64,000 bases of DNA from Planctomycetota bacterium (GTDB lineage: Bacteria; Planctomycetota; Planctomycetia; Pirellulales; PNKZ01). The position numbers and the translations under genes are program-made. Location: assembly GCA_018242585.1 (NCBI GenBank), contig JAFEBQ010000049.1, positions 1-64,000 of the forward strand, in the 5' to 3' direction. Within the stretch, counting starts at the first letter, position 1, and the number at the start of each line of letters is the position of its first letter. The notes under the pieces are model-generated. The model was given only the letters and a program-made list of their open reading frames with translations. It was not told the origin of the DNA and searched no databases. Of this stretch, positions 1 to 64,000 are shown piece after piece.

Positions 1-214
<214 letters not shown>

Positions 215-222
215 TCTTCTGG

Positions 223-238
223 CAGGTCTTCGGACCTG
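223..238 (+). other. cUUCGg-capped hairpin downstream of 16S
   Basis: CAGGTC (223-228) and GACCTG (233-238) form a perfect 6-bp stem closed by a TTCG tetraloop. It lies 15 bases after the 16S 3' end in the transcribed spacer, so it may stabilise or help process the 16S precursor. The role is inferred from position only. Confidence 0.5.
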
Positions 239-357
239 TCGGATACATCGTGCGACGCAAGTCGTTCGATGGATTGTGGAGATGAACTTGTGTTGGCACT
301 TGGGGTCGGTTGACCTGCGAAAGCAGGGCAACAGCTACCAGATCACGTCATGAACGA

Positions 358-395
358 AGCCCGTTGGAGCGAGCCAGCTCCAACGGGCTTTTTTT
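358..395 (+). terminator. Intrinsic terminator of the 16S transcript
   Basis: A perfect 13-bp GC-rich stem (358-370 with 377-389) has a 6-base loop and is followed by a run of T to 395. It ends the 16S transcript without any 23S or tRNA, which makes this a stand-alone 16S transcription unit. Confidence 0.9.
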
Positions 396-396
396 A

Positions 397-723
397 TGCG
401 CGTGGACCGTCATGGCGTCGGTTCTCTCTGGCGCTGGTGGAGCGTCGCCCGCCTGGCAGACGAGTTTGAATCGCGCACCCTTGATCCGCCGCGCGTGGGG
501 GGCCTTAATCAGGCGTTTTCGAGCCGCTGATGCCGCCTGAGATCAAGGCTTCCCGTGCTATAGTCGCTTAGGGGAAATAGTGTCGGCAATTTGCCCGCCC
601 GGCGGCTTGTGGCCGGCAGGCTTCAATACGGTGTTGCCGTGGCCAACTCGGCGACGCTCGCTCTTAGCCACTTGGTCAGGTCTTGGCCTGTCTGGGGCGG
701 TAGTTTTTTCTCGGTGTCAGGCA
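397..723. other. Intergenic stretch after rRNA terminator
   Basis: No convincing gene is seen. A TATAGT at 559-564 could be a -10 element for the following methyltransferase, but there is no good -35. A GTG at 580 would extend the methyltransferase by 48 residues of unlikely composition. Confidence 0.4.
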
Positions 724-1401
724 ATGCGGCTTTCCGTCAATCTTTCCGATTCACGCTATGGCTGGGCGACAACTCGTTTGCCCGCGTTGTTGGCGAGCGC
801 GCCTTCACGCTTGGTGTTTGACATTGGCGCCGGGGCCGAAATGATGCGCGCTCCGGTGCAAAACTCGGGTGGCGCCTGGCATGGCTTCGATCTGGTCCCC
901 CATTCGCCCGAGGTGGTTCGCTGGGATCTCGATCAGGCTTGTCCCGAGGAAACGGTGTCGGCGGGCGTGGCGCTAATGCTCGACGTGCTTGAGCACCTGG
1001 ACAATCCAGGGCTCGGGCTCAAGAACGTGGCGAGGTCTCTTCTGCCTGGTGGATACCTGCTGCTGACCATGCCCAATCCGCGCTGGAGTCGCAGCCGCTT
1101 CTTCGCCTTGGCGTCGGGTTGGCCCAGTTGCTTTACGCAGGCCGACTTGGAGAACAATCACCACGTGTTCACCCCTTGGCCACATATTGTCGAATGGCTG
1201 TTGACCGACGCCGGCTTTGCGGTCGAGCAGTATGTCACTTTGGATGGCCGCACGGCCTGGCCCGGTGCGCCGTTTAACTGGCGGTACCCCGCGCGGTGGA
1301 TATTCGCCGCGATGTGTCGTTGGATCGAACGCCGCGACGCGACTGCTTGCGGCATGAGTTACGGCATCGTGGCCCAAAAGGTTGGCCAAACGACGTACTG
1401 A
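724..1401 (+). CDS. Class I SAM-dependent methyltransferase
   Basis: Small methyltransferase of 225 residues with a Rossmann-type fold. Motif I is FDIGAG near residues 31-36. Motif II/III is a HGFDLVP stretch, followed by an acidic post-motif LDVLEHLDNP and the motif LLPGGYLLLTMPNP typical of the Methyltransf_11/UbiE-like group. The substrate cannot be read from the sequence. ATG 724 is preferred because the motif I spacing from it is normal; the frame stays open to a GTG at 580, but those 48 residues look like non-coding sequence. Its neighbours are the 16S terminator upstream and a secreted transglutaminase-like protein downstream, so context gives no hint of pathway. Confidence 0.75.
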   Translation: MRLSVNLSDSRYGWATTRLPALLASAPSRLVFDIGAGAEMMRAPVQNSGGAWHGFDLVPHSPEVVRWDLDQACPEETVSAGVALMLDVLEHLDNPGLGLKNVARSLLPGGYLLLTMPNPRWSRSRFFALASGWPSCFTQADLENNHHVFTPWPHIVEWLLTDAGFAVEQYVTLDGRTAWPGAPFNWRYPARWIFAAMCRWIERRDATACGMSYGIVAQKVGQTTY

Positions 1402-1719
1402 GTGCGGTCTTCTTGGACGCTAAGCGTGGCACCGGATTTGTTTGCGGATCTTTCCGGCAGCATGGGTAGTTGGTCAGTGGGAATATGAACGCACTGCCTG
1501 ATCTCATCTGACTCTGGCTGGCGATTTGGCCGTCGCTGGTTGCGCAAATTGCGCTGCACGAGTTGGGGCACGTCGTCGCCGGCCCCCTACCAGCGCAAGC
1601 AATCGCATGGATGCGACATGGTTGTACCCAGGCAAATGCCAGGGGTGTGTCGCCAGATGTTATCATGCGCGGACATGAGAAGTCGCTTTCGCCAAACTTT
1701 ACGAACGCTTTGCTTTTGC
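1402..1719. other. Intergenic stretch
   Basis: No separate gene is seen. The frame of the downstream transglutaminase is open from 1540, with an alternative ATG at 1675, but the codons before 1720 do not look like protein sequence. Confidence 0.35.
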
Positions 1720-2868
1720 ATGAGCCGTATCAGCCGACCAATCGCGATTGAAACTCAGCGGCAACGCAGGCTGACGCATTGCCCATCGCGAGTTGCGTGC
1801 ATAGCCGTAATGGTGGCCCTGGCACTTGTTGCCAAGCCTCTCGCTGTTTGTGCTGCCGAGCCGCATTACGCGCTGGAACTCACCGCGCCGCGGCACATGA
1901 CTGGGACTTACAGCTTTGAAATTTCGACCCAGCACATGACCGTCGAGCGCTGGACAATCTTCGCGGCCGAGGCGCCCCGGTTCACCTGGCAATACAACGC
2001 GACGACGCAACTACTCCCCGAGGGAAAGACGGCCGAAGATTTCAGCGATCGGCACCGCCATTTGCTGCAGAGTGATGCCATCGTCAAATCAGGTGAACGC
2101 CAACACCGGTTCCGGGGTGAGGTGGTCGTGACGGCCCAACTTCGCGGCCGGCGACTGGTCCAGCGGAAGCCCGAGGTGAAGTATTACGCCCCCGGCGAAC
2201 TGTCGGGCTCGGAACTTGAGCATTCGCTGGCTGCGACGCCGACGGTCGATTTCACGCGCGAAGAGTTTCGCCACTGGCAAGTAAAGCATGGGCTCACGCG
2301 TCACGCCGGCGAAGACACGATCGGCTTCGCCCGTCGCGTCTTTCTCCATCTGCGCAAGTCGCTGACGTACGAGTATCACACCAAGATGGACCGCTCGGCG
2401 CAGCACGTTTGCCAGGCGGGTGTTTCCGACTGCGCCGGGATGAGCGCCCTGTTTGTCGCGTGCCTGCGGGCCAACAAAGTGCCGGCGCGAATGATTGCCG
2501 GCCACTGGGCCAAATCGACTGACGCGAAGGTTCTGATGGATGGCAAAGTCTACAACCAACAGCACGTCAAAGCCGAGTTCTTTGTCGTCGACGTCGGCTG
2601 GATTCCCGTCGACGTGTCGAGCGGGGTGCAGCGCGACCATTCCGAGCACGGCTTGGAATACTTTGGCTGGTCCGGGGCCGATTTTTTCACCATGCACCTC
2701 GACTACGATCTGGAAGTCGACGTGCCACGCCAAGGACGCAAGAAACTCGACGAGCTGCAGTCCTTCCACTACTACGTCTGGGGTGTTGGCAAGCTGGACG
2801 ACGCGGAAATCACGTCGACATGGACCGTCACCGAAGATGTCCACGAAAAAACGCGCGCTGCCGAGTGA
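1720..2868 (+). CDS. Secreted transglutaminase-like domain protein
   Basis: About 382 residues. An N-terminal hydrophobic stretch ends LAVCAAE and looks like a signal peptide, so the protein is probably exported. The C-terminal half is a transglutaminase-like (papain-fold) core: Cys238 in the SDCAGMSALF motif, His282 in QQHVKAEFFV, and Asp298 in GWIPVD form the expected Cys-His-Asp triad. In bacteria such domains act as proteases or peptide cross-linkers; the substrate is unknown. The N-terminal 170 residues after the signal have no recognised domain. The start is uncertain: ATG 1720 gives a long but plausible signal peptide, ATG 1675 is an alternative, and neither has a strong ribosome binding site. 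Confidence 0.75.
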   Translation: MSRISRPIAIETQRQRRLTHCPSRVACIAVMVALALVAKPLAVCAAEPHYALELTAPRHMTGTYSFEISTQHMTVERWTIFAAEAPRFTWQYNATTQLLPEGKTAEDFSDRHRHLLQSDAIVKSGERQHRFRGEVVVTAQLRGRRLVQRKPEVKYYAPGELSGSELEHSLAATPTVDFTREEFRHWQVKHGLTRHAGEDTIGFARRVFLHLRKSLTYEYHTKMDRSAQHVCQAGVSDCAGMSALFVACLRANKVPARMIAGHWAKSTDAKVLMDGKVYNQQHVKAEFFVVDVGWIPVDVSSGVQRDHSEHGLEYFGWSGADFFTMHLDYDLEVDVPRQGRKKLDELQSFHYYVWGVGKLDDAEITSTWTVTEDVHEKTRAAE

Positions 2869-2896
2869 TCGAGCCGCTCAATAAGTGGGCGACTCG

Positions 2897-3661
2897 TCAA
2901 TCGAGCTTGATTGGCGGCAGCTCGCCGCGGCGCGGCAATTGTTCGCTGCTGTTGCCGCTCGACGCGCCGGTGCCTGAATCGAGCGGAACCGACCCCGGTG
3001 GTTTGCGCTGGATGGGGTCGCGGGTTTCGCGCGCATCGGCTTGTCGCTGGGGTCCGCCGGGCTGGCGCGCCGCACGCTGCGCACGAATTTCCAGTCGCGC
3101 CGCTTCGGCCACTTTGGCTGACGGCAGGACAACGCACAGTTTTTCATCGCTGGCGATCAGCTCGGGGCAGACCATCGACTCGGCATGCTCGGCACAGGCG
3201 TAGGTCGACAAATCAACCTCCTCGGGCCAACTTTTGAAATACAACGCGATATTGCCGGCCAGGCACAGTAGGGCAACCCAGAACAACGGCCCCCATAGGA
3301 AAATCGACAGAAAAAAGAACAAGAAGAAGCCACCCAGGCTCGCCCCGACAAAACTCGCCGGCGTCTCGAAGTGCCGGATCGTCCGGTCGTAGGCCTTGGG
3401 TTGAAGCCCTTCTTCCTTGCCACAGACGACGCATTGTTTGGGCAGCGCAACTTTCCACTGGCCTTCGTCGCAGTAAGGCTTGGACTGGTAGGTCACCAGC
3501 CGGTTGCGGAATTCGGGCGTGGCCATCCACTGCATCCAGACCCGCAGGTGGAGCCAAACGCGTTCGAGCGTCGGCTTGCTGTGTTCCCAGACTTTGTGGC
3601 CCAAGTGCGGACCTTTGGGCTCGGCGGGCGTGGGGGCTGGGGTCGGTGACAGCGCATCCAT
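2897..3661 (-). CDS. Two-helix membrane protein with cysteine pairs
   Basis: A 254-residue protein without a recognised family. It has a proline-rich N-terminus, a CVVCGKEEG motif (about 77-85) that looks like half of a zinc knuckle, and two adjacent hydrophobic helices at about 105-140 (FLFFFLSIFLWG and WVALLCLAGNIALYF). A second Cys/His cluster, CAEHAESMVC, follows the helices. The C-terminal 60 residues are polar, Arg/Pro/Ser-rich and probably disordered. The Cys/His pairs on both sides of the helices could bind metal together if both ends face the cytoplasm. It converges with the transglutaminase gene. No function can be assigned. Confidence 0.6.
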   Translation of the reverse strand: MDALSPTPAPTPAEPKGPHLGHKVWEHSKPTLERVWLHLRVWMQWMATPEFRNRLVTYQSKPYCDEGQWKVALPKQCVVCGKEEGLQPKAYDRTIRHFETPASFVGASLGGFFLFFFLSIFLWGPLFWVALLCLAGNIALYFKSWPEEVDLSTYACAEHAESMVCPELIASDEKLCVVLPSAKVAEAARLEIRAQRAARQPGGPQRQADARETRDPIQRKPPGSVPLDSGTGASSGNSSEQLPRRGELPPIKLD

Positions 3662-3905
3662 AGTGAAAAGCTGCTCAGGGTGATAACAATTCGCAGGGCG
3701 TTTCGGGGGCTAGAGTTTCCGCCTGGGCTTTGCTACTGTTTTATTGTATCTGGCCTCAGCTTGCTGCTGCTAGCGGCGGCCGCAAATGGCTGCTGCCGCC
3801 TGGGCTTCGGTCGCCGCTTGGCTTTGAGTTGGAGTCAGCGGGCGGGCCAATCGATCAGCAAGCCGCAGCCTACCAAGGTTAATACATCCTCGCCGAGCAA
3901 TCACC

Positions 3906-4403
3906 ATGAAGCAAGCCATTGCCGGAGTTGCCCCGCCGACCCTTGGTGAAGTGACCACGATGGTTACCTGGCCCAGCATGGCCTCGACCGCGATTGGTCG
4001 CTTCCTGGGGGGCTTGTTTCAGATTCGTTTCGGCGTCGGCAGCGTGCTGACCGTGGGCAACTTGCTGGCCCTGGCGACCATTCCGCTGACCATGACGATC
4101 TACCTGGTGCGGATTTTCCCCTGGTTCACGCGCCGCTATCGCTTGACCAACAAGCGTGTCGTCGTCGAACGGGGCTTGCCGCCGCGTGCAGAACGCTGGG
4201 TCGAATTGTCGAACTTCGACGCCATCGAAGTCGTCGTTCGCCCGGGCCAGGAGTGGTACCCGGCTGGCGATCTGATCTTTCGCAAGGGTCCGACCGAGAC
4301 GCTGCGCCTGGAAGGGGTGCTACGGCCGGAAACCTTTCGGCAAACCTGCCTGAAAGCACAACGGGCGTTCGCAGGCGTCAGTCAAGCGTTGCAGAGCGCG
4401 TGA
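3906..4403 (+). CDS. Bacterial PH-domain (DUF304-like) membrane protein
   Basis: A 165-residue protein with one or two hydrophobic segments (about 45-70) followed by a bacterial PH domain of the YdbT/DUF304 type. The signature is RRYRLTNKRVVVERG, then a beta-rich stretch with LIFRKGPTETLRLEGV. Such domains sit on the cytoplasmic face of the membrane; their ligands are mostly unknown. ATG 3906 is used; an internal ATG at residue 19 is also possible, since the first 18 residues are weakly conserved in character and no strong ribosome binding site is seen. Transcribed divergently from the cysteine-pair membrane protein. Confidence 0.65.
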   Translation: MKQAIAGVAPPTLGEVTTMVTWPSMASTAIGRFLGGLFQIRFGVGSVLTVGNLLALATIPLTMTIYLVRIFPWFTRRYRLTNKRVVVERGLPPRAERWVELSNFDAIEVVVRPGQEWYPAGDLIFRKGPTETLRLEGVLRPETFRQTCLKAQRAFAGVSQALQSA

Positions 4404-4428
4404 CGAGCCTGATGCGGCAGGCAGAATG

Positions 4429-4478
4429 ACCAATGACCAAATCGCAATGACCAAGTCCTGACGGAATTGGTCATTGGT
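4429..4478. repeat. Inverted repeat ACCAATGACCAA / TTGGTCATTGGT
   Basis: Two 12-bp arms (4429-4440 and 4467-4478) are perfect inverted copies. The left arm and its flank (ACCAATGACCAAATC-CAATGACCA) recur near 22624-22649 inside another repeat element, so this is a dispersed short repeat rather than a one-off hairpin. Confidence 0.6.
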
Positions 4479-4564
4479 GCTTGGACATTGTGGCTTAAGC
4501 GCAGCGCCAACTGGGTGCTAGCGAGACCCTCACGACGCTGCTATAATCCGACCTTCAGCAGCGC

Positions 4565-4603
4565 AAAAAAAGAGGGCCCTTGTTCGCCGGGACAAGGACC
4601 CTC
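4565..4603 (-). terminator. Orphan intrinsic terminator on the minus strand
   Basis: Read on the minus strand, a 12-bp stem (4603-4592 with 4583-4572, one G-U wobble) is followed at once by seven T (4571-4565). The same stem on the plus strand has a C-A mismatch and no T-run, so it acts leftwards. No minus-strand protein gene lies to its right (carA is on the plus strand), so it probably ends a non-coding RNA. Confidence 0.7.
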
Positions 4604-4770
4604 ACAGGCTGTCCGGATATACGTGGCGCGCGAGCACCAAGTCGATCCAGAGACCCACAGCCGTATTCAGCTATCGAACGCCTTGCGCACAGACTTTAGG
4701 TTATCGCTGGTTGATGCTCTGCGCCGACCGCGCGTGCCGTCACCGCCCGTCGTGGACAGCAAAGCTTAAC
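4604..4770 (-). ncRNA. Candidate structured small RNA upstream of carA
   Basis: Between the minus-strand terminator and carA there is an irregular long hairpin. Stem A is 4608-4614 with 4754-4760 (perfect 7 bp), stem B 4625-4632 with 4731-4738 (one wobble or mismatch), stem C 4632-4640 with 4711-4719, and stem D 4647-4650 with 4707-4710. With the terminator this gives an RNA of about 200 nt with large internal loops, resembling 6S RNA in size and outline. No good minus-strand promoter was found; a TATAAT at 4542-4547 points the other way. It may instead be a structured carA leader. The identity is a guess. Confidence 0.3.
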
Positions 4771-4857
4771 AGGAAGGCTATGCGTCAAAGCTCTGAAGTG
4801 CTCTCGCCGCCCGTTGAAACACGCGAACAAAAACCCCAAAGCGACTGAGGAATCTTC

Positions 4858-5985
4858 ATGACCTGGCTCGCGAAACTGGCCTTGGAAGACGGCAGCGTTT
4901 TTACCGGCGAGGGCTTTGGCGCTCAGGGGGAAGTTGACGGTGAGGTCTGCTTCAATACCTCGATGACCGGCTACCAGGAAATCCTCACCGATCCGAGTTA
5001 TCGCGGACAAATTGTCACGATGACCTATCCGGAAATCGGCAACTACGGCATCAATCCCGACGACGTCGAAAGCGGCAAGCCCCACTTGGCCGGCTTTGTG
5101 GTGCGAAACCTCAGTCGCCGGGTCAGTAACTTCCGCGCGGAAGGGGCGCTCGATGAGTACCTGGCACGGCATGGCATCGTCGGCATCTCGGGCATCGACA
5201 CCCGGGCGCTGGTGCGAACCATTCGCAGCCGTGGCGCCATGAAGGGGATTCTCAGCACCAAGGATCTGGACGATGCCAGCCTGGTACACAAAGCGCGAAA
5301 GAGTCCCGGCCTGGTCGGTCGCGATCTGGTGCGCGAGGTGATGCCTGAGCAATCGTGCGAGTGGGAAGAGCCGCTCCATCCGCTGGCCGTGTTGAGTCCG
5401 ACGACGCCGGGAGACGAGCACTTCCACGTCGTGGCGCTCGACTATGGCATGAAGTGGAACATCGCACGCCACCTGGCCGACATGGGTTGCCGTGTGACCG
5501 TTATGCCCGGCCGCTCGACCGCCGAGCAGGTGCTGGCCCAGAATCCGGACGGCGTTTTCCTGTCGAACGGCCCCGGCGACCCCGAGCCGTTGACCTATGC
5601 CGTCGATACGATCCGCGATCTGGTGGGCAAGAAGCCGATCTTTGGCATTTGCCTGGGGCATCAACTGCTGAGCCTGGCGCTGGGGGCCCACACGTTCAAG
5701 CTCAAGTTCGGCCACCGGGGCGCGAACCAGCCCGTGTTCAACGAGCTGACCGGCACGGTTGAAATCACCTCGCAGAATCACGGCTTTGCCGTGGCCGAGG
5801 ATTCGCTGCCGCCGTTCGTCGAAGTGACCCACCGCAATCTGAACGACGGCACGATTGAAGGGATTCGGCACAAAGAATTGCCGGCCTTCAGCGTGCAGTA
5901 CCACCCCGAAGCCTCAGCCGGCCCGCACGACAGCAGCTACCTGTTCAACGAGTTCCGCGAAGCGATGACGGGACAGCTGCGGTAA
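4858..5985 (+). CDS. carA: Carbamoyl-phosphate synthase small subunit
   Basis: Glutaminase subunit that hydrolyses glutamine and passes ammonia to CarB for carbamoyl phosphate, the precursor of pyrimidines and arginine. The 375-residue length is normal for the family. The N-terminal CPSase small-chain domain contains FNTSMTGYQEILTDPSY. The class I glutamine amidotransferase domain has the nucleophile Cys265 in GICLGHQ and His349/Glu351 in QYHPEA. ATG 4858 follows a TGAGGA ribosome binding site by about 7 bases. carB is not in the window, so the two subunits are unlinked here. The 450-base upstream region holds a candidate structured RNA. Confidence 0.97.
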   Translation: MTWLAKLALEDGSVFTGEGFGAQGEVDGEVCFNTSMTGYQEILTDPSYRGQIVTMTYPEIGNYGINPDDVESGKPHLAGFVVRNLSRRVSNFRAEGALDEYLARHGIVGISGIDTRALVRTIRSRGAMKGILSTKDLDDASLVHKARKSPGLVGRDLVREVMPEQSCEWEEPLHPLAVLSPTTPGDEHFHVVALDYGMKWNIARHLADMGCRVTVMPGRSTAEQVLAQNPDGVFLSNGPGDPEPLTYAVDTIRDLVGKKPIFGICLGHQLLSLALGAHTFKLKFGHRGANQPVFNELTGTVEITSQNHGFAVAEDSLPPFVEVTHRNLNDGTIEGIRHKELPAFSVQYHPEASAGPHDSSYLFNEFREAMTGQLR

Positions 5986-5992
5986 AAGACTC

Positions 5993-6206
5993 GCCACGGA
6001 GGCACTGAGGCGCGGAGGGCAGCACGGAGGGGAATGAGAAAAGGAAGCGGAGCGCGCGGGCCTTTGGCCCTGCGGCTAATCGGGAACACGATATAAGGTT
6101 CCGCCTCCTTTCGACTCTTTTAATTCCTCTCTGACGTCCCCACTCGCCCCAGCCCCACTGCGCATTTTCCTCCGTGCAAATCTCCGGGTCTCAGTGCCTC
6201 CGTGGC
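5993..6206. repeat. Composite inverted-repeat element, copy 1
   Basis: Ends are inverted copies: GCCACGGAGGCACTGAGG at 5993-6010 and CCTCAGTGCCTCCGTGGC-like at 6189-6206. Sub-repeats of CACGGAGG / CCTCCGTG lie inside. The same arrangement with a different middle is found at 22543-22687. It lies between convergent carA and asnS. Confidence 0.75.
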
Positions 6207-6225
6207 TAATCTGACGGAGCACTCG

Positions 6226-7617
6226 TTAAAACTCGGCACTACCCGGCGTGCGGGGGAAGGGGATCACGTCGCGGATGTTCCCCATGCCGCTGATGAACTG
6301 AATGGCCCGTTCCAGTCCCAGGCCGAAGCCCGCGTGGGGCACCGTGCCGTAGCGCCGCAGGTCGGAATACCACCAGTAGTTCGCTGCCTCGAGCCCTTGC
6401 TCGGCCATCCGCTGTTCCAGCACGTCGAGCCGTTCTTCGCGCTGGCTGCCGCCGATGATCTCGCCCACCTTCGGGACCAGGATGTCCATCGCCCGGACCG
6501 TGCGGCCGTCGTCGTTCACGCGCATGTAAAACGGTTTGATCGTCCGCGGATAGTCATACAGGATCACCGGCCGGCCAAACTTCTTTTCGGCCAGGTAGCG
6601 TTCGTGTTCAGCCTGCAGGTCGCGGCCCCATTCGACCGGGTACTCAAACTTCTCGCCTGACTTCTCCAACAGCGAAACGGCCTCGGTGTATGACAGTCGC
6701 TCGAACTGGCTGTTCACAATCCCTTCGAGCGTGGCGATCACCGTGTTGTCGATGCGGGTGTTGAACAGTTGCATGTCCTCGCCGCAGCGGGCGAGCACAT
6801 CGGCGAAGATTCGCTTCAGGAACTTCTCGGCAATGTCCATGTTGTCGGTCAGCTCGAAGAAAGCCATCTCCGGCTCGACCATCCAGAACTCGGCCAGATG
6901 CCGCGACGTGTTCGAGTTCTCGGCCCGGAACGTCGGGCCAAACGTGTAAATCTTGCCCAAAGCGCAGGCGAAGATTTCGCCTTGTAGTTGACCGCTGACG
7001 GTCAAGTACGCCGGCTTGTGGAAGAAATCGTGCGTGTAGTCGACCGCGCCGTTGGCCTTGGGCACTTTGCCCAGGTCCATCGTCGTGACGCGGAACATTT
7101 CGCCGGCCCCTTCACAGTCGCTGGCCGTGATGATCGGCGTGTGAATGTACAGAAAGCCCTGTTCCTGAAAGAATGCGTGGATCGACTGGCAAACCTGGTT
7201 GCGTACACGGGCGATCGCGCCGAACGTGTTGGTGCGCGGCCGCAAATGAGCAATCGTCCGCAGAAACTCCCACGAGTGCTGTTTCTTTTGCAGCGGGTAG
7301 GTTTCCTGGTCCGCGGTGCCATGCACCCGCACGGCCGAGGCGTGGACCTCGGTGGCTTGCCCCTTGGCTGGTGACGCCTTGACCAGCCCTTCAACGCTGA
7401 TGCTGTAGCCAGCGCCCAGGTGCTTAAGCTCGGATTCGTAGTTCGACAGATTGCCGTCGGCGACGACCTGGATGTTGCCCAGACAGCTTCCGTCGTTCAG
7501 CTCGATGAAGCTGAAACCGGCCTTGCTGTCGCGCCGCGTACGGACCCAACCCTGCAGGAGCACTTGCTTGTCGACCGCTTCGGCTTGCCGCGCTTCGCGC
7601 ACGCTCAGCTTTTCCAT
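6226..7617 (-). CDS. asnS: Asparagine--tRNA ligase
   Basis: Class IIb aminoacyl-tRNA synthetase charging tRNA-Asn; 463 residues, normal for AsnRS. An N-terminal OB-fold anticodon-binding domain ([20 protein letters not shown]) is followed by the class II core. Motif 2 is [21 protein letters not shown]-like and motif 3 is [12 protein letters not shown] near the C-terminus. The frame stays open upstream to 7791, but those codons overlap the preceding gene; ATG 7617 starts the conserved MEKLSVREA sequence. It sits 34 bases downstream of the secretin-like gene on the same strand and may be co-transcribed with it. Presence of AsnRS suggests direct Asn-tRNA charging. Confidence 0.96.
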
Positions 7618-7651
7618 TCGGACCGTCCTTGTGGCGAACGCCTGGCCCGGC

Positions 7652-8371
7652 TTAACGATTGGGTTCGACGTGTGCCCGGACCAGCACGATCGTCTCGACG
7701 TCCTTCGCCCCCTTGCGCGGCAACAGCTTGCCCAGCAGCTTGGGCTTCTCGGCTTGCTCGATACTTTGCCGCGAAACGCCGGCCAGGACAAGTGTTTTGC
7801 CCGGCGGCAGTTCGCAATTGGCGTTCACCGCCATTTTGTGCAGCTTGGGGACGCTGATCCCGTTGACGCGCAGCCCTGCATCGTAGCGAGCTTCGTTGTT
7901 TTCCAGGTGAACCGCCAGCGCGATCTCGCCACCGGGCTTCACTTCGGGGGTCACCTTGGCTTCCAGGCCGACGGGCTTGTTCTCGAAGGTGAAGCTCTTG
8001 TTGGGGCCCGCCTGTGGCACGGGAATTTCGCCCCCTGACCGAACCACCGCGGTGCGCCCCGATCGGGTCAAAACCTGCGGCGCAGCCAACACCTTGATTG
8101 TTTGCTTGCGGCGCAACGTATCGATTTCCGTGAACAGCGGCGACGAGTTCTCGACGACGCCGATGGCGCTCAACACGGTGTCCCCTTCCAACTGCTCGGA
8201 CTGGGCTGTGTTCGCGGGCAGGTACTGCGTCAGCCCCTTCACGGTGCCGGCCGGGACTTCGATGATCTCGAACTTGATGGCGACTTGCGGCTCTTTGGCC
8301 GGAGCAGGTTGCTGCGCCAATGAAGGAGCGGCGCACGAGCAGAGCAATACGATCATAGCGGCACGCGACAT
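7652..8371 (-). CDS. Secreted stand-alone secretin-like domain protein
   Basis: A 239-residue protein with a signal peptide ([20 protein letters not shown]). The body resembles the C-terminal domain of type II/III secretins: [19 protein letters not shown] and a GGEIPVP motif near the middle, then a [10 protein letters not shown] stretch and a final LVLAGVSR segment. Real secretins are far longer and carry N-domains; this one has only the core-like domain, so pore formation is doubtful. The start is set by an AAGGAGG ribosome binding site 5-8 bases before ATG 8371. It precedes asnS on the same strand. The exported location is predicted; partner and role are unknown. Confidence 0.7.
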
Positions 8372-8543
8372 GACACGTTCCTCCTTGAACGTCATCTGTT
8401 ACGGCAGGGGACAAAACAGCGGAAATCAATCGCTTAGTCTCGGCCGACGGCCAGTGAGCGTCAATGTCAGTCGGCGGAGCGAGTCGCGCTTGCTAGCACT
8501 ACTGTTCGGCTCGGCTGCCGACTTTCGCTAGCAATTGCCCTGC

Positions 8544-9599
8544 TTAGTGATGCTCGGCCAGGAAACGTTCAGCATCCAGAGCCGCCATACAGCCGCTGCC
8601 CGCGCTGGTGATCGCCTGGCGATAGTAGTCGTCGGCAACGTCCCCAGCGGCAAACACCCCCGGCACGCTGGTGTAGGTTCGCTGAGCGGTGGTGAGCTTG
8701 ATGTACTGCTTGTCGTTCATCTCCAACTGACCGCCCAGGAACTCGGTATTCGGCGTGTGGCCGATGGCCAGGAACACACCGCTGGCCGGGTAATCGCTCG
8801 ACTTCTTGGTGTTCACATTGCCGAGGGTGACCGACGTGACCCCTTCCTTGTCATTGCCGCAGACTTCTTCCAGCACGCTGTTCCAGGCGAATTCGATCTT
8901 GGGGTTGTTCTTGGCCCGCTCGGCCATGATCTTGGACGCACGCAATTGATCACGCCGGTGGACCATGACCACCTTGCTGGCGAACTTCGTCAGATACGAC
9001 GCCTCTTCCACGGCCGAGTCGCCACCGCCGACCACCACCAACGGCTTGTTGCGAAAGCGCGGCAATGCGCCGTCGCATACGGCACAGGCGCTGACGCCCC
9101 GATTCTTGTACGCTTCTTCGCTGGGCAGGCCCAGGTAGTTCGCCTTGGCCCCCGTGGCGATAATGACGGACAAGGCTTCGACCGTTTCGCCCGCCGCGGC
9201 AGACAGCTTGAACGGCCGCCGGCTGAAGTCGACGCGCTCGATGTCGTCGCCGACCACTCGGGTGCCAAAGTTGATCGCCTGTTCCTTCATCAGCGCGACC
9301 AGTTCGGTCCCTTGGACCGCGTAGTGAGGCTGGCCATTCTTTTCGTGACCCTTGGGGGCCGGCGGCAGGACGTATTGCCGCTCCGCAGCGATAGCCGTTT
9401 CGACCAGCGCGCGAACATTGCCCACCGGGAAGCCGGGGTAGTTCTCCACCTCGGTCGTGAATGCCAATTGCCCCAGCGGCACCATGTCGGGCTTGATCGT
9501 CCCTTCATAGACCAACGGTTGCAACTCGGCACGCGCGGCATAGATGGCGGCTGACCAGGCGGCCGGGCCGCTCCCGATAATCACGACGTTTTCAGGCAA
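8544..9599 (-). CDS. trxB: Thioredoxin-disulfide reductase
   Basis: FAD enzyme that reduces thioredoxin with NADPH. FAD-binding GSGPAA at 9-14, redox-active CAVC (Cys172 and Cys175) followed by DG, the NADPH-binding [10 protein letters not shown] at 191-200 and the C-terminal FAD motif with [19 protein letters not shown] are all present. At 351 residues it is longer than the E. coli enzyme (321); the extra sequence is mainly an insertion at about 61-95, after NYPGFPVGN, rich in Pro/Lys ([15 protein letters not shown]), lying in the first FAD-domain half. The gene appears to be transcribed alone. Confidence 0.95.
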
Positions 9600-10011
9600 C
9601 GGTGCTTCCCTTCATAGTGCGGCTTTGTCATTTGCAGGGCGGCGCGTCCTGTGGACGAACCACCGACGCTCGGTGAATCGAAAATTATAGGGCTGCAAGG
9701 TTCCTCGTCCACCGGCACGTGTGACATCGCCGCCGCGCGATAGCACGCCGGTCCCGCTGTCCGCTGGGTGTTGCCATTTCGCCACGTTGGCCGCCGCCCC
9801 AAGTCATGGCCAGCGCATGAGTTGCACGCCGATGCCACGGCTAAATGGCCGCCACGGGCCCGGTTGCGTACTGTTCAGATAACAGAGCCGCGCGCAATTC
9901 TCGGCGTAAAGCCACGTTGTCAGTTTTCGCGGGCTCGGGTTATGTTCAGCCCCAGGTCATGCTGCCCGCGCCGCCGCTCGTCGTGCCATTTCAGCCAGAG
10001 GAGCCTTTGCT
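9600..10011. other. Divergent intergenic region trxB / aldehyde dehydrogenase
   Basis: About 410 bases between divergent genes, expected to hold both promoters. No convincing -35/-10 pair, RNA or small gene was recognised. The only clear element is the ribosome binding site GAGGAG at about 9999-10004, before ATG 10012. Confidence 0.4.
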
Positions 10012-11568
10012 ATGGCGTCAACCACTCAAGCTCCGTGGATCGGACGTGTGTTGATCGGCGGCCACTGGCAAGCCGGCGGCAATGGTTCGACCTTCGAGAA
10101 TCGCAACCCGGCCCAGGCCGACGAGGTGCTGGGCGTCTATCCGCGCTGCAAGGGCAGCGAAGCCGCCGCCGCCATCGAGGCCGCCCGCGCGGCGTTGCCT
10201 GGCTGGCGACGCACCAGCCGGATCAAGCGCGGCGAGTGCCTGGCCAAGCTGGCCGACTTGATCGAGCGCAATGTGCCTGAACTGGCCGCCGTACTGGCCC
10301 GCGAAAGTGGCAAGATCTTCGACGAGGCCAAAGCCGAGGTGATCGAAGGACTGCACATGGTCCAGTACGTCATCGGTACCGCGCGCCAGCCGACCGGTTC
10401 GGTCGTCGAATCGGAGATCGAGGCCAAGGACCTGTACATTCGCCGCAAGCCGCGTGGTGTGGTGGCGGTAATCACGCCTTGGAACTTTCCCTTCGCGGTC
10501 CCGTTGTGGATGATCGGGCCGAGTCTGATCGAAGGGAACACCGTGGTGTTCAAGCCTTCGGAAGAAACGCCCGAGATCGGCCAGCGACTGGCCCACTTGT
10601 GTCACGAGGCGGGCATCCCGGCCGGCGTGCTGAACCTGGTGCATGGCCTGGGGGAAGAAGTCGGCGAGGCGATCATCCAGCACGACGAAGTCGACGTGAT
10701 CTGCTTCACCGGCAGTTACGATGTCGGCGCGCACATTCGCCAAGTCGCCGCCAAGAGCGATCACAAGACGTGCGCCTGCGAGATGGGCTCGAAAAGCGCG
10801 GTCATCATCTGCCAGGACGCGAGGCTCGATCTGGCGGTGCCTGCCGCCGTGCTGAGCGCCTTCAAGACCACGGGCCAGCGCTGCGTGTCGGCTGGCCGGG
10901 TGATTGTTCATCGGAGCTTGCTGCACTCGTTCGAGAACGAATTCGTCTCGCGCGTGCAGCAATTGCGATTTGCCGATCCGTTCGAGCAAGGGGCGTTTGC
11001 CGGCCCGCTGATCAACCAATCGGCGCTGAAGAAAGTCGAGAAATACAACGAGTTGGCCCACCAGGAAGGGGCGGATGTGCTGTTGGACGGCGAGCGGATG
11101 ACCGACGCCGAGCATCACGCCGGCTGGTTCATGGAACCGTTTGTCTATCGCCAGGAATACAAGCCGGGCTTGCGCACGATTCGCGAAGAGGTCTTCGGCC
11201 CGCATCTGGCTATCATTCCTTACGACACCGACGAGGAAGCGGTCAAGATTTACAATGACACGCGCTACGGGCTGTCGATGGCCGTGATTACCGAAGATTA
11301 CCGCCGCTGGCGCATGTTTCGCGACGAATGCGAGTACGGCATGGGGTACGTCAACCTGCCGTGCATCGGCGCCGAGGTTCACTTGCCCTTTGGCGGCGTC
11401 AAGCGCAGCGGCAACGGCCAGCCGTCGGCCGCGGCCCTGGTCGACTCGGTGACGCACAAGATTTCGTTCACGGTGAACCACGCCCACGGCATCACGATGG
11501 CCCAAGGCATGAGTTCCGCCGTGGCCGACGCGAAGCAGCACAACGGCAAGCCAAGCGAGAAGAAATGA
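10012..11568 (+). CDS. NAD(P)-dependent aldehyde dehydrogenase
   Basis: 518-residue ALDH superfamily enzyme oxidising an aldehyde to a carboxylate. PWNFP at 156-160 holds Asn158 of the oxyanion hole, Glu257 in CEMGSKS is the general base, and Cys291 in TTGQRC is the nucleophile. FTGSYDVGA at 232-240 is the NAD-binding turn. The final 30 residues are a polar extension. A GAGGAG ribosome binding site lies about 7 bases before ATG. An omega-aminotransferase gene follows 73 bases later on the same strand, which suggests a two-step breakdown of an omega-amino acid (GABA, ornithine or lysine type): transamination to a semialdehyde, then oxidation. The exact substrate is not determinable from sequence. 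Confidence 0.9.
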   Translation: MASTTQAPWIGRVLIGGHWQAGGNGSTFENRNPAQADEVLGVYPRCKGSEAAAAIEAARAALPGWRRTSRIKRGECLAKLADLIERNVPELAAVLARESGKIFDEAKAEVIEGLHMVQYVIGTARQPTGSVVESEIEAKDLYIRRKPRGVVAVITPWNFPFAVPLWMIGPSLIEGNTVVFKPSEETPEIGQRLAHLCHEAGIPAGVLNLVHGLGEEVGEAIIQHDEVDVICFTGSYDVGAHIRQVAAKSDHKTCACEMGSKSAVIICQDARLDLAVPAAVLSAFKTTGQRCVSAGRVIVHRSLLHSFENEFVSRVQQLRFADPFEQGAFAGPLINQSALKKVEKYNELAHQEGADVLLDGERMTDAEHHAGWFMEPFVYRQEYKPGLRTIREEVFGPHLAIIPYDTDEEAVKIYNDTRYGLSMAVITEDYRRWRMFRDECEYGMGYVNLPCIGAEVHLPFGGVKRSGNGQPSAAALVDSVTHKISFTVNHAHGITMAQGMSSAVADAKQHNGKPSEKK

Positions 11569-11641
11569 ACCATTAGTCCCCAACCCGAGCAGGGATGCGC
11601 ACCGTGCCGGCGGCGGGTGACTCTCACGAAGGGAGAGCAGC

Positions 11642-12934
11642 ATGAAACGCGCCAGCCAACTCACATTCAATCCCTCGGCGCCGGTCCTGGTGACCGAGTT
11701 GCCCGGCCCCAAGGCCCAGGCCTGGGTGGCTCGCGATCGGCAGCGGCTTAGCCCTTCGTACACTCGCGACTATCCGCTGGTCGCGGCCAGCGGCTCGGGC
11801 TGCACCATCGAAGACGTCGACGGGAACCGGTTCCTCGACTTCACCGCCGGCATTGCCGTGACCTCGACCGGTCATTGCCATCCCGAGGTGGTCGGGGCCA
11901 TTGCGCAGCAGGCCGAGCGGCTGATCCACATGTCCGGGACCGATTTCTACTACGCCCCCGAAATTGAACTGGCCGAGCGGCTGGCGGGGCTCGCGCCGGC
12001 AGGCTGCGAGTGGCGCGTCTTCTTCACGAACAGCGGCGCCGAGACCAACGAGGCGGCCCTCAAGCTGGCCCGGTGGCACACGGGCCGCCAGCGGATCATC
12101 GCGTTCAACGGCGCGTTTCACGGGCGGACATGTGGCGCGCTGTCGATCTCGGGGTCCAAGGCGGTCCATTCGCGCGGGTTTGGGCCGCTTTTGGCCGGTG
12201 TGCATCGCTTGCCGTTCGATTGCACGCGGGCCGAGTTGAATCAATTGCTGGCCACGTCGGCGCCGGCCGAGGAAGTGGCGGCAATCTTTGTCGAACCGAT
12301 GCAAGGGGAAGGGGGGTATCGGCCTGCTTCGCCCGAGTTCTTGCCGATGCTCCGCGAGGTGTGCGACCAACACGGGATCATGCTGGTGGTCGACGAGGTG
12401 CAATCGGGCATGGGGCGCACCGGCCGCTGGTTTGCCTTTCAGCACTGGAACATCGTCCCCGATATGATCAGTTCGGCCAAGGGAATCGCCAGCGGACTGC
12501 CGCTGGGAGCTTTGATCGCTAAAGCCGAAATCATGGACTGGCCGCCGGGGGCTCACGCCTCGACATTTGGCGGCAACCCGGTGAGCTGTGCCGCATCGCT
12601 CAAGACGATTGAGTTAATCGAGCACGAGTTCCTGACCGCCGCGGCTGTCCGAGGGGCGCAGCTGCGCGCCGCTTTGGAAGGATTGGCCGCCGAGTTTTCC
12701 TGCATCGTGCGGCCACGTGGGCTGGGGTTGATGCAAGCCGTCGACGTGGTCGGCCCGCAAGGTGACGACCGAGTGCGGCGCGACGCGATCATTCAGGCCA
12801 CATTCCGCCGCGGGCTGCTGATGCTAGGCTGTGGCAGCGTTGGGCTGCGATTCTGTCCAGCGCTGTGCGTGACCGCCGAGCAGATCAACACGGCGATGCA
12901 GATTCTGCGCGAAGCAATTCGCGAAGTGCTTTAA
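11642..12934 (+). CDS. Class III aminotransferase (omega-amino acid type)
   Basis: 430-residue PLP enzyme of the acetylornithine/GABA/ornithine aminotransferase class. Schiff-base Lys280 is in SSAKGIASG, Asp251 in VVDEVQSGMGRTG contacts the PLP pyridine nitrogen, and SGAETNEAA at 131-139 binds phosphate. The N-terminal LPGPKAQAWVARD segment resembles archaeal-type broad-range GABA/ornithine aminotransferases rather than ArgD. A GGGAGAG ribosome binding site precedes ATG 11642. It is paired with the upstream aldehyde dehydrogenase, which would oxidise the semialdehyde formed. A role in GABA, lysine or ornithine catabolism is inferred. Confidence 0.88.
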   Translation: MKRASQLTFNPSAPVLVTELPGPKAQAWVARDRQRLSPSYTRDYPLVAASGSGCTIEDVDGNRFLDFTAGIAVTSTGHCHPEVVGAIAQQAERLIHMSGTDFYYAPEIELAERLAGLAPAGCEWRVFFTNSGAETNEAALKLARWHTGRQRIIAFNGAFHGRTCGALSISGSKAVHSRGFGPLLAGVHRLPFDCTRAELNQLLATSAPAEEVAAIFVEPMQGEGGYRPASPEFLPMLREVCDQHGIMLVVDEVQSGMGRTGRWFAFQHWNIVPDMISSAKGIASGLPLGALIAKAEIMDWPPGAHASTFGGNPVSCAASLKTIELIEHEFLTAAAVRGAQLRAALEGLAAEFSCIVRPRGLGLMQAVDVVGPQGDDRVRRDAIIQATFRRGLLMLGCGSVGLRFCPALCVTAEQINTAMQILREAIREVL

Positions 12935-12955
12935 CTCATCACAGGCTTTGTGCGA

Positions 12956-13000
12956 ACCCTTCTCCCCCCGGGAGAAGGTGGCCGAAGGCCGGATGAGGGT
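12956..13000. repeat. Short MITE-like palindromic repeat
   Basis: ACCCTTCTCCCCCCGGGAGA leads into a second small hairpin GGCCGAAGGCC and a closing GATGAGGGT. This is the widespread CTCCC...GGGAG / ATGAGGG type of intergenic repeat, here between convergent aminotransferase and fliM genes. It resembles half of the larger elements at 16103-16273 and 50965-51084. Confidence 0.55.
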
Positions 13001-13027
13001 CCCGAAACACTCTCGGGCGAGTCTCGC

Positions 13028-14047
13028 CTACTTCTTCGCTCCCTCGACATGCTGTTCAATGCACACGGCGGCGCGGCCCTTGAACGCGCCGGCCTTGCAC
13101 AGCAGCTTCGGCACTCCCTGCACGTGAACCGTCAGCGGCGATTTCACGTCCTTGTCGGTGGCGATGATGTCCCCGACGCGCAGCCCGATCAGCTCGCTGG
13201 TCGAAATCCGCGTCGAGGCCAGCTCGACCACCATCTCGACCAGCGAGCCGCGCAGGTTGCTAGAGATGTTAGCCACCGTCTCGGGCGTTGACGTCTTGCG
13301 ACCGTACGAGGTCCAGTTATTGGTCGAGAGTTTGTTGCCGATTCGCTCGATCGAGTTGTACGGGATGCACAGGTTCGTCATCCCGCGAATGTCGCCGAGC
13401 GTGATTTCAAAACTGATCAGCACCACGACTTCGTTCGGCGGGACGATCTGCACGAGCTGCGGATTACTTTCCACGCGGGCCACGCTTAGATCGAGGACCA
13501 GCACGTTTTCCCAGGCGCGGTGCAACTCGTCGAGGAACAGCCCGACGATCTTGCTCACCAATCGCAGTTCGATTTCCGTCAACGGCCGGCGCGTGGGGGC
13601 CGTGGTCTCGCGACCACCGCCGAGCAAGCGATCAATGATCGGATAGAGAACTGCGGGGTTGATGTCGAGGATCAGGTTCCCTTCCAGCGGCTCGGCCTTG
13701 ATCAGATTGAAACAGGTAGGGTTTTCCAGGCTGAAGACGAACTCGCTGTAGGTTAGCTGGTCGACGCTGGTCAGTTTGACGTCGACAATCGCTCGCAACA
13801 GTCCCGACAGCGCCGCGCCGAAATTGCGACCGAACCCTTCGTGCAGGGTCTGCAACGCGCGCATTTGTTCTTTGCCCACGCGCTCGGGGCGGCGGAAATC
13901 GTAGGGCGTGACTTTTTCGCGCGGGCGCGTGGGAGCGCCGGTCGGCGCCGTCCGTTTGGTGGCGGCCTGGGGAGTGGGACGCTGACTGGCGTCCATGGCC
14001 GTCAGCAGACTTTCAACTTCGGCCTGGCTGAGAACGTCGCCGCTCAT
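13028..14047 (-). CDS. fliM: Flagellar motor switch protein FliM
   Basis: 339-residue component of the flagellar C-ring that binds CheY-P and sets rotation direction. The N-terminal LSQAEVESLL motif (about 6-15) corresponds to the CheY-binding segment. A linker of about 30 residues rich in Thr/Pro/Ala follows, then the CheC-like middle domain (GLLRAIVDVKLTSVDQLTYSEF) and a C-terminal SpoA domain (STRISTSELIGLRVGDII). ATG 14047 is preceded by AAGGA; the frame is open 14 codons further. No other flagellar gene is in the window, so fliM is isolated from its partners, which is common in planctomycetes. The Thr/Pro-rich linker is longer than in E. coli. Confidence 0.93.
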   Translation of the reverse strand: MSGDVLSQAEVESLLTAMDASQRPTPQAATKRTAPTGAPTRPREKVTPYDFRRPERVGKEQMRALQTLHEGFGRNFGAALSGLLRAIVDVKLTSVDQLTYSEFVFSLENPTCFNLIKAEPLEGNLILDINPAVLYPIIDRLLGGGRETTAPTRRPLTEIELRLVSKIVGLFLDELHRAWENVLVLDLSVARVESNPQLVQIVPPNEVVVLISFEITLGDIRGMTNLCIPYNSIERIGNKLSTNNWTSYGRKTSTPETVANISSNLRGSLVEMVVELASTRISTSELIGLRVGDIIATDKDVKSPLTVHVQGVPKLLCKAGAFKGRAAVCIEQHVEGAKK

Positions 14048-14107
14048 CGTTTGGCTTCCTTGCCTGGAAAAGTCGCGTTGTTCAATCAATCCGGCGTCCT
14101 GCCGGCG

Positions 14108-15382
14108 CTAACTGCGTATCTGGCCGTTGCCGTAGACCACGTACTTGTAGCTGGTCAGTTCGTTGATCCCGCACGGTCCGCGGGCGTGAAACTTGTCGGT
14201 GCTGATACCGATTTCGGCACCCAGCCCGAATTCGAATCCATCGTTAAATCGGGTGCTGGCGTTGACCATCACCGCCGAGCTGTCGATCCGCGCCGCGAAA
14301 GCCCGGGCCGCCGCCAGGTCGTTCGTGACGATCGCTTCGGTGTGTTGCGAACTGTACTGGTTGATGTGCTCGATCGCCTCGTCGAGCGAATCGACGACCA
14401 CGCTCGAAATGATCGGCCCCAGGTATTCGGTTCGATAATCGTCGTCGGTCGCCGGCTTGGCCCCGGGAACGAGCAGGCAAGTCTGCGCGTCACCGCGGAT
14501 TTCAATGCCGCGCTCGGTCAGCGCCTTGGCCGCGCGCGGCAGGAACCGCTTGGCGACGTTGCTATGAACGACCAATGATTCGGCGGCGTTGCAGACGCCG
14601 AGCCGATGGCACTTGGAATTGACCAGAATCGTCTCGGCCATGTCCAGATCGGCCGAGGCGTCGACATAGACGTGGCAATTGCCGGTGTAATGCTTGATGA
14701 CCGGCATTCGCGCTTCGGCAGCCACGCGGCGAATCAGGCCTTCGCCGCCGCGCGGAATTGCCAGGTTGATGTATCGATCGAGTTTCAGCAGATGGCCAAC
14801 CGCCTCGCGATCGGTCGTCGAAACCATTTGCACGGCATTCGCCGGCAGCCCGGTTTCGGCGGCCGCTTCGGACAACAGGGCGGCGACGGCTTGATTGGAG
14901 TGGAGCGCTTCCTTGCCGCCGCGCAGAATCACGGCGTTGCCGCTCTTCACGCAAATGGCCGCCGCGTCCGAGGTGACGTTTGGACGCGATTCATAGATGA
15001 ACAGCACCACGCCCAGCGGAACGCGGACCTTTTGCAGCTCGAGGCCGTTCGGGCGGATCGAGCTTTCGATGATCTCGCCGATCGGATCCGGCAGGGCCGC
15101 GACTTGTTCCAAGCCGACGGCCATCGATTCGAGCACCTTGGGCGTCAGCCGCAGGCGGTCGATCTCAGCCGGCGTCAGTCCGTAAGTCGGCGCCGCTTCC
15201 ACATCGCGTTCGTTGGCCGCGATCAAACGGGCCTGATTCGCCCGCAGCTTCTGGGCGGCCAAACGGAGCCAGGCCTGCTTGACCGCGGGGCTGGTCTGGG
15301 CCAGGGCCGAGGCGGCAGCGGCGGCCTGTTGCCCGAGCTGTAAGCAATAATCTGACAACGACTTGGATTCAGCAATGGCCAT
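14108..15382 (-). CDS. proA: Gamma-glutamyl phosphate reductase
   Basis: Second enzyme of proline synthesis: NADPH-dependent reduction of gamma-glutamyl phosphate to glutamate semialdehyde. 424 residues, usual length. The ALDH-like fold is seen with [20 protein letters not shown] at 122-141, GGKEALHSN at 155-163 and the catalytic Cys264 in GVCNAAESL. The C-terminal [18 protein letters not shown] signature is complete. The frame continues upstream, but ATG 15382 ([12 protein letters not shown]) begins the conserved sequence. It lies 60 bases upstream of fliM on the same strand. proB is not in the window. Confidence 0.95.
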
Positions 15383-15425
15383 CAATCGATCCGGCGCGCA
15401 GACAGGCGAAATCGAGCGGAAAGAC

Positions 15426-16028
15426 TCACCCCGAAGTATTCTCGAAGCTTGCTGAGGAGTCAATGTCGGTTGCCGAGGTTCGCGCAGACTGGGGGATTTC
15501 GCGCCAGGCGATATTCCGAATCGCGCGGTCCAGAAAGTAACCGCCCACGGCTCCGGAACCCGCGCCGCTGGCAACGCCGAAGCAGATTTCCAGCATTCGC
15601 GAGGCGTTATGTATGCCGCTGACCAGATAGCCTCCCCAGACGCCCACCAGCGCACCGATGATGCCGCAACTCACGGTGACAGCCAAACGAGCTTTCTCGC
15701 TGGGCTGGTTGAGATTGGCGTGAACGGCGCTGGCAACGAGCCCCGGAACAACTCCCACGACACTTCCGACCAGGCCACCGAACACGCCGCCTGCCATCGC
15801 CAGACTAAGAACTGCTTCAGGGGCAACTGCAATGCCGACCAGCAGCCCCAACAGGGCCGCGCCGACGCTGCTGGCCATTGCCCCGATGCCGATTCCGGCG
15901 AAGGTGCCCAAGAAGACGGTTGCCGCGCCCCCCATGCGCCGCTCGAACCGAACTGGACCGCCCGGAATCGTCAACACCTCGGTGCTGGTCGGACTGGCGT
16001 ATGGGTTGAATGTCTCGTCCGAACTCAT
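15426..16028 (-). CDS. NPYASP-motif glycine-rich membrane protein
   Basis: 200-residue membrane protein beginning [13 protein letters not shown]. The NPYASP motif close to the N-terminus is a recurrent feature of small membrane proteins in planctomycetes; its function is not known. At least four glycine/alanine-rich hydrophobic segments follow (for example [20 protein letters not shown], then [20 protein letters not shown] and a segment near 130-150), separated by short polar loops. The C-terminal 35 residues are polar. The glycine-zipper-like repeats suggest close helix packing. It lies 43 bases upstream of proA on the same strand; no functional link is evident. Confidence 0.65.
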
Positions 16029-16102
16029 CTTCCCGCCCCGACGGTGGTCAAGCAGCATTTCCCAAATACAATGGCCCCAGGCGCGCTTGGGTCGTAAGAC
16101 CC

Positions 16103-16273
16103 AACACCTCTCCCTCTCAGGGAGAGGTCGCGAGCGTACCGAAGCGGGTGAGGGTAAACGCATTGTAGGCCAACCGACATTGCGTCAAGTACGGGAATGC
16201 CAGGGCGCAATCCTGGTTGGCATTGACCGTCTTTACCCTCCCCCCTGCCCCTCCCTGAAAGGGAGGAGTGTTT
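16103..16273. repeat. Composite palindromic element, copy 1
   Basis: One end is AACACCTCTCCCTCTCAGGG with a hairpin and then GGGTGAGGGTAAA (to about 16157). The other end is CTTTACCCTCCCCCCTGCCC with CTCCCTGAAAGGGAG, closing GTGTTT. The same two halves in the opposite orientation and with a shorter middle form the element at 50965-51084. The middle of about 80 bases contains an imperfect hairpin around 16196-16224 (AATGCCAGGGCGCAATCCTG start). Confidence 0.65.
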
Positions 16274-16354
16274 CGTTGATGATCGCTCGCGATCGTTCAA
16301 ATCAGCAGCACGTATGATACGGCGCTGCAAACCTAGTCAGCCAGGAAAATCGTC

Positions 16355-17341
16355 ATGCGTAAAGTCAGATGGGGCGTGCTCGGTGTGGCCAAGATCGCCA
16401 CCCTCAAGGTCATTCCCGCCATGCAGCGCGGCCAGGGAATCGAAATCGTCGGCATCGCATCGCGCTCGCTCGATCGCGCCCAGGCGGCCGCCGAACAGCT
16501 TGGCATTGCGAAAGCGTACGGCTCGTACGAAGCTTTGCTGGCCGATCCCGAGATCGACGCTGTTTACAATCCACTTCCCAACCATCTGCACGTCCCCTGG
16601 TCGATACGCGCGCTCGAAGCCGGCAAACACGTGCTGTGCGAAAAGCCGATCGCGCTCAGCGTCGCCGAGGCCGAAACCCTGGTGGCCGCCGGCCGCAAGT
16701 TCCCCCGCTTGAAGCTGATGGAAGCCTTCATGTACCGGCATCATCCGCAATGGGTCACGGCCCGGCGGATGGTAAACGAGGGCAAGATCGGCGCGCTGCG
16801 GACGATTCAGTCCCTGTTCACCTACTACAACCGCAACGCGGATGACGTTCGTAACCAGTCGGCCATCGGCGGCGGCGGGCTGATGGACATCGGCTGCTAT
16901 CCGATCTCGCTGTCGCGATTCATCTTCGGCGCTGAGCCGACGCGCGTCTGGGGTCAGGTTGAGATCGACCCCGACTTCAAAACCGATCGGCAGGCGTCGG
17001 CCCTGCTAGAGTTTCCGGCCGGTAGTGCAACATTCACGTGCAGCACGCAACTGGCGCCGTATCAGCGCGTGCATATCTGCGGCACGACGGGGCGGATAGA
17101 AATCGAGATTCCCTTCAACGCCCCGCCCGATCGCGTGTGCCGGCTCTGGTATCGGAGTGAAAGTGGCATTGAAGAGATCACGTTCCCGGTCTGTGACCAG
17201 TACACGATTCAGGGGGAACTGTTCTCGCAGGCGGTGCTCAACGATACGCCGGTGCCGACTCCCATCGAGGACGCCGTGGCGAACATGCGCGTGATCGAAG
17301 CGATTCGCCAATCGGCCGCCGCGGGACGCGCCGTACCGTAG
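16355..17341 (+). CDS. Gfo/Idh/MocA family oxidoreductase
   Basis: 328-residue NAD(P)-dependent dehydrogenase of the glucose-fructose oxidoreductase / inositol dehydrogenase family, very expanded in planctomycetes. The N-terminal Rossmann fold has WGVLGVAKIA at 6-15. The EKP motif at 96-98 carries the conserved Lys97. The C-terminal GFO/IDH/MocA domain has GGGGLMDIGCYPISLSRFIF. No signal peptide, so cytoplasmic. An AGGAAA ribosome binding site precedes ATG 16355. The substrate is probably a sugar or cyclitol derivative (the GGLMDIGCYPI signature is typical of the dihydrodiol/xylose dehydrogenase-like branch). Neighbouring genes give no pathway. Confidence 0.88.
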   Translation: MRKVRWGVLGVAKIATLKVIPAMQRGQGIEIVGIASRSLDRAQAAAEQLGIAKAYGSYEALLADPEIDAVYNPLPNHLHVPWSIRALEAGKHVLCEKPIALSVAEAETLVAAGRKFPRLKLMEAFMYRHHPQWVTARRMVNEGKIGALRTIQSLFTYYNRNADDVRNQSAIGGGGLMDIGCYPISLSRFIFGAEPTRVWGQVEIDPDFKTDRQASALLEFPAGSATFTCSTQLAPYQRVHICGTTGRIEIEIPFNAPPDRVCRLWYRSESGIEEITFPVCDQYTIQGELFSQAVLNDTPVPTPIEDAVANMRVIEAIRQSAAAGRAVP

Positions 17342-17386
17342 CTCGCTTGTGAATTGTCGAATCGCCTCGAAAACCCGAGGGCTTCA

Positions 17387-18619
17387 CTACCTCCCAGCGC
17401 GATACGCGTTAATCGGCGGAACAGGCGTCGCTGCCGGATTCAATGGGATCGCCGGCTGAGGTGGCACTGGGGCCGGCACATACGATGCCGCATTGCCCAT
17501 CGGTTGCTGCGGCACAGCGCTCGGCACTACGCGCTCGACGCGCACCGCCGGCAGCCCGTGTTGCAAATCGCGGAACCGAAGTGGCGGCGCTCCGTCGTCG
17601 TTGGTTCCTCCGCGCTGATATACGTCGGCCGAGGCCGGCGCAAGCGTCCCGGTGGGGCCAGTGGCGGTCGGTTGCGACAAGCCGGCGGCCTGCAGGTCGA
17701 TCGTCAGATCGCGCGACTTGATCGGCCAGGCGACGGCTTCCAATGGCATCGCCGTCCCCACGCCCGTCGCGGTGAGAATCGCCGCTTTATTCTGTTCCCA
17801 AATTCCCTCGGCGCTCGCACCGGGCAGAATCGCCAACCGCACGCTCGGCGCGCCGAAGGTTTGTGCGCAATAGCCCAGCAGCGAAGTCGGGTCGGCATCA
17901 ACGCCTAGCAGTCGCGCGTTGGCTTCGAGCGTGACCTGCCGGGCCAGGTCTTCCGCGCTACCGCCAAATGCAACGGTCGCTTTGCTTTGTGCCGGCGCGG
18001 TCCCCAACAGCACGATCCGATCGGGACGAATCGCTTCGAGCATGCCCAGCAACAGTTCCGTCTCGGGCTGTCGCGCGCGAGGGGCGATGGCGGGCACGAT
18101 CCGACCGTTGATCATCGTGGCCGGCTGGCCGCCGCTTGGCGGCGCGAAATCATGTTCCAGGTCGACGCCGCGGCCATTGCCGCGCATCATCCGTACGTGT
18201 CCGTCCGGATTCAGGTCGCGAACCACCGTAATTTGCACGTGGTTCGACGGCCGCTGCTGCAAGTGGGCGGCCAGCAGCTCGGCGGCAGCGACTCCGTCGG
18301 GTTCCAAGCCAGAGAATGGTCCGACAACGAGCACGCGTCGCGTTCCAGCCCCGAACGTGGCGACCAGAATCGGTCGACCTTCCAGGCTTTGTCCCGCCAC
18401 GCGCCAGGCGATGGGCGTCTTGCTGACGTAGGGGAGCCCCCAATTCGCCGGCTGCTTGGGCGCGGCGCTTGCCAATGTTGCGCCGGCAGAGGTGGATGCC
18501 GCGGTGGGCGCGCGCGTCGGAGTGGTTGTCGACGGCGTCGCCGCGAATGCAGCGTCCGGTTTCCCTGCACAAATTGAAAGGCTAGCCGCCAACAGGCCAG
18601 CCGACACAAGCCGCTTCAT
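17387..18619 (-). CDS. Secreted M14 carboxypeptidase-like protein, probably inactive
   Basis: 410 residues with a signal peptide (cleavage near AAFA-AT) and a Thr/Ala/Pro-rich linker to about residue 55. The core looks like a zinc peptidase of the M14/MpaA type: SLEGRPILVATFG at 78-90, VLVVGPFSGLEPDG at 96-109, VVRDLNPDG at 132-140 and RGNGRGVDLEHDF at 146-158. In active enzymes the HxxE pair binds zinc; here the position is Ser103-x-x-Glu106, so one zinc ligand is lost, and the usual N-R-N-F that follows RGVDL is changed. The C-terminal 100 residues are Pro/Ala-rich. A non-catalytic murein-binding or scaffolding role is possible. Confidence 0.65.
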   Translation of the reverse strand: MKRLVSAGLLAASLSICAGKPDAAFAATPSTTTPTRAPTAASTSAGATLASAAPKQPANWGLPYVSKTPIAWRVAGQSLEGRPILVATFGAGTRRVLVVGPFSGLEPDGVAAAELLAAHLQQRPSNHVQITVVRDLNPDGHVRMMRGNGRGVDLEHDFAPPSGGQPATMINGRIVPAIAPRARQPETELLLGMLEAIRPDRIVLLGTAPAQSKATVAFGGSAEDLARQVTLEANARLLGVDADPTSLLGYCAQTFGAPSVRLAILPGASAEGIWEQNKAAILTATGVGTAMPLEAVAWPIKSRDLTIDLQAAGLSQPTATGPTGTLAPASADVYQRGGTNDDGAPPLRFRDLQHGLPAVRVERVVPSAVPQQPMGNAASYVPAPVPPQPAIPLNPAATPVPPINAYRAGR

Positions 18620-19013
18620 GAGCCAAGCTTCCCGCGTCCGTTGCGGTGGGTGGAACGATCCCCAGCAACCATAGCTTACGAGGCGCGGCGGTCAAATCGG
18701 GCAAGCGACAAAAAGCTTGTCGACTTCGGAGTGGTATTCCATAGATGACGAGCGCGACGATTGTAACGCCGCCGCAACCTAACTGACGAAACTAGACCGG
18801 TTCGTGCAATCCATGAATCGAGATGTCGGATGTGATGACTTCGCTCCTCCCGCTGAACAGGAAGATCACGGCCCACAGACCTGGCAGCAGCAAGATCACC
18901 GCCGGGCTCCCAAGGTGTTCGACGCCGAGCGCGCCCTCGGGCAGCGGAGCCTGGGATAGCTCGATCACCCCTGCCGCCGCGCCGCACGCGGGGCGTGTGC
19001 TAGGTTTTGATTG
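18620..19013. other. Divergent intergenic region
   Basis: About 390 bases between a minus-strand and a plus-strand gene. Apart from a possible short minus-strand reading frame (18792-18968) nothing is recognised. Confidence 0.35.
18792..18968 (-). CDS. Possible small one-helix membrane protein
   Basis: A GTG-started frame of 58 codons with a clear hydrophobic stretch (VILLLPGLWAVIFLFSG) flanked by polar ends. There is no strong ribosome binding site and the frame is open further upstream across the next gene, so it could be chance. Listed because the hydrophobic segment with a charged tail looks more protein-like than surrounding shadow frames. Confidence 0.2.
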   Translation of the reverse strand: MIELSQAPLPEGALGVEHLGSPAVILLLPGLWAVIFLFSGRSEVITSDISIHGLHEPV

Positions 19014-19361
19014 ATGAACTCGCAAACCGAAGCCAAACCGAATCGCAACACTCGGCGTCGCGCGCTCGCCGCGCTGGGTGCTGTTGTCGCCTGGCTGGCG
19101 TGCGATTGCGCGCGGGCCTTCGAAGTTCACGGGCGCTTGGTCCAGCTCAACCAGCAGCGGCAAATGTTGGTCGTTTCGGTCGGTGGCAGCGACACCAGGA
19201 TTCGCTTCGTGGCCGATGTCCAGGTGCTCGACTCACAAGGTCGCGAGCTGAAAGAGGGATTGCAGGCCAAGCAGTTGCAGCCTGGCAAGACGCTCGATCT
19301 GACCGTCGAAGAGAACTCGGATCGCATTCCGGTCGTCCGAGTGATTCGCATCGCCCATTGA
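19014..19361 (+). CDS. Small exported protein, unknown
   Basis: 115 residues with a twin-basic N-terminus (NRNTRRRALAALGAVVAWLA) and hydrophobic stretch, compatible with a signal peptide cleaved after ARA. The mature part is a small beta-rich domain (EVHGRLVQLNQQRQMLVVSV, then IRFVADVQVLDSQGREL and LTVEENSDRIPVVRVIRIAH). This resembles a short OB- or SH3-like barrel, but no family is recognised. ATG 19014 is preferred to the adjoining TTG 19011. There are no close neighbours on the same strand. Confidence 0.6.
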   Translation: MNSQTEAKPNRNTRRRALAALGAVVAWLACDCARAFEVHGRLVQLNQQRQMLVVSVGGSDTRIRFVADVQVLDSQGRELKEGLQAKQLQPGKTLDLTVEENSDRIPVVRVIRIAH

Positions 19362-19767
19362 TTCACGTTTGACAGACTACGGCGCGGCAGGTGACGGCTG
19401 TATCGATTGCGCCGCCGAAGGTTGGTCGTGCGCTTCGATCGGATCGAGCGGAAATTACCCACGATCGCGCCGCCCGTTTTTCGCCCCCAGTTGAAACGGG
19501 CCTTGAGCTGGTCAAAAACTAGCCTTCCCGCGCTCGATCATTGCTTTGGCAAGTTCCACCGTGGCTGGCGAGAGGTCAGAAAAAATGCTGCTTTATTGCG
19601 CCATCGGCATGAACATTGAATTACTGTAATCCTGGCCAGAGGGGCCAGTTTTTGCGAGGTAGAGTCGCTTGGCGTTTGGCCCACCGCAGGAACGTAGGTG
19701 AGAGCTGATCGCACTTGATATGACCTGAACGAGAAATCTGGACCTGCACCGCAGAGGAATCGAAATC
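19362..19767. other. Intergenic stretch
   Basis: About 400 bases without a supported gene; short frames here have no start signals or protein-like composition. It ends with the GAGGAA ribosome binding site of the next small gene. Confidence 0.35.
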
Positions 19768-19965
19768 ATGAAACGCATTGCCTTGTTGTTGGCCGCCGCC
19801 GGTGTGTGGATGGCCTTGGAAGTTATCTCGGCCCAGGCCAGTTGGACCGTCGCCCTGCCGGGCACGCCTCGCGCCCAGGCGATCCGCGCCATGGACATTC
19901 ACAGCCGGCCAAACCGCCCGTTGCATATCTACGGCACGATGGTCCGCCGCCAGGGCCGCGGCTAA
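19768..19965 (+). CDS. Small secreted basic protein
   Basis: 65 residues with a clear signal peptide (MKRIALLLAAAGVWMALEVI, cleavage near AQA-SW), leaving a mature peptide of about 41 residues rich in Arg/Pro (TPRAQAIRAMDIHSRPNRP, ending RRQGRG). A GAGGAA ribosome binding site lies 9 bases before ATG, and a strong terminator follows 29 bases after the stop, so it is a self-contained monocistronic unit. No family is recognised. It could be a small envelope peptide. Confidence 0.6.
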   Translation: MKRIALLLAAAGVWMALEVISAQASWTVALPGTPRAQAIRAMDIHSRPNRPLHIYGTMVRRQGRG

Positions 19966-20289
19966 CGCCAGCGGTCAATTCGTCGCCAACATTCAAGCCG
20001 AGGGTCGCTGGTCCTCGGCTTTTTGTCTTGGCGAAGAGAATATCGCTGACCCGGGCGCATCTTACTGGCCGCCTGGCATTCGGCCGTCGATGAACATTGC
20101 TGGGGCGCTTCGGGCGGTGCGGCTGCTATCGCGTCGATGCTGGCAGCGGTCGGCCTTGCCGCGATTTTCACCCCCTGGTACTGAATGCAGGTTGCGCGCA
20201 TTCCGCCTTTTACCGCCCAGGGCTCCAATCTCTGGCGCAAGTAGTCGACGGTAGCGCCCCGGAATCTTTCCATCGGGTAATTCACTGTC
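19966..20289. other. Intergenic stretch with terminator
   Basis: Holds the terminator of the preceding small gene at 19995-20024. The rest, about 260 bases, shows no gene; it is presumed to hold the promoter of the downstream lipoprotein. Confidence 0.35.
19995..20024 (+). terminator. Intrinsic terminator of the small secreted protein gene
   Basis: AAGCCGAGG (19995-20003) and CCTCGGCTT (20013-20021) form a 9-bp stem with a 9-base loop, followed by T to 20024. Confidence 0.85.
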
Positions 20290-21285
20290 ATGTCGGCGTC
20301 GTCGTGGATTCGACGTCTGGGGTTGTTGATTTGCTGCGCGATCGCCGCCGGCTGCGTTCGCGGTCCGTACCAATACAGCCAATTCCACGCCTCGAACCAG
20401 AAGCCGGCACCCAGCGACATCCACATCGTTCACGGCCAGCCGCGGCCCAAGCTCGACCGTGTGGCCAAGATCGCGGCCACGCCCCAGCGGGTGTTGCACC
20501 TGAATCGCAAGGTGAATCGACACGAGCTGTCGCCCGAGACGCAAGCGGTGCTGGTCGCGTATATGTGTCAGAACGATCTGGCTGACGTTCAGGTACACAT
20601 CAATTGCTACGAGCCGTCGGAACAGTGGCGACTGCTGCGCGAAAATGACCGCATTGGCCCCGGTTGGCGCTACACGCTCGGCAGTCTGAGCGTGATCGGC
20701 TACACGGTCCTGCCGGGTCGCGTGTTTGGCGGCGATCGCTACAACCCGTTCACCAACACGCTGAACCTGAACTCCGACGTGCCAGCCGTGGTGCTCCGCG
20801 AGGCGGCCTATGCCAAGGACGTGCATGGCCGCAAATTGCCGGGCACCTACGTGGCGATCAATCAATTGCCGTTCGTCGGACTGTGGCATGACACGCGCAG
20901 CGTTTCGGATGTGTTGGCCTATGCCGAAGCGCACGAGGATTGGGAACTGGAAAAAGAGGCGTATCACGTCCTATTCCCGCGGGTCGGCGCCGACGTCGCC
21001 AACAGCGGCGCGATCGTGGCGCCGGTCTGGTGGGAAGGGGCCGCCATCGGCGTCGGGGGCTCACTGGTCGGACACGCCACCGGGCGCACCGTCGCGGCGC
21101 GACGCTCGATGCTCCGCGCGCGGCGCAGCAAAGCGCTCGAATCGATGTTGGCCGAGGCGCGTGAAAGTCGCGAGCCTTCCGAGCCGAGTGAGGTAATTGC
21201 CGCAGATGCGACCGATAGCCTTGAGGAAGGGACACTTTCGCTCGCGCCAGCGCCACCGCGAGTTCTCTTCGAGTCACCGCGATAG
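20290..21285 (+). CDS. Lipoprotein of unknown function
   Basis: 331 residues. The N-terminus MSASSWIRRLGLLICCAIAA followed by GC gives a lipobox with lipidated Cys at about residue 22, so it is a membrane-anchored lipoprotein. The mature part has PAVVLREAAYAKDVHGR and an apparent helical C-terminal half with a glycine-rich hydrophobic patch (WWEGAAIGVGGSLVGHA) that could insert in or lie on a membrane. The last 60 residues are Arg/Glu-rich. The YNPFTNTLNLNSDVPAVVLRE stretch followed by AHEDWELEKEAYHVLFPRVG vaguely recalls a metallopeptidase-like scaffold, but no HExxH is present. No family is assigned. Confidence 0.65.
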   Translation: MSASSWIRRLGLLICCAIAAGCVRGPYQYSQFHASNQKPAPSDIHIVHGQPRPKLDRVAKIAATPQRVLHLNRKVNRHELSPETQAVLVAYMCQNDLADVQVHINCYEPSEQWRLLRENDRIGPGWRYTLGSLSVIGYTVLPGRVFGGDRYNPFTNTLNLNSDVPAVVLREAAYAKDVHGRKLPGTYVAINQLPFVGLWHDTRSVSDVLAYAEAHEDWELEKEAYHVLFPRVGADVANSGAIVAPVWWEGAAIGVGGSLVGHATGRTVAARRSMLRARRSKALESMLAEARESREPSEPSEVIAADATDSLEEGTLSLAPAPPRVLFESPR

Positions 21286-21321
21286 CAGTGGCGGTGTACG
21301 ATGCAGCCGCGATTCAAGCGG

Positions 21322-21786
21322 CTAGTCGACCAGCGGGCGGTTCAGCTCGGTTTGCCATTGGGACGGATCGAGACCAGACTCGGGGCCGACGGCGTAATAC
21401 TCCCAGCAGCCGGCTCCTTGTCGGTGCCCTTGCTGGTCGACCCAGGCTGAGAACTCGCGCCAGCCATTCGGCAATTCCTCGTACGGCCCGCGGTAGATCG
21501 TCCGCGCGACGCGCGTGGCCGGCAGCGTACTCATCGTCACACGCCCGGTCGGCTTCACGGCCGACGCGACCGGCACGCCGAGTTCGAAATCGAACTCGTG
21601 GTCCGGCACTTTGAAATGATGGGTGAACCAGGGGCCGGTCTTCGCCACCCCCTGCGCCGCGACCGCGGCCATCAGCTCCTGCAGCCCGGGCATCATCACC
21701 TGGCGAATCTCGCTAGCCGGCACGCACAGGCGAATGACCGCGGTCAATCGTTCCTCGGTGTTCACGATTTGCGGCGGATCGATCAT
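21322..21786 (-). CDS. GyrI-like / AraC effector-binding domain protein
   Basis: 154 residues forming a single GyrI-like (SOUL/BmrR effector-binding) domain. Typical parts are PQIVNTEERLTAVIRLCVP at the start, then LQELMAAVAAQG, GPWFTHHFKVPD, FDFELGVPV, and the end LPATRVARTIYRGPYEELPN with WEYYAVGPESGLDPSQWQTE. Such domains bind small hydrophobic ligands; no DNA-binding domain is attached. ATG 21786 starts the domain; the longer frame upstream is non-conserved. It lies 44 bases downstream of the DoxX-like gene on the same strand, a common pairing in bacteria. Confidence 0.8.
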   Translation of the reverse strand: MIDPPQIVNTEERLTAVIRLCVPASEIRQVMMPGLQELMAAVAAQGVAKTGPWFTHHFKVPDHEFDFELGVPVASAVKPTGRVTMSTLPATRVARTIYRGPYEELPNGWREFSAWVDQQGHRQGAGCWEYYAVGPESGLDPSQWQTELNRPLVD

Positions 21787-21830
21787 GACGAGAGCCCTGG
21801 GCGCGTGAAACGTGAAAGTGGGAAGAACGA

Positions 21831-22208
21831 CTAAAGCACCGGCCCGGGCAGCTTGCGACTCGCCGGCCGCAAGGCCCAAGACGTCATCGCAATGGCCAAG
21901 ACAATGAGCGGCGTCATTACTTCGCCAACTCCGTCTTTCACGAACACGTGCGTCGCGGCGGCGCCGGTCAGGTTGAAGAAAATGCCGGCATAGGCCCATT
22001 CCTTTAATCGCAGCAGACCAGGCATGAGGATCGCAAACACCGCCAGCAATTTCCAAAAGCCGAGGATCGTGAAGAAGTAGAGCGGATAGCCCAGGTGCGT
22101 GGCCGCCAGGATCACCTGATCGGGCTGGGCCACGTCGAAATAACCCCCCGACAGGTAAGCAAACGACAACAAGCCGGTCGCGAGCCAGTAGATGATTTTT
22201 GCAGCCAC
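21831..22208 (-). CDS. DoxX-like family membrane protein
   Basis: About 125 residues with four predicted membrane helices: IIYWLATGLLSFAYLSGG, then PLYFFTILGFWKLLAVFAIL, a third near WAYAGIFFNLTGAAATHVF and a fourth MTPLIVLAIAMTSWAL. The FxxGxxKL-type patch (ILGFWKLLAVFAILMPG) is typical of the DoxX-like family. The role is not established; often linked to redox stress. GTG 22208 with an upstream GAAAGG is preferred; the frame is open to an ATG at 22289 whose extra 27 residues look non-coding. Probably one operon with the GyrI-like gene. Confidence 0.75.
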   Translation of the reverse strand: MAAKIIYWLATGLLSFAYLSGGYFDVAQPDQVILAATHLGYPLYFFTILGFWKLLAVFAILMPGLLRLKEWAYAGIFFNLTGAAATHVFVKDGVGEVMTPLIVLAIAMTSWALRPASRKLPGPVL

Positions 22209-22318
22209 TTGTAAGTGCCTTTCAATCCGTTGAAGGTGAATCAAGAAAGCGAATCCTTCGCCGAATACTCTCCGCGTCCAGAACACCAAAAAGAAAGGGG
22301 AGAGGAGAGAGTAGACCG

Positions 22319-22384
22319 CAGGAGAGTGGAGAAAGTTGACGCGGAAAGCTGTCGGCTCTCCTCTCTACTTTCTCCACTCTCCTG
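22319..22384. repeat. Long inverted repeat, 18-bp arms
   Basis: CAGGAGAGTGGAGAAAGT (22319-22336) and its perfect inverse (22367-22384) flank a 30-base centre. Further GGGGAGAGGAGAGAGTAG / CTCTCCTCTCTACT purine-rich arms are nested around 22296-22313 and 22356-22369. This is a repeat-type hairpin beside tRNA-Pro. Confidence 0.75.
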
Positions 22385-22388
22385 CTCT

Positions 22389-22414
22389 ATTTTTTCGACC
22401 TGGGGTCGAAAAAA
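22389..22414 (-). terminator. Hairpin after tRNA-Pro, possible terminator
   Basis: TTTTTTCGACC and GGTCGAAAAAA form a nearly perfect palindrome around a 3-base loop immediately 3' of the tRNA. The stem's own A/T ends take the place of a separate T-run, so termination is plausible but not classical. Confidence 0.45.
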
Positions 22415-22489
22415 TCGGGGCGACATGATTTGAACATGCGACCTTCTGGTCCCAAACCAGACGCTCTAGCCAGGCTGAGCTACGCCCCG
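22415..22489 (-). tRNA. tRNA-Pro (anticodon UGG)
   Basis: Minus strand, 75 nt without encoded CCA. The acceptor stem is CGGGGCG/CGCCCCG with discriminator A at 22415. The D arm is GCTC...GAGC and the anticodon arm is TCTGG-TTTGGGA-CCAGA with anticodon TGG. The T arm is GCATG-TTCAAAT-CATGT, and all arms pair. UGG reads proline codons by wobble. Confidence 0.97.
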
Positions 22490-22542
22490 GGGGGATGGCA
22501 CTACTATATCAACTAGCCCGCCGAGCACAATTCTAGGGATTT

Positions 22543-22687
22543 GCCACGGAGACACTGAGGCACTGAGTTAAGCACGGAGGGGGGGGGATTAGTGTAATGA
22601 AAAAAACTCAGGGCAAACAACGAACCAATGACCAAATCCCAATGACCATGCTCCGTGCAAACCTCCGTGCCTCAGTGCCTCTGTGGC
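22543..22687. repeat. Composite inverted-repeat element, copy 2
   Basis: GCCACGGAGACACTGAGGCA at the left and GCCTCAGTGCCTCTGTGGC-type sequence at the right end are inverted copies, as in 5993-6206. The middle holds a copy of ACCAATGACCAAATC-CAATGACCA that also occurs near 4429-4450, so two repeat families are nested here. Confidence 0.75.
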
Positions 22688-22696
22688 GAGATTTTG

Positions 22697-23662
22697 CTAG
22701 CCGGCGCGGCGCATTTGTTGCTGGCCGTGGAAGTGGCGGCGCAGGCGCTCGAACTCGTCGGCGTTCGAGAAGTGGACGATGACCTTGCCGCGTCCTCGCG
22801 CGCCGTGGCGCAGTTCAACCTTGGTCCCAAGCGCCGTCCGCAACTCTTGTTCAAGCACCGCCAGTTGCTCGTTCCGCTTGGCGGCCGAGCGTTTAGGCGC
22901 CGACTCTTCCGGCGCGTCGGCCACGCCCAACTCTTCGCGTTCCCCCTGGTGGACCGTCGCTTGGACCAACGACTCCACGGCACGCACGCTCAACCCTTCG
23001 CTTTGAATCTGGCGACAGAGCGCCACTTGCTCGCGCTCGTCACCCAACGGCAAAATCGCCCGAGCGTGCCCTTGGGTGATCTGGCCTTTGCGCAGCGCGA
23101 CTTGCACCTCCTCGGGCAGCTCGAGCAACCGGATCAAGTTCGCGACAGTCGAGCGGTCGAGCTGCAGTCGGCTTGCTAGCTCGTCCTGCGTGCATTGGTA
23201 GCGTTGCAGGTACTGCTGGAACGACGTCGCCTTTTCCAGGGGGTTCAGATCCTGACGCTGCAAGTTTTCGACGATGCCCAACTCGGCCATCTGGCGATCG
23301 TCGGCTTCGACGACCTGGGCGCTAATGTCACGCCAGCCGGCCAACGCGGCCGCGCGCAAGCGGCGCTCGCCCGCCACCAGTTGATAGCGGTCGCCGGCGC
23401 GGCGCACCGTGATCGGTTGCAGCAAGCCATGCTGCTGGATGCTTTGGGCCAAGTTCTGCAACTCGGCGTCGTCAAAGTCGAACCGGGGCTGGAACGGATT
23501 GGTGTCGATCAGGTCGACCGGCAAGCGCGCCGGACCCTGCGACGGCGGCGAACTCGTCGGCGCACTGTCGGCGTGCGTGGCGCCGTGGTCGGCAATCGGG
23601 GCATCGGGCAAGCGGCCCAGCAGCGCTTCGAGACCTCGGCCAAGGCGGCGTTCTTTAGTCAC
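22697..23662 (-). CDS. parB: Chromosome partitioning protein ParB
   Basis: 321-residue parS-binding CTPase clamp. The N-domain has LPVDLIDTNPFQPRFDFDD and the CTP-binding GERRLRAA motif, followed by ENLQRQDLNPLEKA. The helix-turn-helix is in TQDELASRLQLDRSTVANLI, and the C-terminal part forms the dimer domain. The GTG start at 23662 lies inside the end of parA as GTGACTAA (8-base overlap), which implies translational coupling and a parA-parB operon. parS sites lie just upstream of parA. No rsmG/mnmG neighbours as seen in many other bacteria. Confidence 0.94.
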   Translation of the reverse strand: MTKERRLGRGLEALLGRLPDAPIADHGATHADSAPTSSPPSQGPARLPVDLIDTNPFQPRFDFDDAELQNLAQSIQQHGLLQPITVRRAGDRYQLVAGERRLRAAALAGWRDISAQVVEADDRQMAELGIVENLQRQDLNPLEKATSFQQYLQRYQCTQDELASRLQLDRSTVANLIRLLELPEEVQVALRKGQITQGHARAILPLGDEREQVALCRQIQSEGLSVRAVESLVQATVHQGEREELGVADAPEESAPKRSAAKRNEQLAVLEQELRTALGTKVELRHGARGRGKVIVHFSNADEFERLRRHFHGQQQMRRAG

Positions 23663-24398
23663 GTTCGAGTACCTCCATGCACAATTCAATGTAAGCGCGC
23701 GTGCCGCGCGAACGGGGAGCAAAATCAATCACTGCCTGGCCGTGGCTCGACGCCTCGGCCACCGCGACGTCGCGCGGGATGCTGGTCCGGAAAACAATCT
23801 CGCCAAAGAACTCGCGCACCTCGTCGTCGACCTCGTGGGTCAACTCCAGCGTCGGGTCGTGCATCGTCAGCAAGATGCCGCCGAACTGCAGTCGGCGAGG
23901 CGGGGTGTTCATCACTTGTTTGATCACGTCGATCATCTGCGCCAGCCCTTCCATGGCGAAATACTCGCACTGGATCGGCATCAGCACCTCGGTAGCGCTC
24001 GACAGGGCGGTGCGGGTCAGTTGTCCCAGCGACGGCGGGCAGTCGATCAGCACATAGTCATAGTCGCTCAGCCCGGTGGCCAGGTGGTGACGTAGCGTGG
24101 CCTCGGGTTCGTGCGAGCGGGCCAGGGTATCGACGTCGTCAAACCGGCGGGCGCCGGGCAGCAGGTCCAAGTTCGGTGTTTCCGTGGCGACGATCGCCTC
24201 GCGCAGCGGCTGGCGCGTGACCAGGGGGTGGCGCTCGGCGGGCGAGTGGCCGACTCCGCTGGTGGCGTTGCACTGGGGGTCCAAATCAATGAGCAGCGTC
24301 CGGCAACCTGCCTTGGCCAGGCATGTTGCCAGATTCACTGCGGTGGTCGTCTTGCCGACGCCACCCTTTTGATTGGCCACGCACAGTATTCGACCCAC
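23655..24398 (-). CDS. parA: Chromosome partitioning ATPase ParA
   Basis: 247-residue deviant Walker-type ATPase (Soj family). Deviant Walker A NQKGGVGKTTTAVN sits at about 9-22, and the switch I / Walker B parts are LLIDLDPQCNATSG and YVLIDCPPSLGQLT. It binds non-specific DNA in the ATP form and is stimulated by ParB to move parS regions. GTG 24398, preceded by AAAGGA, is preferred because the conserved RILCVANQKGGVG begins right after it; the frame is open further but the extra codons look non-coding. First gene of the parA-parB operon. Confidence 0.94.
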   Translation of the reverse strand: MGRILCVANQKGGVGKTTTAVNLATCLAKAGCRTLLIDLDPQCNATSGVGHSPAERHPLVTRQPLREAIVATETPNLDLLPGARRFDDVDTLARSHEPEATLRHHLATGLSDYDYVLIDCPPSLGQLTRTALSSATEVLMPIQCEYFAMEGLAQMIDVIKQVMNTPPRRLQFGGILLTMHDPTLELTHEVDDEVREFFGEIVFRTSIPRDVAVAEASSHGQAVIDFAPRSRGTRAYIELCMEVLERD

Positions 24399-24495
24399 GC
24401 CGGCGATTCCTTTCCGCCCAAGTTTCGAGCGGCAGGAGTATAGCGACGGCGCGAAAATCGACCGAGGGCAGAATTGCAGCGCGGCAGAGAGGTGA

Positions 24496-24512
24496 CTTCT
24501 CACGTGGAAACC
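24496..24512. other. Degenerate parS-like half site
   Basis: CTTCTCACGTGGAAACC keeps the central CACGTG and one flank of parS but differs at several positions. It may be a weak ParB site or chance. Confidence 0.3.
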
Positions 24513-24547
24513 GAGCCGCTCAGCTAGCAGGCCCGGTACTTGAGGAG

Positions 24548-24563
24548 CGTTTCACGTGAAACA
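24548..24563. other. parS site 1
   Basis: CGTTTCACGTGAAACA matches the ParB-binding consensus TGTTTCACGTGAAACA at 15 of 16 positions. It lies about 150 bases upstream of the parA start. Confidence 0.93.
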
Positions 24564-24584
24564 AATAGCTTGCCTGGACTGCCC

Positions 24585-24600
24585 CGTTTCACGTGAAACA
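24585..24600. other. parS site 2
   Basis: A second CGTTTCACGTGAAACA, identical to site 1 and 37 bases from it (start to start), so the two sites lie about 3.5 helical turns apart. Confidence 0.93.
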
Positions 24601-24616
24601 TGTGCCACGTGAAACG
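24601..24616. other. parS site 3, imperfect
   Basis: TGTGCCACGTGAAACG directly abuts site 2. The right half is parS-like and the left half has two changes, so it is probably a weaker ParB site. Confidence 0.55.
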
Positions 24617-24680
24617 CCCAGCGGCGCGCAAGACGGCGCTCCCCTGATGGCGTCGGAACCTGGAACGATCGAGCGGCGGA

Positions 24681-26027
24681 CTACTCGTGCGGGTTGATGA
24701 CCAGCCCGCCGAGCAGCTTGGGGTAGAAGTACGTGCTCTTGGCGGGCATCCGCTCGGCGTGTTCGCTGATCACACGGATGTGTTCCACCGTGGCCGGCAT
24801 GACCAGGGCGGCCAGGGGGAAATCGCCCCCAGCGCTCATCACGCCGGTGGCGTCGCGGCCCGCCACGTCGCCGCGCTTGAGCGCCTCGACCACTTCGCTG
24901 ACCGAATGCACATACAGCGGCTTGGGCAGATCCTTGGCGCCGAGCAGCGTCTCGATCAGCAACTGGTGCAGGATCGCCACGCCCAGCCCTTGCCAGTCGC
25001 GGCTATGCTGGCCGGCTACTTGGGCCATGCGCTTTTCGCCGGCCGGCGTGATCGAGGCCAGGGTCCAGGTCTGGTCCTTGTGGGTATACAGCCCGAGCGT
25101 CCCCTGGGCGTCGGCCGTCTCGATTTCTTCCCAAACTTGCCCAGCCAGGTCGGGGCCTTTGCCGACGACACGGGTGGCAAAGCAGTCGCCGAGCTTGGCC
25201 TTCAACTCGACGCTGGTCATGCTCGGTAGGCCGCGGAACAACCGGTGCGTCGGCAGTACCAGCAAGCCGGGGTCGGTCATGCCGATGCACATCATCAGGA
25301 CAAAATTGGCCGGATGAGCCGCGTCGAGCTCGCCGCCAGCAGCTAGCTCGTCCCGGTAGTTGCAAGCGGTCTCGTAGCGATGATGGCCGTCGGCAATGAA
25401 CAGCGGCTTGGGGCCGATCAGGCCCGAGACCTTGGCGATTAGCGCGCTATCGGTGACCGGCCACATGCGATGGACCACGCCCAGGTGGTCGACCGCTTCG
25501 ATCGCCGGCTGGCCGGCGACGGCGCGCTCGAGCAGCTCCTGCACTTCGTTCTGGGGGTCGGGGTACAGGCCGAAAATCTGGGTCAGGTTCGCCTGGCAAG
25601 CGCGAGTCAGCAGCAGCCGGTCCTGCTTGGGCCCCGAGAGGGTTTCTTCGTGCGGGAAGATTTTGCCCTGCCCAAAGCGTTCGAGCCGGCAGCGACCCAT
25701 GAAGCCGCGGCGCGTGACGGTCTGGCCATCGTGCTCGAACGACTGATGATAGACGTAGAAGGCCGGCTGGCCCTCGCGGAACAAAACGCCCTCCTGGCGC
25801 CAGTTGCGCAGGAAGCGGGCCGCGCGCGCATAGCGATTGTTCGTGGCGTCGTCCCCTGGCTCCTCGCGATTCAGTTCCAAGCGGACAAAGTTGGCCGGGT
25901 GTCGCTTGTAGAGCGCCTGTTGAAACTCGGGCCCGATCACGTCGTAGGGAGGGCAGACCACGTCGCTCAACGAGCCAACGTGCCCCAGGTCGTAACGTAA
26001 CGCGCGAAACGCTTGCATGTCGGGCAT
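24681..26027 (-). CDS. DUF1015 family protein
   Basis: 448 residues, full family length. Signature stretches are VVCPPYDVIGPEFQ near residue 23, HPANFVRLELNRE near 43, KIFPHEETLSGPKQDRL in the first third, and IADGHHRYETACNY in the centre. The GHHRYETA motif resembles the GERRxRA nucleotide-binding motif of ParB-type domains and of the ParB-like serine kinase SerK, so the family may bind or hydrolyse a nucleotide; this is an inference. It sits upstream of parAB on the same strand but is separated by 280 bases containing parS, so operon membership is doubtful. Confidence 0.85.
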   Translation of the reverse strand: MPDMQAFRALRYDLGHVGSLSDVVCPPYDVIGPEFQQALYKRHPANFVRLELNREEPGDDATNNRYARAARFLRNWRQEGVLFREGQPAFYVYHQSFEHDGQTVTRRGFMGRCRLERFGQGKIFPHEETLSGPKQDRLLLTRACQANLTQIFGLYPDPQNEVQELLERAVAGQPAIEAVDHLGVVHRMWPVTDSALIAKVSGLIGPKPLFIADGHHRYETACNYRDELAAGGELDAAHPANFVLMMCIGMTDPGLLVLPTHRLFRGLPSMTSVELKAKLGDCFATRVVGKGPDLAGQVWEEIETADAQGTLGLYTHKDQTWTLASITPAGEKRMAQVAGQHSRDWQGLGVAILHQLLIETLLGAKDLPKPLYVHSVSEVVEALKRGDVAGRDATGVMSAGGDFPLAALVMPATVEHIRVISEHAERMPAKSTYFYPKLLGGLVINPHE

Positions 26028-26199
26028 GGTGGTGGAGGGGCTAGAGGTTAGGGACTAGGGGCTAGGGAAATACGATGCAAAGTGGCTCGTACCGCAAACA
26101 AGATTTAGCCAAAGCGGCAGCGCTGTTATGACGGTCGGGCGGGGACGTTGTCAAACCCCCGCGCGTGCGAAGCCCGAAGATTCAGGCTATCATTGGGTT

Positions 26200-26784
26200 A
26201 TGAAGCCGCTCGGACCCATCTCGTGGGAAAGGATGATTCGCGCCGTGGAAAAGGTACGCGAACGACTTATGCGCGCCACCGCTGCGCTCGAGCGTGCTGG
26301 GGTTCCCTATGCCGTGGCTGGCGGTAACGCCGTGGCGGCCTGGGTCTCAAGAATCGACGAAGGAGCGGCGCGGAATACCCGCGACGTTGACATCCTGATT
26401 CGTCGCTCTGACTTCGCGGCAGCCCGTCAGATTTTGGAATCTTGCGGCTTCGTTTACGTTCAAACAAGGGACGTCGATATGTTCTTGGACGGGCCAAACT
26501 CGCGCCCCAGTGAAGCGGTGCATATTCTGTACGCCAGCGAAAAGGTCAAGCCAGCGTATGTGAATGCCTCGCCCGACGTTGACGAATCTGAGCGAGATCA
26601 GGCGTTCAATGTCGTGGGGCTCGAAGCGCTTGTGCGAATGAAATTGAACTCGAATCGAGACAAGGATCGAACTCATTTGCGCGATCTGATCGGCGTCGGG
26701 CTTATTGACGGGTCATGGCCAGCGCGGTTCGACTCGCCACTCGATCAGCGATTGCAAGACTTGCTCGACACGCCCGAGGGGTAA
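26200..26784 (+). CDS. Nucleotidyltransferase-fold protein (MNT/AbiEii-like)
   Basis: 194 residues. The core YAVAGGNAVAAWV followed by NTRDVDILI matches the GG...(D/E)xD pattern of minimal nucleotidyltransferases. Asp residues of the RDVDIL motif would bind metal. The C-terminal part carries LEALVRMKLNSNRDKDRTHLRDLI, the helical stretch typical of the AbiEii/MNT-like group that is often the toxin of a toxin-antitoxin pair or a solitary enzyme. No antitoxin gene is adjacent. ATG 26200 is preferred because the 24 upstream codons look non-coding. A hairpin follows the stop. Confidence 0.7.
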   Translation: MKPLGPISWERMIRAVEKVRERLMRATAALERAGVPYAVAGGNAVAAWVSRIDEGAARNTRDVDILIRRSDFAAARQILESCGFVYVQTRDVDMFLDGPNSRPSEAVHILYASEKVKPAYVNASPDVDESERDQAFNVVGLEALVRMKLNSNRDKDRTHLRDLIGVGLIDGSWPARFDSPLDQRLQDLLDTPEG

Positions 26785-26787
26785 AAT

Positions 26788-26822
26788 AACAGCTCGGCCC
26801 GCGCGAAGCGAACCGAGCTGTT
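26788..26822 (-). terminator. Shared hairpin terminator between convergent genes
   Basis: AACAGCTCGG (26788-26797) and CCGAGCTGTT (26813-26822) form a 10-bp stem with a 15-base loop. T-rich sequence is better on the minus strand (TTATTTTAC), so it serves mainly ahcY, perhaps also the plus-strand gene. Confidence 0.7.
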
Positions 26823-26862
26823 TGAGGGTAAGTTAGGCTGCTTCCGCAGCTCAAATCTCAGC

Positions 26863-28185
<1,323 letters not shown>

Positions 28186-28354
28186 GCTGGTAAACTCCGT
28201 GCTAGAAATGGTTTGTGATTTGTGCGCTGCGGCCTTCCTTGGCCGCCGAGGGCTGAGAGTGCGCGCTTTCAAGGCGCGCCGTGCCGACGGTGATTTGGCT
28301 GTGATGATAGGGCGTTTGTTCAACGCTGGCAAGGGTTTGCCGGGGCTCGGCGTG

Positions 28355-29056
28355 CTACGATGCCGCGGCTTTTTCGAAGGCCTGGCGCGCGGCGGCTACG
28401 AATCGTGTGACCTTGTCCGGGTCTTTGTGACCGGGCGAGGACTCGACGCCGCTGGCAGTATCGACCCCCCAAGGTTTCACGGCCGCAATCGCCTCGGCCA
28501 CGTTCTCGGCCGTGAGACCGCCGGCCAGGATTAGCGGCGGCCCATCGCTGCCTACCCTGCGGATGAACTGACGAGCCAGTTGCCAATCGAAACGCACGCC
28601 CGTGCCTCCAAACTCGCCCGGGGCTGCCGCATCGAGTAACACCGCGTGAGGCGGAGACGCATCGCCGTGGGTGCAACTCCAAGTTAAATACTGCTCGACG
28701 GGTTGCAGCGCGGTCGGACCGATCCGAAACGCCTTGATGATCGGAGTGTTTGGAAGCTGTGCGGCCAGTTCGTGAATCAACGTCGGTGGCTCATCGCCGT
28801 GAAGCTGCACTCGGTTGAGTCCAACTTGCTTGACAATAGATACGACTTCGCTTGTCGTCGCGTTCACAAAGACGCCGACCTTAGCCACTCCAGCAGGCAA
28901 AGCGGCAACAATTTCGGCGCCTTGTGTCGCCGATACAAAGCGCTTGCTGCCGGGGTAGAAATTGAGCCCAATCGCGTCGGCCCCGGCGCGGGCGGCGTGC
29001 TGGGCGTCGCCGACCGAGGTGATGCCGCAGATTTTGATGTGAAACAGCGAGCTCAT
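28355..29056 (-). CDS. trpF: Phosphoribosylanthranilate isomerase
   Basis: 233-residue TIM-barrel enzyme converting phosphoribosylanthranilate to CdRP in tryptophan synthesis. [20 protein letters not shown] at the N-terminus carries the catalytic Cys. [28 protein letters not shown] and [14 protein letters not shown] are the phosphate-binding and catalytic Asp regions. It follows the sugar isomerase gene with only one base between stop and ATG (TAA-G-ATG), so translation is probably coupled. No other trp gene is near, so trpF is unlinked from the pathway here. Confidence 0.93.
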
Positions 29057-29057
29057 C

Positions 29058-29897
29058 TTAGCGAGTAGCAAACAGCGACTTGAAATACTTGATGTCGGCC
29101 GCGGTTTGCACCAGGCATTCCTCGGTCGACATGTCGCGGAAGCTGTGTTTTCCCTTGTATTCGCTGTGCAGCGAGTAAACACCGTCGTAACCTTGCCGCC
29201 GCAGGGTGGCGAAAAAGTCGGGCAACGGCGACAAGCCGTCGGCCAAAGGCAATTCTTCGCTCAACCACCGCTGTTGACCAGACTTGTCCCGTTCGCCGGT
29301 CTTCCAGCCAAAGTTCTTCACGCCGACCAGCGCGATCCACGGGGCCAATAAATCGAGCCCCTGTTGCCAGCCGTTACCGCCCCCTTCCAGCGCCATGTGC
29401 AGCGTGTCGACGTAGGCACCCACCTCGCCGGGCTTGAAATCTCGAATCAGTTCGTACAGCAGCGTGCCGTGCGACGGAATGTACGTGCCCGAGTGAGTGT
29501 GAACGCACGGGATGACGCGATGCTTGTTCGCCACCGCGGCAATCTCCGCCAGCTTCTTGCGAGTCTCGTCGATTTGCGCGCGGAGCTTGCCGTTGGAGAT
29601 ATAACGGAAGTAGCCGAGTTTCACCCGATCGATGCCCAGGCTGGCCGCCGTGGCGAGCGTGCGCTCGGACTGCGCGCTGCCGTCGGCAATGTCGGTCGTC
29701 AGGAATTGGTACTTCAGCCCAGCTTCGTGAATGATCTTCACTGCTTCGGGGAGCTTCTTCTCGACGTCGGCCGGCTCGATGGAACCCCCTTTGCGAACCG
29801 TGAGGTCGATGCCGTCGAAGCCCATTTCGTATAGCTGGCGGCAGAACTTGTCGAGGGGCAGATCCTGGAAGCTCTTGGAGAAGCAGCAGATTTGCAT
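29058..29897 (-). CDS. Sugar phosphate isomerase/epimerase (AP endonuclease 2-like TIM barrel)
   Basis: 279 residues of the xylose-isomerase-like TIM-barrel family. The N-terminus is ICCFSKSFQDLPLDKFC and the start of the barrel has GFDGIDLTVRKGGSIEP. Metal-ligand regions are likely around TTDIADGS, CVHTHSGTY, YVDTLHMALEG and SLHSEYKG, giving His/Asp/Glu positions for a divalent ion. No signal peptide, so cytoplasmic. It is the first gene of a pair with trpF. The reaction is not certain; members isomerise or epimerise sugars, cyclitols and related compounds, and the family is abundant in planctomycetes. Confidence 0.85.
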   Translation of the reverse strand: MQICCFSKSFQDLPLDKFCRQLYEMGFDGIDLTVRKGGSIEPADVEKKLPEAVKIIHEAGLKYQFLTTDIADGSAQSERTLATAASLGIDRVKLGYFRYISNGKLRAQIDETRKKLAEIAAVANKHRVIPCVHTHSGTYIPSHGTLLYELIRDFKPGEVGAYVDTLHMALEGGGNGWQQGLDLLAPWIALVGVKNFGWKTGERDKSGQQRWLSEELPLADGLSPLPDFFATLRRQGYDGVYSLHSEYKGKHSFRDMSTEECLVQTAADIKYFKSLFATR

Positions 29898-30110
29898 CGG
29901 CGTGGGCTCCGGCGGGTAAACAGCGTTCGGGGCGTGCTGGCAGCCTTGAATGTGTGCTGGCCGAGCGGTAAACGCAAGCTAGCTCGGCCCTCTCTCCTCA
30001 AGTCGCAACGATTTTAACGACGATGACGACCGAGGAGCATAAGCTCGCGCCCCAGCATTTGCGTTGGGTACAGACGTTTTGCGCGCCCAGCTAGCCGCCT
30101 GGATTTCGTG

Positions 30111-31073
30111 ATGTCGCGTCGCTTACTCAAAACCAGTCGTTCGTCGGCCTTGCGCCGGTTGATCGCCTTTGCTGCGGTCGGCAGCGCGGTTTGGCTGGTC
30201 GGGCAGGGGGCTTTGCGCCTGGCGACGACTGACGATCCAGCATCGACTCAGGTTTCGCAACCGGCACGCGCGGCGACGGGTTCTGAGTTGCTGCTGGCCC
30301 GCGAGCGTTTGCGCGTGTGCGAGCGACTGCTCCGCGATGCCCAGCGCCGGTTGAGCGATCTGCGGCATCGACAGGAGCAATTCACCGAAAACGTGCTCGC
30401 CCGCACGGGCGAATCGTCGTCGATGGTGGCTACGACTTCCGAACAGGGGCAAAGTGACACCGGTTCGCAAGTCGACACGCTGGCCGGCCTGATTCGACAG
30501 CGTGAGCGGTTGCTCGAAACGATGACGCCGGCGCATCCTGTCGTGCAGTCGATCGAGCGTCAGATCGCGGGCCTCGATACCCCTCGCCACACCACCAAGC
30601 CGGCTAAGGTCAGCCCCAAGATCACGCGGCCTTTGGCTCGAACCGCGCCATCGAATAACGAACGCGCGGAGTTCGACCGGTTACGCACGGACATTGCCGT
30701 TGCCGAACGAAACGTGGAATTGAACGACGCCGATCATCGAGCCGCGTTGGTCGAAGTGGCGCGACTCGAGGCCCCTGTGCCGGTCGCCGAGTCGCCGGTG
30801 GTCGAACGCCTGGCGGCGCCGCAATGGCTGAGTGCGGCGTTACGCTCGCTGAAGTTAACGGAGGTAGTCCTGCTGGTTGCGATTGGCTCGGGCTGCCTGG
30901 CGGCGTGGCTCGTGGCCAAACGGCCGCGCGTCGTCTGGTATGTCGACTCGCCGCACCAGCGCCATGAGCGATCGGTTCACGCAGCGCATGAAGGTGTCCC
31001 CAAGCCACATTTGCGGCCGCTGGTCGTGGGGCGCACCCGCGCGCTCGTTCGCCCGCGACGGCGGCATGGTTAA
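30111..31073 (+). CDS. Chain-length determinant-like (GNVR-type) membrane protein
   Basis: 320 residues. One N-terminal helix at about 16-36 and a second at about 245-265 (VVLLVAIGSGCLAAWLVA) flank a periplasmic coiled coil rich in Arg/Glu/Leu. The stretch RERLLETMTPAHPVVQSIER followed by QIAGL is the characteristic motif of the GNVR region in Wzz/GumC-type polysaccharide co-polymerases, which set polysaccharide length. The C-terminal part is a short basic cytoplasmic tail; there is no tyrosine kinase domain. ATG 30111 is preferred to the GTG just before it. The ExeA-like ATPase gene follows 195 bases downstream on the same strand, consistent with exopolysaccharide export. Confidence 0.6.
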   Translation: MSRRLLKTSRSSALRRLIAFAAVGSAVWLVGQGALRLATTDDPASTQVSQPARAATGSELLLARERLRVCERLLRDAQRRLSDLRHRQEQFTENVLARTGESSSMVATTSEQGQSDTGSQVDTLAGLIRQRERLLETMTPAHPVVQSIERQIAGLDTPRHTTKPAKVSPKITRPLARTAPSNNERAEFDRLRTDIAVAERNVELNDADHRAALVEVARLEAPVPVAESPVVERLAAPQWLSAALRSLKLTEVVLLVAIGSGCLAAWLVAKRPRVVWYVDSPHQRHERSVHAAHEGVPKPHLRPLVVGRTRALVRPRRRHG

Positions 31074-31162
31074 GTTGCTGTCACGAAGATTGATTCTCGC
31101 CGCCCAGGTTGCAGACGCTCGTTGCCGACTGCCGAAGGTAGAAACGGGTTGCAGGGTTGGAA

Positions 31163-31196
31163 CGCTGTCACTGCTGGCGCGATTAGTGTGACAGCG
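31163..31196. promoter_or_regulatory. Palindrome between chain-length gene and ATPase gene
   Basis: CGCTGTCAC (31163-31171) and GTGACAGCG (31188-31196) are perfect inverted copies with 16 bases between. It lies about 75 bases upstream of the ATPase start, so it may be an operator or a stem in the leader; there is no T-run for termination. Confidence 0.4.
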
Positions 31197-31268
31197 GCAC
31201 GGTGAATCAGCACGTCAGCCGTGGATCGCCGTGAAGGTGAGAAGTTTCGAGTGCTCGAGAATCTGCGC

Positions 31269-32882
31269 ATGTACGAAGCCAGTTTTCGCCTGAACGATCG
31301 ACCCTTTCTGTCGGCCCCGCGCGTCGACCGATACTATCCGGCCGCGACCATCGAGTCGTGCCGCCAGCAGCTCGCGCGCTGTGTCGAGCGGGCCGAAGGG
31401 GTCGGGCTGCTTGTAGGTCCATCGGGCACCGGCAAGTCGCTGCTGCTGACCTTACTGGCCGAGCAGTTCGCCAAGACGATGTCAGTGGCGCTGTTGTCGA
31501 ATGGCCAGTTCAACTCGCGACGCGCGTTGCTGCAGGCGATCTTGTTTCAGTTGAACTTGCCCTATCGCGGCCTCGACGAAGGCGAGTTGCGACTGGCGCT
31601 GGTCGATCATCTGGCCGAGGCCAAAGGGGCCGGGCGCGGCTTGCTGTTGTTGCTCGACGAAGCCCACTCGCTGCCGGTTCGATTGCTGGAAGAAGTGCGG
31701 ATGATCACCAATCTGGCGCACCGGGGCGTCCCGCAGGTGCGTTTGATCCTGGCCGGCAATGCCGCGATCGAAGAGCGATTGGCCGCGCCGACGTTGGCGT
31801 CGTTGTCCCAGCGCATTACCGCCCGAGCGTACCTCCAAGCGCTCGATGCCCAGGAAACCGAGGCTTACATCAGCGCGCAGTTGGCCGCGGTGGGCGGCCT
31901 GGGCAGTGCGGTCTTTGGGACACACGCCATGCGAGCGGTCTACCACGCCACCGGCGGCGTGCCGCGGTTGATCAATCAGTTGTGTGAACACGCACTGTTG
32001 ATGGCCTTTGCCGGCGGGCGTTCGACGATCGATTCGGACGGAATCCAGGAAGCCTGGGCCGATTTGCAGCAGTTGCCGACCCCGTGGAATGAAACGACGC
32101 CTCGGGAAGAAATCGCCATCGCCCGCAAGGACGACGTTGTGCGCAAGGACAGCGTGATCGAGTTCGGCACCTTGCCCGACGACGACTTCGACCTGGAACC
32201 GACGTTGCCGGGTCCGGGGCTAGCGACGGTACCGCTCAGCGCGGTCATTCCGCACGAATTCGAGTTGGACGACGAGGACGACTTTGTCCCAGCCGTCGTG
32301 ACACGGCCCGAGGCCGAGCTGTTGTTCGGCGCCGTCAACAATCCGCTGGCCGAAGCGTTCGCCGAAGAAGAAGTGGTGTTCGACAAGTACGCCTCGGCTG
32401 ACGCTTTGCTTGGTGCGCGGCAACGAGTCAAGTCGGCCGACAGTTCGCTGTTGTCCGCCCTGCTCGATCCGTTCACCAAGCCGGCAGCCGTTGCGCCTGT
32501 TACGGCGCCGGCCACCACTGAGGTCAAGCATTTGGCAGTATCCTCTCTCCAGCCCACCGATCAGCCCGCGCGCGAGACGCGAAAGGTCGCGGCGGAGGGG
32601 CGTGGCGACGAGCAAGTCAGGCGCGCTCTTAGCAAGACGTTCGAGGACCAGGCGATGGCGGTTGAAGCCGTGGCGGCCGCGCTCGCGTCGGAAATGCTGC
32701 CGGACTTCGCCAGGTTTTCGAGCGAGCCGAGCGAGCCGGCCGAACCGATTTTCAAGCCCAAGTTCGCCAGCGATGACGAAGTGATCATCATCGAAGACGA
32801 TCCGCGGGCCGGCCGCGTTGAAAACGCCTCGGTTCGTCGCCAAGAATACGCGCAGCTCTTCGCCCGCCTGCGTCACGGCTAG
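31269..32882 (+). CDS. ExeA/GspA-like AAA ATPase with long acidic C-terminus
   Basis: 537 residues. Starts MYEASFRLNDRPFLSAPRVD, the typical entry of ExeA-type ATPases of type II secretion and of the ATPase of XrtA/PEP-CTERM exopolysaccharide loci. Walker A GPSGTGKS at 50-57 and Walker B LLLLLDEAH at about 125-133 are intact. SQRITARAYLQALDAQET and TGGVPRLINQLCEHALLMAF are the sensor-2 region. The C-terminal 270 residues are acidic, proline- and alanine-rich and probably disordered, with no peptidoglycan-binding domain. GTG 31221 is an alternative start but has no ribosome binding site. Context with the GNVR-type protein suggests envelope polysaccharide export. Confidence 0.8.
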   Translation: MYEASFRLNDRPFLSAPRVDRYYPAATIESCRQQLARCVERAEGVGLLVGPSGTGKSLLLTLLAEQFAKTMSVALLSNGQFNSRRALLQAILFQLNLPYRGLDEGELRLALVDHLAEAKGAGRGLLLLLDEAHSLPVRLLEEVRMITNLAHRGVPQVRLILAGNAAIEERLAAPTLASLSQRITARAYLQALDAQETEAYISAQLAAVGGLGSAVFGTHAMRAVYHATGGVPRLINQLCEHALLMAFAGGRSTIDSDGIQEAWADLQQLPTPWNETTPREEIAIARKDDVVRKDSVIEFGTLPDDDFDLEPTLPGPGLATVPLSAVIPHEFELDDEDDFVPAVVTRPEAELLFGAVNNPLAEAFAEEEVVFDKYASADALLGARQRVKSADSSLLSALLDPFTKPAAVAPVTAPATTEVKHLAVSSLQPTDQPARETRKVAAEGRGDEQVRRALSKTFEDQAMAVEAVAAALASEMLPDFARFSSEPSEPAEPIFKPKFASDDEVIIIEDDPRAGRVENASVRRQEYAQLFARLRHG

Positions 32883-33012
32883 TTCGTAGCCGCACTCTTA
32901 CTGGTTGCAGCCCGCTCCCTGTCGGCCTTCACTTTGCTGGTACGCTATCCCCGCCTAACCAGGCCGGTCATGGTTGCCTTCGCCGTTAGGCGGACCACAA
33001 CTCGGCGTCCGC

Positions 33013-34278
33013 CTAGCGTGTTGCCTTGGCCCGACCGGCGCGCGACCACCACGGCTCGGCCGCGTAGATCGCGGCCGTGATCGCCAGAATCGTGGCCACG
33101 GCAATGAACGTGGTCGAATACTCGGGTAGTCCCGCGCCGCGCGCCGACACGATCATACTCCCCACGCTGACAAACGCGAGCAGCGCGCCCAGATCAAACC
33201 CAGCCAACATCAACGTGGTCCCTACTCCACGATGGCGCGCGGGGAACGACGAACTGCCGCCAGCCACCACGGTGGGGAACAAAACGGCGTGCGCCACTCC
33301 CATCAGCGTCGCCGGCAGCCACATGTGCCACGGGCTGGTGACCAAGGCAAACGAGGCAGTGCCCACGGCCAACAATGCGCCACCGGCAATGATGATCCGC
33401 CGCGTTCCCCATCGCGCCGACCAGCGTCGCGTGATGATCCTCGCCACCAACGCGACGAACATGTAGGGCAAGAAAAAGCACGAAATCTCGATGATTCCCA
33501 ACGATTTGGCGAACGGCCGCAGGAAGATCGTGGGCACGCTCAGGCCAAAGCCGCAGGCCACGCTCATCACAATCGTCGCGCCGGGATGATATCGGCGCAC
33601 CAGCCACCAGAGCGGCGGTCGCCGCCGTGACGCGCTGTGCGCTTCACCCCCACCGGACATCAAGCCGAGCAGCAACATGCACGTTCCCAGCACGGCCGCT
33701 ACGACGAACATATGGTTGTGGCTGAACTGGGCGGCGGTCAGAAAGTCGCCCAGCGTGTTGCCGACGATCGTCCCCAGAAAGCCCGATGTGCCGAGCGTGG
33801 CGACCACTTCCACCGTGTGCTGCGCCGAGACCAGGCCCGAAACGAACGAAATGCTCGCCCCCACGAACCCGGCCAGTGACATTTGCCAGCCGATTCGCAG
33901 TGCGAAAATGGCCACGCCCGAGGCGTCGTCGACCAGCAGGTGTCCCAGGCTACAGGCGATGAACGCGCCGGCCGAAACAATCCAGACCACTCGGGTGCCA
34001 TAGATATCGATGGCCGAGCCTTGCCACAATCGCATCAGCGTCGCGCCGACCATGCCGGCCCCGACGATTAGGCCAAGCTGCATTTCGTCGCCGCCGACCG
34101 CCGTTACGAAATCGTGGTATCGGTACAGCACGCTGACGGCCACCATCATGGCGAAGTTTGCCAGGTAGGTGTACCAGAAACCGCGCCCCAGCCGGGGGCG
34201 ATCGTGCGCCTCGGGGGCCGCCGCGCGCGGTTTTCGCCGCGTTCGCACAGGCTGGGTTGGACAAGAGGCGGATGTCAT
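33013..34278 (-). CDS. MFS transporter
   Basis: 421 residues with about 12 predicted membrane helices in two halves. The first helix pair contains ANFAMMVAVSVLYRYHDFV; the A-like motif lies near LIVGAGMVGATLMRLWQGS, and the second half has FFLPYMFVALVARIITRRWS with the repeated loop motif RWGTRRIIIAGG. The N-terminal 35 residues are polar and basic. The substrate is unknown; the pattern is that of a drug/metabolite efflux-like major facilitator. ATG 34278 is chosen because the longer frame upstream is not conserved in character. Transcribed alone, divergent from the large vWA protein. Confidence 0.82.
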   Translation of the reverse strand: MTSASCPTQPVRTRRKPRAAAPEAHDRPRLGRGFWYTYLANFAMMVAVSVLYRYHDFVTAVGGDEMQLGLIVGAGMVGATLMRLWQGSAIDIYGTRVVWIVSAGAFIACSLGHLLVDDASGVAIFALRIGWQMSLAGFVGASISFVSGLVSAQHTVEVVATLGTSGFLGTIVGNTLGDFLTAAQFSHNHMFVVAAVLGTCMLLLGLMSGGGEAHSASRRRPPLWWLVRRYHPGATIVMSVACGFGLSVPTIFLRPFAKSLGIIEISCFFLPYMFVALVARIITRRWSARWGTRRIIIAGGALLAVGTASFALVTSPWHMWLPATLMGVAHAVLFPTVVAGGSSSFPARHRGVGTTLMLAGFDLGALLAFVSVGSMIVSARGAGLPEYSTTFIAVATILAITAAIYAAEPWWSRAGRAKATR

Positions 34279-34827
34279 ATGCAGTACGACAGGTATCAGC
34301 GCGCCGGGGTTCACCTGGAATGCGCCGATCGGGCAGGGAGGGAGCCAGCATCGAGGCTGACCGGGTTCCATCCTACACCATCTGTGGCCGATGCTGGGAA
34401 CTTCGTCACGTCGGCTGGCATCCAAAGGGCTGGAAGGGTGAAGTCAGACGTGTTTCGCTTCTGATCGCCTTGCGTGCCACCAATTTGGGTGGGTGGCAGT
34501 TGGGTTGAAGTGGTCAAAGCGGATGTACTAAAACCCGGTCAAAACGGCCCTAGCGATTGCCGAGCGGCCGGGCCTTTGGCACGCCGTATTCAACGGGATT
34601 TTTCTTGATAATTCGCGACGAAGGTGAATAGACTGTAAGCGTTTACAGCCCTTTTTCGCCAGTTCTGGCCAAGAGTTTCAGGCACGTCCTCCAGGCTCGC
34701 CGCCGCGCAACATGCGTTGGCGATTGATCTTGAGCTATGGTTGGATTGCGCCGCACTCTCGCTTGGCCGGGCTGCTGGCATTTTGCATTCTCATGCTGTT
34801 CGAGTGTTCTCAAGCGCGGAGCTAGCC
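34279..34827. other. Long divergent intergenic region
   Basis: About 550 bases between the MFS gene and the large vWA protein gene. A candidate promoter lies at 34605-34634. The rest shows no supported gene. Confidence 0.4.
34605..34634 (+). promoter_or_regulatory. Candidate sigma-70-type promoter
   Basis: TTGATA (34605-34610) and TAGACT (34629-34634) with 18 bases between. It would start transcription about 190 bases upstream of the large vWA/secretin-like protein gene. Confidence 0.35.
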
Positions 34828-37800
34828 ATGAAGATTTGGACCGGGCGTTGGAATCGCTTGGCACACACGTTGTTTGTCGCCGTCGTTTGCGCCGCGCCTC
34901 TTGCGCAGCCTGCTCGTGCGGAAGTCACGATTCCCTACCACGGCGACGGCGTCGCGCCGGCCGACGTCTACAACAAAGCCGACGGCGACGTGTACTACTC
35001 GGCCGCCTTCATGCCGAACGGCGCGCGACCCAAATCGATCAGCCCCAACGTGGTTGTGTTGTTCGACACCTCGGCCAGCCAGATCGGCGCCATCCGCGAC
35101 AAGGGGCTCGACAGCCTGAACGCCATGCTGGCCTCGCTGCCGGCTGACACGCGCGTGCAATTGACGGCGGTCGACCTCGACGCCTATCCGCTCACCAAAG
35201 GTTTCGTCGCGCCGCGCAGCGCGGAAATGAATGACGCCATTGCCCAGTTGAAGGCCCGCGTCCCGCTCGGTTCGACCGACATGGAAGCGGCCCTGAGGAG
35301 CGGCCTCGACAACCTGGCCAGCGCCTCGGGCGAACGCTCGATCGTCTACATCGGCGACGGCGTCAGCAACGCCATGATCGTCGGTTCAAGCCGGCTCAAG
35401 TCGATGGTCGATCGCTCGATTGCTCAGCGGACTTCGATCCATTCGTTCGCCGTCGGGCCGCGCGTCGACAGCGGGCTGCTCGGCGCGTTGGCTGCCCAAA
35501 CAGGTGGCAACATCGCCATTGATGACGACTCGATTGCTCCTCGCGCTGTCGGCGCGTTCTTGACCGAATCAGTCACTGCGCCGGTTGTTTGGCCGGTGGA
35601 CGTCAAGTTGGCCCCAGGCTTGGGCGAGACGTTGCCGCAACACCTGTCGCCGCTTCGCTATGACCGCGAGTCGGTCCTGGTGGGGCATGCGGGGGCCGCG
35701 CCGAGTGGAGCGGTCTCGGGCACGTTTGAAGTGCAGGGTCAGCGCGTCGACATGAAGTGGGACATCAAGGCTTCGGCCTCGAGCGATGAGAACTCGTACC
35801 TGTCGGAAGTAACGAACCTGGGCAAGCGTGACGCGGGGCTCAGTTTGCCGCTGGTTGGCACTGCTGGTCTGCGTACGCTGCGGACCCTGGTTCATGCCCA
35901 GGCCCACGCGATGGCTCGGCTGGGCCAGCAAGCGGCGGTGACCGGCAATGTCGAACAAGCTCGTCGTCTGACGGCCGAGGCGTTGCGGCTGGACGCCAAC
36001 GAGCCCGAGGCGGCCGCAGTGCGTGCGGCGCTCGACCGCGGTGGCAATGACGCCACCGGCGGCAAGCGCGACTTGCGGCTGGTGAAGTTCAACGCCGACG
36101 AAGCGGTCGAGCCGGGGGCTGCCAAGGCTGACGAAGCCCCGGTGGCTGACGCTCCGGCCGCCGCGGCCGATGTCGACGCCGAGTTCTTAAAGCAGGTCAA
36201 CGAGAATCGGGCCGCGTTCGCTGGCAAGGTTCAAGCCGAAGTAACCGCGACGTTGCGCGCGGCACGTGGCGTGATGGCAACCAATCCCGACCAGGCGGCC
36301 GACATGTTGCGGCTGAAGCTGGAGGAAGTCCGCCGGGCGCAAGAGCTGCCGGCCGAAGTGCGCATGCAGTTGAACGATCAACTTGAATCGGCGCTGCGTG
36401 AAACGCGGCGTCAAAAGGAAGCCAAGGATCAACGCGACATCCAACGGGCCGCCGCCGACGCCGAAGCCGAGCAGCGGGCGCAACTGAACCGCGAGATTCG
36501 CGACTTTCAGAACCGCAAGAGCCAGTTGATGGAGCGGTTCAATTCGCTGTTGGACGAGCGGGCCTATCAGGAAGCCTCGGCCCAGGCGGACGAAATTCGC
36601 CAGAACGAGCCGAAGGCCGGCCCGCCGTTCCTGAGCCAAACCCAATTGACCGCGCGTCGGATCAATAGCACGAATCGCGCTTGGTTCATTCAGTACGAAT
36701 CCCGTGAAGCAACCGCCGCGATGTTGAACTCGATCGTTGAATCGAGCATTCCGACCCCGGACGAGCCGTCGGTGATTTATCCCGATCCGGATAGCTGGCG
36801 TCTGCTGACCGAGCGCCGCAAGAAGTACAAGAACGTCGACTTGGCGCAAAGCAAGCCGAACGAAGTCAAGATCATCAACGCGCTCGACGAGCCGACCGAA
36901 CTCGAATTTATCGAAGCGCCGCTGACCGACGTGATCGACTTCTTGAAGAACAAGCACAAGATCGAAATTCAGCTCGATCGCAAGGCGCTGGAAGGTGGCG
37001 GCGTCGCCACCGATACGCCAATCACTCGCAACCTGCGCGGCATTTCGCTCCGCTCGGCCTTGCGATTGATGTTGCGCGAACTGGAATTGACCTACGTGAT
37101 CCGCGACGAAGTGTTGCTGATCACGACCAAGACCGAAGCCGATACGCTGCTGACGACCAAGGTGTACCCGGTCGCCGACCTGGTGATTCCGATCCGCGTG
37201 ACCAACCCGTTGCAGGGTGGTTTGGGCGGTGGCATGGGTGGCGGCATTGGTGGCGCCGGCGGCGGCATGGGTGGCGGCATGGGCGGCGGCATGGGTGGCG
37301 GCATGGGGGGCGGCATGGGGGGCGGTGGTGGCTTCTTCGACGTCAAGGACGATCTGAAGCTTGGCCCCAAGGCCGCGAAGCCCATTGCGGCTCCGGCCAA
37401 GCTCGCGGCGCCCCAAGCTCCGATCGCGGCTCTGCCCCAGGCCAAGCCGGCCCCCGCGGCCCAGCCAGCGGCCGCTGGCCCCGCGGCTCCCGTGAAGCCG
37501 ATCGAGTTGAACCTGGTCAAAGGCACTGACATCGACAAGATTTGGAACGAGTACTTCAGTTCGCACGAGGAATCGCCGGCCGTAGTTCGTGAAACGGTGC
37601 GCCGACTGATGATCACCGGTCACGCGGACCAGGTGATTGCGATTATCAATGCGGCCCTACGAAACAATCAGGCCCAGCCGTGGATGTACGAAGCGCTGGG
37701 GCTGGCCATGCAAGCCAACGGCGCGTTGCCCCAAGATATTGAACGGGCGTTGATGTCGGCCGTCGATCTGGCCAATCGGCCCAGCGACCTGCTGTTCGTG

Positions 37801-38868
37801 GCCGAATACATGGTCCGCACCATGCCGGGCAACCGCCCGATCGAGCAACGGGCGTTGAAGCTGTTCCGCCAGGCGTCGGAGTTGGAGCCGCAACGCTCGG
37901 AGCCGCTGGTGCAGGGGTTAGCATTGGCCCAACGCTTGAACGACATCGAAGGCATTCGCTGGAGCACGGTCGGCATCCTTTCACAGGCCTGGCCCAAGTC
38001 GCAACAGCAGATTCCCGAGTTCGCCCAGCGCGTGGCCCTGGCGGCTTACGAACAACTGCGGGCTGAAAAGAAGACCGAAGCCGCGGCGGCCTTCAAGGCC
38101 GACGTCGAGAAGGCCGCCGCCCGCGATTGCGTGGTGGTGGTCAGTTGGTCGGGCGACGCGGACATGGACTTGCTGGTCGAAGAACCGACCGGCGCGGTCT
38201 GTTCGTTTCGCAATCCACGCACCACCGGCGGCGGTGTGATGGTCGGCGCCTCGGCGAACGACGCGGCCAGCGCCTCGACCGAGGGGATGTCGAGCGAAGC
38301 CTACGTCTGCCCGCAGGGTTTCAACGGCATGTACAAAATGATGCTCCGCCGCGTGTGGGGCAAACCGACGGTCGATCGCGTGACGGTTGACTACTACACG
38401 CATCGGGGCACGCCCCAGGAAAAGCATTCGCGCAAGGTGGTCAGCCTGGTCAATGGCGAAGCGAGCGCGGCCTTTGAATTGCAACAAGGGCGTCGCACCG
38501 ACCCGCTCGAACAAGAGCAAGTCGCCAATGCCATCGCCGGCCAGGTGGCTGTTGGCAAGGCGATTTTGGCCCAGCAGTTGGGCAACGTGAATAACGCCGC
38601 CGGCAGCAACAATGCCTTGACGGACTTCCTGGCCGGGGCGAGCACGGGCTTGTTCGGCCTGCGTGGCGCGGTCGGTTACCAGCCGGTCATCATCACGCTG
38701 CCGACCGGCTCGAACTTCAACACCACGGTGGTCGTGTCGGCCGATCGCCGCTACGTGCGTGTTACGTCGGTGCCGTTCTTCTCGAGCGTGCCGGTCGTCA
38801 ACACGTTCAACTATGCCGCCGGCACCGGCGGCACCAGCGGTGGCTCAACGTCAGGCTTCGGCTCGTAA
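34828..38868 (+). CDS. Giant exported protein: vWA, secretin-like and DUF2135-like domains
   Basis: 1346 residues, with a signal peptide ending QPARA-EV. A vWA domain (about 74-255) has the MIDAS FDTSAS with Asp80, Ser82 and Ser84. A helical, partly coiled-coil region follows (about 400-600, Glu/Gln/Arg-rich). A short secretin/TonB N-terminus-like module (about 685-788) contains ITRNLRGISLRSALRLMLRE. A Gly-Met repeat (about 797-832, GGGMGGGMGGG) comes next, then TPR-like helices (about 880-1050). The C-terminal DUF2135-like region (about 1102-1198) has VVVSWSGDADMDLLVEEPTG. The start follows a GGAG. A terminator follows. This looks like a large envelope protein built from several protein-interaction modules; the precise role is unknown. 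Confidence 0.8.
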   Translation: MKIWTGRWNRLAHTLFVAVVCAAPLAQPARAEVTIPYHGDGVAPADVYNKADGDVYYSAAFMPNGARPKSISPNVVVLFDTSASQIGAIRDKGLDSLNAMLASLPADTRVQLTAVDLDAYPLTKGFVAPRSAEMNDAIAQLKARVPLGSTDMEAALRSGLDNLASASGERSIVYIGDGVSNAMIVGSSRLKSMVDRSIAQRTSIHSFAVGPRVDSGLLGALAAQTGGNIAIDDDSIAPRAVGAFLTESVTAPVVWPVDVKLAPGLGETLPQHLSPLRYDRESVLVGHAGAAPSGAVSGTFEVQGQRVDMKWDIKASASSDENSYLSEVTNLGKRDAGLSLPLVGTAGLRTLRTLVHAQAHAMARLGQQAAVTGNVEQARRLTAEALRLDANEPEAAAVRAALDRGGNDATGGKRDLRLVKFNADEAVEPGAAKADEAPVADAPAAAADVDAEFLKQVNENRAAFAGKVQAEVTATLRAARGVMATNPDQAADMLRLKLEEVRRAQELPAEVRMQLNDQLESALRETRRQKEAKDQRDIQRAAADAEAEQRAQLNREIRDFQNRKSQLMERFNSLLDERAYQEASAQADEIRQNEPKAGPPFLSQTQLTARRINSTNRAWFIQYESREATAAMLNSIVESSIPTPDEPSVIYPDPDSWRLLTERRKKYKNVDLAQSKPNEVKIINALDEPTELEFIEAPLTDVIDFLKNKHKIEIQLDRKALEGGGVATDTPITRNLRGISLRSALRLMLRELELTYVIRDEVLLITTKTEADTLLTTKVYPVADLVIPIRVTNPLQGGLGGGMGGGIGGAGGGMGGGMGGGMGGGMGGGMGGGGGFFDVKDDLKLGPKAAKPIAAPAKLAAPQAPIAALPQAKPAPAAQPAAAGPAAPVKPIELNLVKGTDIDKIWNEYFSSHEESPAVVRETVRRLMITGHADQVIAIINAALRNNQAQPWMYEALGLAMQANGALPQDIERALMSAVDLANRPSDLLFVAEYMVRTMPGNRPIEQRALKLFRQASELEPQRSEPLVQGLALAQRLNDIEGIRWSTVGILSQAWPKSQQQIPEFAQRVALAAYEQLRAEKKTEAAAAFKADVEKAAARDCVVVVSWSGDADMDLLVEEPTGAVCSFRNPRTTGGGVMVGASANDAASASTEGMSSEAYVCPQGFNGMYKMMLRRVWGKPTVDRVTVDYYTHRGTPQEKHSRKVVSLVNGEASAAFELQQGRRTDPLEQEQVANAIAGQVAVGKAILAQQLGNVNNAAGSNNALTDFLAGASTGLFGLRGAVGYQPVIITLPTGSNFNTTVVVSADRRYVRVTSVPFFSSVPVVNTFNYAAGTGGTSGGSTSGFGS
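37216..37326 (+). repeat. Gly-Met tandem repeat within the vWA protein gene
   Basis: GGTGGCATGGGC-type 12-base units in tandem encode repeated GGMG, joined to a Pro/Ala/Lys-rich linker. In-frame tandem repeats like this can change length by slippage. Confidence 0.8.
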
Positions 38869-38909
38869 ACCATTGGGCTGCTGCCAGTACAGTCAGCAAC
38901 ATTTCCAAG

Positions 38910-38937
38910 CCCAGGGGTTCCACCCCCTGGGTTTTTT
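38910..38937 (+). terminator. Intrinsic terminator of the vWA protein gene
   Basis: CCCAGGGG (38910-38917) pairs with CCCCTGGG (38924-38931) across a short loop, followed by a run of T. Confidence 0.9.
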
Positions 38938-38976
38938 CTTGCGCGGCCTGATTGGAAGAGTGGCAGGGGGGAGAGT

Positions 38977-40017
38977 TCAACTGCTCTTCGCCGGCGGCTT
39001 CCGGGGCCGCATCAGGCCGGGGATGACGTCGAGGTCCAGGTTCTCGAATAGCCCGGCGCGATACCGTTCCCAAGCCATCGCCCCCATCACCGCGTTGTCG
39101 GTACACAGGGCAGGCGGGGCGACGTGCAATTCAAACTCCTGCTCGCGAGACGCCTGGGCCAAGAGCTCGCGCAGCAGCTTGTTGGCCGCCACGCCCCCGC
39201 CGACGCACAGGCGGCGAATGCCCGTCCGGGCCATTGCCTCGACCGCTCGATCGACCAGCACCTCGATGGCCGCTTGCTGGAAGCTGGCCGCCAAATCGGC
39301 CACCAATGCCGGCTCCAGCCGCTCGGGCCAAGGCTGATTGGGCCCGGCCACGGCGTAGCGGACGGCGGTTTTCAGGCCGCTGAAGCTGAAGTCGAAGCCG
39401 CCGCGGTCATCGACCCGCGAGCGGGGAAAGCGGAACGCTCGCGGATCGCCCGCCGTGGCCACTCGTTCGATCGAGGGCCCGCCCGGGTAGGGCAGGCCAA
39501 GCAGGCTCGCCACCTTGTCGAAGGCCTCGCCCACGGCGTCGTCAATGGTCGAGCCGATCAACTCCCATTCCAGCGGCGCGTCGCAGCGGAACAGGCTGGT
39601 GTGCCCGCCGCTGACGACCAGCCCAACGCACGGAAACACGCTGCGGCCGGCGGCGATCTGACAGGCATAGATATGGGCCAGCACGTGATTCACCGCCACC
39701 AGCGGCACGCCCAGGGCCAGGGCCAACGTCTTGGCCGCCGTCAGCCCCACGAGCAGCGAGCCCGCCAGGCCGGGCGTATTGGCCACGGCCACGCAGTCGA
39801 TCTGATTCAAGCTGACCGCGGCCCGTTTCAGCGCGGTGTCGATGATCGGCAGCAGGCCTTCGACGTGGGCACGCGAAGCAAGCTCTGGCACCACGCCGCC
39901 AAACCGGGCGTGCAGGGCCTCCTGGGACGAGACGGCCGAGCCCAGCACTTCCAGCCGATCGGTAATCACCGCGGCGGCGGTTTCGTCGCAGGTTGTTTCG
40001 AGGGCCAGCAGGAACAT
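38977..40017 (-). CDS. tsaD: tRNA N6-threonylcarbamoyladenosine transferase TsaD
   Basis: 346-residue Kae1/TsaD enzyme that transfers threonylcarbamoyl to A37 of ANN-reading tRNAs. ETTCDETAAAV near the N-terminus is the typical start of the ASKHA fold. Metal-binding His111 and His115 are in VNHVLAHIYA, and GLVVSGGHTSLF and FDFSFSGLKTAV are the nucleotide-binding parts. VGGGVAANKLLRELL and CTDNAVMGAMAW complete the family pattern. tsaB, tsaC and tsaE are not in the window. It is on the minus strand facing the vWA gene's terminator. Confidence 0.96.
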   Translation of the reverse strand: MFLLALETTCDETAAAVITDRLEVLGSAVSSQEALHARFGGVVPELASRAHVEGLLPIIDTALKRAAVSLNQIDCVAVANTPGLAGSLLVGLTAAKTLALALGVPLVAVNHVLAHIYACQIAAGRSVFPCVGLVVSGGHTSLFRCDAPLEWELIGSTIDDAVGEAFDKVASLLGLPYPGGPSIERVATAGDPRAFRFPRSRVDDRGGFDFSFSGLKTAVRYAVAGPNQPWPERLEPALVADLAASFQQAAIEVLVDRAVEAMARTGIRRLCVGGGVAANKLLRELLAQASREQEFELHVAPPALCTDNAVMGAMAWERYRAGLFENLDLDVIPGLMRPRKPPAKSS

Positions 40018-40153
40018 TAGTCGGAGAAACGAGAAGGATGGGAAGCGAATGAGAACAGGATAAGGCGACGGGGTTGCGCCGCAACAAGAGGTTTGGGGGT
40101 TGGCCCGACGCGGCGAGGAAAGCGAAATCAGTTCCCTCTTGTCGCTTGCGCGA

Positions 40154-40175
40154 CCCGGACAACAAGTTGTCCGGG
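40154..40175. repeat. Short perfect palindrome
   Basis: CCCGGACAAC and GTTGTCCGGG are inverted 10-bp arms with only two bases between. A hairpin repeat between the minus-strand protease and tsaD genes. Confidence 0.6.
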
Positions 40176-40227
40176 CTACCCAAGTGTGCGGCCGTTTATG
40201 AGGGGGCGAGCCGCGGAGATTGGCGGC

Positions 40228-41799
40228 TTACTTGTCGACCTTGGCCAATTCATCCGACAGGTAGCCGAGCGCCTTTTCCAATTGCCGATCGATGAACTTG
40301 CCGCCCCCGTCGCTGGCGGGCTTCTGGGCCGCTTCGGCCGGCTTCTTCGTGGCGGGCTTTTCAGCTTCCTTCACGGCCGGCTTGGTTTCGGTTTCCGACT
40401 TTTTATCGGCTTCCTTGTCGTCGGTCGATTTCTTGGCATCGTCCGGTTTCTTCTCGTCGGCCGCGGCGTCCTTGGCATCGTCCTTGGCCTTGTCGGCCGG
40501 CTCGTCATCGTCGGCCTGATGATGATTCACCAGCAGGATGTCGCGCTGCCGGCGATAGGCGACCAGCGAGTTTAGCTCCGTGTCGGAGAGCTTCAGGTCG
40601 TAGCCCTTGTCCGGCAGCACGCCCCATTCGTCGCTTTCCTTGGCCTCGGGGAAGCGGTGGATGTTCTTGCCGCTAGGACGCCAGTAACTGGCCGTCGTCA
40701 GCTTCAGGGCGCTCTTGCCCCCTTCCAGGTCGATCACGTTTTGCACGCTCCCCTTGCCCCAGGTCCGTTCTCCCATCACAACGGCGCGGTGGTGATCCTG
40801 CAGGCAAGCCGAGACGATTTCGCTGGCGCTGGCGCTATAGCGATTCACCAGCACGACCATCGGAAACCCGTCGTAGGTGCCGTCCTTGTGGGCGTGAACC
40901 TCGCGCGGCGCGGTGTTGCGCCCCCGCGTGGTCACGATCAACCCATCGGCGACGAACAGGTCGGCAATGTCGGTGGCGGCCTTCAACAGCCCGCCGGGGT
41001 TGAACCGCAGGTCAAGCACCAGCCCGCGGACGTGCCGCTTCTTGAGCTGATCGAGCGCCCGCTCGACTTCTTGCACGGTTTCCCGACTGAAAGCGGTGAT
41101 GCGAATGTAGCCGATCCGCTGTTGCGGGTCGTACATGTAGTCCCACTGGTCGTGGTCGTCGCGACGATCGCCAAGTACGGTCTCGACGCGAATCATCTCG
41201 CGGCGAATGTTAACTTTTTCGCGTTTGCCGCCCCCCGCGTGACCGATGGTCAAGCGGACTTCGGTGCCGGCCTCTCCCTTCAACTGCTTGACGGCCTCAT
41301 CCATGGTGATGCCGGCCGACGACTTGCCGTTGATTTCCAGAATGCTGTCCCCGGCGTTCAGGCCGGCCCGATAGGCGGGGCTGCCGACCAGCGGACTCAG
41401 CACCTTGAGCTGGCCCCCTTCCATGGTGACCTGAATGCCAATGCCGCCGAACTGACTTTCGACGGATGTCTTGAAGCGATTGATTTCTTCGGGGCTGATA
41501 TAGTTCGAGTACGGGTCCAGCTTGTCGAGCACGCCGCGAATGGCGGCCTCGATCAACTCGCGCCGATCGACTTCCTTGACGTAGTTCTGTTCGACCTGGA
41601 ACATCGTCTCGGCCAGGATGCGGTACAGCTCGTAGTATTCGCTCTCGCCAAGCTTCTTGTCCGCTTTGGCGTCCGCGGCGGCTGGCGCGGCCTTGGCGGG
41701 TTGCTTGTCGCCGACGGCGGGCTTGTCTTCGGCACGCAGGCCCAAGGGGGCGAGCGCGGCCACGATCAATAACGTCCAGGCAGCCCACCAACGCGTCAT
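40228..41799 (-). CDS. S41 family C-terminal processing protease
   Basis: 523 residues. A signal peptide (WWAAWTLLIVAALAPLGLRA) is followed by an Ala/Lys-rich stretch. A PDZ domain (about 120-200, GIGIQVTMEGGQLKVLSPL, GDSILEINGKS) precedes the S41 peptidase. By the family's Ser-Lys spacing, the nucleophile is probably Ser324 in NRYSASASEI, with Lys349 in TWGKGSVQ completing the dyad. Such CtpA/Prc-type proteases trim C-termini of envelope proteins. The last 100 residues are Lys/Asp/Glu/Pro-rich (charged, probably disordered) and end ALGYLSDELA. GGAGG lies 8 bases before ATG 41799. Confidence 0.92.
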   Translation of the reverse strand: MTRWWAAWTLLIVAALAPLGLRAEDKPAVGDKQPAKAAPAAADAKADKKLGESEYYELYRILAETMFQVEQNYVKEVDRRELIEAAIRGVLDKLDPYSNYISPEEINRFKTSVESQFGGIGIQVTMEGGQLKVLSPLVGSPAYRAGLNAGDSILEINGKSSAGITMDEAVKQLKGEAGTEVRLTIGHAGGGKREKVNIRREMIRVETVLGDRRDDHDQWDYMYDPQQRIGYIRITAFSRETVQEVERALDQLKKRHVRGLVLDLRFNPGGLLKAATDIADLFVADGLIVTTRGRNTAPREVHAHKDGTYDGFPMVVLVNRYSASASEIVSACLQDHHRAVVMGERTWGKGSVQNVIDLEGGKSALKLTTASYWRPSGKNIHRFPEAKESDEWGVLPDKGYDLKLSDTELNSLVAYRRQRDILLVNHHQADDDEPADKAKDDAKDAAADEKKPDDAKKSTDDKEADKKSETETKPAVKEAEKPATKKPAEAAQKPASDGGGKFIDRQLEKALGYLSDELAKVDK

Positions 41800-41987
41800 C
41801 GCCGCATCCTCCAGCGCTCTCTTGGGGTAGACCGGTGCGCGACTCGCCTTCGGCTCCGTCGCGACATAATTCGCGCGGAATGTCGTAAGTGCTTTGCCGA
41901 TAGGGGCCGGCGACCGACAGCTTATTATAGTCGGCCCGGGTAAAATGGGCCAACAATCGTGGCCAGAAATCAGGGCGCTAGCACGTG

Positions 41988-42659
41988 TTAGCCCAGGCGG
42001 ATGTGATGGGCCCAGGCCGGCGGCAGGTTCCCCCAGACCCATTCACAGCGGATTCGCCCGGCGGCGAACAGCTCGTGCAGGGCGTCGCTGATTCCGGCGA
42101 GGCGTTCGCGCTGCTGGCGGCTGCCCACGCGGGCCCGCAGCGGGCGAATGGCCATGTATTCGAAGAAAGACAGGGTTCCCCCCGGCCGCAACAGCCGGCG
42201 ATAGACCGTCAGAATCTCGCGCACCAATTGGACCGGGAAGTTGTTCAGCGGCAGCCCCGAGACGATGACCTCGAACTCCGAGCCGGAGGGGAGGTTTTCA
42301 AGCCGGTCGTGGACGATCGTGGCCTGGTGCTTGACCGCCTGAAACGCTGACTCGTGGTCGAAGCGATGCCGCAAATGAGCGACGAACTCGTCGTTCAGCT
42401 CGACCAGGGTCAGGTGGTCGTTCGGCGCCAGTCGTTTCACCAGCTCGCGGGTGATCGCCCCGGTGCCAGGACCGACTTCCAGAATGGCTCGCTTTGTTCC
42501 GTCCGTCGGATGCTCGGCCACGAACCGCGTCAGCGCCCGAGCCAGCGTCCGGCTGCTCGGCGCCAAGGAGCCGGTCGTCTGAAAGTTGCGAACGAACTGG
42601 CGGAAGAAAACGCGATGTTCCGAAGGCATGACGGGCTGGCGCAGCGTGAGGGGTTCCAT
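41988..42659 (-). CDS. Class I methyltransferase, PmtA/KsgA-like
   Basis: 223 residues. SAM-binding motif I is ILEVGPGTGAITRELVKRL and the acidic post-motif is LTLVELNDEFVAHLRHRF. The N-terminus FFRQFVRNFQTTGSLAPSSR followed by TLARALTRF matches the start of bacterial phosphatidylethanolamine N-methyltransferases of the PmtA type, which share a fold with rRNA dimethyltransferases. Methylation of phospholipid is therefore likely but not proven; VSGLPLNNFP is the catalytic-loop region. Lies upstream of the protease on the same strand, about 190 bases away. Confidence 0.7.
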   Translation of the reverse strand: MEPLTLRQPVMPSEHRVFFRQFVRNFQTTGSLAPSSRTLARALTRFVAEHPTDGTKRAILEVGPGTGAITRELVKRLAPNDHLTLVELNDEFVAHLRHRFDHESAFQAVKHQATIVHDRLENLPSGSEFEVIVSGLPLNNFPVQLVREILTVYRRLLRPGGTLSFFEYMAIRPLRARVGSRQQRERLAGISDALHELFAAGRIRCEWVWGNLPPAWAHHIRLG

Positions 42660-42735
42660 GTCGAAGCGACGATGCGCTGCTTAATGTATCAGATGAACCG
42701 CCCCGAGCGAACCATCGCCAGGGCGTCCGACAGCA

Positions 42736-43266
42736 TTACCCGCGGGGATACTGGCGGCAGTACTCGTACAGCGCGATCGTCGTGGCCGTGGCGACGTTGA
42801 ACGCATGGGGCGGGCCCCAGACCGGGATTTCGACCACATCGTCCAGGACGCTCAGTATCTCGGGGTCGATGCCCCGTCGCTCGTTCCCGACGACCAGCAC
42901 AGCCCGGCGCGGAAATTGATATTCCAGGATCGACTTCGACGCCGAGGTCTGTTCCAGCCCGACCAGCCGGTAACCTTCGCGCTTCAGCTCCAGCAGCGGG
43001 TGCAGCAGCGTGCGATGAACGTCGAGTTGGACGCCCGAAGCGTCATCAGGGCTGTCGCTGCCGTCGTCGACCGCGTCGCGGGCAATCTTGCCGATCACGC
43101 GGGCCTGGCCACAGCAGACGACGCGCGTGACGCCGCAACACCCCGCGGTTCGCACGATGCGCGACAGATTCACATTGCTGCGCAGCGGCGCGCAGGCCAC
43201 GATCAGCTCGCGCGGCTGATCCAACGGGCTGAACGGTTGATGACGCTGTTGGACAAACTCGCTCAT
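42736..43266 (-). CDS. SPOUT/TrmH-type RNA 2'-O-methyltransferase
   Basis: 176 residues, a single SpoU-like SPOUT domain. N-terminal NVNLSRIVRTAGCCGVTRVV carries the conserved Asn/Arg. The SAM-binding knot is VLVVGNERRGIDPEIL with VVEIPVWGPPHAFNVATATT at the C-terminus. The last motif is NVATATTIALYEY in place of the common NVS-A family ending. No RNA-binding extension, so like TrmL/TrmH-like small enzymes that methylate ribose in rRNA or tRNA. It precedes the PmtA-like gene on the same strand. Confidence 0.85.
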   Translation of the reverse strand: MSEFVQQRHQPFSPLDQPRELIVACAPLRSNVNLSRIVRTAGCCGVTRVVCCGQARVIGKIARDAVDDGSDSPDDASGVQLDVHRTLLHPLLELKREGYRLVGLEQTSASKSILEYQFPRRAVLVVGNERRGIDPEILSVLDDVVEIPVWGPPHAFNVATATTIALYEYCRQYPRG

Positions 43267-43269
43267 CGC

Positions 43270-44019
43270 TCAGAATCGCAGCCGCTTGAAGATCGACTCG
43301 GGCAACGCACAGATGACACCCAGGATGATTCGCCACCACCAAGGAGTGTACAGGACGTCGCGCTGGCGGCGGAGGGCCCGGTCGATATCGCGAGCCACCC
43401 GCTCGGGCGAGGCCACCAGCGGGCTCTTGACGTTGACGCGGCCGTGAATCATCGGCGTGTCGACGAACCCGGGCTTGATCGTCAGGACATGGATCCCGTG
43501 GCGAAACAGCCGATTGCGCAGCCCTTGTAGATAGGCCGACAGGCCGGCCTTGGCCGCGCCATAGGCATAGTTGCTCTGCCGACCGCAATCGCCGGCCACC
43601 GATGAAATGGCGGCCAAGGTGCCGGATCGCTGGGGGATCATTCGCTCGGCCAGCCGATCCAGCAGGACCGCCGCCGAGGTGAAATTGACGTCGATCGAAC
43701 GCCGGAGGAGGTCGCTCGACTGTTCGCATTCGCGCTGATCGAGCAACAGCCCGTGGCAGATCACCGCTCCGTCCAGGCGTCCCCGGCCGCGTTGCCATGC
43801 GCGGTCAACCAGGCCGGCGTGTTGGCCATCATCCTCGGCGTCGAATGTCTCGGGCCAGACGGTCGCGCCGTGCTCCGAGCGCAACTCGGCGGCGATTTTT
43901 TCAACGGTGTCCACCTGGCGACCGGTGATGACCAGCGCGCAGCCCCGGGCGGCCATTACGTGGCAAAGTGCCCGGCCGAGGCCCGACGTGGCGCTGACAA
44001 TCAACCAGGTTTCGGCCAT
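43270..44019 (-). CDS. SDR reductase, DprE2-like
   Basis: 249 residues, short-chain dehydrogenase. N-terminal LIVSATSGLGRALCHVMAAR replaces the usual TGxxxGxG with SATSGLG. Active-site Ser in AISSVAGDCG and Tyr-x-x-x-Lys in YAYGAAKAG are intact, and there is VLTIKPGFVDTPM after it. The C-terminus has a hydrophobic stretch (WWRIILGVICALPES) typical of membrane-associated DprE2-like reductases, which reduce the 2-keto intermediate in decaprenyl-phosphoryl-arabinose synthesis. It lies next to the HAD-UbiA gene and 3 bases from the SPOUT gene, so the four form a compact co-directional group. Confidence 0.7.
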   Translation of the reverse strand: MAETWLIVSATSGLGRALCHVMAARGCALVITGRQVDTVEKIAAELRSEHGATVWPETFDAEDDGQHAGLVDRAWQRGRGRLDGAVICHGLLLDQRECEQSSDLLRRSIDVNFTSAAVLLDRLAERMIPQRSGTLAAISSVAGDCGRQSNYAYGAAKAGLSAYLQGLRNRLFRHGIHVLTIKPGFVDTPMIHGRVNVKSPLVASPERVARDIDRALRRQRDVLYTPWWWRIILGVICALPESIFKRLRF

Positions 44020-44065
44020 CTAACATCCCCGGTACGGCGGCGCGTCCCGCAAGCGCAAACAACGT

Positions 44066-45571
44066 CTAGCCGCCCCAACTCGCCGCTACGGCGACCGCGG
44101 CCATCAAGGCGCCGACCAGCAGGCTGGTACGATCCCCCAATGCGAAGGCAATCGGGTCGTCGTGCAATTGCTGCCGCTTGGCCAGAATCCAGAAGCGACT
44201 GATCCAATACATTAACAGCGGGCATTCGAGCCACAAGAGCCGCGGGTGATGGTACAGCACCTTGACCACGTCGCTTTGCAGGTAGAGGGCCAGCACCAGC
44301 ACCGCGAGATACCCGCTGCAAGGCCCCAGGACTTCGAGCAGCGACAGGTCGCCAATCGAGTAGCCGCGTGCCCGAGCCGAGGTCGTGGTGGTCTCGCCCA
44401 GTTGTGACAACTCGCAGTAACGCTTGCCAAACGCCAGCGACGTGAACAGGAACAGCGACAAGGCCAGCAGCCATTCCGAGATTGGCACGCTGGTCGCTTC
44501 GCCGCCGGCAATGATCCGCAGGGTGTATAAGCTGGCCAGCAAGATGACGTCGATCATTACCTTGCGCTTAAGCCAGAACGAATATCCCGCCGCCAGAATC
44601 ATGTAGATGACCAGCATTCCAGCGAAGCTGACGGGCAGGGCAACGAGCGCAATGAGAAATGCCACCGCCAGCAAACCGGCGGCCAGTGGCAACGCCTTGG
44701 CCACCAGGTACGCCCCGCTGGCCAGCGGGCGGTTGCGCTTGCGCGGGTGGGCTCGGTCGGCTTCAATGTCGAAGGCATCGTTCAGGACATAAGCCGCCGA
44801 CGCGCACAGCGAAAAACTGAGCGCTCCCCAGAACGCGGCCAGCCATTTGTCGAGGACACCCATCTGGTGAGCCAACAAGAACGGCAGGAACAACAACACG
44901 TTCTTGATCCACTGCTTCGGCCGCAATAGCTCGATCAGCGCCGGGCGCGACGAGCGATGGGGCAGCAGAATCTGGACCGGCGTCGCGCGAGTCAGCAACT
45001 GGCCCAGCACCGCATCGGACGCGGTCACCGTCACGGCCAGCGCGGCCCGTTCCCAAACGGCCAGATCGGCCCGGCTGTCTCCCAGGTAGGCAAAGTTCGC
45101 GTAGCCTCGCTCTTGGCAGTATTTCAACAGAGTGTCGCGCTTGATCGGCCCCTTGATGTTGCGGGTGCCGTCGCTGCCGATCACGTCGTCGAACAGATCG
45201 AGGTGCTCGGCAACCTGGTTAGCCCACAATTGGTCACTGGCCGTGGCCAGAACGACGCGACAGCCGTTCTCGCGGGCCTGACGCAGGTAGTCGATCACTT
45301 CCTGGCGATAGGGGAGATTGCGAACGTCGATCGACGCCAACTGATACATATACCGCTTGGCCGGCGCCAGGCCACGGCGAGACGTCTCGATCAGTCCCAA
45401 CAGAGCCGTCGGTTGATGCCGCAGGCCCGAGACAATCGCCTCGGCCGAGATATCGGACGCGATTAGCGTCTGGTCCAGATCGACGAATACCACGTCAATC
45501 GTCGGCGGCGATGGTGGCGACAGGTGCCCCAGCGGTGAACCGGTCGAAATGGTGGGAGTCGGCAACGACAT
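44066..45571 (-). CDS. HAD phosphatase - UbiA prenyltransferase fusion
   Basis: 501 residues. N-terminal HAD domain (about 25-200) with nucleophile Asp31 in VFVDLDQTL, Thr/Lys in VVLATASDQL and IKGPIKRDTLL, and Asp in YLGDSRADL. The C-terminal UbiA domain (about 215-500) has RPKQWIKNVLLFLP, the prenyl-diphosphate motif NDAFDIEAD (264-272) and eight or so helices. This arrangement corresponds to decaprenyl-phosphate phosphoribosyltransferase (Rv3806c-type) fused to a phosphatase (Rv3807c-like), giving a polyprenyl-phosphoryl-ribose. Its neighbour is a DprE2-like SDR. DprE1 was not found in the window. Confidence 0.8.
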   Translation of the reverse strand: MSLPTPTISTGSPLGHLSPPSPPTIDVVFVDLDQTLIASDISAEAIVSGLRHQPTALLGLIETSRRGLAPAKRYMYQLASIDVRNLPYRQEVIDYLRQARENGCRVVLATASDQLWANQVAEHLDLFDDVIGSDGTRNIKGPIKRDTLLKYCQERGYANFAYLGDSRADLAVWERAALAVTVTASDAVLGQLLTRATPVQILLPHRSSRPALIELLRPKQWIKNVLLFLPFLLAHQMGVLDKWLAAFWGALSFSLCASAAYVLNDAFDIEADRAHPRKRNRPLASGAYLVAKALPLAAGLLAVAFLIALVALPVSFAGMLVIYMILAAGYSFWLKRKVMIDVILLASLYTLRIIAGGEATSVPISEWLLALSLFLFTSLAFGKRYCELSQLGETTTTSARARGYSIGDLSLLEVLGPCSGYLAVLVLALYLQSDVVKVLYHHPRLLWLECPLLMYWISRFWILAKRQQLHDDPIAFALGDRTSLLVGALMAAVAVAASWGG

Positions 45572-45628
45572 GAGCCGGGAGAACTCAGCGGAAAGCGGTG
45601 GGGGTGGATTCGGCTCGCATCGGGGAAC

Positions 45629-46633
45629 TTATTTGGCGGCCGGAACCTCGCCGGCAATGATTGCGTCGAGCGTTTCGTTCAGGTGATCGAACGCGCTACC
45701 CGACCAGCGTTGCTTGGCGTAGGCGTCGAGCGCGGCCATTGGCCAAATCTGGGTCGCCCGCACGATCGAACTGCGCGACGCCCGGGCCGTGGGCATGATG
45801 TTGCCAAAGCCGAAGTCGGTGAAGCAGATAAAGCTCTTGATGCTGCACTCTTCGACGTTCGTGGGAGTCTTGTAAATGCCCATGTAGTTCAGGTTCGTGC
45901 GTTGCTCGGTGGTGATAAACGTATGAATCGCCAAGTCGCCGTCGGCGGTCGGCGTCGCGCGCAAGAAACCGATCTCGTAGTTCGGCCGCGTGCGCGGCGG
46001 CGAAACATCGATCGGCGTGGTCACCACCTGATTCCGATTGACCATCACCAGGGTTCGCAGGGCCTCGGCCGTGACCTCGGCGCCCGGCTTGACGTACAGC
46101 CCCAGGCTGCGGGCGTCGCGCACCGAGTTGCGGACCATGTCGTTGAAGTCCTGGGCGCGGTTGCCGTTGCTATACAGAGCCACCGCGGCGTAAGTCTTGT
46201 AGTACAGATGGGGCGCGCCGTTTGGGCCGTGCCGGTGGACTCGAACCTGGACGCTGACATAGTTGCCGTTGACCGTGTCCAGAATGCGGCTGCCGCTTAG
46301 GAACGGCAGCCGGGCCTGATCTTGTGGGAGCATGCTGGCTCCCAGGCTCATGAACGTCCGCCGACAGGCGTCGAACTCGGTCGGCACGACCTGCTGGTCG
46401 ATTTGCAGCCGATAGACCGGCTTGTGCCGGAAGTCGTTGATTTCCAACGCCTCGCCCGAGGCTACTTGTTCGCAGCTCATCCCCTCGGCGGCCCGATGGG
46501 CCTCGATGATCTCGGCTTCGGTGCGGGGGATGGTGCGAATGACGCCCCAATCGAGCGCCATCGGCTCGGCCCCCGTCGCGAGCGCACCACTCAACAGCAG
46601 CCAAACAGCGAAGATCGATGGCAGTTTGGCCAC
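45629..46633 (-). CDS. Secreted protein of unknown function
   Basis: 334 residues starting GTG (MAKLPSIFAVWLLLSGALAT), with a signal peptide and the ribosome binding site AGGAG. There are several Cys in the mature part (MSCEQVASGE, DACRRTFMSL, VEECSIKSFICF), so disulfides are possible. No known domain was recognised. LGASMLPQDQARLPFLSGSR and SVQVRVHRHGPNGAPHLYYK are typical segments. It is upstream of the HAD-UbiA gene with a 57-base gap on the same strand. Confidence 0.6.
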   Translation of the reverse strand: MAKLPSIFAVWLLLSGALATGAEPMALDWGVIRTIPRTEAEIIEAHRAAEGMSCEQVASGEALEINDFRHKPVYRLQIDQQVVPTEFDACRRTFMSLGASMLPQDQARLPFLSGSRILDTVNGNYVSVQVRVHRHGPNGAPHLYYKTYAAVALYSNGNRAQDFNDMVRNSVRDARSLGLYVKPGAEVTAEALRTLVMVNRNQVVTTPIDVSPPRTRPNYEIGFLRATPTADGDLAIHTFITTEQRTNLNYMGIYKTPTNVEECSIKSFICFTDFGFGNIMPTARASRSSIVRATQIWPMAALDAYAKQRWSGSAFDHLNETLDAIIAGEVPAAK

Positions 46634-46886
46634 GGCGCGGAAGCTCCTGGTAGATGCGGCGACGCCGATACAGGCTACCGCAACCGTTTAATTGTTCATC
46701 CCGACAAACGAGGTGTCCAGCGAACTTTTCGACCACCGCAACCTGCTCACTTGCCCTGTTGTCCGGATAATTCGTTGTTAGCGATTGGTTTGGCGAGTGA
46801 GGGGGACTTGGTTACGATCAGCGGCGGCAGCATTCAGGCAGGGCCGCGACAAACTGACCGAAACTCGTAGCGCATTGGAATCGTCG

Positions 46887-48230
46887 GTGAGCCAGATTAC
46901 GGACCTTGCGGGACGACGTGTCACGCTGTGGGGGCTGGGAACCCACGGGGGTGGGCTGGCTGCGGCAGAGTTTCTGGTGGGGCAGGGGGCGCGGCTGACG
47001 ATTACCGATCTGGCCTCGGCCGCGACGCTAGAAAAGTCATTGGACCGGCTGCGAGCGTTGCCGGTCGAGCGTTATGCCTTGGGCGGGCATGACGAAGCGT
47101 TGCTCGACGATACGGAGCTAATTGTCGTCAATCCGGCCGTGCCGCGCGACACGCCCTTGCTGGCCCAAGCCAGCAAACGAGGCATTCCCATCACATCGGA
47201 AATCGAGCTGTTCCTCCAACGCTGCCCGGCCACCGTCGTGGGTGTGACCGGCACCAACGGCAAGAGCTCGATCTGTACCATGCTGCACCAGGCCCTGGTG
47301 GACGCCGGACGCCGGGCTTGGCTGGGAGGGAACATCGGACGGAGCTTGCTTGGCGACTTGTCGTCGATTGGGGCCGATGACTTGGTTGTGCTGGAGCTAA
47401 GCAGTTTTCAACTGGCCTGGCTGGGCGACCAGACCCGCTGGCCGCAAGGTGCGATCGTCACCAGCTTGGCCCCGAATCACGTCGATTGGCATCGCTCGAC
47501 CGGAGCCTATTACGCCGCCAAGCGACGACTCCTAGACCATCTACCCGACGATGGTTTCGCGTCGTTTGCGTTGGACGATCCTGCTTTATCCGCGTGGCGT
47601 GAGGCAGTAGGCGGCAAATATCTGAGCCCCTGGCCCGATGACGACGTGCCAGAGCTGAGGACACCCGGCAGGTTCCAGCGTGGCAACGCGGCTTTGGCCG
47701 GAGCGGTAGCCGAGCGCTTGGGGGCCGACCCCGCTAAGGCTCGCTCGGCGCTCGCCCAATTCGAGGGCTTGCCCCATCGGATGCAGCGGTTGCCCGACGT
47801 CGAAGGGCGAGCGGTGTTTAACGACTCGAAAAGCACCACGCCGGCGGCGACAGTCGCAGCTCTGGACGGTTTGAACTGGCCCGGCTGGTTGATTCTGGGT
47901 GGGCGCAACAAAGGCCTGGCGTTCGACACCCTTGTTCCGGCGATTAACCGGCATTGCCGTGGATATGTAGCCTATGGCGAAGCGGCCGAGACGATCGTCG
48001 AGCAGTTATCGCTACTAACCAACGCGCCGCATCAACGAGTCGCGACCGTGGACGAGGCATTCGATTGGTGCTGGGCCCATTCAAAGTCAGGCGACGCCAT
48101 TTTGTTCTCGCCGGCATGCACGAGCTTCGATCAATTCACCGACTTCGAGGCGCGCGGATCGCACTTCGCGTCCCTGGTTGCCAGACGCATGGGTGCCACA
48201 ACGATTTCGACGGATCGTGCGCGCAGTTAG
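46887..48230 (+). CDS. murD: UDP-N-acetylmuramoyl-L-alanine--D-glutamate ligase
   Basis: 447-residue Mur ligase adding D-Glu to UDP-MurNAc-L-Ala, a cytoplasmic step of peptidoglycan synthesis. An N-terminal Rossmann-like domain (VTLWGLGTHGGGLAAAEFLV) precedes the ATP-binding P-loop VVGVTGTNGKSS; the central domain has LELSSFQLAWLGD and NHVDWH; the C-terminal domain has FNDSKSTTPAATVAAL and LILGGRNKGLAF. GTG 46887 gives the normal length; codons between 46785 and 46887 are open but not conserved in character. Single gene, not in a dcw cluster. Shows that this planctomycete lineage has peptidoglycan synthesis genes. Confidence 0.93.
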   Translation: MSQITDLAGRRVTLWGLGTHGGGLAAAEFLVGQGARLTITDLASAATLEKSLDRLRALPVERYALGGHDEALLDDTELIVVNPAVPRDTPLLAQASKRGIPITSEIELFLQRCPATVVGVTGTNGKSSICTMLHQALVDAGRRAWLGGNIGRSLLGDLSSIGADDLVVLELSSFQLAWLGDQTRWPQGAIVTSLAPNHVDWHRSTGAYYAAKRRLLDHLPDDGFASFALDDPALSAWREAVGGKYLSPWPDDDVPELRTPGRFQRGNAALAGAVAERLGADPAKARSALAQFEGLPHRMQRLPDVEGRAVFNDSKSTTPAATVAALDGLNWPGWLILGGRNKGLAFDTLVPAINRHCRGYVAYGEAAETIVEQLSLLTNAPHQRVATVDEAFDWCWAHSKSGDAILFSPACTSFDQFTDFEARGSHFASLVARRMGATTISTDRARS

Positions 48231-48314
48231 CCAAGCAGGTATTGTCATTTTGAAATCGATTTACTAGATTTAGAAACGCTAGCTGAGTGGCTTGCCGCTC
48301 GGCTGGCGATGAAG

Positions 48315-48390
48315 ACCTCGAGGACGACGGCTGTTTGATCTCCTTGTTGGAGATCAAGGCGGCGCTGGGAGTCGTCCCTCGAGGTTTTTT
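48315..48390 (+). terminator. Two-tier hairpin ending in T-run
   Basis: Outer arms ACCTCGAGGACGAC (48315-48328) and GTCGTCCCTCGAGGT (48371-48385, one bulged C) enclose an inner hairpin TTGATCTCC (48335-48343) / GGAGATCAA (48349-48357). Six T follow (48385-48390). It lies about 85 bases after the murD stop. Could be a terminator, an attenuator or a small structured RNA; the inner-plus-outer arrangement is more complex than a plain terminator. Confidence 0.65.
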
Positions 48391-48482
48391 CATGCGCACG
48401 CGCGGACAAAGAGAGCGCGTGATCTGTAATCGTGTCTGCGCAAAACATCGAATTACGCCCGCGATTTTCCGCGTCTTTTGCC

Positions 48483-48746
48483 ATGTCCAGCGAACGCCGC
48501 CGACTGAATCCGTTCTACGCCTTGGTGGTCCTCTCGGGCGCGGCGTTTGGGTTGACCGCGTGCGCCTATGGCGTGCTGACGTATCGCGCTATTCGGGGCG
48601 TTGATGTGGGGGCCGAGCCCTCGCGCGCCTGGCAATTTCTCAACGAGCACGGGGGCCTGTTGCTCGGCATCGAGCTTGCGGTCCTGGCCGTGGCCACGAT
48701 TTTGGCCATTGGAACGGAAAATTTTTGGCAACGGCGTCAGCCCTAG
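48483..48746 (+). CDS. Small two-helix membrane protein
   Basis: 87 residues, with two hydrophobic helices (YALVVLSGAAFGLTACAYGV and GIELAVLAVATILAIGTENF) and a polar basic N-terminus (MSSERRRLNPF). The frame is open to a GTG at 48432 (104 residues), but ATG 48483 makes a more compact protein. No ribosome binding site of note. Lies between the structured hairpin and ligA on the same strand. No known family recognised. Confidence 0.55.
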   Translation: MSSERRRLNPFYALVVLSGAAFGLTACAYGVLTYRAIRGVDVGAEPSRAWQFLNEHGGLLLGIELAVLAVATILAIGTENFWQRRQP

Positions 48747-48834
48747 CCACGGCCGGCGAAATCGCGGTTTCTGGCGCCAAGTCGCGTCAAGAATCGTCAA
48801 GGCCGGGCTGCTGTTTTGCCCACCGGCGGCGTGA

Positions 48835-50922
<2,088 letters not shown>

Positions 50923-50964
50923 CTAAGGCGCGCATTTAGATTAAATAGCGCGCCATGAGAAAAC

Positions 50965-51084
50965 AAACACCCCTCCCTTTCAGGGAGGGGCAGGGGGGAG
51001 GGTCGAGACGTTACTGGCCTGCAACGCCTCGACCCTCACCCGCTGCGCTTCGCTCCGCGACCTCTCCCTGGGAGGGAGAGGTGT
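50965..51084. repeat. Composite palindromic element, copy 2
   Basis: Left half AAACACCCCTCCCTTTCAGG followed by GAGGGGCAGGGGGGAGGGT; right half ACCCTCACCCG then a GGCTTCGC-type hairpin and CTCTCCCTGGGAGGGAGAGG ending GTGT. Same two halves as the 16103-16273 element, in reversed order and orientation and with a shorter middle. Confidence 0.7.
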
Positions 51085-51110
51085 AAGAAGCTATTCCGTC
51101 TCGCGCTCGC

Positions 51111-51635
51111 CTAGTTCGTCGACGTTCCCAACTCGGCCAGCTTGGCGGCGATGTCCTTGCCGTGAGTTTCCGTCTTTACGCCCTTGTCGATGGCGGCAAT
51201 CTTGCCGTCCTTGTCGATGTAGAACGTCACCCGGGCCGCGTTGCCGCCCTTGCCCAACACGCCGAACGCCTCGGCGTTGGCCTTGGTCGGGTCGCTGAGG
51301 ATCGGATAATCGAGTTCCAACGACTTGGCAAAGTCCTTGTTCATTTCGGGTGTGTCGCAGCTGGCGGTGAAGTAGGCGACCTTGAACTTGCGCAAATCAT
51401 TGCCGAACTCGCGCATTGACTTGCACTCCTTGGTGCAACCGCCGGTGAACGCCTTGGGATACCAGGCAATCACGACGGCCTGCTTGCCGCGGTAGTCCGA
51501 CAACTTGTGCAGCTTGCCGTCCGAACCTTGCATCGAAAACTCGGGGGAAGGATCGCCGACCTTCAACTCGGCGGCAAAGCCGGTGGCGGCAAGGCTAAGG
51601 GCGGCCAACGTGGCGACAACGACGCATGAACGCAT
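51111..51635 (-). CDS. Secreted peroxiredoxin (AhpC/TSA-type)
   Basis: 174 residues. A signal peptide ([22 protein letters not shown]) shows export, unusual for peroxiredoxins. The thiol-peroxidase core starts [20 protein letters not shown]. Peroxidatic Cys67 and Cys71 in [12 protein letters not shown] fit the PrxQ/BCP type with a CxxxC pair. FYIDKDGKI is the C-terminal conserved strand. It would reduce peroxides in the periplasm. Start ATG 51635; upstream frame is non-coding in character. Confidence 0.88.
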
Positions 51636-51795
51636 GGGAGAGTCCTTTTTCAGCGAGGGGGGAGAGAAACGGTGAGGTGGGGGCGCAGTCACTCGGGCCG
51701 GCGGGCCTGGGGCAACGCCAGGGTAAGCGCCCCTAGCTTGGCCGCATTTGCCGCGAGAATCAAGCGGGGGACCGACAACGTGCAATTTTCACTGC

Positions 51796-52089
51796 TTAGG
51801 CCGATGACTGCGGACGTTCGCTGATCGTTAGCGGCGGCGAGTGGTCGGGGTGCTCGTGGTTGGCGGGATGATACCCGAGCTTGGCGGCAATGCGGCGGAG
51901 CCAGCCGTTGCCGGCGATGATCCGGTCGACGCCGTGCTTGACTCGCCGCGGATCGATGCCCAGCAGCATCAACCCGGGAATCAAAAACGCCCAGCCGGGC
52001 ATGATCGGGACGATCAACCCAATGACGCCAAGCACGACGAAGACGACGCCGGCCCCCATTCGCAGGAATCGTTTTGTCGAAGACAACAT
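51796..52089 (-). CDS. Small PGPGW-like membrane protein
   Basis: 97 residues with two adjacent helices (GAGVVFVVLGVIGLIVPI and PGWAFLIPGLMLLGI). The PIMPGWAFLIPGL motif is the PGPGW-type signature of small integral membrane proteins. The C-terminal part is polar and basic, with a His-rich segment (GYHPANHEHPDHS). Start ATG 52089; role unknown. Confidence 0.7.
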   Translation of the reverse strand: MLSSTKRFLRMGAGVVFVVLGVIGLIVPIMPGWAFLIPGLMLLGIDPRRVKHGVDRIIAGNGWLRRIAAKLGYHPANHEHPDHSPPLTISERPQSSA

Positions 52090-52123
52090 AACAGGGGGCC
52101 GAGGTGGTTGATGTTCCCCCAGC

Positions 52124-52771
52124 TTACTGCACGATCGCGCGGAAGAAGTTCCGCACCGGCTCGCCAGGGATATACCGTGGACCGACGTAGTAGGCCGGCG
52201 CGTAATACGTCGTCACCGGCGTGTAGGTCGTCACAGGACTATACGTAACCACTGGCACGGTGGTTGTCACTGGCGAGTAAGTGACGACACGGGTTGTAGT
52301 TGCGATCGGCGAATAAGTGACCACCGGGGTCGTCGTGACGGGCGAATAGGTCACCACCGGTGTCGTCGATGTTACTGGGGAGTACGTGACCACGGGAGCG
52401 CTGGTCGATACGGGCGAGTAAGTCACGACCGGCGTCGATTCGGTCACGGGGGAGTAGGTGACTACCGGAGTGCTGGTCGTAACCGGCGAGTAGGTCACCA
52501 CCGGAGCGCTCGACGAAACGGGCGAGTAGGTGACGACGGGAGTTGTCGTGGTGACCGGTGAATAAGCGACGACCGGCGCAGTGGTGGTGACCGGCGAATA
52601 GCTGATCACGGGCGTGGTTGTCGTGACGGGCGAGTACGAAACGACCGGCGCGTAGGTCGTGATGGGCGAATACGTCACGGCCGGCTGGCCGCAATCACAG
52701 GCGGCTTCGACGACGGCCAACGGCGACAACGATAAGACCACGGCGACGGCAAGGGCCAAGCGAGTAATCAT
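52124..52771 (-). CDS. Exported YSPV-repeat protein
   Basis: 215 residues, signal peptide MITRLALAVAVVLSLSPLA-VVEAA. Starting near residue 30 there are 13 tandem copies of a 12-residue unit of the type YSPVTTTTPVVT (one copy one residue shorter). After the repeats there is a C-terminal stretch of Tyr/Pro (TTYYAPAYYVGPRYIPGEPV). Low-complexity, Thr/Pro-rich, so probably extracellular and perhaps cell-surface or cell-wall; Thr-rich runs may be glycosylated. No known domain. The repeats are also visible at DNA level (36-base units). Confidence 0.7.
   Translation of the reverse strand: MITRLALAVAVVLSLSPLAVVEAACDCGQPAVTYSPITTYAPVVSYSPVTTTTPVISYSPVTTTAPVVAYSPVTTTTPVVTYSPVSSSAPVVTYSPVTTSTPVVTYSPVTESTPVVTYSPVSTSAPVVTYSPVTSTTPVVTYSPVTTTPVVTYSPIATTTRVVTYSPVTTTVPVVTYSPVTTYTPVTTYYAPAYYVGPRYIPGEPVRNFFRAIVQ
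52196..52690 (-). repeat. 36-base tandem repeats coding for YSPV units
   Basis: About 13 units of 36 bases code for the repeated YSPVTTTTPVVT motif. They are diverged (serine, glutamate and alanine replace threonine in some), which argues for an old array kept by selection on the protein rather than recent slippage. Confidence 0.8.
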
Positions 52772-53080
52772 GGCATGAAACTCCGTCCAGGGTGCATTCA
52801 ATAGGGAGCGTCTGCCCATCATTTTGGGCAGATCGCCTGCCAGAGGCAATCGTTTGTGGGGCGACAATTGCCCGCGTGGCCGAAAGGTTGACGGCAATTC
52901 AACTTGCAGCGGATGACTTGCCTCGCCCATTCTGGCCGCCAACACACGACAAGCCGTCCTATTCAAGTGATTGACGGGCGACCGACGAGAACGATCCGAG
53001 CGCGGCAGCGCCCCCATTCGTCATTCGGACTTCGTCATTCGAGCTTTGGGAGACAGCCGGCGTCAGTTCGCGGCAGCCGT
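52772..53080. other. Intergenic stretch upstream of the YSPV gene
   Basis: Contains the hairpin TCTGCCCATCATTTTGGGCA (arms TCTGCCCA 52811-52818 and TGGGCAGA 52825-52832) in the probable 5' leader. Direct repeats of ATTCGTCATTCG with GACTTCGTCATTCG lie near 53015-53043. No gene is supported. Confidence 0.5.
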
Positions 53081-53302
53081 CTAGCCGATCTTCGCCTTCA
53101 GGCTCTCAAGGACTTCCAGCGCCTTATTGGCCTGGTCGGCGCTGCCGGCGTGGCGGATGAATTCGCTGGCGTCGTTCAGGGCCTTCTTGGCGTGTTCCAG
53201 ACCGCCGCAGCGCTGCACGAACTCGGCGGCGACGAGCATCAGGTCCACGAACGAGCTTTCAGCTTGAGCGGCGGCGGGCTTGGCGGCGGCTTTCTTGGCC
53301 AT
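53081..53302 (-). CDS. Small Lys/Ala-rich helical protein
   Basis: 73 residues: MAKKAAAKPAAAQAESSFVD start, then an apparent helical domain (LMLVAAEFVQRCGGLEHAKK and NKALEVLESLKAKIG). Lys/Ala-rich N-terminus recalls a histone-H1-like or DNA-binding tail, but no clear family. Good ATG at 53302; monocistronic. Confidence 0.55.
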   Translation of the reverse strand: MAKKAAAKPAAAQAESSFVDLMLVAAEFVQRCGGLEHAKKALNDASEFIRHAGSADQANKALEVLESLKAKIG

Positions 53303-53413
53303 CGATAAATCTCCCCAAAGTTCAGCAGGTTGAAATCATCTCGGTCGCAGAAGCCTAGCCGGGCACGGCGCGCTCCGCAAGCGGTTGCCATCTCGGCCAC
53401 CGCCGCAGGCCGA

Positions 53414-56400
53414 TTATTCGAACTGGGCCGCCAACTGGTGCAGGTCTGTCTCGAGCGCCTTGTGAGCGGCGTCCTCGGCCGGCGGGTGCTCGTAGATCTT
53501 CTGGCCGAACTTCCAGAACAGGGCCGGCGTGACGATCTGGTCCAACAGCGTCGAACTGATCAACCCGCCGACCACCACCACGGCCAGCGGGTGGAGAATC
53601 TCCTTGCCCGTCTGACCAGCGCCGAGAACCAGCGGAATCAGCCCGATGCCAGTCGCGAGGGCCGTCATCCAGACCGGGGCCAGTCGTTCGAGGCTGCCGC
53701 GAATGATCATCTTCTCGTCGAACTTTTCCCCTTCGTGCTGCATCAGATGGATGTAATGCGAGATCATCATGATCCCGTTGCGCGAGACAATGCCGGCCAG
53801 GGTGATGAACCCGACCCAGTGGGCGATTGACAAGCTACAGCCACGCACCCAGACCAACGGCCACTCCCACCACGCCGCGGCTGCCAAGGCTGCGGCCGAA
53901 GGCCAATGGGTCAGCAGCAAGGCAATTACCGAGCCAATGGCCGCCAAGGGAATGTTCACCATCACCTGCAGCGCGGCCTGCCAGGTTCCCAGGCACTTAT
54001 AGAGCAGCAGCATCACAACGCCCAGGGCGAGCGTGCCGAGGACTTTCAAGCGGACGTCGGCTTCTTGCTGGGCCTCGAATTGGCCGTCGTAGCGAATGTA
54101 ATAGCCCGGCGGCAGCGTGGGGATGATCTCTTTGCTGACCGCGCGCTGAATATCGTCGACCACGCCGACCAGGTCGCGCCCCGAGACGTTGGCTTGGACC
54201 ACGATCCTGCGCGAGGCGCTTTCGCGATTGATCGTGTTGGGACCGGTCGTGTTCACCACCTCGGCCACGCTGTCGAGCGACACGCGGGCGCCGGTTGGGG
54301 TGCTAATCAGCGTCGAACGTATCGTGTCGATGTCGTTGCGGGCCTTTTCCGTGAACCATAGCACCAGGTCGAACGTCCGGTGCCCTTCGAGCACCTGGGA
54401 AATCGTGCGGCCTTGCAGCGAGGTTTCGAGCGCCTGGGCCACGTCGGCCGGGGCCAGGCCATAGCGAGCCGCTTCTTCGCGCTTGACCGTCACGCGCAAC
54501 TGCGGAACTTCGACTTGGGGCTCGACCTGCAAGTCAACCACGCCCGGCACGTCTTTCATCAGCCGTTCAACTCGGACGACCTGGGCACGCAGCACGTCCA
54601 GGTTAGGTCCGAAGACCTTCACGGCAATCTGCGAGCGGATGCCCGACATGATGTGATCGAGCCGGTGCGAAATGGGCTGGCCGATGTTGAATGACACGCC
54701 GGGGAATTCAGAAAGCCGATCCCGTATCTCCGCCATGACTTCATCACGCGAACGGTCGAAATGATCCACGCCCCAGCGATGCAAACCCGGTACGGCGCGC
54801 AATGCCGCATATAAGAACCCCGGTCGTGGTGTCTCGAACGGAACGAGCACCACGTCGAGTTCGGAATAGTTGACGTTCTCGGCGTGTTCATCGAGCTCGG
54901 CGCGCCCGGTGCGGCGCGAGACGCTGACCACGCCCTGCACATCGAGCAGCGTGTTTTCGATCAACGCGCCCAGGCGATTCGCCTCGGCCAGATTGATCGC
55001 CGTGGGGGCGGTGGCGCCGATGGTCAGCGAACCTTCCTGGAACGGCGGCATGAAGTCGCCACCCATCTGCGTCAGGCAACCGACCGAGATGGCGACCATC
55101 ACCGACGTCACTCCCAGCACCCAGTAGGCGTGCCGCAACGTCCAGTGGAGCAGTTTCTCGTCGACCCATTTCATCCAGCGAATCAGGACCGGATCGTGGG
55201 CATGTTCCAGCATCTTGGCCTGGGGCAACAAGTAGCTGGTCAACACCGGCGTCACGGTCAGCGACACCACCAGCGACATTAACAACGTGACCAGGTACGA
55301 CAACCCCAGCGGCGCGAACATCCGTCCTTCGAGTCCGCCGAGCGCGAACAACGGACACACGACGCAGACCACGATCAACGTGGCATAGACCACGCTGTTA
55401 CGAATTTCGGCCGAGGCTAGAAAGATGACTTTCAGTGGGTTGTCGGGTTTCGACTTGTGCCGGTTCTCTTTCAAGCGACGGTAAATGTTCTCGACATCGA
55501 CGATCGAGTCGTCGACCAACTCGCCGATCGCCACCGCCAGCCCGCCGAGGGTCATTGTGTTGATCGACACGCCAAAATAGTGGAACAGCAGGGCGGTAAT
55601 CAGCACCGACAGCGGAATGGCGGTTAGCGTGATGATGCTGGTTCGGAAGTTCCACAAGAACAAGAATAAGACCACAATCACCCACAGCGCGCCGTCGCGA
55701 ACCGCTTCTTCGACGTTGCCGATGGCCGTGCGAATGAAGTTCGCCTGGCGAAAGACTTCGGTGTCGATCTTCACGTCGGACGGCAGGGTCTGCTGAATCT
55801 CGGCCAGCGTGTCACGGATCGCCTGGTCCAGCTTAAGCGTGTCGGCGCCAGGTTGCTTGTGAATCGAGAGGATCACCGAGGGCTTGCCATTCACCCCCCC
55901 GTCGCCACGCTTGACCGGCCCACCAAAGCGAACCTCAGCCACCTGCCGCACCGTGATCGGGGCCGGGTGCCCGTGGCGAACGACCGTGTTTTCCAAGCTT
56001 TCCAGAGTGGCGGCGCGCCCCACAATGCGGATCAGCGCCTCTTGCGAGCGCCCCATTAGGAACCCGCCGCCGGTGACGATGTTTGATTTCTCGATGGCCC
56101 GGGTCAGTTCGTCGAGCGTGACGTTGTACTCGGCCAGCCGCTCCGGCGACGTCAGCACCTGATATTGCTTCTGCTCGCCCCCCATCACGATCACCTGGGC
56201 CAAGCCCAGCGAGAGCAACCGCGGCCGGATCGTCCAGTCGGCCAGCGTGCGCAGGTCGATGGGCGTGGTCTCGCCGGTGGCTTGCACGCCGACCAGCATG
56301 ATTTCGCCCATGATGCTGCTGATGGGTGTCATGATCGTGGTGCTCTCGCGCGGCAAGCGCGAGCGAACCGTTTGCAGCTTTTCGCTGACGATTTGCCGAT

Positions 56401-56716
56401 CGGTGAAGATGTTGGTTTCCCAATCGAACTCGACCCACACGACCGACAGCCCCACACCCGACGCCGAGCGAACGCGCCGCACATTGGTTGCGCCGTTCAT
56501 CACCGATTCGATCGGATAGGTGACCAGCGTTTCGACTTCCTCGGGGGCCAGCCCCGGCGCTTCGGTCAAGATGGTGACCGTGGGGCGATTCAAATCGGGG
56601 AATACGTCGATCGGCAATTGCACGGCTTGGTAGCCGCCAAACATCATCAGCACCACGGCCGCCACCAGGACCAGCGGCCGGTTCTTCAACGAAAACGCAA
56701 TGACATGGTTCAACAT
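53414..56716 (-). CDS. Heavy-metal RND efflux pump (CusA/CzcA type)
   Basis: 1100 residues, a trimeric inner-membrane proton antiporter. 12 helices in two halves with big periplasmic loops. N-terminal KNRPLVLVAAVVLMMFGGYQ; TM4 carries VDDSIVDVENIYRRL, where paired Asp residues probably form the proton relay. GGDFMPPFQEGSLT and RTGRAELDEHAE are family motifs. Metal (Zn/Co/Cd or Cu/Ag) cannot be told with certainty. It starts 3 bases after the adaptor stop, so it is co-translated; the His-rich lipoprotein is two genes upstream. No outer-membrane (TolC-type) gene is adjacent. Confidence 0.93.
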   Translation of the reverse strand: MLNHVIAFSLKNRPLVLVAAVVLMMFGGYQAVQLPIDVFPDLNRPTVTILTEAPGLAPEEVETLVTYPIESVMNGATNVRRVRSASGVGLSVVWVEFDWETNIFTDRQIVSEKLQTVRSRLPRESTTIMTPISSIMGEIMLVGVQATGETTPIDLRTLADWTIRPRLLSLGLAQVIVMGGEQKQYQVLTSPERLAEYNVTLDELTRAIEKSNIVTGGGFLMGRSQEALIRIVGRAATLESLENTVVRHGHPAPITVRQVAEVRFGGPVKRGDGGVNGKPSVILSIHKQPGADTLKLDQAIRDTLAEIQQTLPSDVKIDTEVFRQANFIRTAIGNVEEAVRDGALWVIVVLFLFLWNFRTSIITLTAIPLSVLITALLFHYFGVSINTMTLGGLAVAIGELVDDSIVDVENIYRRLKENRHKSKPDNPLKVIFLASAEIRNSVVYATLIVVCVVCPLFALGGLEGRMFAPLGLSYLVTLLMSLVVSLTVTPVLTSYLLPQAKMLEHAHDPVLIRWMKWVDEKLLHWTLRHAYWVLGVTSVMVAISVGCLTQMGGDFMPPFQEGSLTIGATAPTAINLAEANRLGALIENTLLDVQGVVSVSRRTGRAELDEHAENVNYSELDVVLVPFETPRPGFLYAALRAVPGLHRWGVDHFDRSRDEVMAEIRDRLSEFPGVSFNIGQPISHRLDHIMSGIRSQIAVKVFGPNLDVLRAQVVRVERLMKDVPGVVDLQVEPQVEVPQLRVTVKREEAARYGLAPADVAQALETSLQGRTISQVLEGHRTFDLVLWFTEKARNDIDTIRSTLISTPTGARVSLDSVAEVVNTTGPNTINRESASRRIVVQANVSGRDLVGVVDDIQRAVSKEIIPTLPPGYYIRYDGQFEAQQEADVRLKVLGTLALGVVMLLLYKCLGTWQAALQVMVNIPLAAIGSVIALLLTHWPSAAALAAAAWWEWPLVWVRGCSLSIAHWVGFITLAGIVSRNGIMMISHYIHLMQHEGEKFDEKMIIRGSLERLAPVWMTALATGIGLIPLVLGAGQTGKEILHPLAVVVVGGLISSTLLDQIVTPALFWKFGQKIYEHPPAEDAAHKALETDLHQLAAQFE

Positions 56717-56719
56717 GGC

Positions 56720-58744
56720 TTATCGCGGTGCGGTAGGGGGCGGCGGCGAAAGTTCAATCGACAGCCGGGCGAGCATGCCGTCCTTCAACTGCCGCTGGGG
56801 ATTGTCCAATTCGGTCCAGACGGTCAGTACGCGCTCAATGGTCGAGACCACCGGCGCCGTGCGCAAGACGCGGCCGTGGCCGACGTAGCTGGGGTCGGCG
56901 GCAATGGTGACCGTGACATTTTGCCCGGCGCGAAGGTGCGGCGCGTCGTTCTCGTAGACAAAACCCTGCACCTCGACGCGGGCCAGGTCGTGAATCTCGA
57001 ACAACGACACATTGGGGTGAATCATCTGGCCAGGCACCAGCGTGAAGTCGACAATCCAGCCGTCGGCCGGCGCGCGAACCGGCATGATGCCGGTGATCTC
57101 ATGCTTGGCGTCTTCACTCGACAGATCAACTTGCTCCATGCCGGCGATGTCGTCGGCCGACAGCCCAACCAGGGCCAATTTGTGTTCCAAGCTGGCGACT
57201 GTGTTGCGCAGGGTGTTGTAGTCGGTCTGCGACTGCCAGAGATCTTTCTCGGCGATCGAACCGTTCAGATCGAGTTGCTGATAACGGTCGAGCGATTGCT
57301 TGGCGAGCTTAAGCCGCACTCGGGCCAACAGCAGGTCGAGTTCCAGCGTCCGCAACTCCAGGCTTTGCACCCGACCGAGGATGTCTCCCTTTTTCACCGG
57401 CTGACCATGCTCGACCAGGATCTCGGCTACGCGGCCGGCGATGGGGGACGAGGCGAACAACTTGCGGAATGTCGGCAGTTCGACCATTCCTTGTACGACA
57501 ATGGAGGCCGACTTGACGGGCGCTGGGGGCGCGGGCGTTGGCGTCTTTTCCGCCGTCGCGGGTGCGGCATGCTGCGCCGCTTCCTTCTCGAACAGGGCCG
57601 CCAAGAAAATGTTTCCCGTGGTCGCGACTTCATCGCCGGGGAACAAACCGTCGAGCACTTCGACGTCATTGTCCTGGCGCAAGCCAAGCTGGACTTTCCG
57701 CCGTAGCAAAGTGCCAGGCAGATCAAGGACCATCACGTAGGGACCATCATTCGAGTTGAGAATGGCCCCGATGGGGCAGGCGACCGCTGCGGGGCGTTCG
57801 TCGACCACCACGGTAATGCGACCGAACATACCGGGTTTGATCCGCTGTCGGGGATCGCGCACGATGCCCGTCACTGGCAGGGTGTGTTCTTCGGTGTCGA
57901 CGCGCAGGTCGACGTGATGTACGTCGCCAGTAAAGGTTTCACCTTCGATCGCAGCCACCGTCATCCGCAACGGCTGCCCCAATGCGATACCCTGACTGTC
58001 CGTTTCCAGAATGCCGGCATGGACCCACACCTCAGATAAGTCGACAATGTGGTAGAGCGAATCGGCCGGTTCGACGAACTGACCCGCTCGGACGTTGGCC
58101 TCGGCCAGGTAGCCGCGCCGCGGGGCGACGATGGGTAGCGTACGAACCGGTTTCTTGGTATCGAGCACTTGTTGCAGCGTGGCGTCGCTTAGCCCCAGTG
58201 CGCGAAGCTTGCGCCGGGCAATGGCGAATTCGGCATAGCGTTCTTGCAACGCGGCGCGCGATTCGAGCAGTCGCCGCTCGGCGATGTTCCCTTGCTGGCT
58301 CAAGCGCTCGCGCTGTTCGAGCATGTGCCGAGCCAGGGTGATTTCGTTGCGCGCCCGCAGCATCTGCAATTGCAGCGTTTCCAGCTCCAGGCTTTCGATG
58401 CGGGCTAGCTCTTGTCCCACTTCGACGCGTTCGCCCGGCCGAACCGACACGTGCTCGACCTTGCCCGAGACCAGCGTGGTCAGAATCGTCTGCTGGTACC
58501 AAGGGGACTCGATGGCGGCATTGGCGCTGACCGTTCGTTCCAGGTCGCGGAGCACGACCCGTTCAAACTTCAAGCGGATCGACTTCAGCGCGGCTTCCGA
58601 AAGCCGCAACGTATCGCCGTCGATCACGACCCCTTTGCTAGGAAGATCGTCGTGACCTTCGTGGGCCAAGACCGGCGCGACAAGCGTGCCGGCGACAAGG
58701 AACGCCGCTAGCAGATAAGCGATATTGGATAAGTAGCGGTACAT
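56720..58744 (-). CDS. Tandem-duplicated RND periplasmic adaptor
   Basis: 674 residues, about twice the usual length of a CusB/CzcB-type membrane-fusion protein. Signal peptide (AAFLVAGTLVAPVLAHEGHDD). Module 1 (about 60-395): ASGKVEHVSVRPGERVEVGQ-type barrel-sandwich start, helical hairpin (LARHMLEQRERLSQQGNIAE), beta-barrel YHIVDLSEVWVHAGILETDS. Linker about 395-430, Ala/Pro/Thr-rich. Module 2 (about 430-674): SSPIAGRVAEILVEHGQPVK, helical hairpin LAKQSLDRYQQLDLNGSIAE, beta-barrel LFEIHDLARVEVQGFVYEND. So both halves have their own hairpin and barrel. It lies between the His-rich lipoprotein and the RND pump in one operon. Confidence 0.88.
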   Translation of the reverse strand: MYRYLSNIAYLLAAFLVAGTLVAPVLAHEGHDDLPSKGVVIDGDTLRLSEAALKSIRLKFERVVLRDLERTVSANAAIESPWYQQTILTTLVSGKVEHVSVRPGERVEVGQELARIESLELETLQLQMLRARNEITLARHMLEQRERLSQQGNIAERRLLESRAALQERYAEFAIARRKLRALGLSDATLQQVLDTKKPVRTLPIVAPRRGYLAEANVRAGQFVEPADSLYHIVDLSEVWVHAGILETDSQGIALGQPLRMTVAAIEGETFTGDVHHVDLRVDTEEHTLPVTGIVRDPRQRIKPGMFGRITVVVDERPAAVACPIGAILNSNDGPYVMVLDLPGTLLRRKVQLGLRQDNDVEVLDGLFPGDEVATTGNIFLAALFEKEAAQHAAPATAEKTPTPAPPAPVKSASIVVQGMVELPTFRKLFASSPIAGRVAEILVEHGQPVKKGDILGRVQSLELRTLELDLLLARVRLKLAKQSLDRYQQLDLNGSIAEKDLWQSQTDYNTLRNTVASLEHKLALVGLSADDIAGMEQVDLSSEDAKHEITGIMPVRAPADGWIVDFTLVPGQMIHPNVSLFEIHDLARVEVQGFVYENDAPHLRAGQNVTVTIAADPSYVGHGRVLRTAPVVSTIERVLTVWTELDNPQRQLKDGMLARLSIELSPPPPTAPR

Positions 58745-58748
58745 GGAA

Positions 58749-59327
58749 TCACGGCTTGGGCGTTGAAGGGGAAGCGGGCGTTGCCGGCACGGCGTGCTTT
58801 TGCAACTCTTGGAGAGCAGCGGTGATGGCCGGTTGATGTTCGGCCAGTTTGGGATCCTGCTCGTGGTCGAGTGCTTCGTGGATTTCGTTCAATTCCAGCC
58901 GCAATTGTTTCGCGGCCAGGTTGATCGCTTCCCAGTGGCGGCGCGGCACTCCGCTGTCGCGAGCGATCGGCATCAGGCGGCGCAGGTGAAGATCTGACTT
59001 GTCGATCTCGACGTGGGCGGTCTCGATCTGTTTTTCGGAGATCGCGGTGAGGATCGCCTGGCAACCTTGCGTGATAGCCTGTACGGCGCCAACGTACTCG
59101 GCGGGAGTGATGACCTTTGACTCGTCGAATGCTTCCTCGGCGTGATCATGATCGTCGTGGCCCTCTTTGCCATGCTCGGAATGATTGTGGTGGTCGTGAT
59201 CGTGGTGGTCATGACCTTCGTGGCCGAGGTGAGCGTCAGCCGCGCGGTGACAACCGGTCAGCGAAGCAACGCCGACTAGTAAGTACGTCGGCAGGAGAAT
59301 GAAGATCGCCAATCGAACACAGCTCAT
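58749..59327 (-). CDS. His-rich lipoprotein of the metal efflux operon
   Basis: 192 residues. Signal peptide with lipobox SLTGC; lipidated Cys26. Residues 33-62 hold 13 His (HLGHEGHDHHDHDHHNHSEH...), followed by an acidic patch and a helical part (HWEAINLAAKQLRLELNEIH). The His cluster would bind Zn, Co, Ni or Cu on the periplasmic side and may pass metal to the pump. It precedes the adaptor gene by 4 bases, so it is co-translated. The C-terminal 20 residues are Pro/Ala/Ser-rich. Confidence 0.82.
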   Translation of the reverse strand: MSCVRLAIFILLPTYLLVGVASLTGCHRAADAHLGHEGHDHHDHDHHNHSEHGKEGHDDHDHAEEAFDESKVITPAEYVGAVQAITQGCQAILTAISEKQIETAHVEIDKSDLHLRRLMPIARDSGVPRRHWEAINLAAKQLRLELNEIHEALDHEQDPKLAEHQPAITAALQELQKHAVPATPASPSTPKP

Positions 59328-59466
59328 GGGAGACGCATCACTTTGCCAAAAGCCAACGGATGAAAACCATGAAACGGGAAGCGAATGCGAGAATCTTGGC
59401 CCCGGACGAGGCTACTTCTCGTATCAATTGGCCAGAAAAGCGCGACAAGAATGCGCGCCGTCGTGA

Positions 59467-59913
59467 TTAGTTGCGCAAGGCAACTACGTGCTGAGTCAGC
59501 ACCAGAGACGATGCCGCTTCGAATTTGCGGCATATGAATGCGTCGTCGGTAGCCACGCTAGAATCTGCGGCGAACGACGAAAGGTCAGGAGCCATGACCG
59601 TCGCAAGCTTCGACGACTCGACCGCCGCCGGTTGATGCCGCGTGGCGATCAGGTCGCTCGCCTGGAGAATCTCCGCCTCTTCCGGGGCGGATCGCTGCCC
59701 TTCGTCGGCCAAGGTCAGCTCAAAGCCAAACCAGTCGACGTGCCAGTGGGTCGACGCGGGCAGCAGTTTGATCTCGCAGCAGGCCTGGTGCTGATGGGCA
59801 ACGCCCGACTCGATGCCGTGGGCATGCCGAACCGCCGGGCCCAAGCCTAGCAGCGCCGCCATCGTGATGCAAAGCACCAGCCCGGTCGCACGTTGTTGGC
59901 CGCGAGTGAACAT
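59467..59913 (-). CDS. Small exported His-containing protein
   Basis: 148 residues. Signal-peptide-like start (ATGLVLCITMAALLGLGPA) and a mature region starting with VRHAHGIESGVAHQHQACCE. The two Cys and several His near the N-terminus could bind metal. No family recognised. It is the most upstream gene of the group, 139 bases from the His-rich lipoprotein on the same strand, so it may be part of the metal-efflux operon or a neighbour. Confidence 0.5.
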   Translation of the reverse strand: MFTRGQQRATGLVLCITMAALLGLGPAVRHAHGIESGVAHQHQACCEIKLLPASTHWHVDWFGFELTLADEGQRSAPEEAEILQASDLIATRHQPAAVESSKLATVMAPDLSSFAADSSVATDDAFICRKFEAASSLVLTQHVVALRN

Positions 59914-60027
59914 ATCTTAATCGTATCACGCGCCAAAAAACGGGACAAGCGAAGTTATCGTTGCCAGCGGTGGGTTTGCACCGCTGAGAACGCAGATTTT
60001 GACCGCCCCAAACGCACCGTAGGCCCC

Positions 60028-63000
60028 TTAGAACTTGGCTGCGGGCGACACTTCCGCCGAGCAGCCAAGCAAGCTGGTTGGCTCGTCCAGGGGGGGCGCG
60101 ATTGGCTCCTCGCGTACGCGCTGCCAGGCGTCGACCCAGCCATTCCAACTGATCGCGATTTCGCCACAGCGGAGTCGCCGCCAATCGAGCGAGCCCCAGC
60201 GAGCGCCATCCGACGCCACCGTGGGCGGACAAGGCTGCCCATTGGCCTGGTTCACGTCGTACCAGGCGCGATCACCTTCTCGGCCAAGCAAGGTCAGGCC
60301 GTTCTCATCGACGGCAAAGCGACCTGGCTGCTCACGGCAAACATCATCGATCACGTTGCGCAATACCTGCACGCCCGCCAGCTTTAGCATGCCAGCCAAA
60401 GCCGTGGCCAATGTTTGCGCCTGTGTCGTGGAAAGATTCGCCACCCAGGCTGGCGCGCGAATGGTCGCCAATAGCCAGCCAGCGCGATCTTCAAACCGCA
60501 GCCACAAGGGCTCATTGGCCACGGCATCAGGATCGCCCATGTCGCGCCGCTCGATCGGCACGTCAACGTGCCGCAGACCGATGCAAATCGGCCCGACGCG
60601 CCAATCGCCGCGCGTCCAAAGCTCGGTCTGGTCAAGGAGGGCCACGAACTCGCGCTCGGCAAAGTGCCGCACTTCGAGGGCGACGTGGTGCAGTCGGTCG
60701 TGCAACTTGCGCGGCGGCGCCCAGTTCCCCACGATGTAGGCTTTGCGATCGACGCGGCGCAGCCGGTTGTACAAACGGAACAACGTGCCCGAGTGAAAGC
60801 CGGGGCGCAATAGCCGGCTCATCGTCTCGCCGTGCGAGCCGATCATCACCGGATCGAGTTGTGGCGAGCGATTGGCGGCAAAGATCCGCCAGTTCTCTTT
60901 GAGCTCCCAAACCAAGAAGCCGAAAATGCCCGGGATGCCCAAGATGATCAGGCTGGCATACCAGGCCGCTTCCTGGGTGCCGATGCCGAAATGTTGCTCG
61001 AGCATGCCGGCCAAGGTGGGGATGAACGGCAGCATGATCTTGTGCGAGACGGTGACGACCGGGAAATGTTTGATCGGGTTGACCTGCGGTTCAATCAGCA
61101 ACGTCACGCAAAACCGAATGAAGAACGTCACGAATCCCCACAGGGTGCCAAATACCGCCTTGAACAGCATGGCCGCGCGCGGCTCGCCGCGTCGGAAACG
61201 CAACCATTCATCGACGGCGTACAGCACTTGTTCCAGGGCCGATAAAAGTTGGCCGAAGATGTCGACCACGAACTGAAACGCCGCGGCCAGGACGCGCATT
61301 CGCAACTGGTGCCACCCGCGCACCGCCCAGTCGGTCACCATTTCGTCGACATTGCGACCGATTCGCGAGTTGAGCAACAGGTTGAAGCCGACAAAAGCCA
61401 CCACGCGAGTCGTCCACGAAGCCTCGGTGCGCACGAACAGCCACCGCACCGCCAGCAAAGCCAAGGTGAATAACAACGGCTTGAGGGCCAGACGTCGGCA
61501 CCATTGAAAGATCGGACTGGCAAGCACCGCTCGTACGGCCGGCAAATCGAGCAGCCGCCGCGGCCAGGTGACCGTCAACAGTCGGAGCAACTGCCATGAC
61601 GTTTGACAGATGTCGACCACGCGCTGGCGGAATCGATCACTGTAAAGCAGGCCCAGAAAGAACGATCCCAGGATCAAAATCTGCACGGAGAGGCTGGCGA
61701 TATCACCTAGCCGCGCGGACAGCGCCGATACCGGGATCGCCTCTTGGGCGCCCCGCTCACCGAAGATTTTATGCACCAGATGGTGCAAGAATTCGAGCAC
61801 CAAAAACGCCCCGCCAAAAGGCACCATCACGTAGCGAGTGAAGTGACGTCCGCGCGGCGTGCCAAAGGCCAGGGCACTCAGCCCTTGAGGAATGCGGCGA
61901 TACAGTTCGCCGCGACGATAAACGCCGTCGAGTGAATCGGCTAGACGCCGATCGAGCTGCAACAACTGATCATTCCCCCACGCCTCGCGCCAGTCGGACA
62001 GATCGCGAATCTTCAGATTGTTTCGCGAGATGGCGTCGCGCAAGTCGCCCAAGGTCAGATAGCCGTGATCGGCGATCCGATCGAGCAGTTCCTCGATCAG
62101 CTTCTGCCGGGCGACGGTTTCGGGCACATTGCCGGGGCGCAACTCGACGACATTGAAAGCTTTTTCGATCCGCGGTCGCAGCGTGCCACGCAACTTGGTT
62201 TCGGCCGCGGCTTGGGTCGCCTCGAACAGATGCGAGAGTCGGTGCCGCGCATCGACCGACAAGCGGGCGGCGCCCAACTTCGCGGCTGCGGCATGCAAAT
62301 GCTTGGCGATCGACACTTCGCGCAGGCACGGCAGCGGCCGCCTGAGCGGCTGTTTGCCACGCGATGTGACCCACTCGACCAGGTCGATCGTGTAGACGCC
62401 GCGCTCGTGGTCGACGCAGACTTTCTGCACGTCATTCAGGATGCGGGCTTCGGGAGAACGGAGCCCTTCGGCCGCGTGAGGGAGTAATTCGATCAGACTT
62501 GTCGCCCAGCGCTCGTAGTCATCCTCGGACATGTCGAGCGCCACTTGCAGGCGGCGCGCCAACTGGTCCAAATCGGCCCGACCTTCGCGTCGCGCGGCCT
62601 TGGCGGCCTTGGGACCAATCACACCGGCGGCTTGCGTGCGCTGCATGGCCGAGCGGACCAGGTTGCCGCGCGCGCGGGCCCGATCCGCGTGTTCCATCAG
62701 CCGACAGTAAGCCCGTTCGGACTGTTTGCGCGGCGGCACGGTCAGGTGTTCATCGTGCTGTGCGGCATGCGGCTCTTCGTCGTCGACGACAAAGAACTCT
62801 TCCGGATGGGGCGCGCCGTGTAGTCGAGTGCGCTCGAACAATGCTGCGGCGTCAACATCGCGCCCCAGTAGCGAGGCCACCGCATCAAAGTCAGCGATCG
62901 ACGGAAAATAGTCGGGCAACAAGCGCGGAGCGAAAAACCGCAGTTCAAAGAACACCGCGGCAAATTCCAGGTACAGCGTTTCGTCATCGGCCGGCGGCAG

Positions 63001-63477
63001 CAGCCATTCGTCGTGTTCGAGCACGTCGCGAATCTCAGCAACGACCGTGTCGCCCAGTTGCTCGAAGCGCTGCCAGACATCGGCTGGCGTTAGTTGCCCC
63101 TCGGCGCGACGCGCCTCGAGCGCCATGTGTACCCGGGCGTGCATCAGCAGCCGCCAGTATTTGACCAGCGCGCGACCTCGCGTCATGGCGTTGAGCTTCT
63201 CGGCCTCGGGGCGCGCGAGCAGGATGACCTGCTCGGGCAGCTCGCTGGTCGCGTTCAGCCCCAACTCGTCGGGATAAGCCATCGACAGCAGGCGGTCGCG
63301 GGCCACGAGGTACGTCTTGCGATGGGGCACGCGCAGACCGACGCCGGGAATCTGGCGGTCTTGCTTGATCACGCGGCGCAGAATGCGGCCGGGAACCAAC
63401 AGCGCGGCCGGATCAGCGGTGCGAACCGCGACCTCCAAATCCGCGAGCGAGATTTGCCAGACACCAGCCGTTTCCAT
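60028..63477 (-). CDS. Very large membrane protein of unknown function
   Basis: 1149 residues. The N-terminal about 540 residues are soluble, helix-rich and Arg/Leu/Ala-rich, with no recognised domain (METAGVWQISLADLEVAVRT start). Membrane helices lie at about 550-575, 592-612, 661-681, 686-701, 769-794 and 836-857 (for example AVFGTLWGFVTFFIRFCVTL and AWYASLIILGIPGIFGFLVW). The C-terminal 290 residues are soluble again (VGPICIGLRHVDVPIERRDM and DVNQANGQPCPPTVASDGAR). Probably planctomycete-specific. Its own single gene; no operon partner. Long enough to be a scaffold or a membrane-shaping protein; no function can be named. Confidence 0.6.
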   Translation of the reverse strand: METAGVWQISLADLEVAVRTADPAALLVPGRILRRVIKQDRQIPGVGLRVPHRKTYLVARDRLLSMAYPDELGLNATSELPEQVILLARPEAEKLNAMTRGRALVKYWRLLMHARVHMALEARRAEGQLTPADVWQRFEQLGDTVVAEIRDVLEHDEWLLPPADDETLYLEFAAVFFELRFFAPRLLPDYFPSIADFDAVASLLGRDVDAAALFERTRLHGAPHPEEFFVVDDEEPHAAQHDEHLTVPPRKQSERAYCRLMEHADRARARGNLVRSAMQRTQAAGVIGPKAAKAARREGRADLDQLARRLQVALDMSEDDYERWATSLIELLPHAAEGLRSPEARILNDVQKVCVDHERGVYTIDLVEWVTSRGKQPLRRPLPCLREVSIAKHLHAAAAKLGAARLSVDARHRLSHLFEATQAAAETKLRGTLRPRIEKAFNVVELRPGNVPETVARQKLIEELLDRIADHGYLTLGDLRDAISRNNLKIRDLSDWREAWGNDQLLQLDRRLADSLDGVYRRGELYRRIPQGLSALAFGTPRGRHFTRYVMVPFGGAFLVLEFLHHLVHKIFGERGAQEAIPVSALSARLGDIASLSVQILILGSFFLGLLYSDRFRQRVVDICQTSWQLLRLLTVTWPRRLLDLPAVRAVLASPIFQWCRRLALKPLLFTLALLAVRWLFVRTEASWTTRVVAFVGFNLLLNSRIGRNVDEMVTDWAVRGWHQLRMRVLAAAFQFVVDIFGQLLSALEQVLYAVDEWLRFRRGEPRAAMLFKAVFGTLWGFVTFFIRFCVTLLIEPQVNPIKHFPVVTVSHKIMLPFIPTLAGMLEQHFGIGTQEAAWYASLIILGIPGIFGFLVWELKENWRIFAANRSPQLDPVMIGSHGETMSRLLRPGFHSGTLFRLYNRLRRVDRKAYIVGNWAPPRKLHDRLHHVALEVRHFAEREFVALLDQTELWTRGDWRVGPICIGLRHVDVPIERRDMGDPDAVANEPLWLRFEDRAGWLLATIRAPAWVANLSTTQAQTLATALAGMLKLAGVQVLRNVIDDVCREQPGRFAVDENGLTLLGREGDRAWYDVNQANGQPCPPTVASDGARWGSLDWRRLRCGEIAISWNGWVDAWQRVREEPIAPPLDEPTSLLGCSAEVSPAAKF

Positions 63478-63732
63478 GAGTCTCGATCTGCGATTCCGTT
63501 TCGTTTGATCGGTGGGGTTTCAGAAACTAGCCACCGCGATTCGCCGTGAAATACAGCGCAAAACTTCGACCCACCAGCTCGGCTAATTATAAGTCTGGCT
63601 TGACGTTGGGACACGCCAGCCGTGCGCGCCTTGCGGCATTTTCAGCGATTCGGGTCGTTAAGCTGGTCACTGTGTGCAGATTGCGTCGCGGCAATCGCCC
63701 CCATCGGATGGGCGGTAGCGATCGTGCCGGCT

Positions 63733-64000
63733 TTAGCGGACGCGCGTCGGCAGAATGACCATCGGCAGGCCCGACCATTGCAGCCGGCGTTGCAGCGACT
63801 GGGCGGTCTGGTTGTGGAGCAGCCGCTGGACGAACGTATCGCGCTGGAAAATGAGCTGCCCTGCGAAGAAGATCGCCTTGGGAAACTGACGGTGAATTTC
63901 CAGGCACATCCGCTCCAGTTCTTCGACCGCGTCGGTGCCAATCGACAGGTACGACGTCGAGGGCATTCCCAAGCGGTTCGCCAGATCGACGTATTTGCCC
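63733..64000 (-). CDS. APC-type permease, C-terminal end (partial)
   Basis: The end of a longer gene that continues past the window; about 89 codons. AGQLIFQRDTFVQRLLHNQT and LQWSGLPMVILPTRVR resemble the C-terminal cytoplasmic domain of APC-type amino-acid permeases in planctomycetes. The N-terminal membrane part is not visible. No ribosome binding site can be seen. Confidence 0.55.
   Translation of the reverse strand, partial: GKYVDLANRLGMPSTSYLSIGTDAVEELERMCLEIHRQFPKAIFFAGQLIFQRDTFVQRLLHNQTAQSLQRRLQWSGLPMVILPTRVR

Follow-up and report, generated by a model that had tools for sequence, protein, structure and literature searches.

Few organisms are known to use D-arabinofuranose, a naturally rare sugar whose most familiar place is the cell wall of mycobacteria; drugs are aimed at its synthesis there. 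The window analysed here, a stretch of 64,000 nucleotides from a planctomycete genome (order Pirellulales), encodes a HAD-UbiA fusion protein beside an SDR-family reductase, and the question it raises is whether this organism can make the lipid-linked donor of that sugar. A first-pass annotation had read the pair as a phosphoribosyltransferase fused to its own phosphatase and a DprE2-like reductase, together accounting for three of the four mycobacterial steps. Sequence comparisons, trees and a fold search support this enzymology, and we consider it very probable, on sequence evidence, that the genes described below make polyprenyl-phosphoryl-D-arabinofuranose, a lipid-linked sugar donor. The features concerned are listed here by window position.

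44066..45571, minus strand: HAD-UbiA fusion, 501 aa, predicted to join an N-terminal phosphoribose phosphatase to a polyprenyl-phosphate phosphoribosyltransferase (NF006088, PF12710 + PF01040, tree)
44957..45571, minus strand: HAD (phosphatase) half of the fusion, residues 1-205, motifs intact; role assigned by analogy with the corresponding domain of ORF15 from Citrobacter (PMC11127046)
44066..44956, minus strand: UbiA (phosphoribosyltransferase) half of the fusion, residues 206-501 (8j8j alignment, residue comparison, Foldseek)
43270..44019, minus strand: DprE2-like SDR (predicted 2'-keto reductase), 249 aa, triad S140-Y153-K157
42736..43266, minus strand: TrmH/SpoU-type RNA methyltransferase, 3 bp downstream of the SDR gene

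The fusion and SDR open reading frames were confirmed at these positions, with the SDR gene lying 46 bp downstream of the fusion gene. The fusion carries a HAD domain (PF12710, 45.1 bits; cut-off 27) and a UbiA domain (PF01040, 72.2 bits; cut-off 34.2) in a single frame, and it passes the NCBIfam model for HAD-UbiA proteins (NF006088 / PRK08238) with 549.5 bits against a cut-off of 351, covering profile positions 14-481 of 482. The TrmH-like gene is probably co-transcribed, but we do not count it among the pathway genes. Promoter and terminator patterns around the fusion and SDR genes were not clearly above chance. The gene immediately upstream of the fusion (45629-46633, also on the minus strand) encodes a 334-aa protein that is probably secreted and has no family match in Pfam or NCBIfam. 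Also in the window are a 223-aa methyltransferase (41988-42659, minus strand), nearest to the lipid N-methyltransferases OlsG and PmtA and far under their cut-offs, and a 1383-aa protein (34717-38868, plus strand) that contains a von Willebrand A domain as well as a long stretch rich in glycine.

The closest solved structure to the UbiA half, by sequence search, is the decaprenyl-phosphate phosphoribosyltransferase Rv3806c of M. tuberculosis (8j8j, E = 2.3e-30). We compared 14 positions in an alignment of 106 proteins, comprising the residues of Rv3806c that bind PRPP and the lipid phosphate (roles from PMC10994848) and two further conserved residues. Thirteen are identical to Rv3806c (R22, K28, Y70, N73, D77, D81, K87, R90, Y138, K143, Y157, R160 and K191; in fusion numbering R217, K223, Y261, N264, D268, D272, K278, R281, Y330, K335, Y349, R352 and K383). 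The remaining one, Q135, is Ala in the fusion; this column varies family-wide, being mostly Q, N, T, S or A. In a maximum-likelihood tree, all 16 fused proteins, the window fusion among them, form one clade (99/99) whose members come from planctomycetes and from plasmids of proteobacteria, and quinone and heme UbiAs fall outside it on very long branches. The fold predicted for the UbiA half (pLDDT >85 over most of its length) has 8j8j as its top PDB match in Foldseek (TMt 0.84, compared with 0.60-0.67 for other UbiAs); many residues of the HAD half are at pLDDT <50, and its fold matches were left out.

A rival reading takes the UbiA domain for an ordinary prenyltransferase (quinone, heme or other) joined to a HAD phosphatase, and weak matches to distant UbiA models (heme O, 4-hydroxybenzoate) speak for it. 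This reading is nevertheless barely credible, given the tree, the fold search and the diagnostic phosphoribose residues: K28, Y70, Y157 and K191 are absent from the heme and quinone UbiAs of the same genome and of E. coli. The genome also has, judging by eye from the sequences, a separate heme UbiA (L001, next to genes resembling cox and ctaA) and a probable menaquinone UbiA (L002, next to a UbiX-like and an MqnE/CofH-like gene). The UbiA domain of the fusion groups with the Rv3806c type; a grouping with quinone prenyltransferases, which would have refuted the first-pass annotation, is not seen.

In the HAD half, the catalytic motifs are intact (D31-L-D33-Q-T, T110, a Lys at about position 144, and GDSRAD at 164-169). 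The Citrobacter HAD + UbiA protein ORF15 makes polyprenyl-P-ribose in vitro from PRPP and farnesyl phosphate, and its D18A mutant accumulates the 5-phosphate form (PMC11127046). In mycobacteria the 5-phosphate is removed by a phosphatase of an unrelated family (PMC11127046), and the fused HAD would therefore be an analogous, not a homologous, replacement.

The adjoining SDR (PF00106, 120 bits) has M. tuberculosis DprE2 as its closest solved relative (21gq, E = 8.1e-29; runner-up 9.6e-16). It stays below the curated NCBI cut-offs, with 161.8 of 250 bits for the DprE2 equivalog NF053786 and, narrowly, 264.3 of 267 for NF005489. "DprE2-like" is therefore the proper wording, and the tie to DprE2 comes from a tree that combines eight other SDRs of the window genome with DprE2 proteins of three phyla, each encoded beside dprE1 in its own genome. 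The window SDR nests inside the DprE2 set, beside the DprE2 proteins of two other planctomycetes (G057 and G142), with weaker inner forks (82-94), and the other SDRs of its genome are excluded from the group (100/99); the second refuting condition, an SDR remote from DprE2, does not hold either. The other SDRs found in the genome are only 22-31% identical to the window SDR, the one SDR of the genome that matches NF053786 at E<=1e-30.

A search of the genome with FAD_binding_4 gave five loci, one of which is DprE1-like, so that the missing DprE1 homologue, for which the first-pass annotation had asked as a check, was found. It lies at C2:105286-106611, on a separate contig from the fusion and SDR genes, and encodes 457 aa when counted from an ATG 22 codons into a 479-aa frame. 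Its top PDB match is DprE1 (E = 2.8e-93), and the FAD-site motif HGKNHH and a catalytic Lys equivalent to K418 are conserved. It clusters with the dprE1 products of G057 and G142 (100/99). Its score to the DprE1 equivalog NF053785 is 449 bits, below the cut-off of 500. Since none of 195 genomes of the planctomycete phylum passes the cut-off of either NF053785 or NF053786, both appear to be tuned to Actinobacteria. With the fusion, the SDR and this gene, the genome has genes for all four predicted chemical steps, dprE1 standing apart.

We surveyed the 195 planctomycete-phylum genomes, counting fusions above the NF006088 cut-off, and found the fusion in 10, a DprE1-like gene in 57 and a DprE2-like gene in 46. 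In 43 of the 46 genomes with a DprE2-like match, dprE2 lies <=3 kb from dprE1; the window genome is among the exceptions. DprE1 and an Rv3806c-type UbiA, fused or not, occur together in 45 of the 57 (Fisher p = 1.4e-9, a value inflated by shared ancestry). The orthologues of the window genome's fusion, dprE1 and dprE2 form a contiguous trio in G057 (dprE1-dprE2-fusion) and G142 (fusion-dprE1-dprE2), and the G142 order recurs in G003. No other genome among the 6 in the family of the window genome has DprE1 or a full-scoring fusion.

These linkages bear on whether the polyprenyl-P-ribose made by the fusion could be used directly, for alpha-ribofuranose side chains, with the SDR and the distant DprE1 acting elsewhere. 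Citrobacter ORF15 works in this way without DprE1/E2 (PMC11127046), dprE1 is unlinked to the fusion in the window genome, and six of the ten planctomycete genomes with a fusion have no DprE1-like gene, so that some members of the phylum probably use only the ribose form. For the window genome we regard this as unlikely, because the orthologues of its SDR and of its C2 DprE1 stand in one contiguous block with the fusion in both G057 and G142, and because it has no other DprE2-matching SDR. Arabinose donor synthesis is accordingly our preferred reading for this genome.

The survey also turned up variant loci. A Pirellulales MAG (L010:9929-11404) has a fusion with a broken HAD motif (DLESG, not DxDxT) and intact UbiA residues, followed by a 503-aa multi-pass membrane protein that matches no Pfam family and for which the window genome gave no homologue. 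L155 (G198:C142:13775-14800), from the same family as the window genome, is a decayed HAD-UbiA paralogue that retains the HAD motif and has lost the UbiA NDxxDxxxD. In one planctomycete family (f33), the fusions L076, L077 and L081 show changes in the HAD domain (DPDGT, GNLRND, a missing loop) and come from genomes that gave no DprE1-like match; these are perhaps ribose-only or phosphatase-inactive. Also common in the phylum is a second, divergent DprE1/DprE2-like pair (L152, L153 and L154), which scores about 250-305 bits against DprE1. Its two genes are adjacent, with no UbiA found nearby, and the L152 pair is near a Polysacc_synt flippase; the divergent pair may act on a different substrate. 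Several members of family f16 (G012, G062, G075 and others) have a DprE1-like gene and no DprE2 match at E<=1e-30.

Gene presence, family membership, active-site residues, orthology and linkage in relatives can be read from the sequences, and on them we base the following proposal for the catalytic steps, lipid, flippase, transferase and acceptor. The UbiA half would transfer 5-phosphoribose from PRPP to a polyprenyl phosphate, likely undecaprenyl phosphate, and the fused HAD half would strip the 5-phosphate to give polyprenyl-P-ribose. The DprE1-like flavoenzyme (C2:105286-106611) would then oxidise C2 of the ribose, and the DprE2-like SDR would reduce the 2-keto sugar with inverted stereochemistry, yielding arabinose. 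The donor would be flipped across the membrane, for which the candidate is an EamA/DMT transporter, and a putative GT-C enzyme would then arabinosylate a surface glycan or protein. That the same redox route ends in another pentofuranose, such as xylofuranose, is very improbable. Citrobacter O2 does make xylofuranose from the same ribose lipid by an epimerase, but it uses the single epimerase ORF13 and no DprE1/DprE2 pair, and the systems with DprE1/E2 homologues are the arabinose ones (PMC11127046).

The candidate flippase gene, encoding a full-length EamA-family protein of 300 aa, is directly upstream of C2 dprE1. The other planctomycete dprE1 loci compared have no DMT transporter nearby, and the link is thus seen only in the window genome. 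GtrA, considered as a flippase, gave a single match, inside a 482-aa frame. The reading-frame lists of the fusion and dprE1 loci contain no adjacent glycosyltransferase, MATE or Wzx gene, and the linked MATE flippase and GT-C (GT136) of the three-component pentofuranose system (Kelly 2024) are absent beside both. A search of the genome for an Emb-type arabinosyltransferase (PF04602) gave no match, with a positive Corynebacterium control. Three multi-pass proteins encoded beside the clusters in G142 and G041 were considered as arabinosyltransferases and set aside: a Na+/H+ antiporter, a Na/sulfate symporter and a protein without a family, none a recognisable GT-C. PMT_2-type GT-C genes gave 15 matches (13 above the cut-off), none attributable to the arabinose-donor pathway.

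The first-pass annotation took the locus as a pointer to a pentose-containing envelope polymer, a step that our results do not support: we identified no acceptor, glycosyltransferase or Emb-type enzyme. Because an Emb-type transferase is missing from the genome and the precedents, Citrobacter and pilin among them, are side chains and protein glycans, a mycobacterial-style arabinan is less likely than decoration. A full donor route does predict that these planctomycetes bear D-arabinose on a surface glycan; descriptions of glycans from the phylum are scanty. We tentatively suggest that planctomycetes with these genes might carry a D-arabinofuranose glycan or glycoprotein coat, undescribed in the phylum, built with the EamA/DMT flippase and an unrecognised GT-C, although we hold this with considerably less confidence than donor synthesis itself. 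In the literature searched, which left most subscription journals outside, DprE1 in planctomycetes comes up in one incidental mention in a paper on sulfatases, and the arabinose-donor route in these bacteria, like its frequency among them, seems to be unreported.

The mycobacterial pathway to decaprenyl-phosphoryl-arabinose (Rv3806c, a phosphatase, DprE1 and DprE2) has the same four chemical steps, with homologous enzymes at steps 1, 3 and 4. It differs in the phosphatase (PMC11127046), for which the planctomycete has the fused HAD, in C387 of DprE1, which is Ala at the aligned position in C2 DprE1, in the Emb-type transferases, and in the lipid, which in the planctomycete is probably undecaprenyl. 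Outside Actinobacteria the locus is less surprising than it had seemed in the first-pass annotation, as related systems are known from Citrobacter, Pseudomonas, rhizobia and proteobacterial plasmids (PMC11127046, PMC12369383, PMC5080398). ORF15 of Citrobacter youngae likewise combines a HAD phosphatase, at its N-terminus, with a UbiA of the Rv3806c type, and its activity is proven in vitro (PMC11127046). In its system a MATE flippase and a GT136 transferase are linked to it and there is no DprE1/E2, whereas the planctomycete fusion has no linked flippase or transferase and is adjoined by a DprE2-like SDR, with DprE1 elsewhere.

PMC12369383, citing Harvey 2011, describes D-arabinofuranosylation of pilin in Pseudomonas paraeruginosa via the same donor route (PSPA7_6245-6251). 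The rhizobial noeCHOP/noeCNHOP genes provide arabinosylated Nod factors by this route too, with noeC, noeH and noeO corresponding to three of the four mycobacterial steps (PMC5080398). Both belong to specialised gene islands or operons, each with a dedicated transferase of its own (TfpW and NoeP), while the genes of the window genome are scattered. Further parallels are plasmid operons of Salipiger profundus (NZ_CP014802) and Burkholderia stagnalis (NZ_CP156687), in which a fusion of the same clade is followed by an FAD oxidoreductase and an SDR; unlike the genes of the window genome, these all lie in one cluster, which includes a GtrA gene. On another proteobacterial plasmid the fusion is followed by a mannosyltransferase-like gene. 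Several other Gram-negative bacteria have been shown before to carry this toolkit, so the planctomycete genes represent an extension of its range, not a new mechanism.
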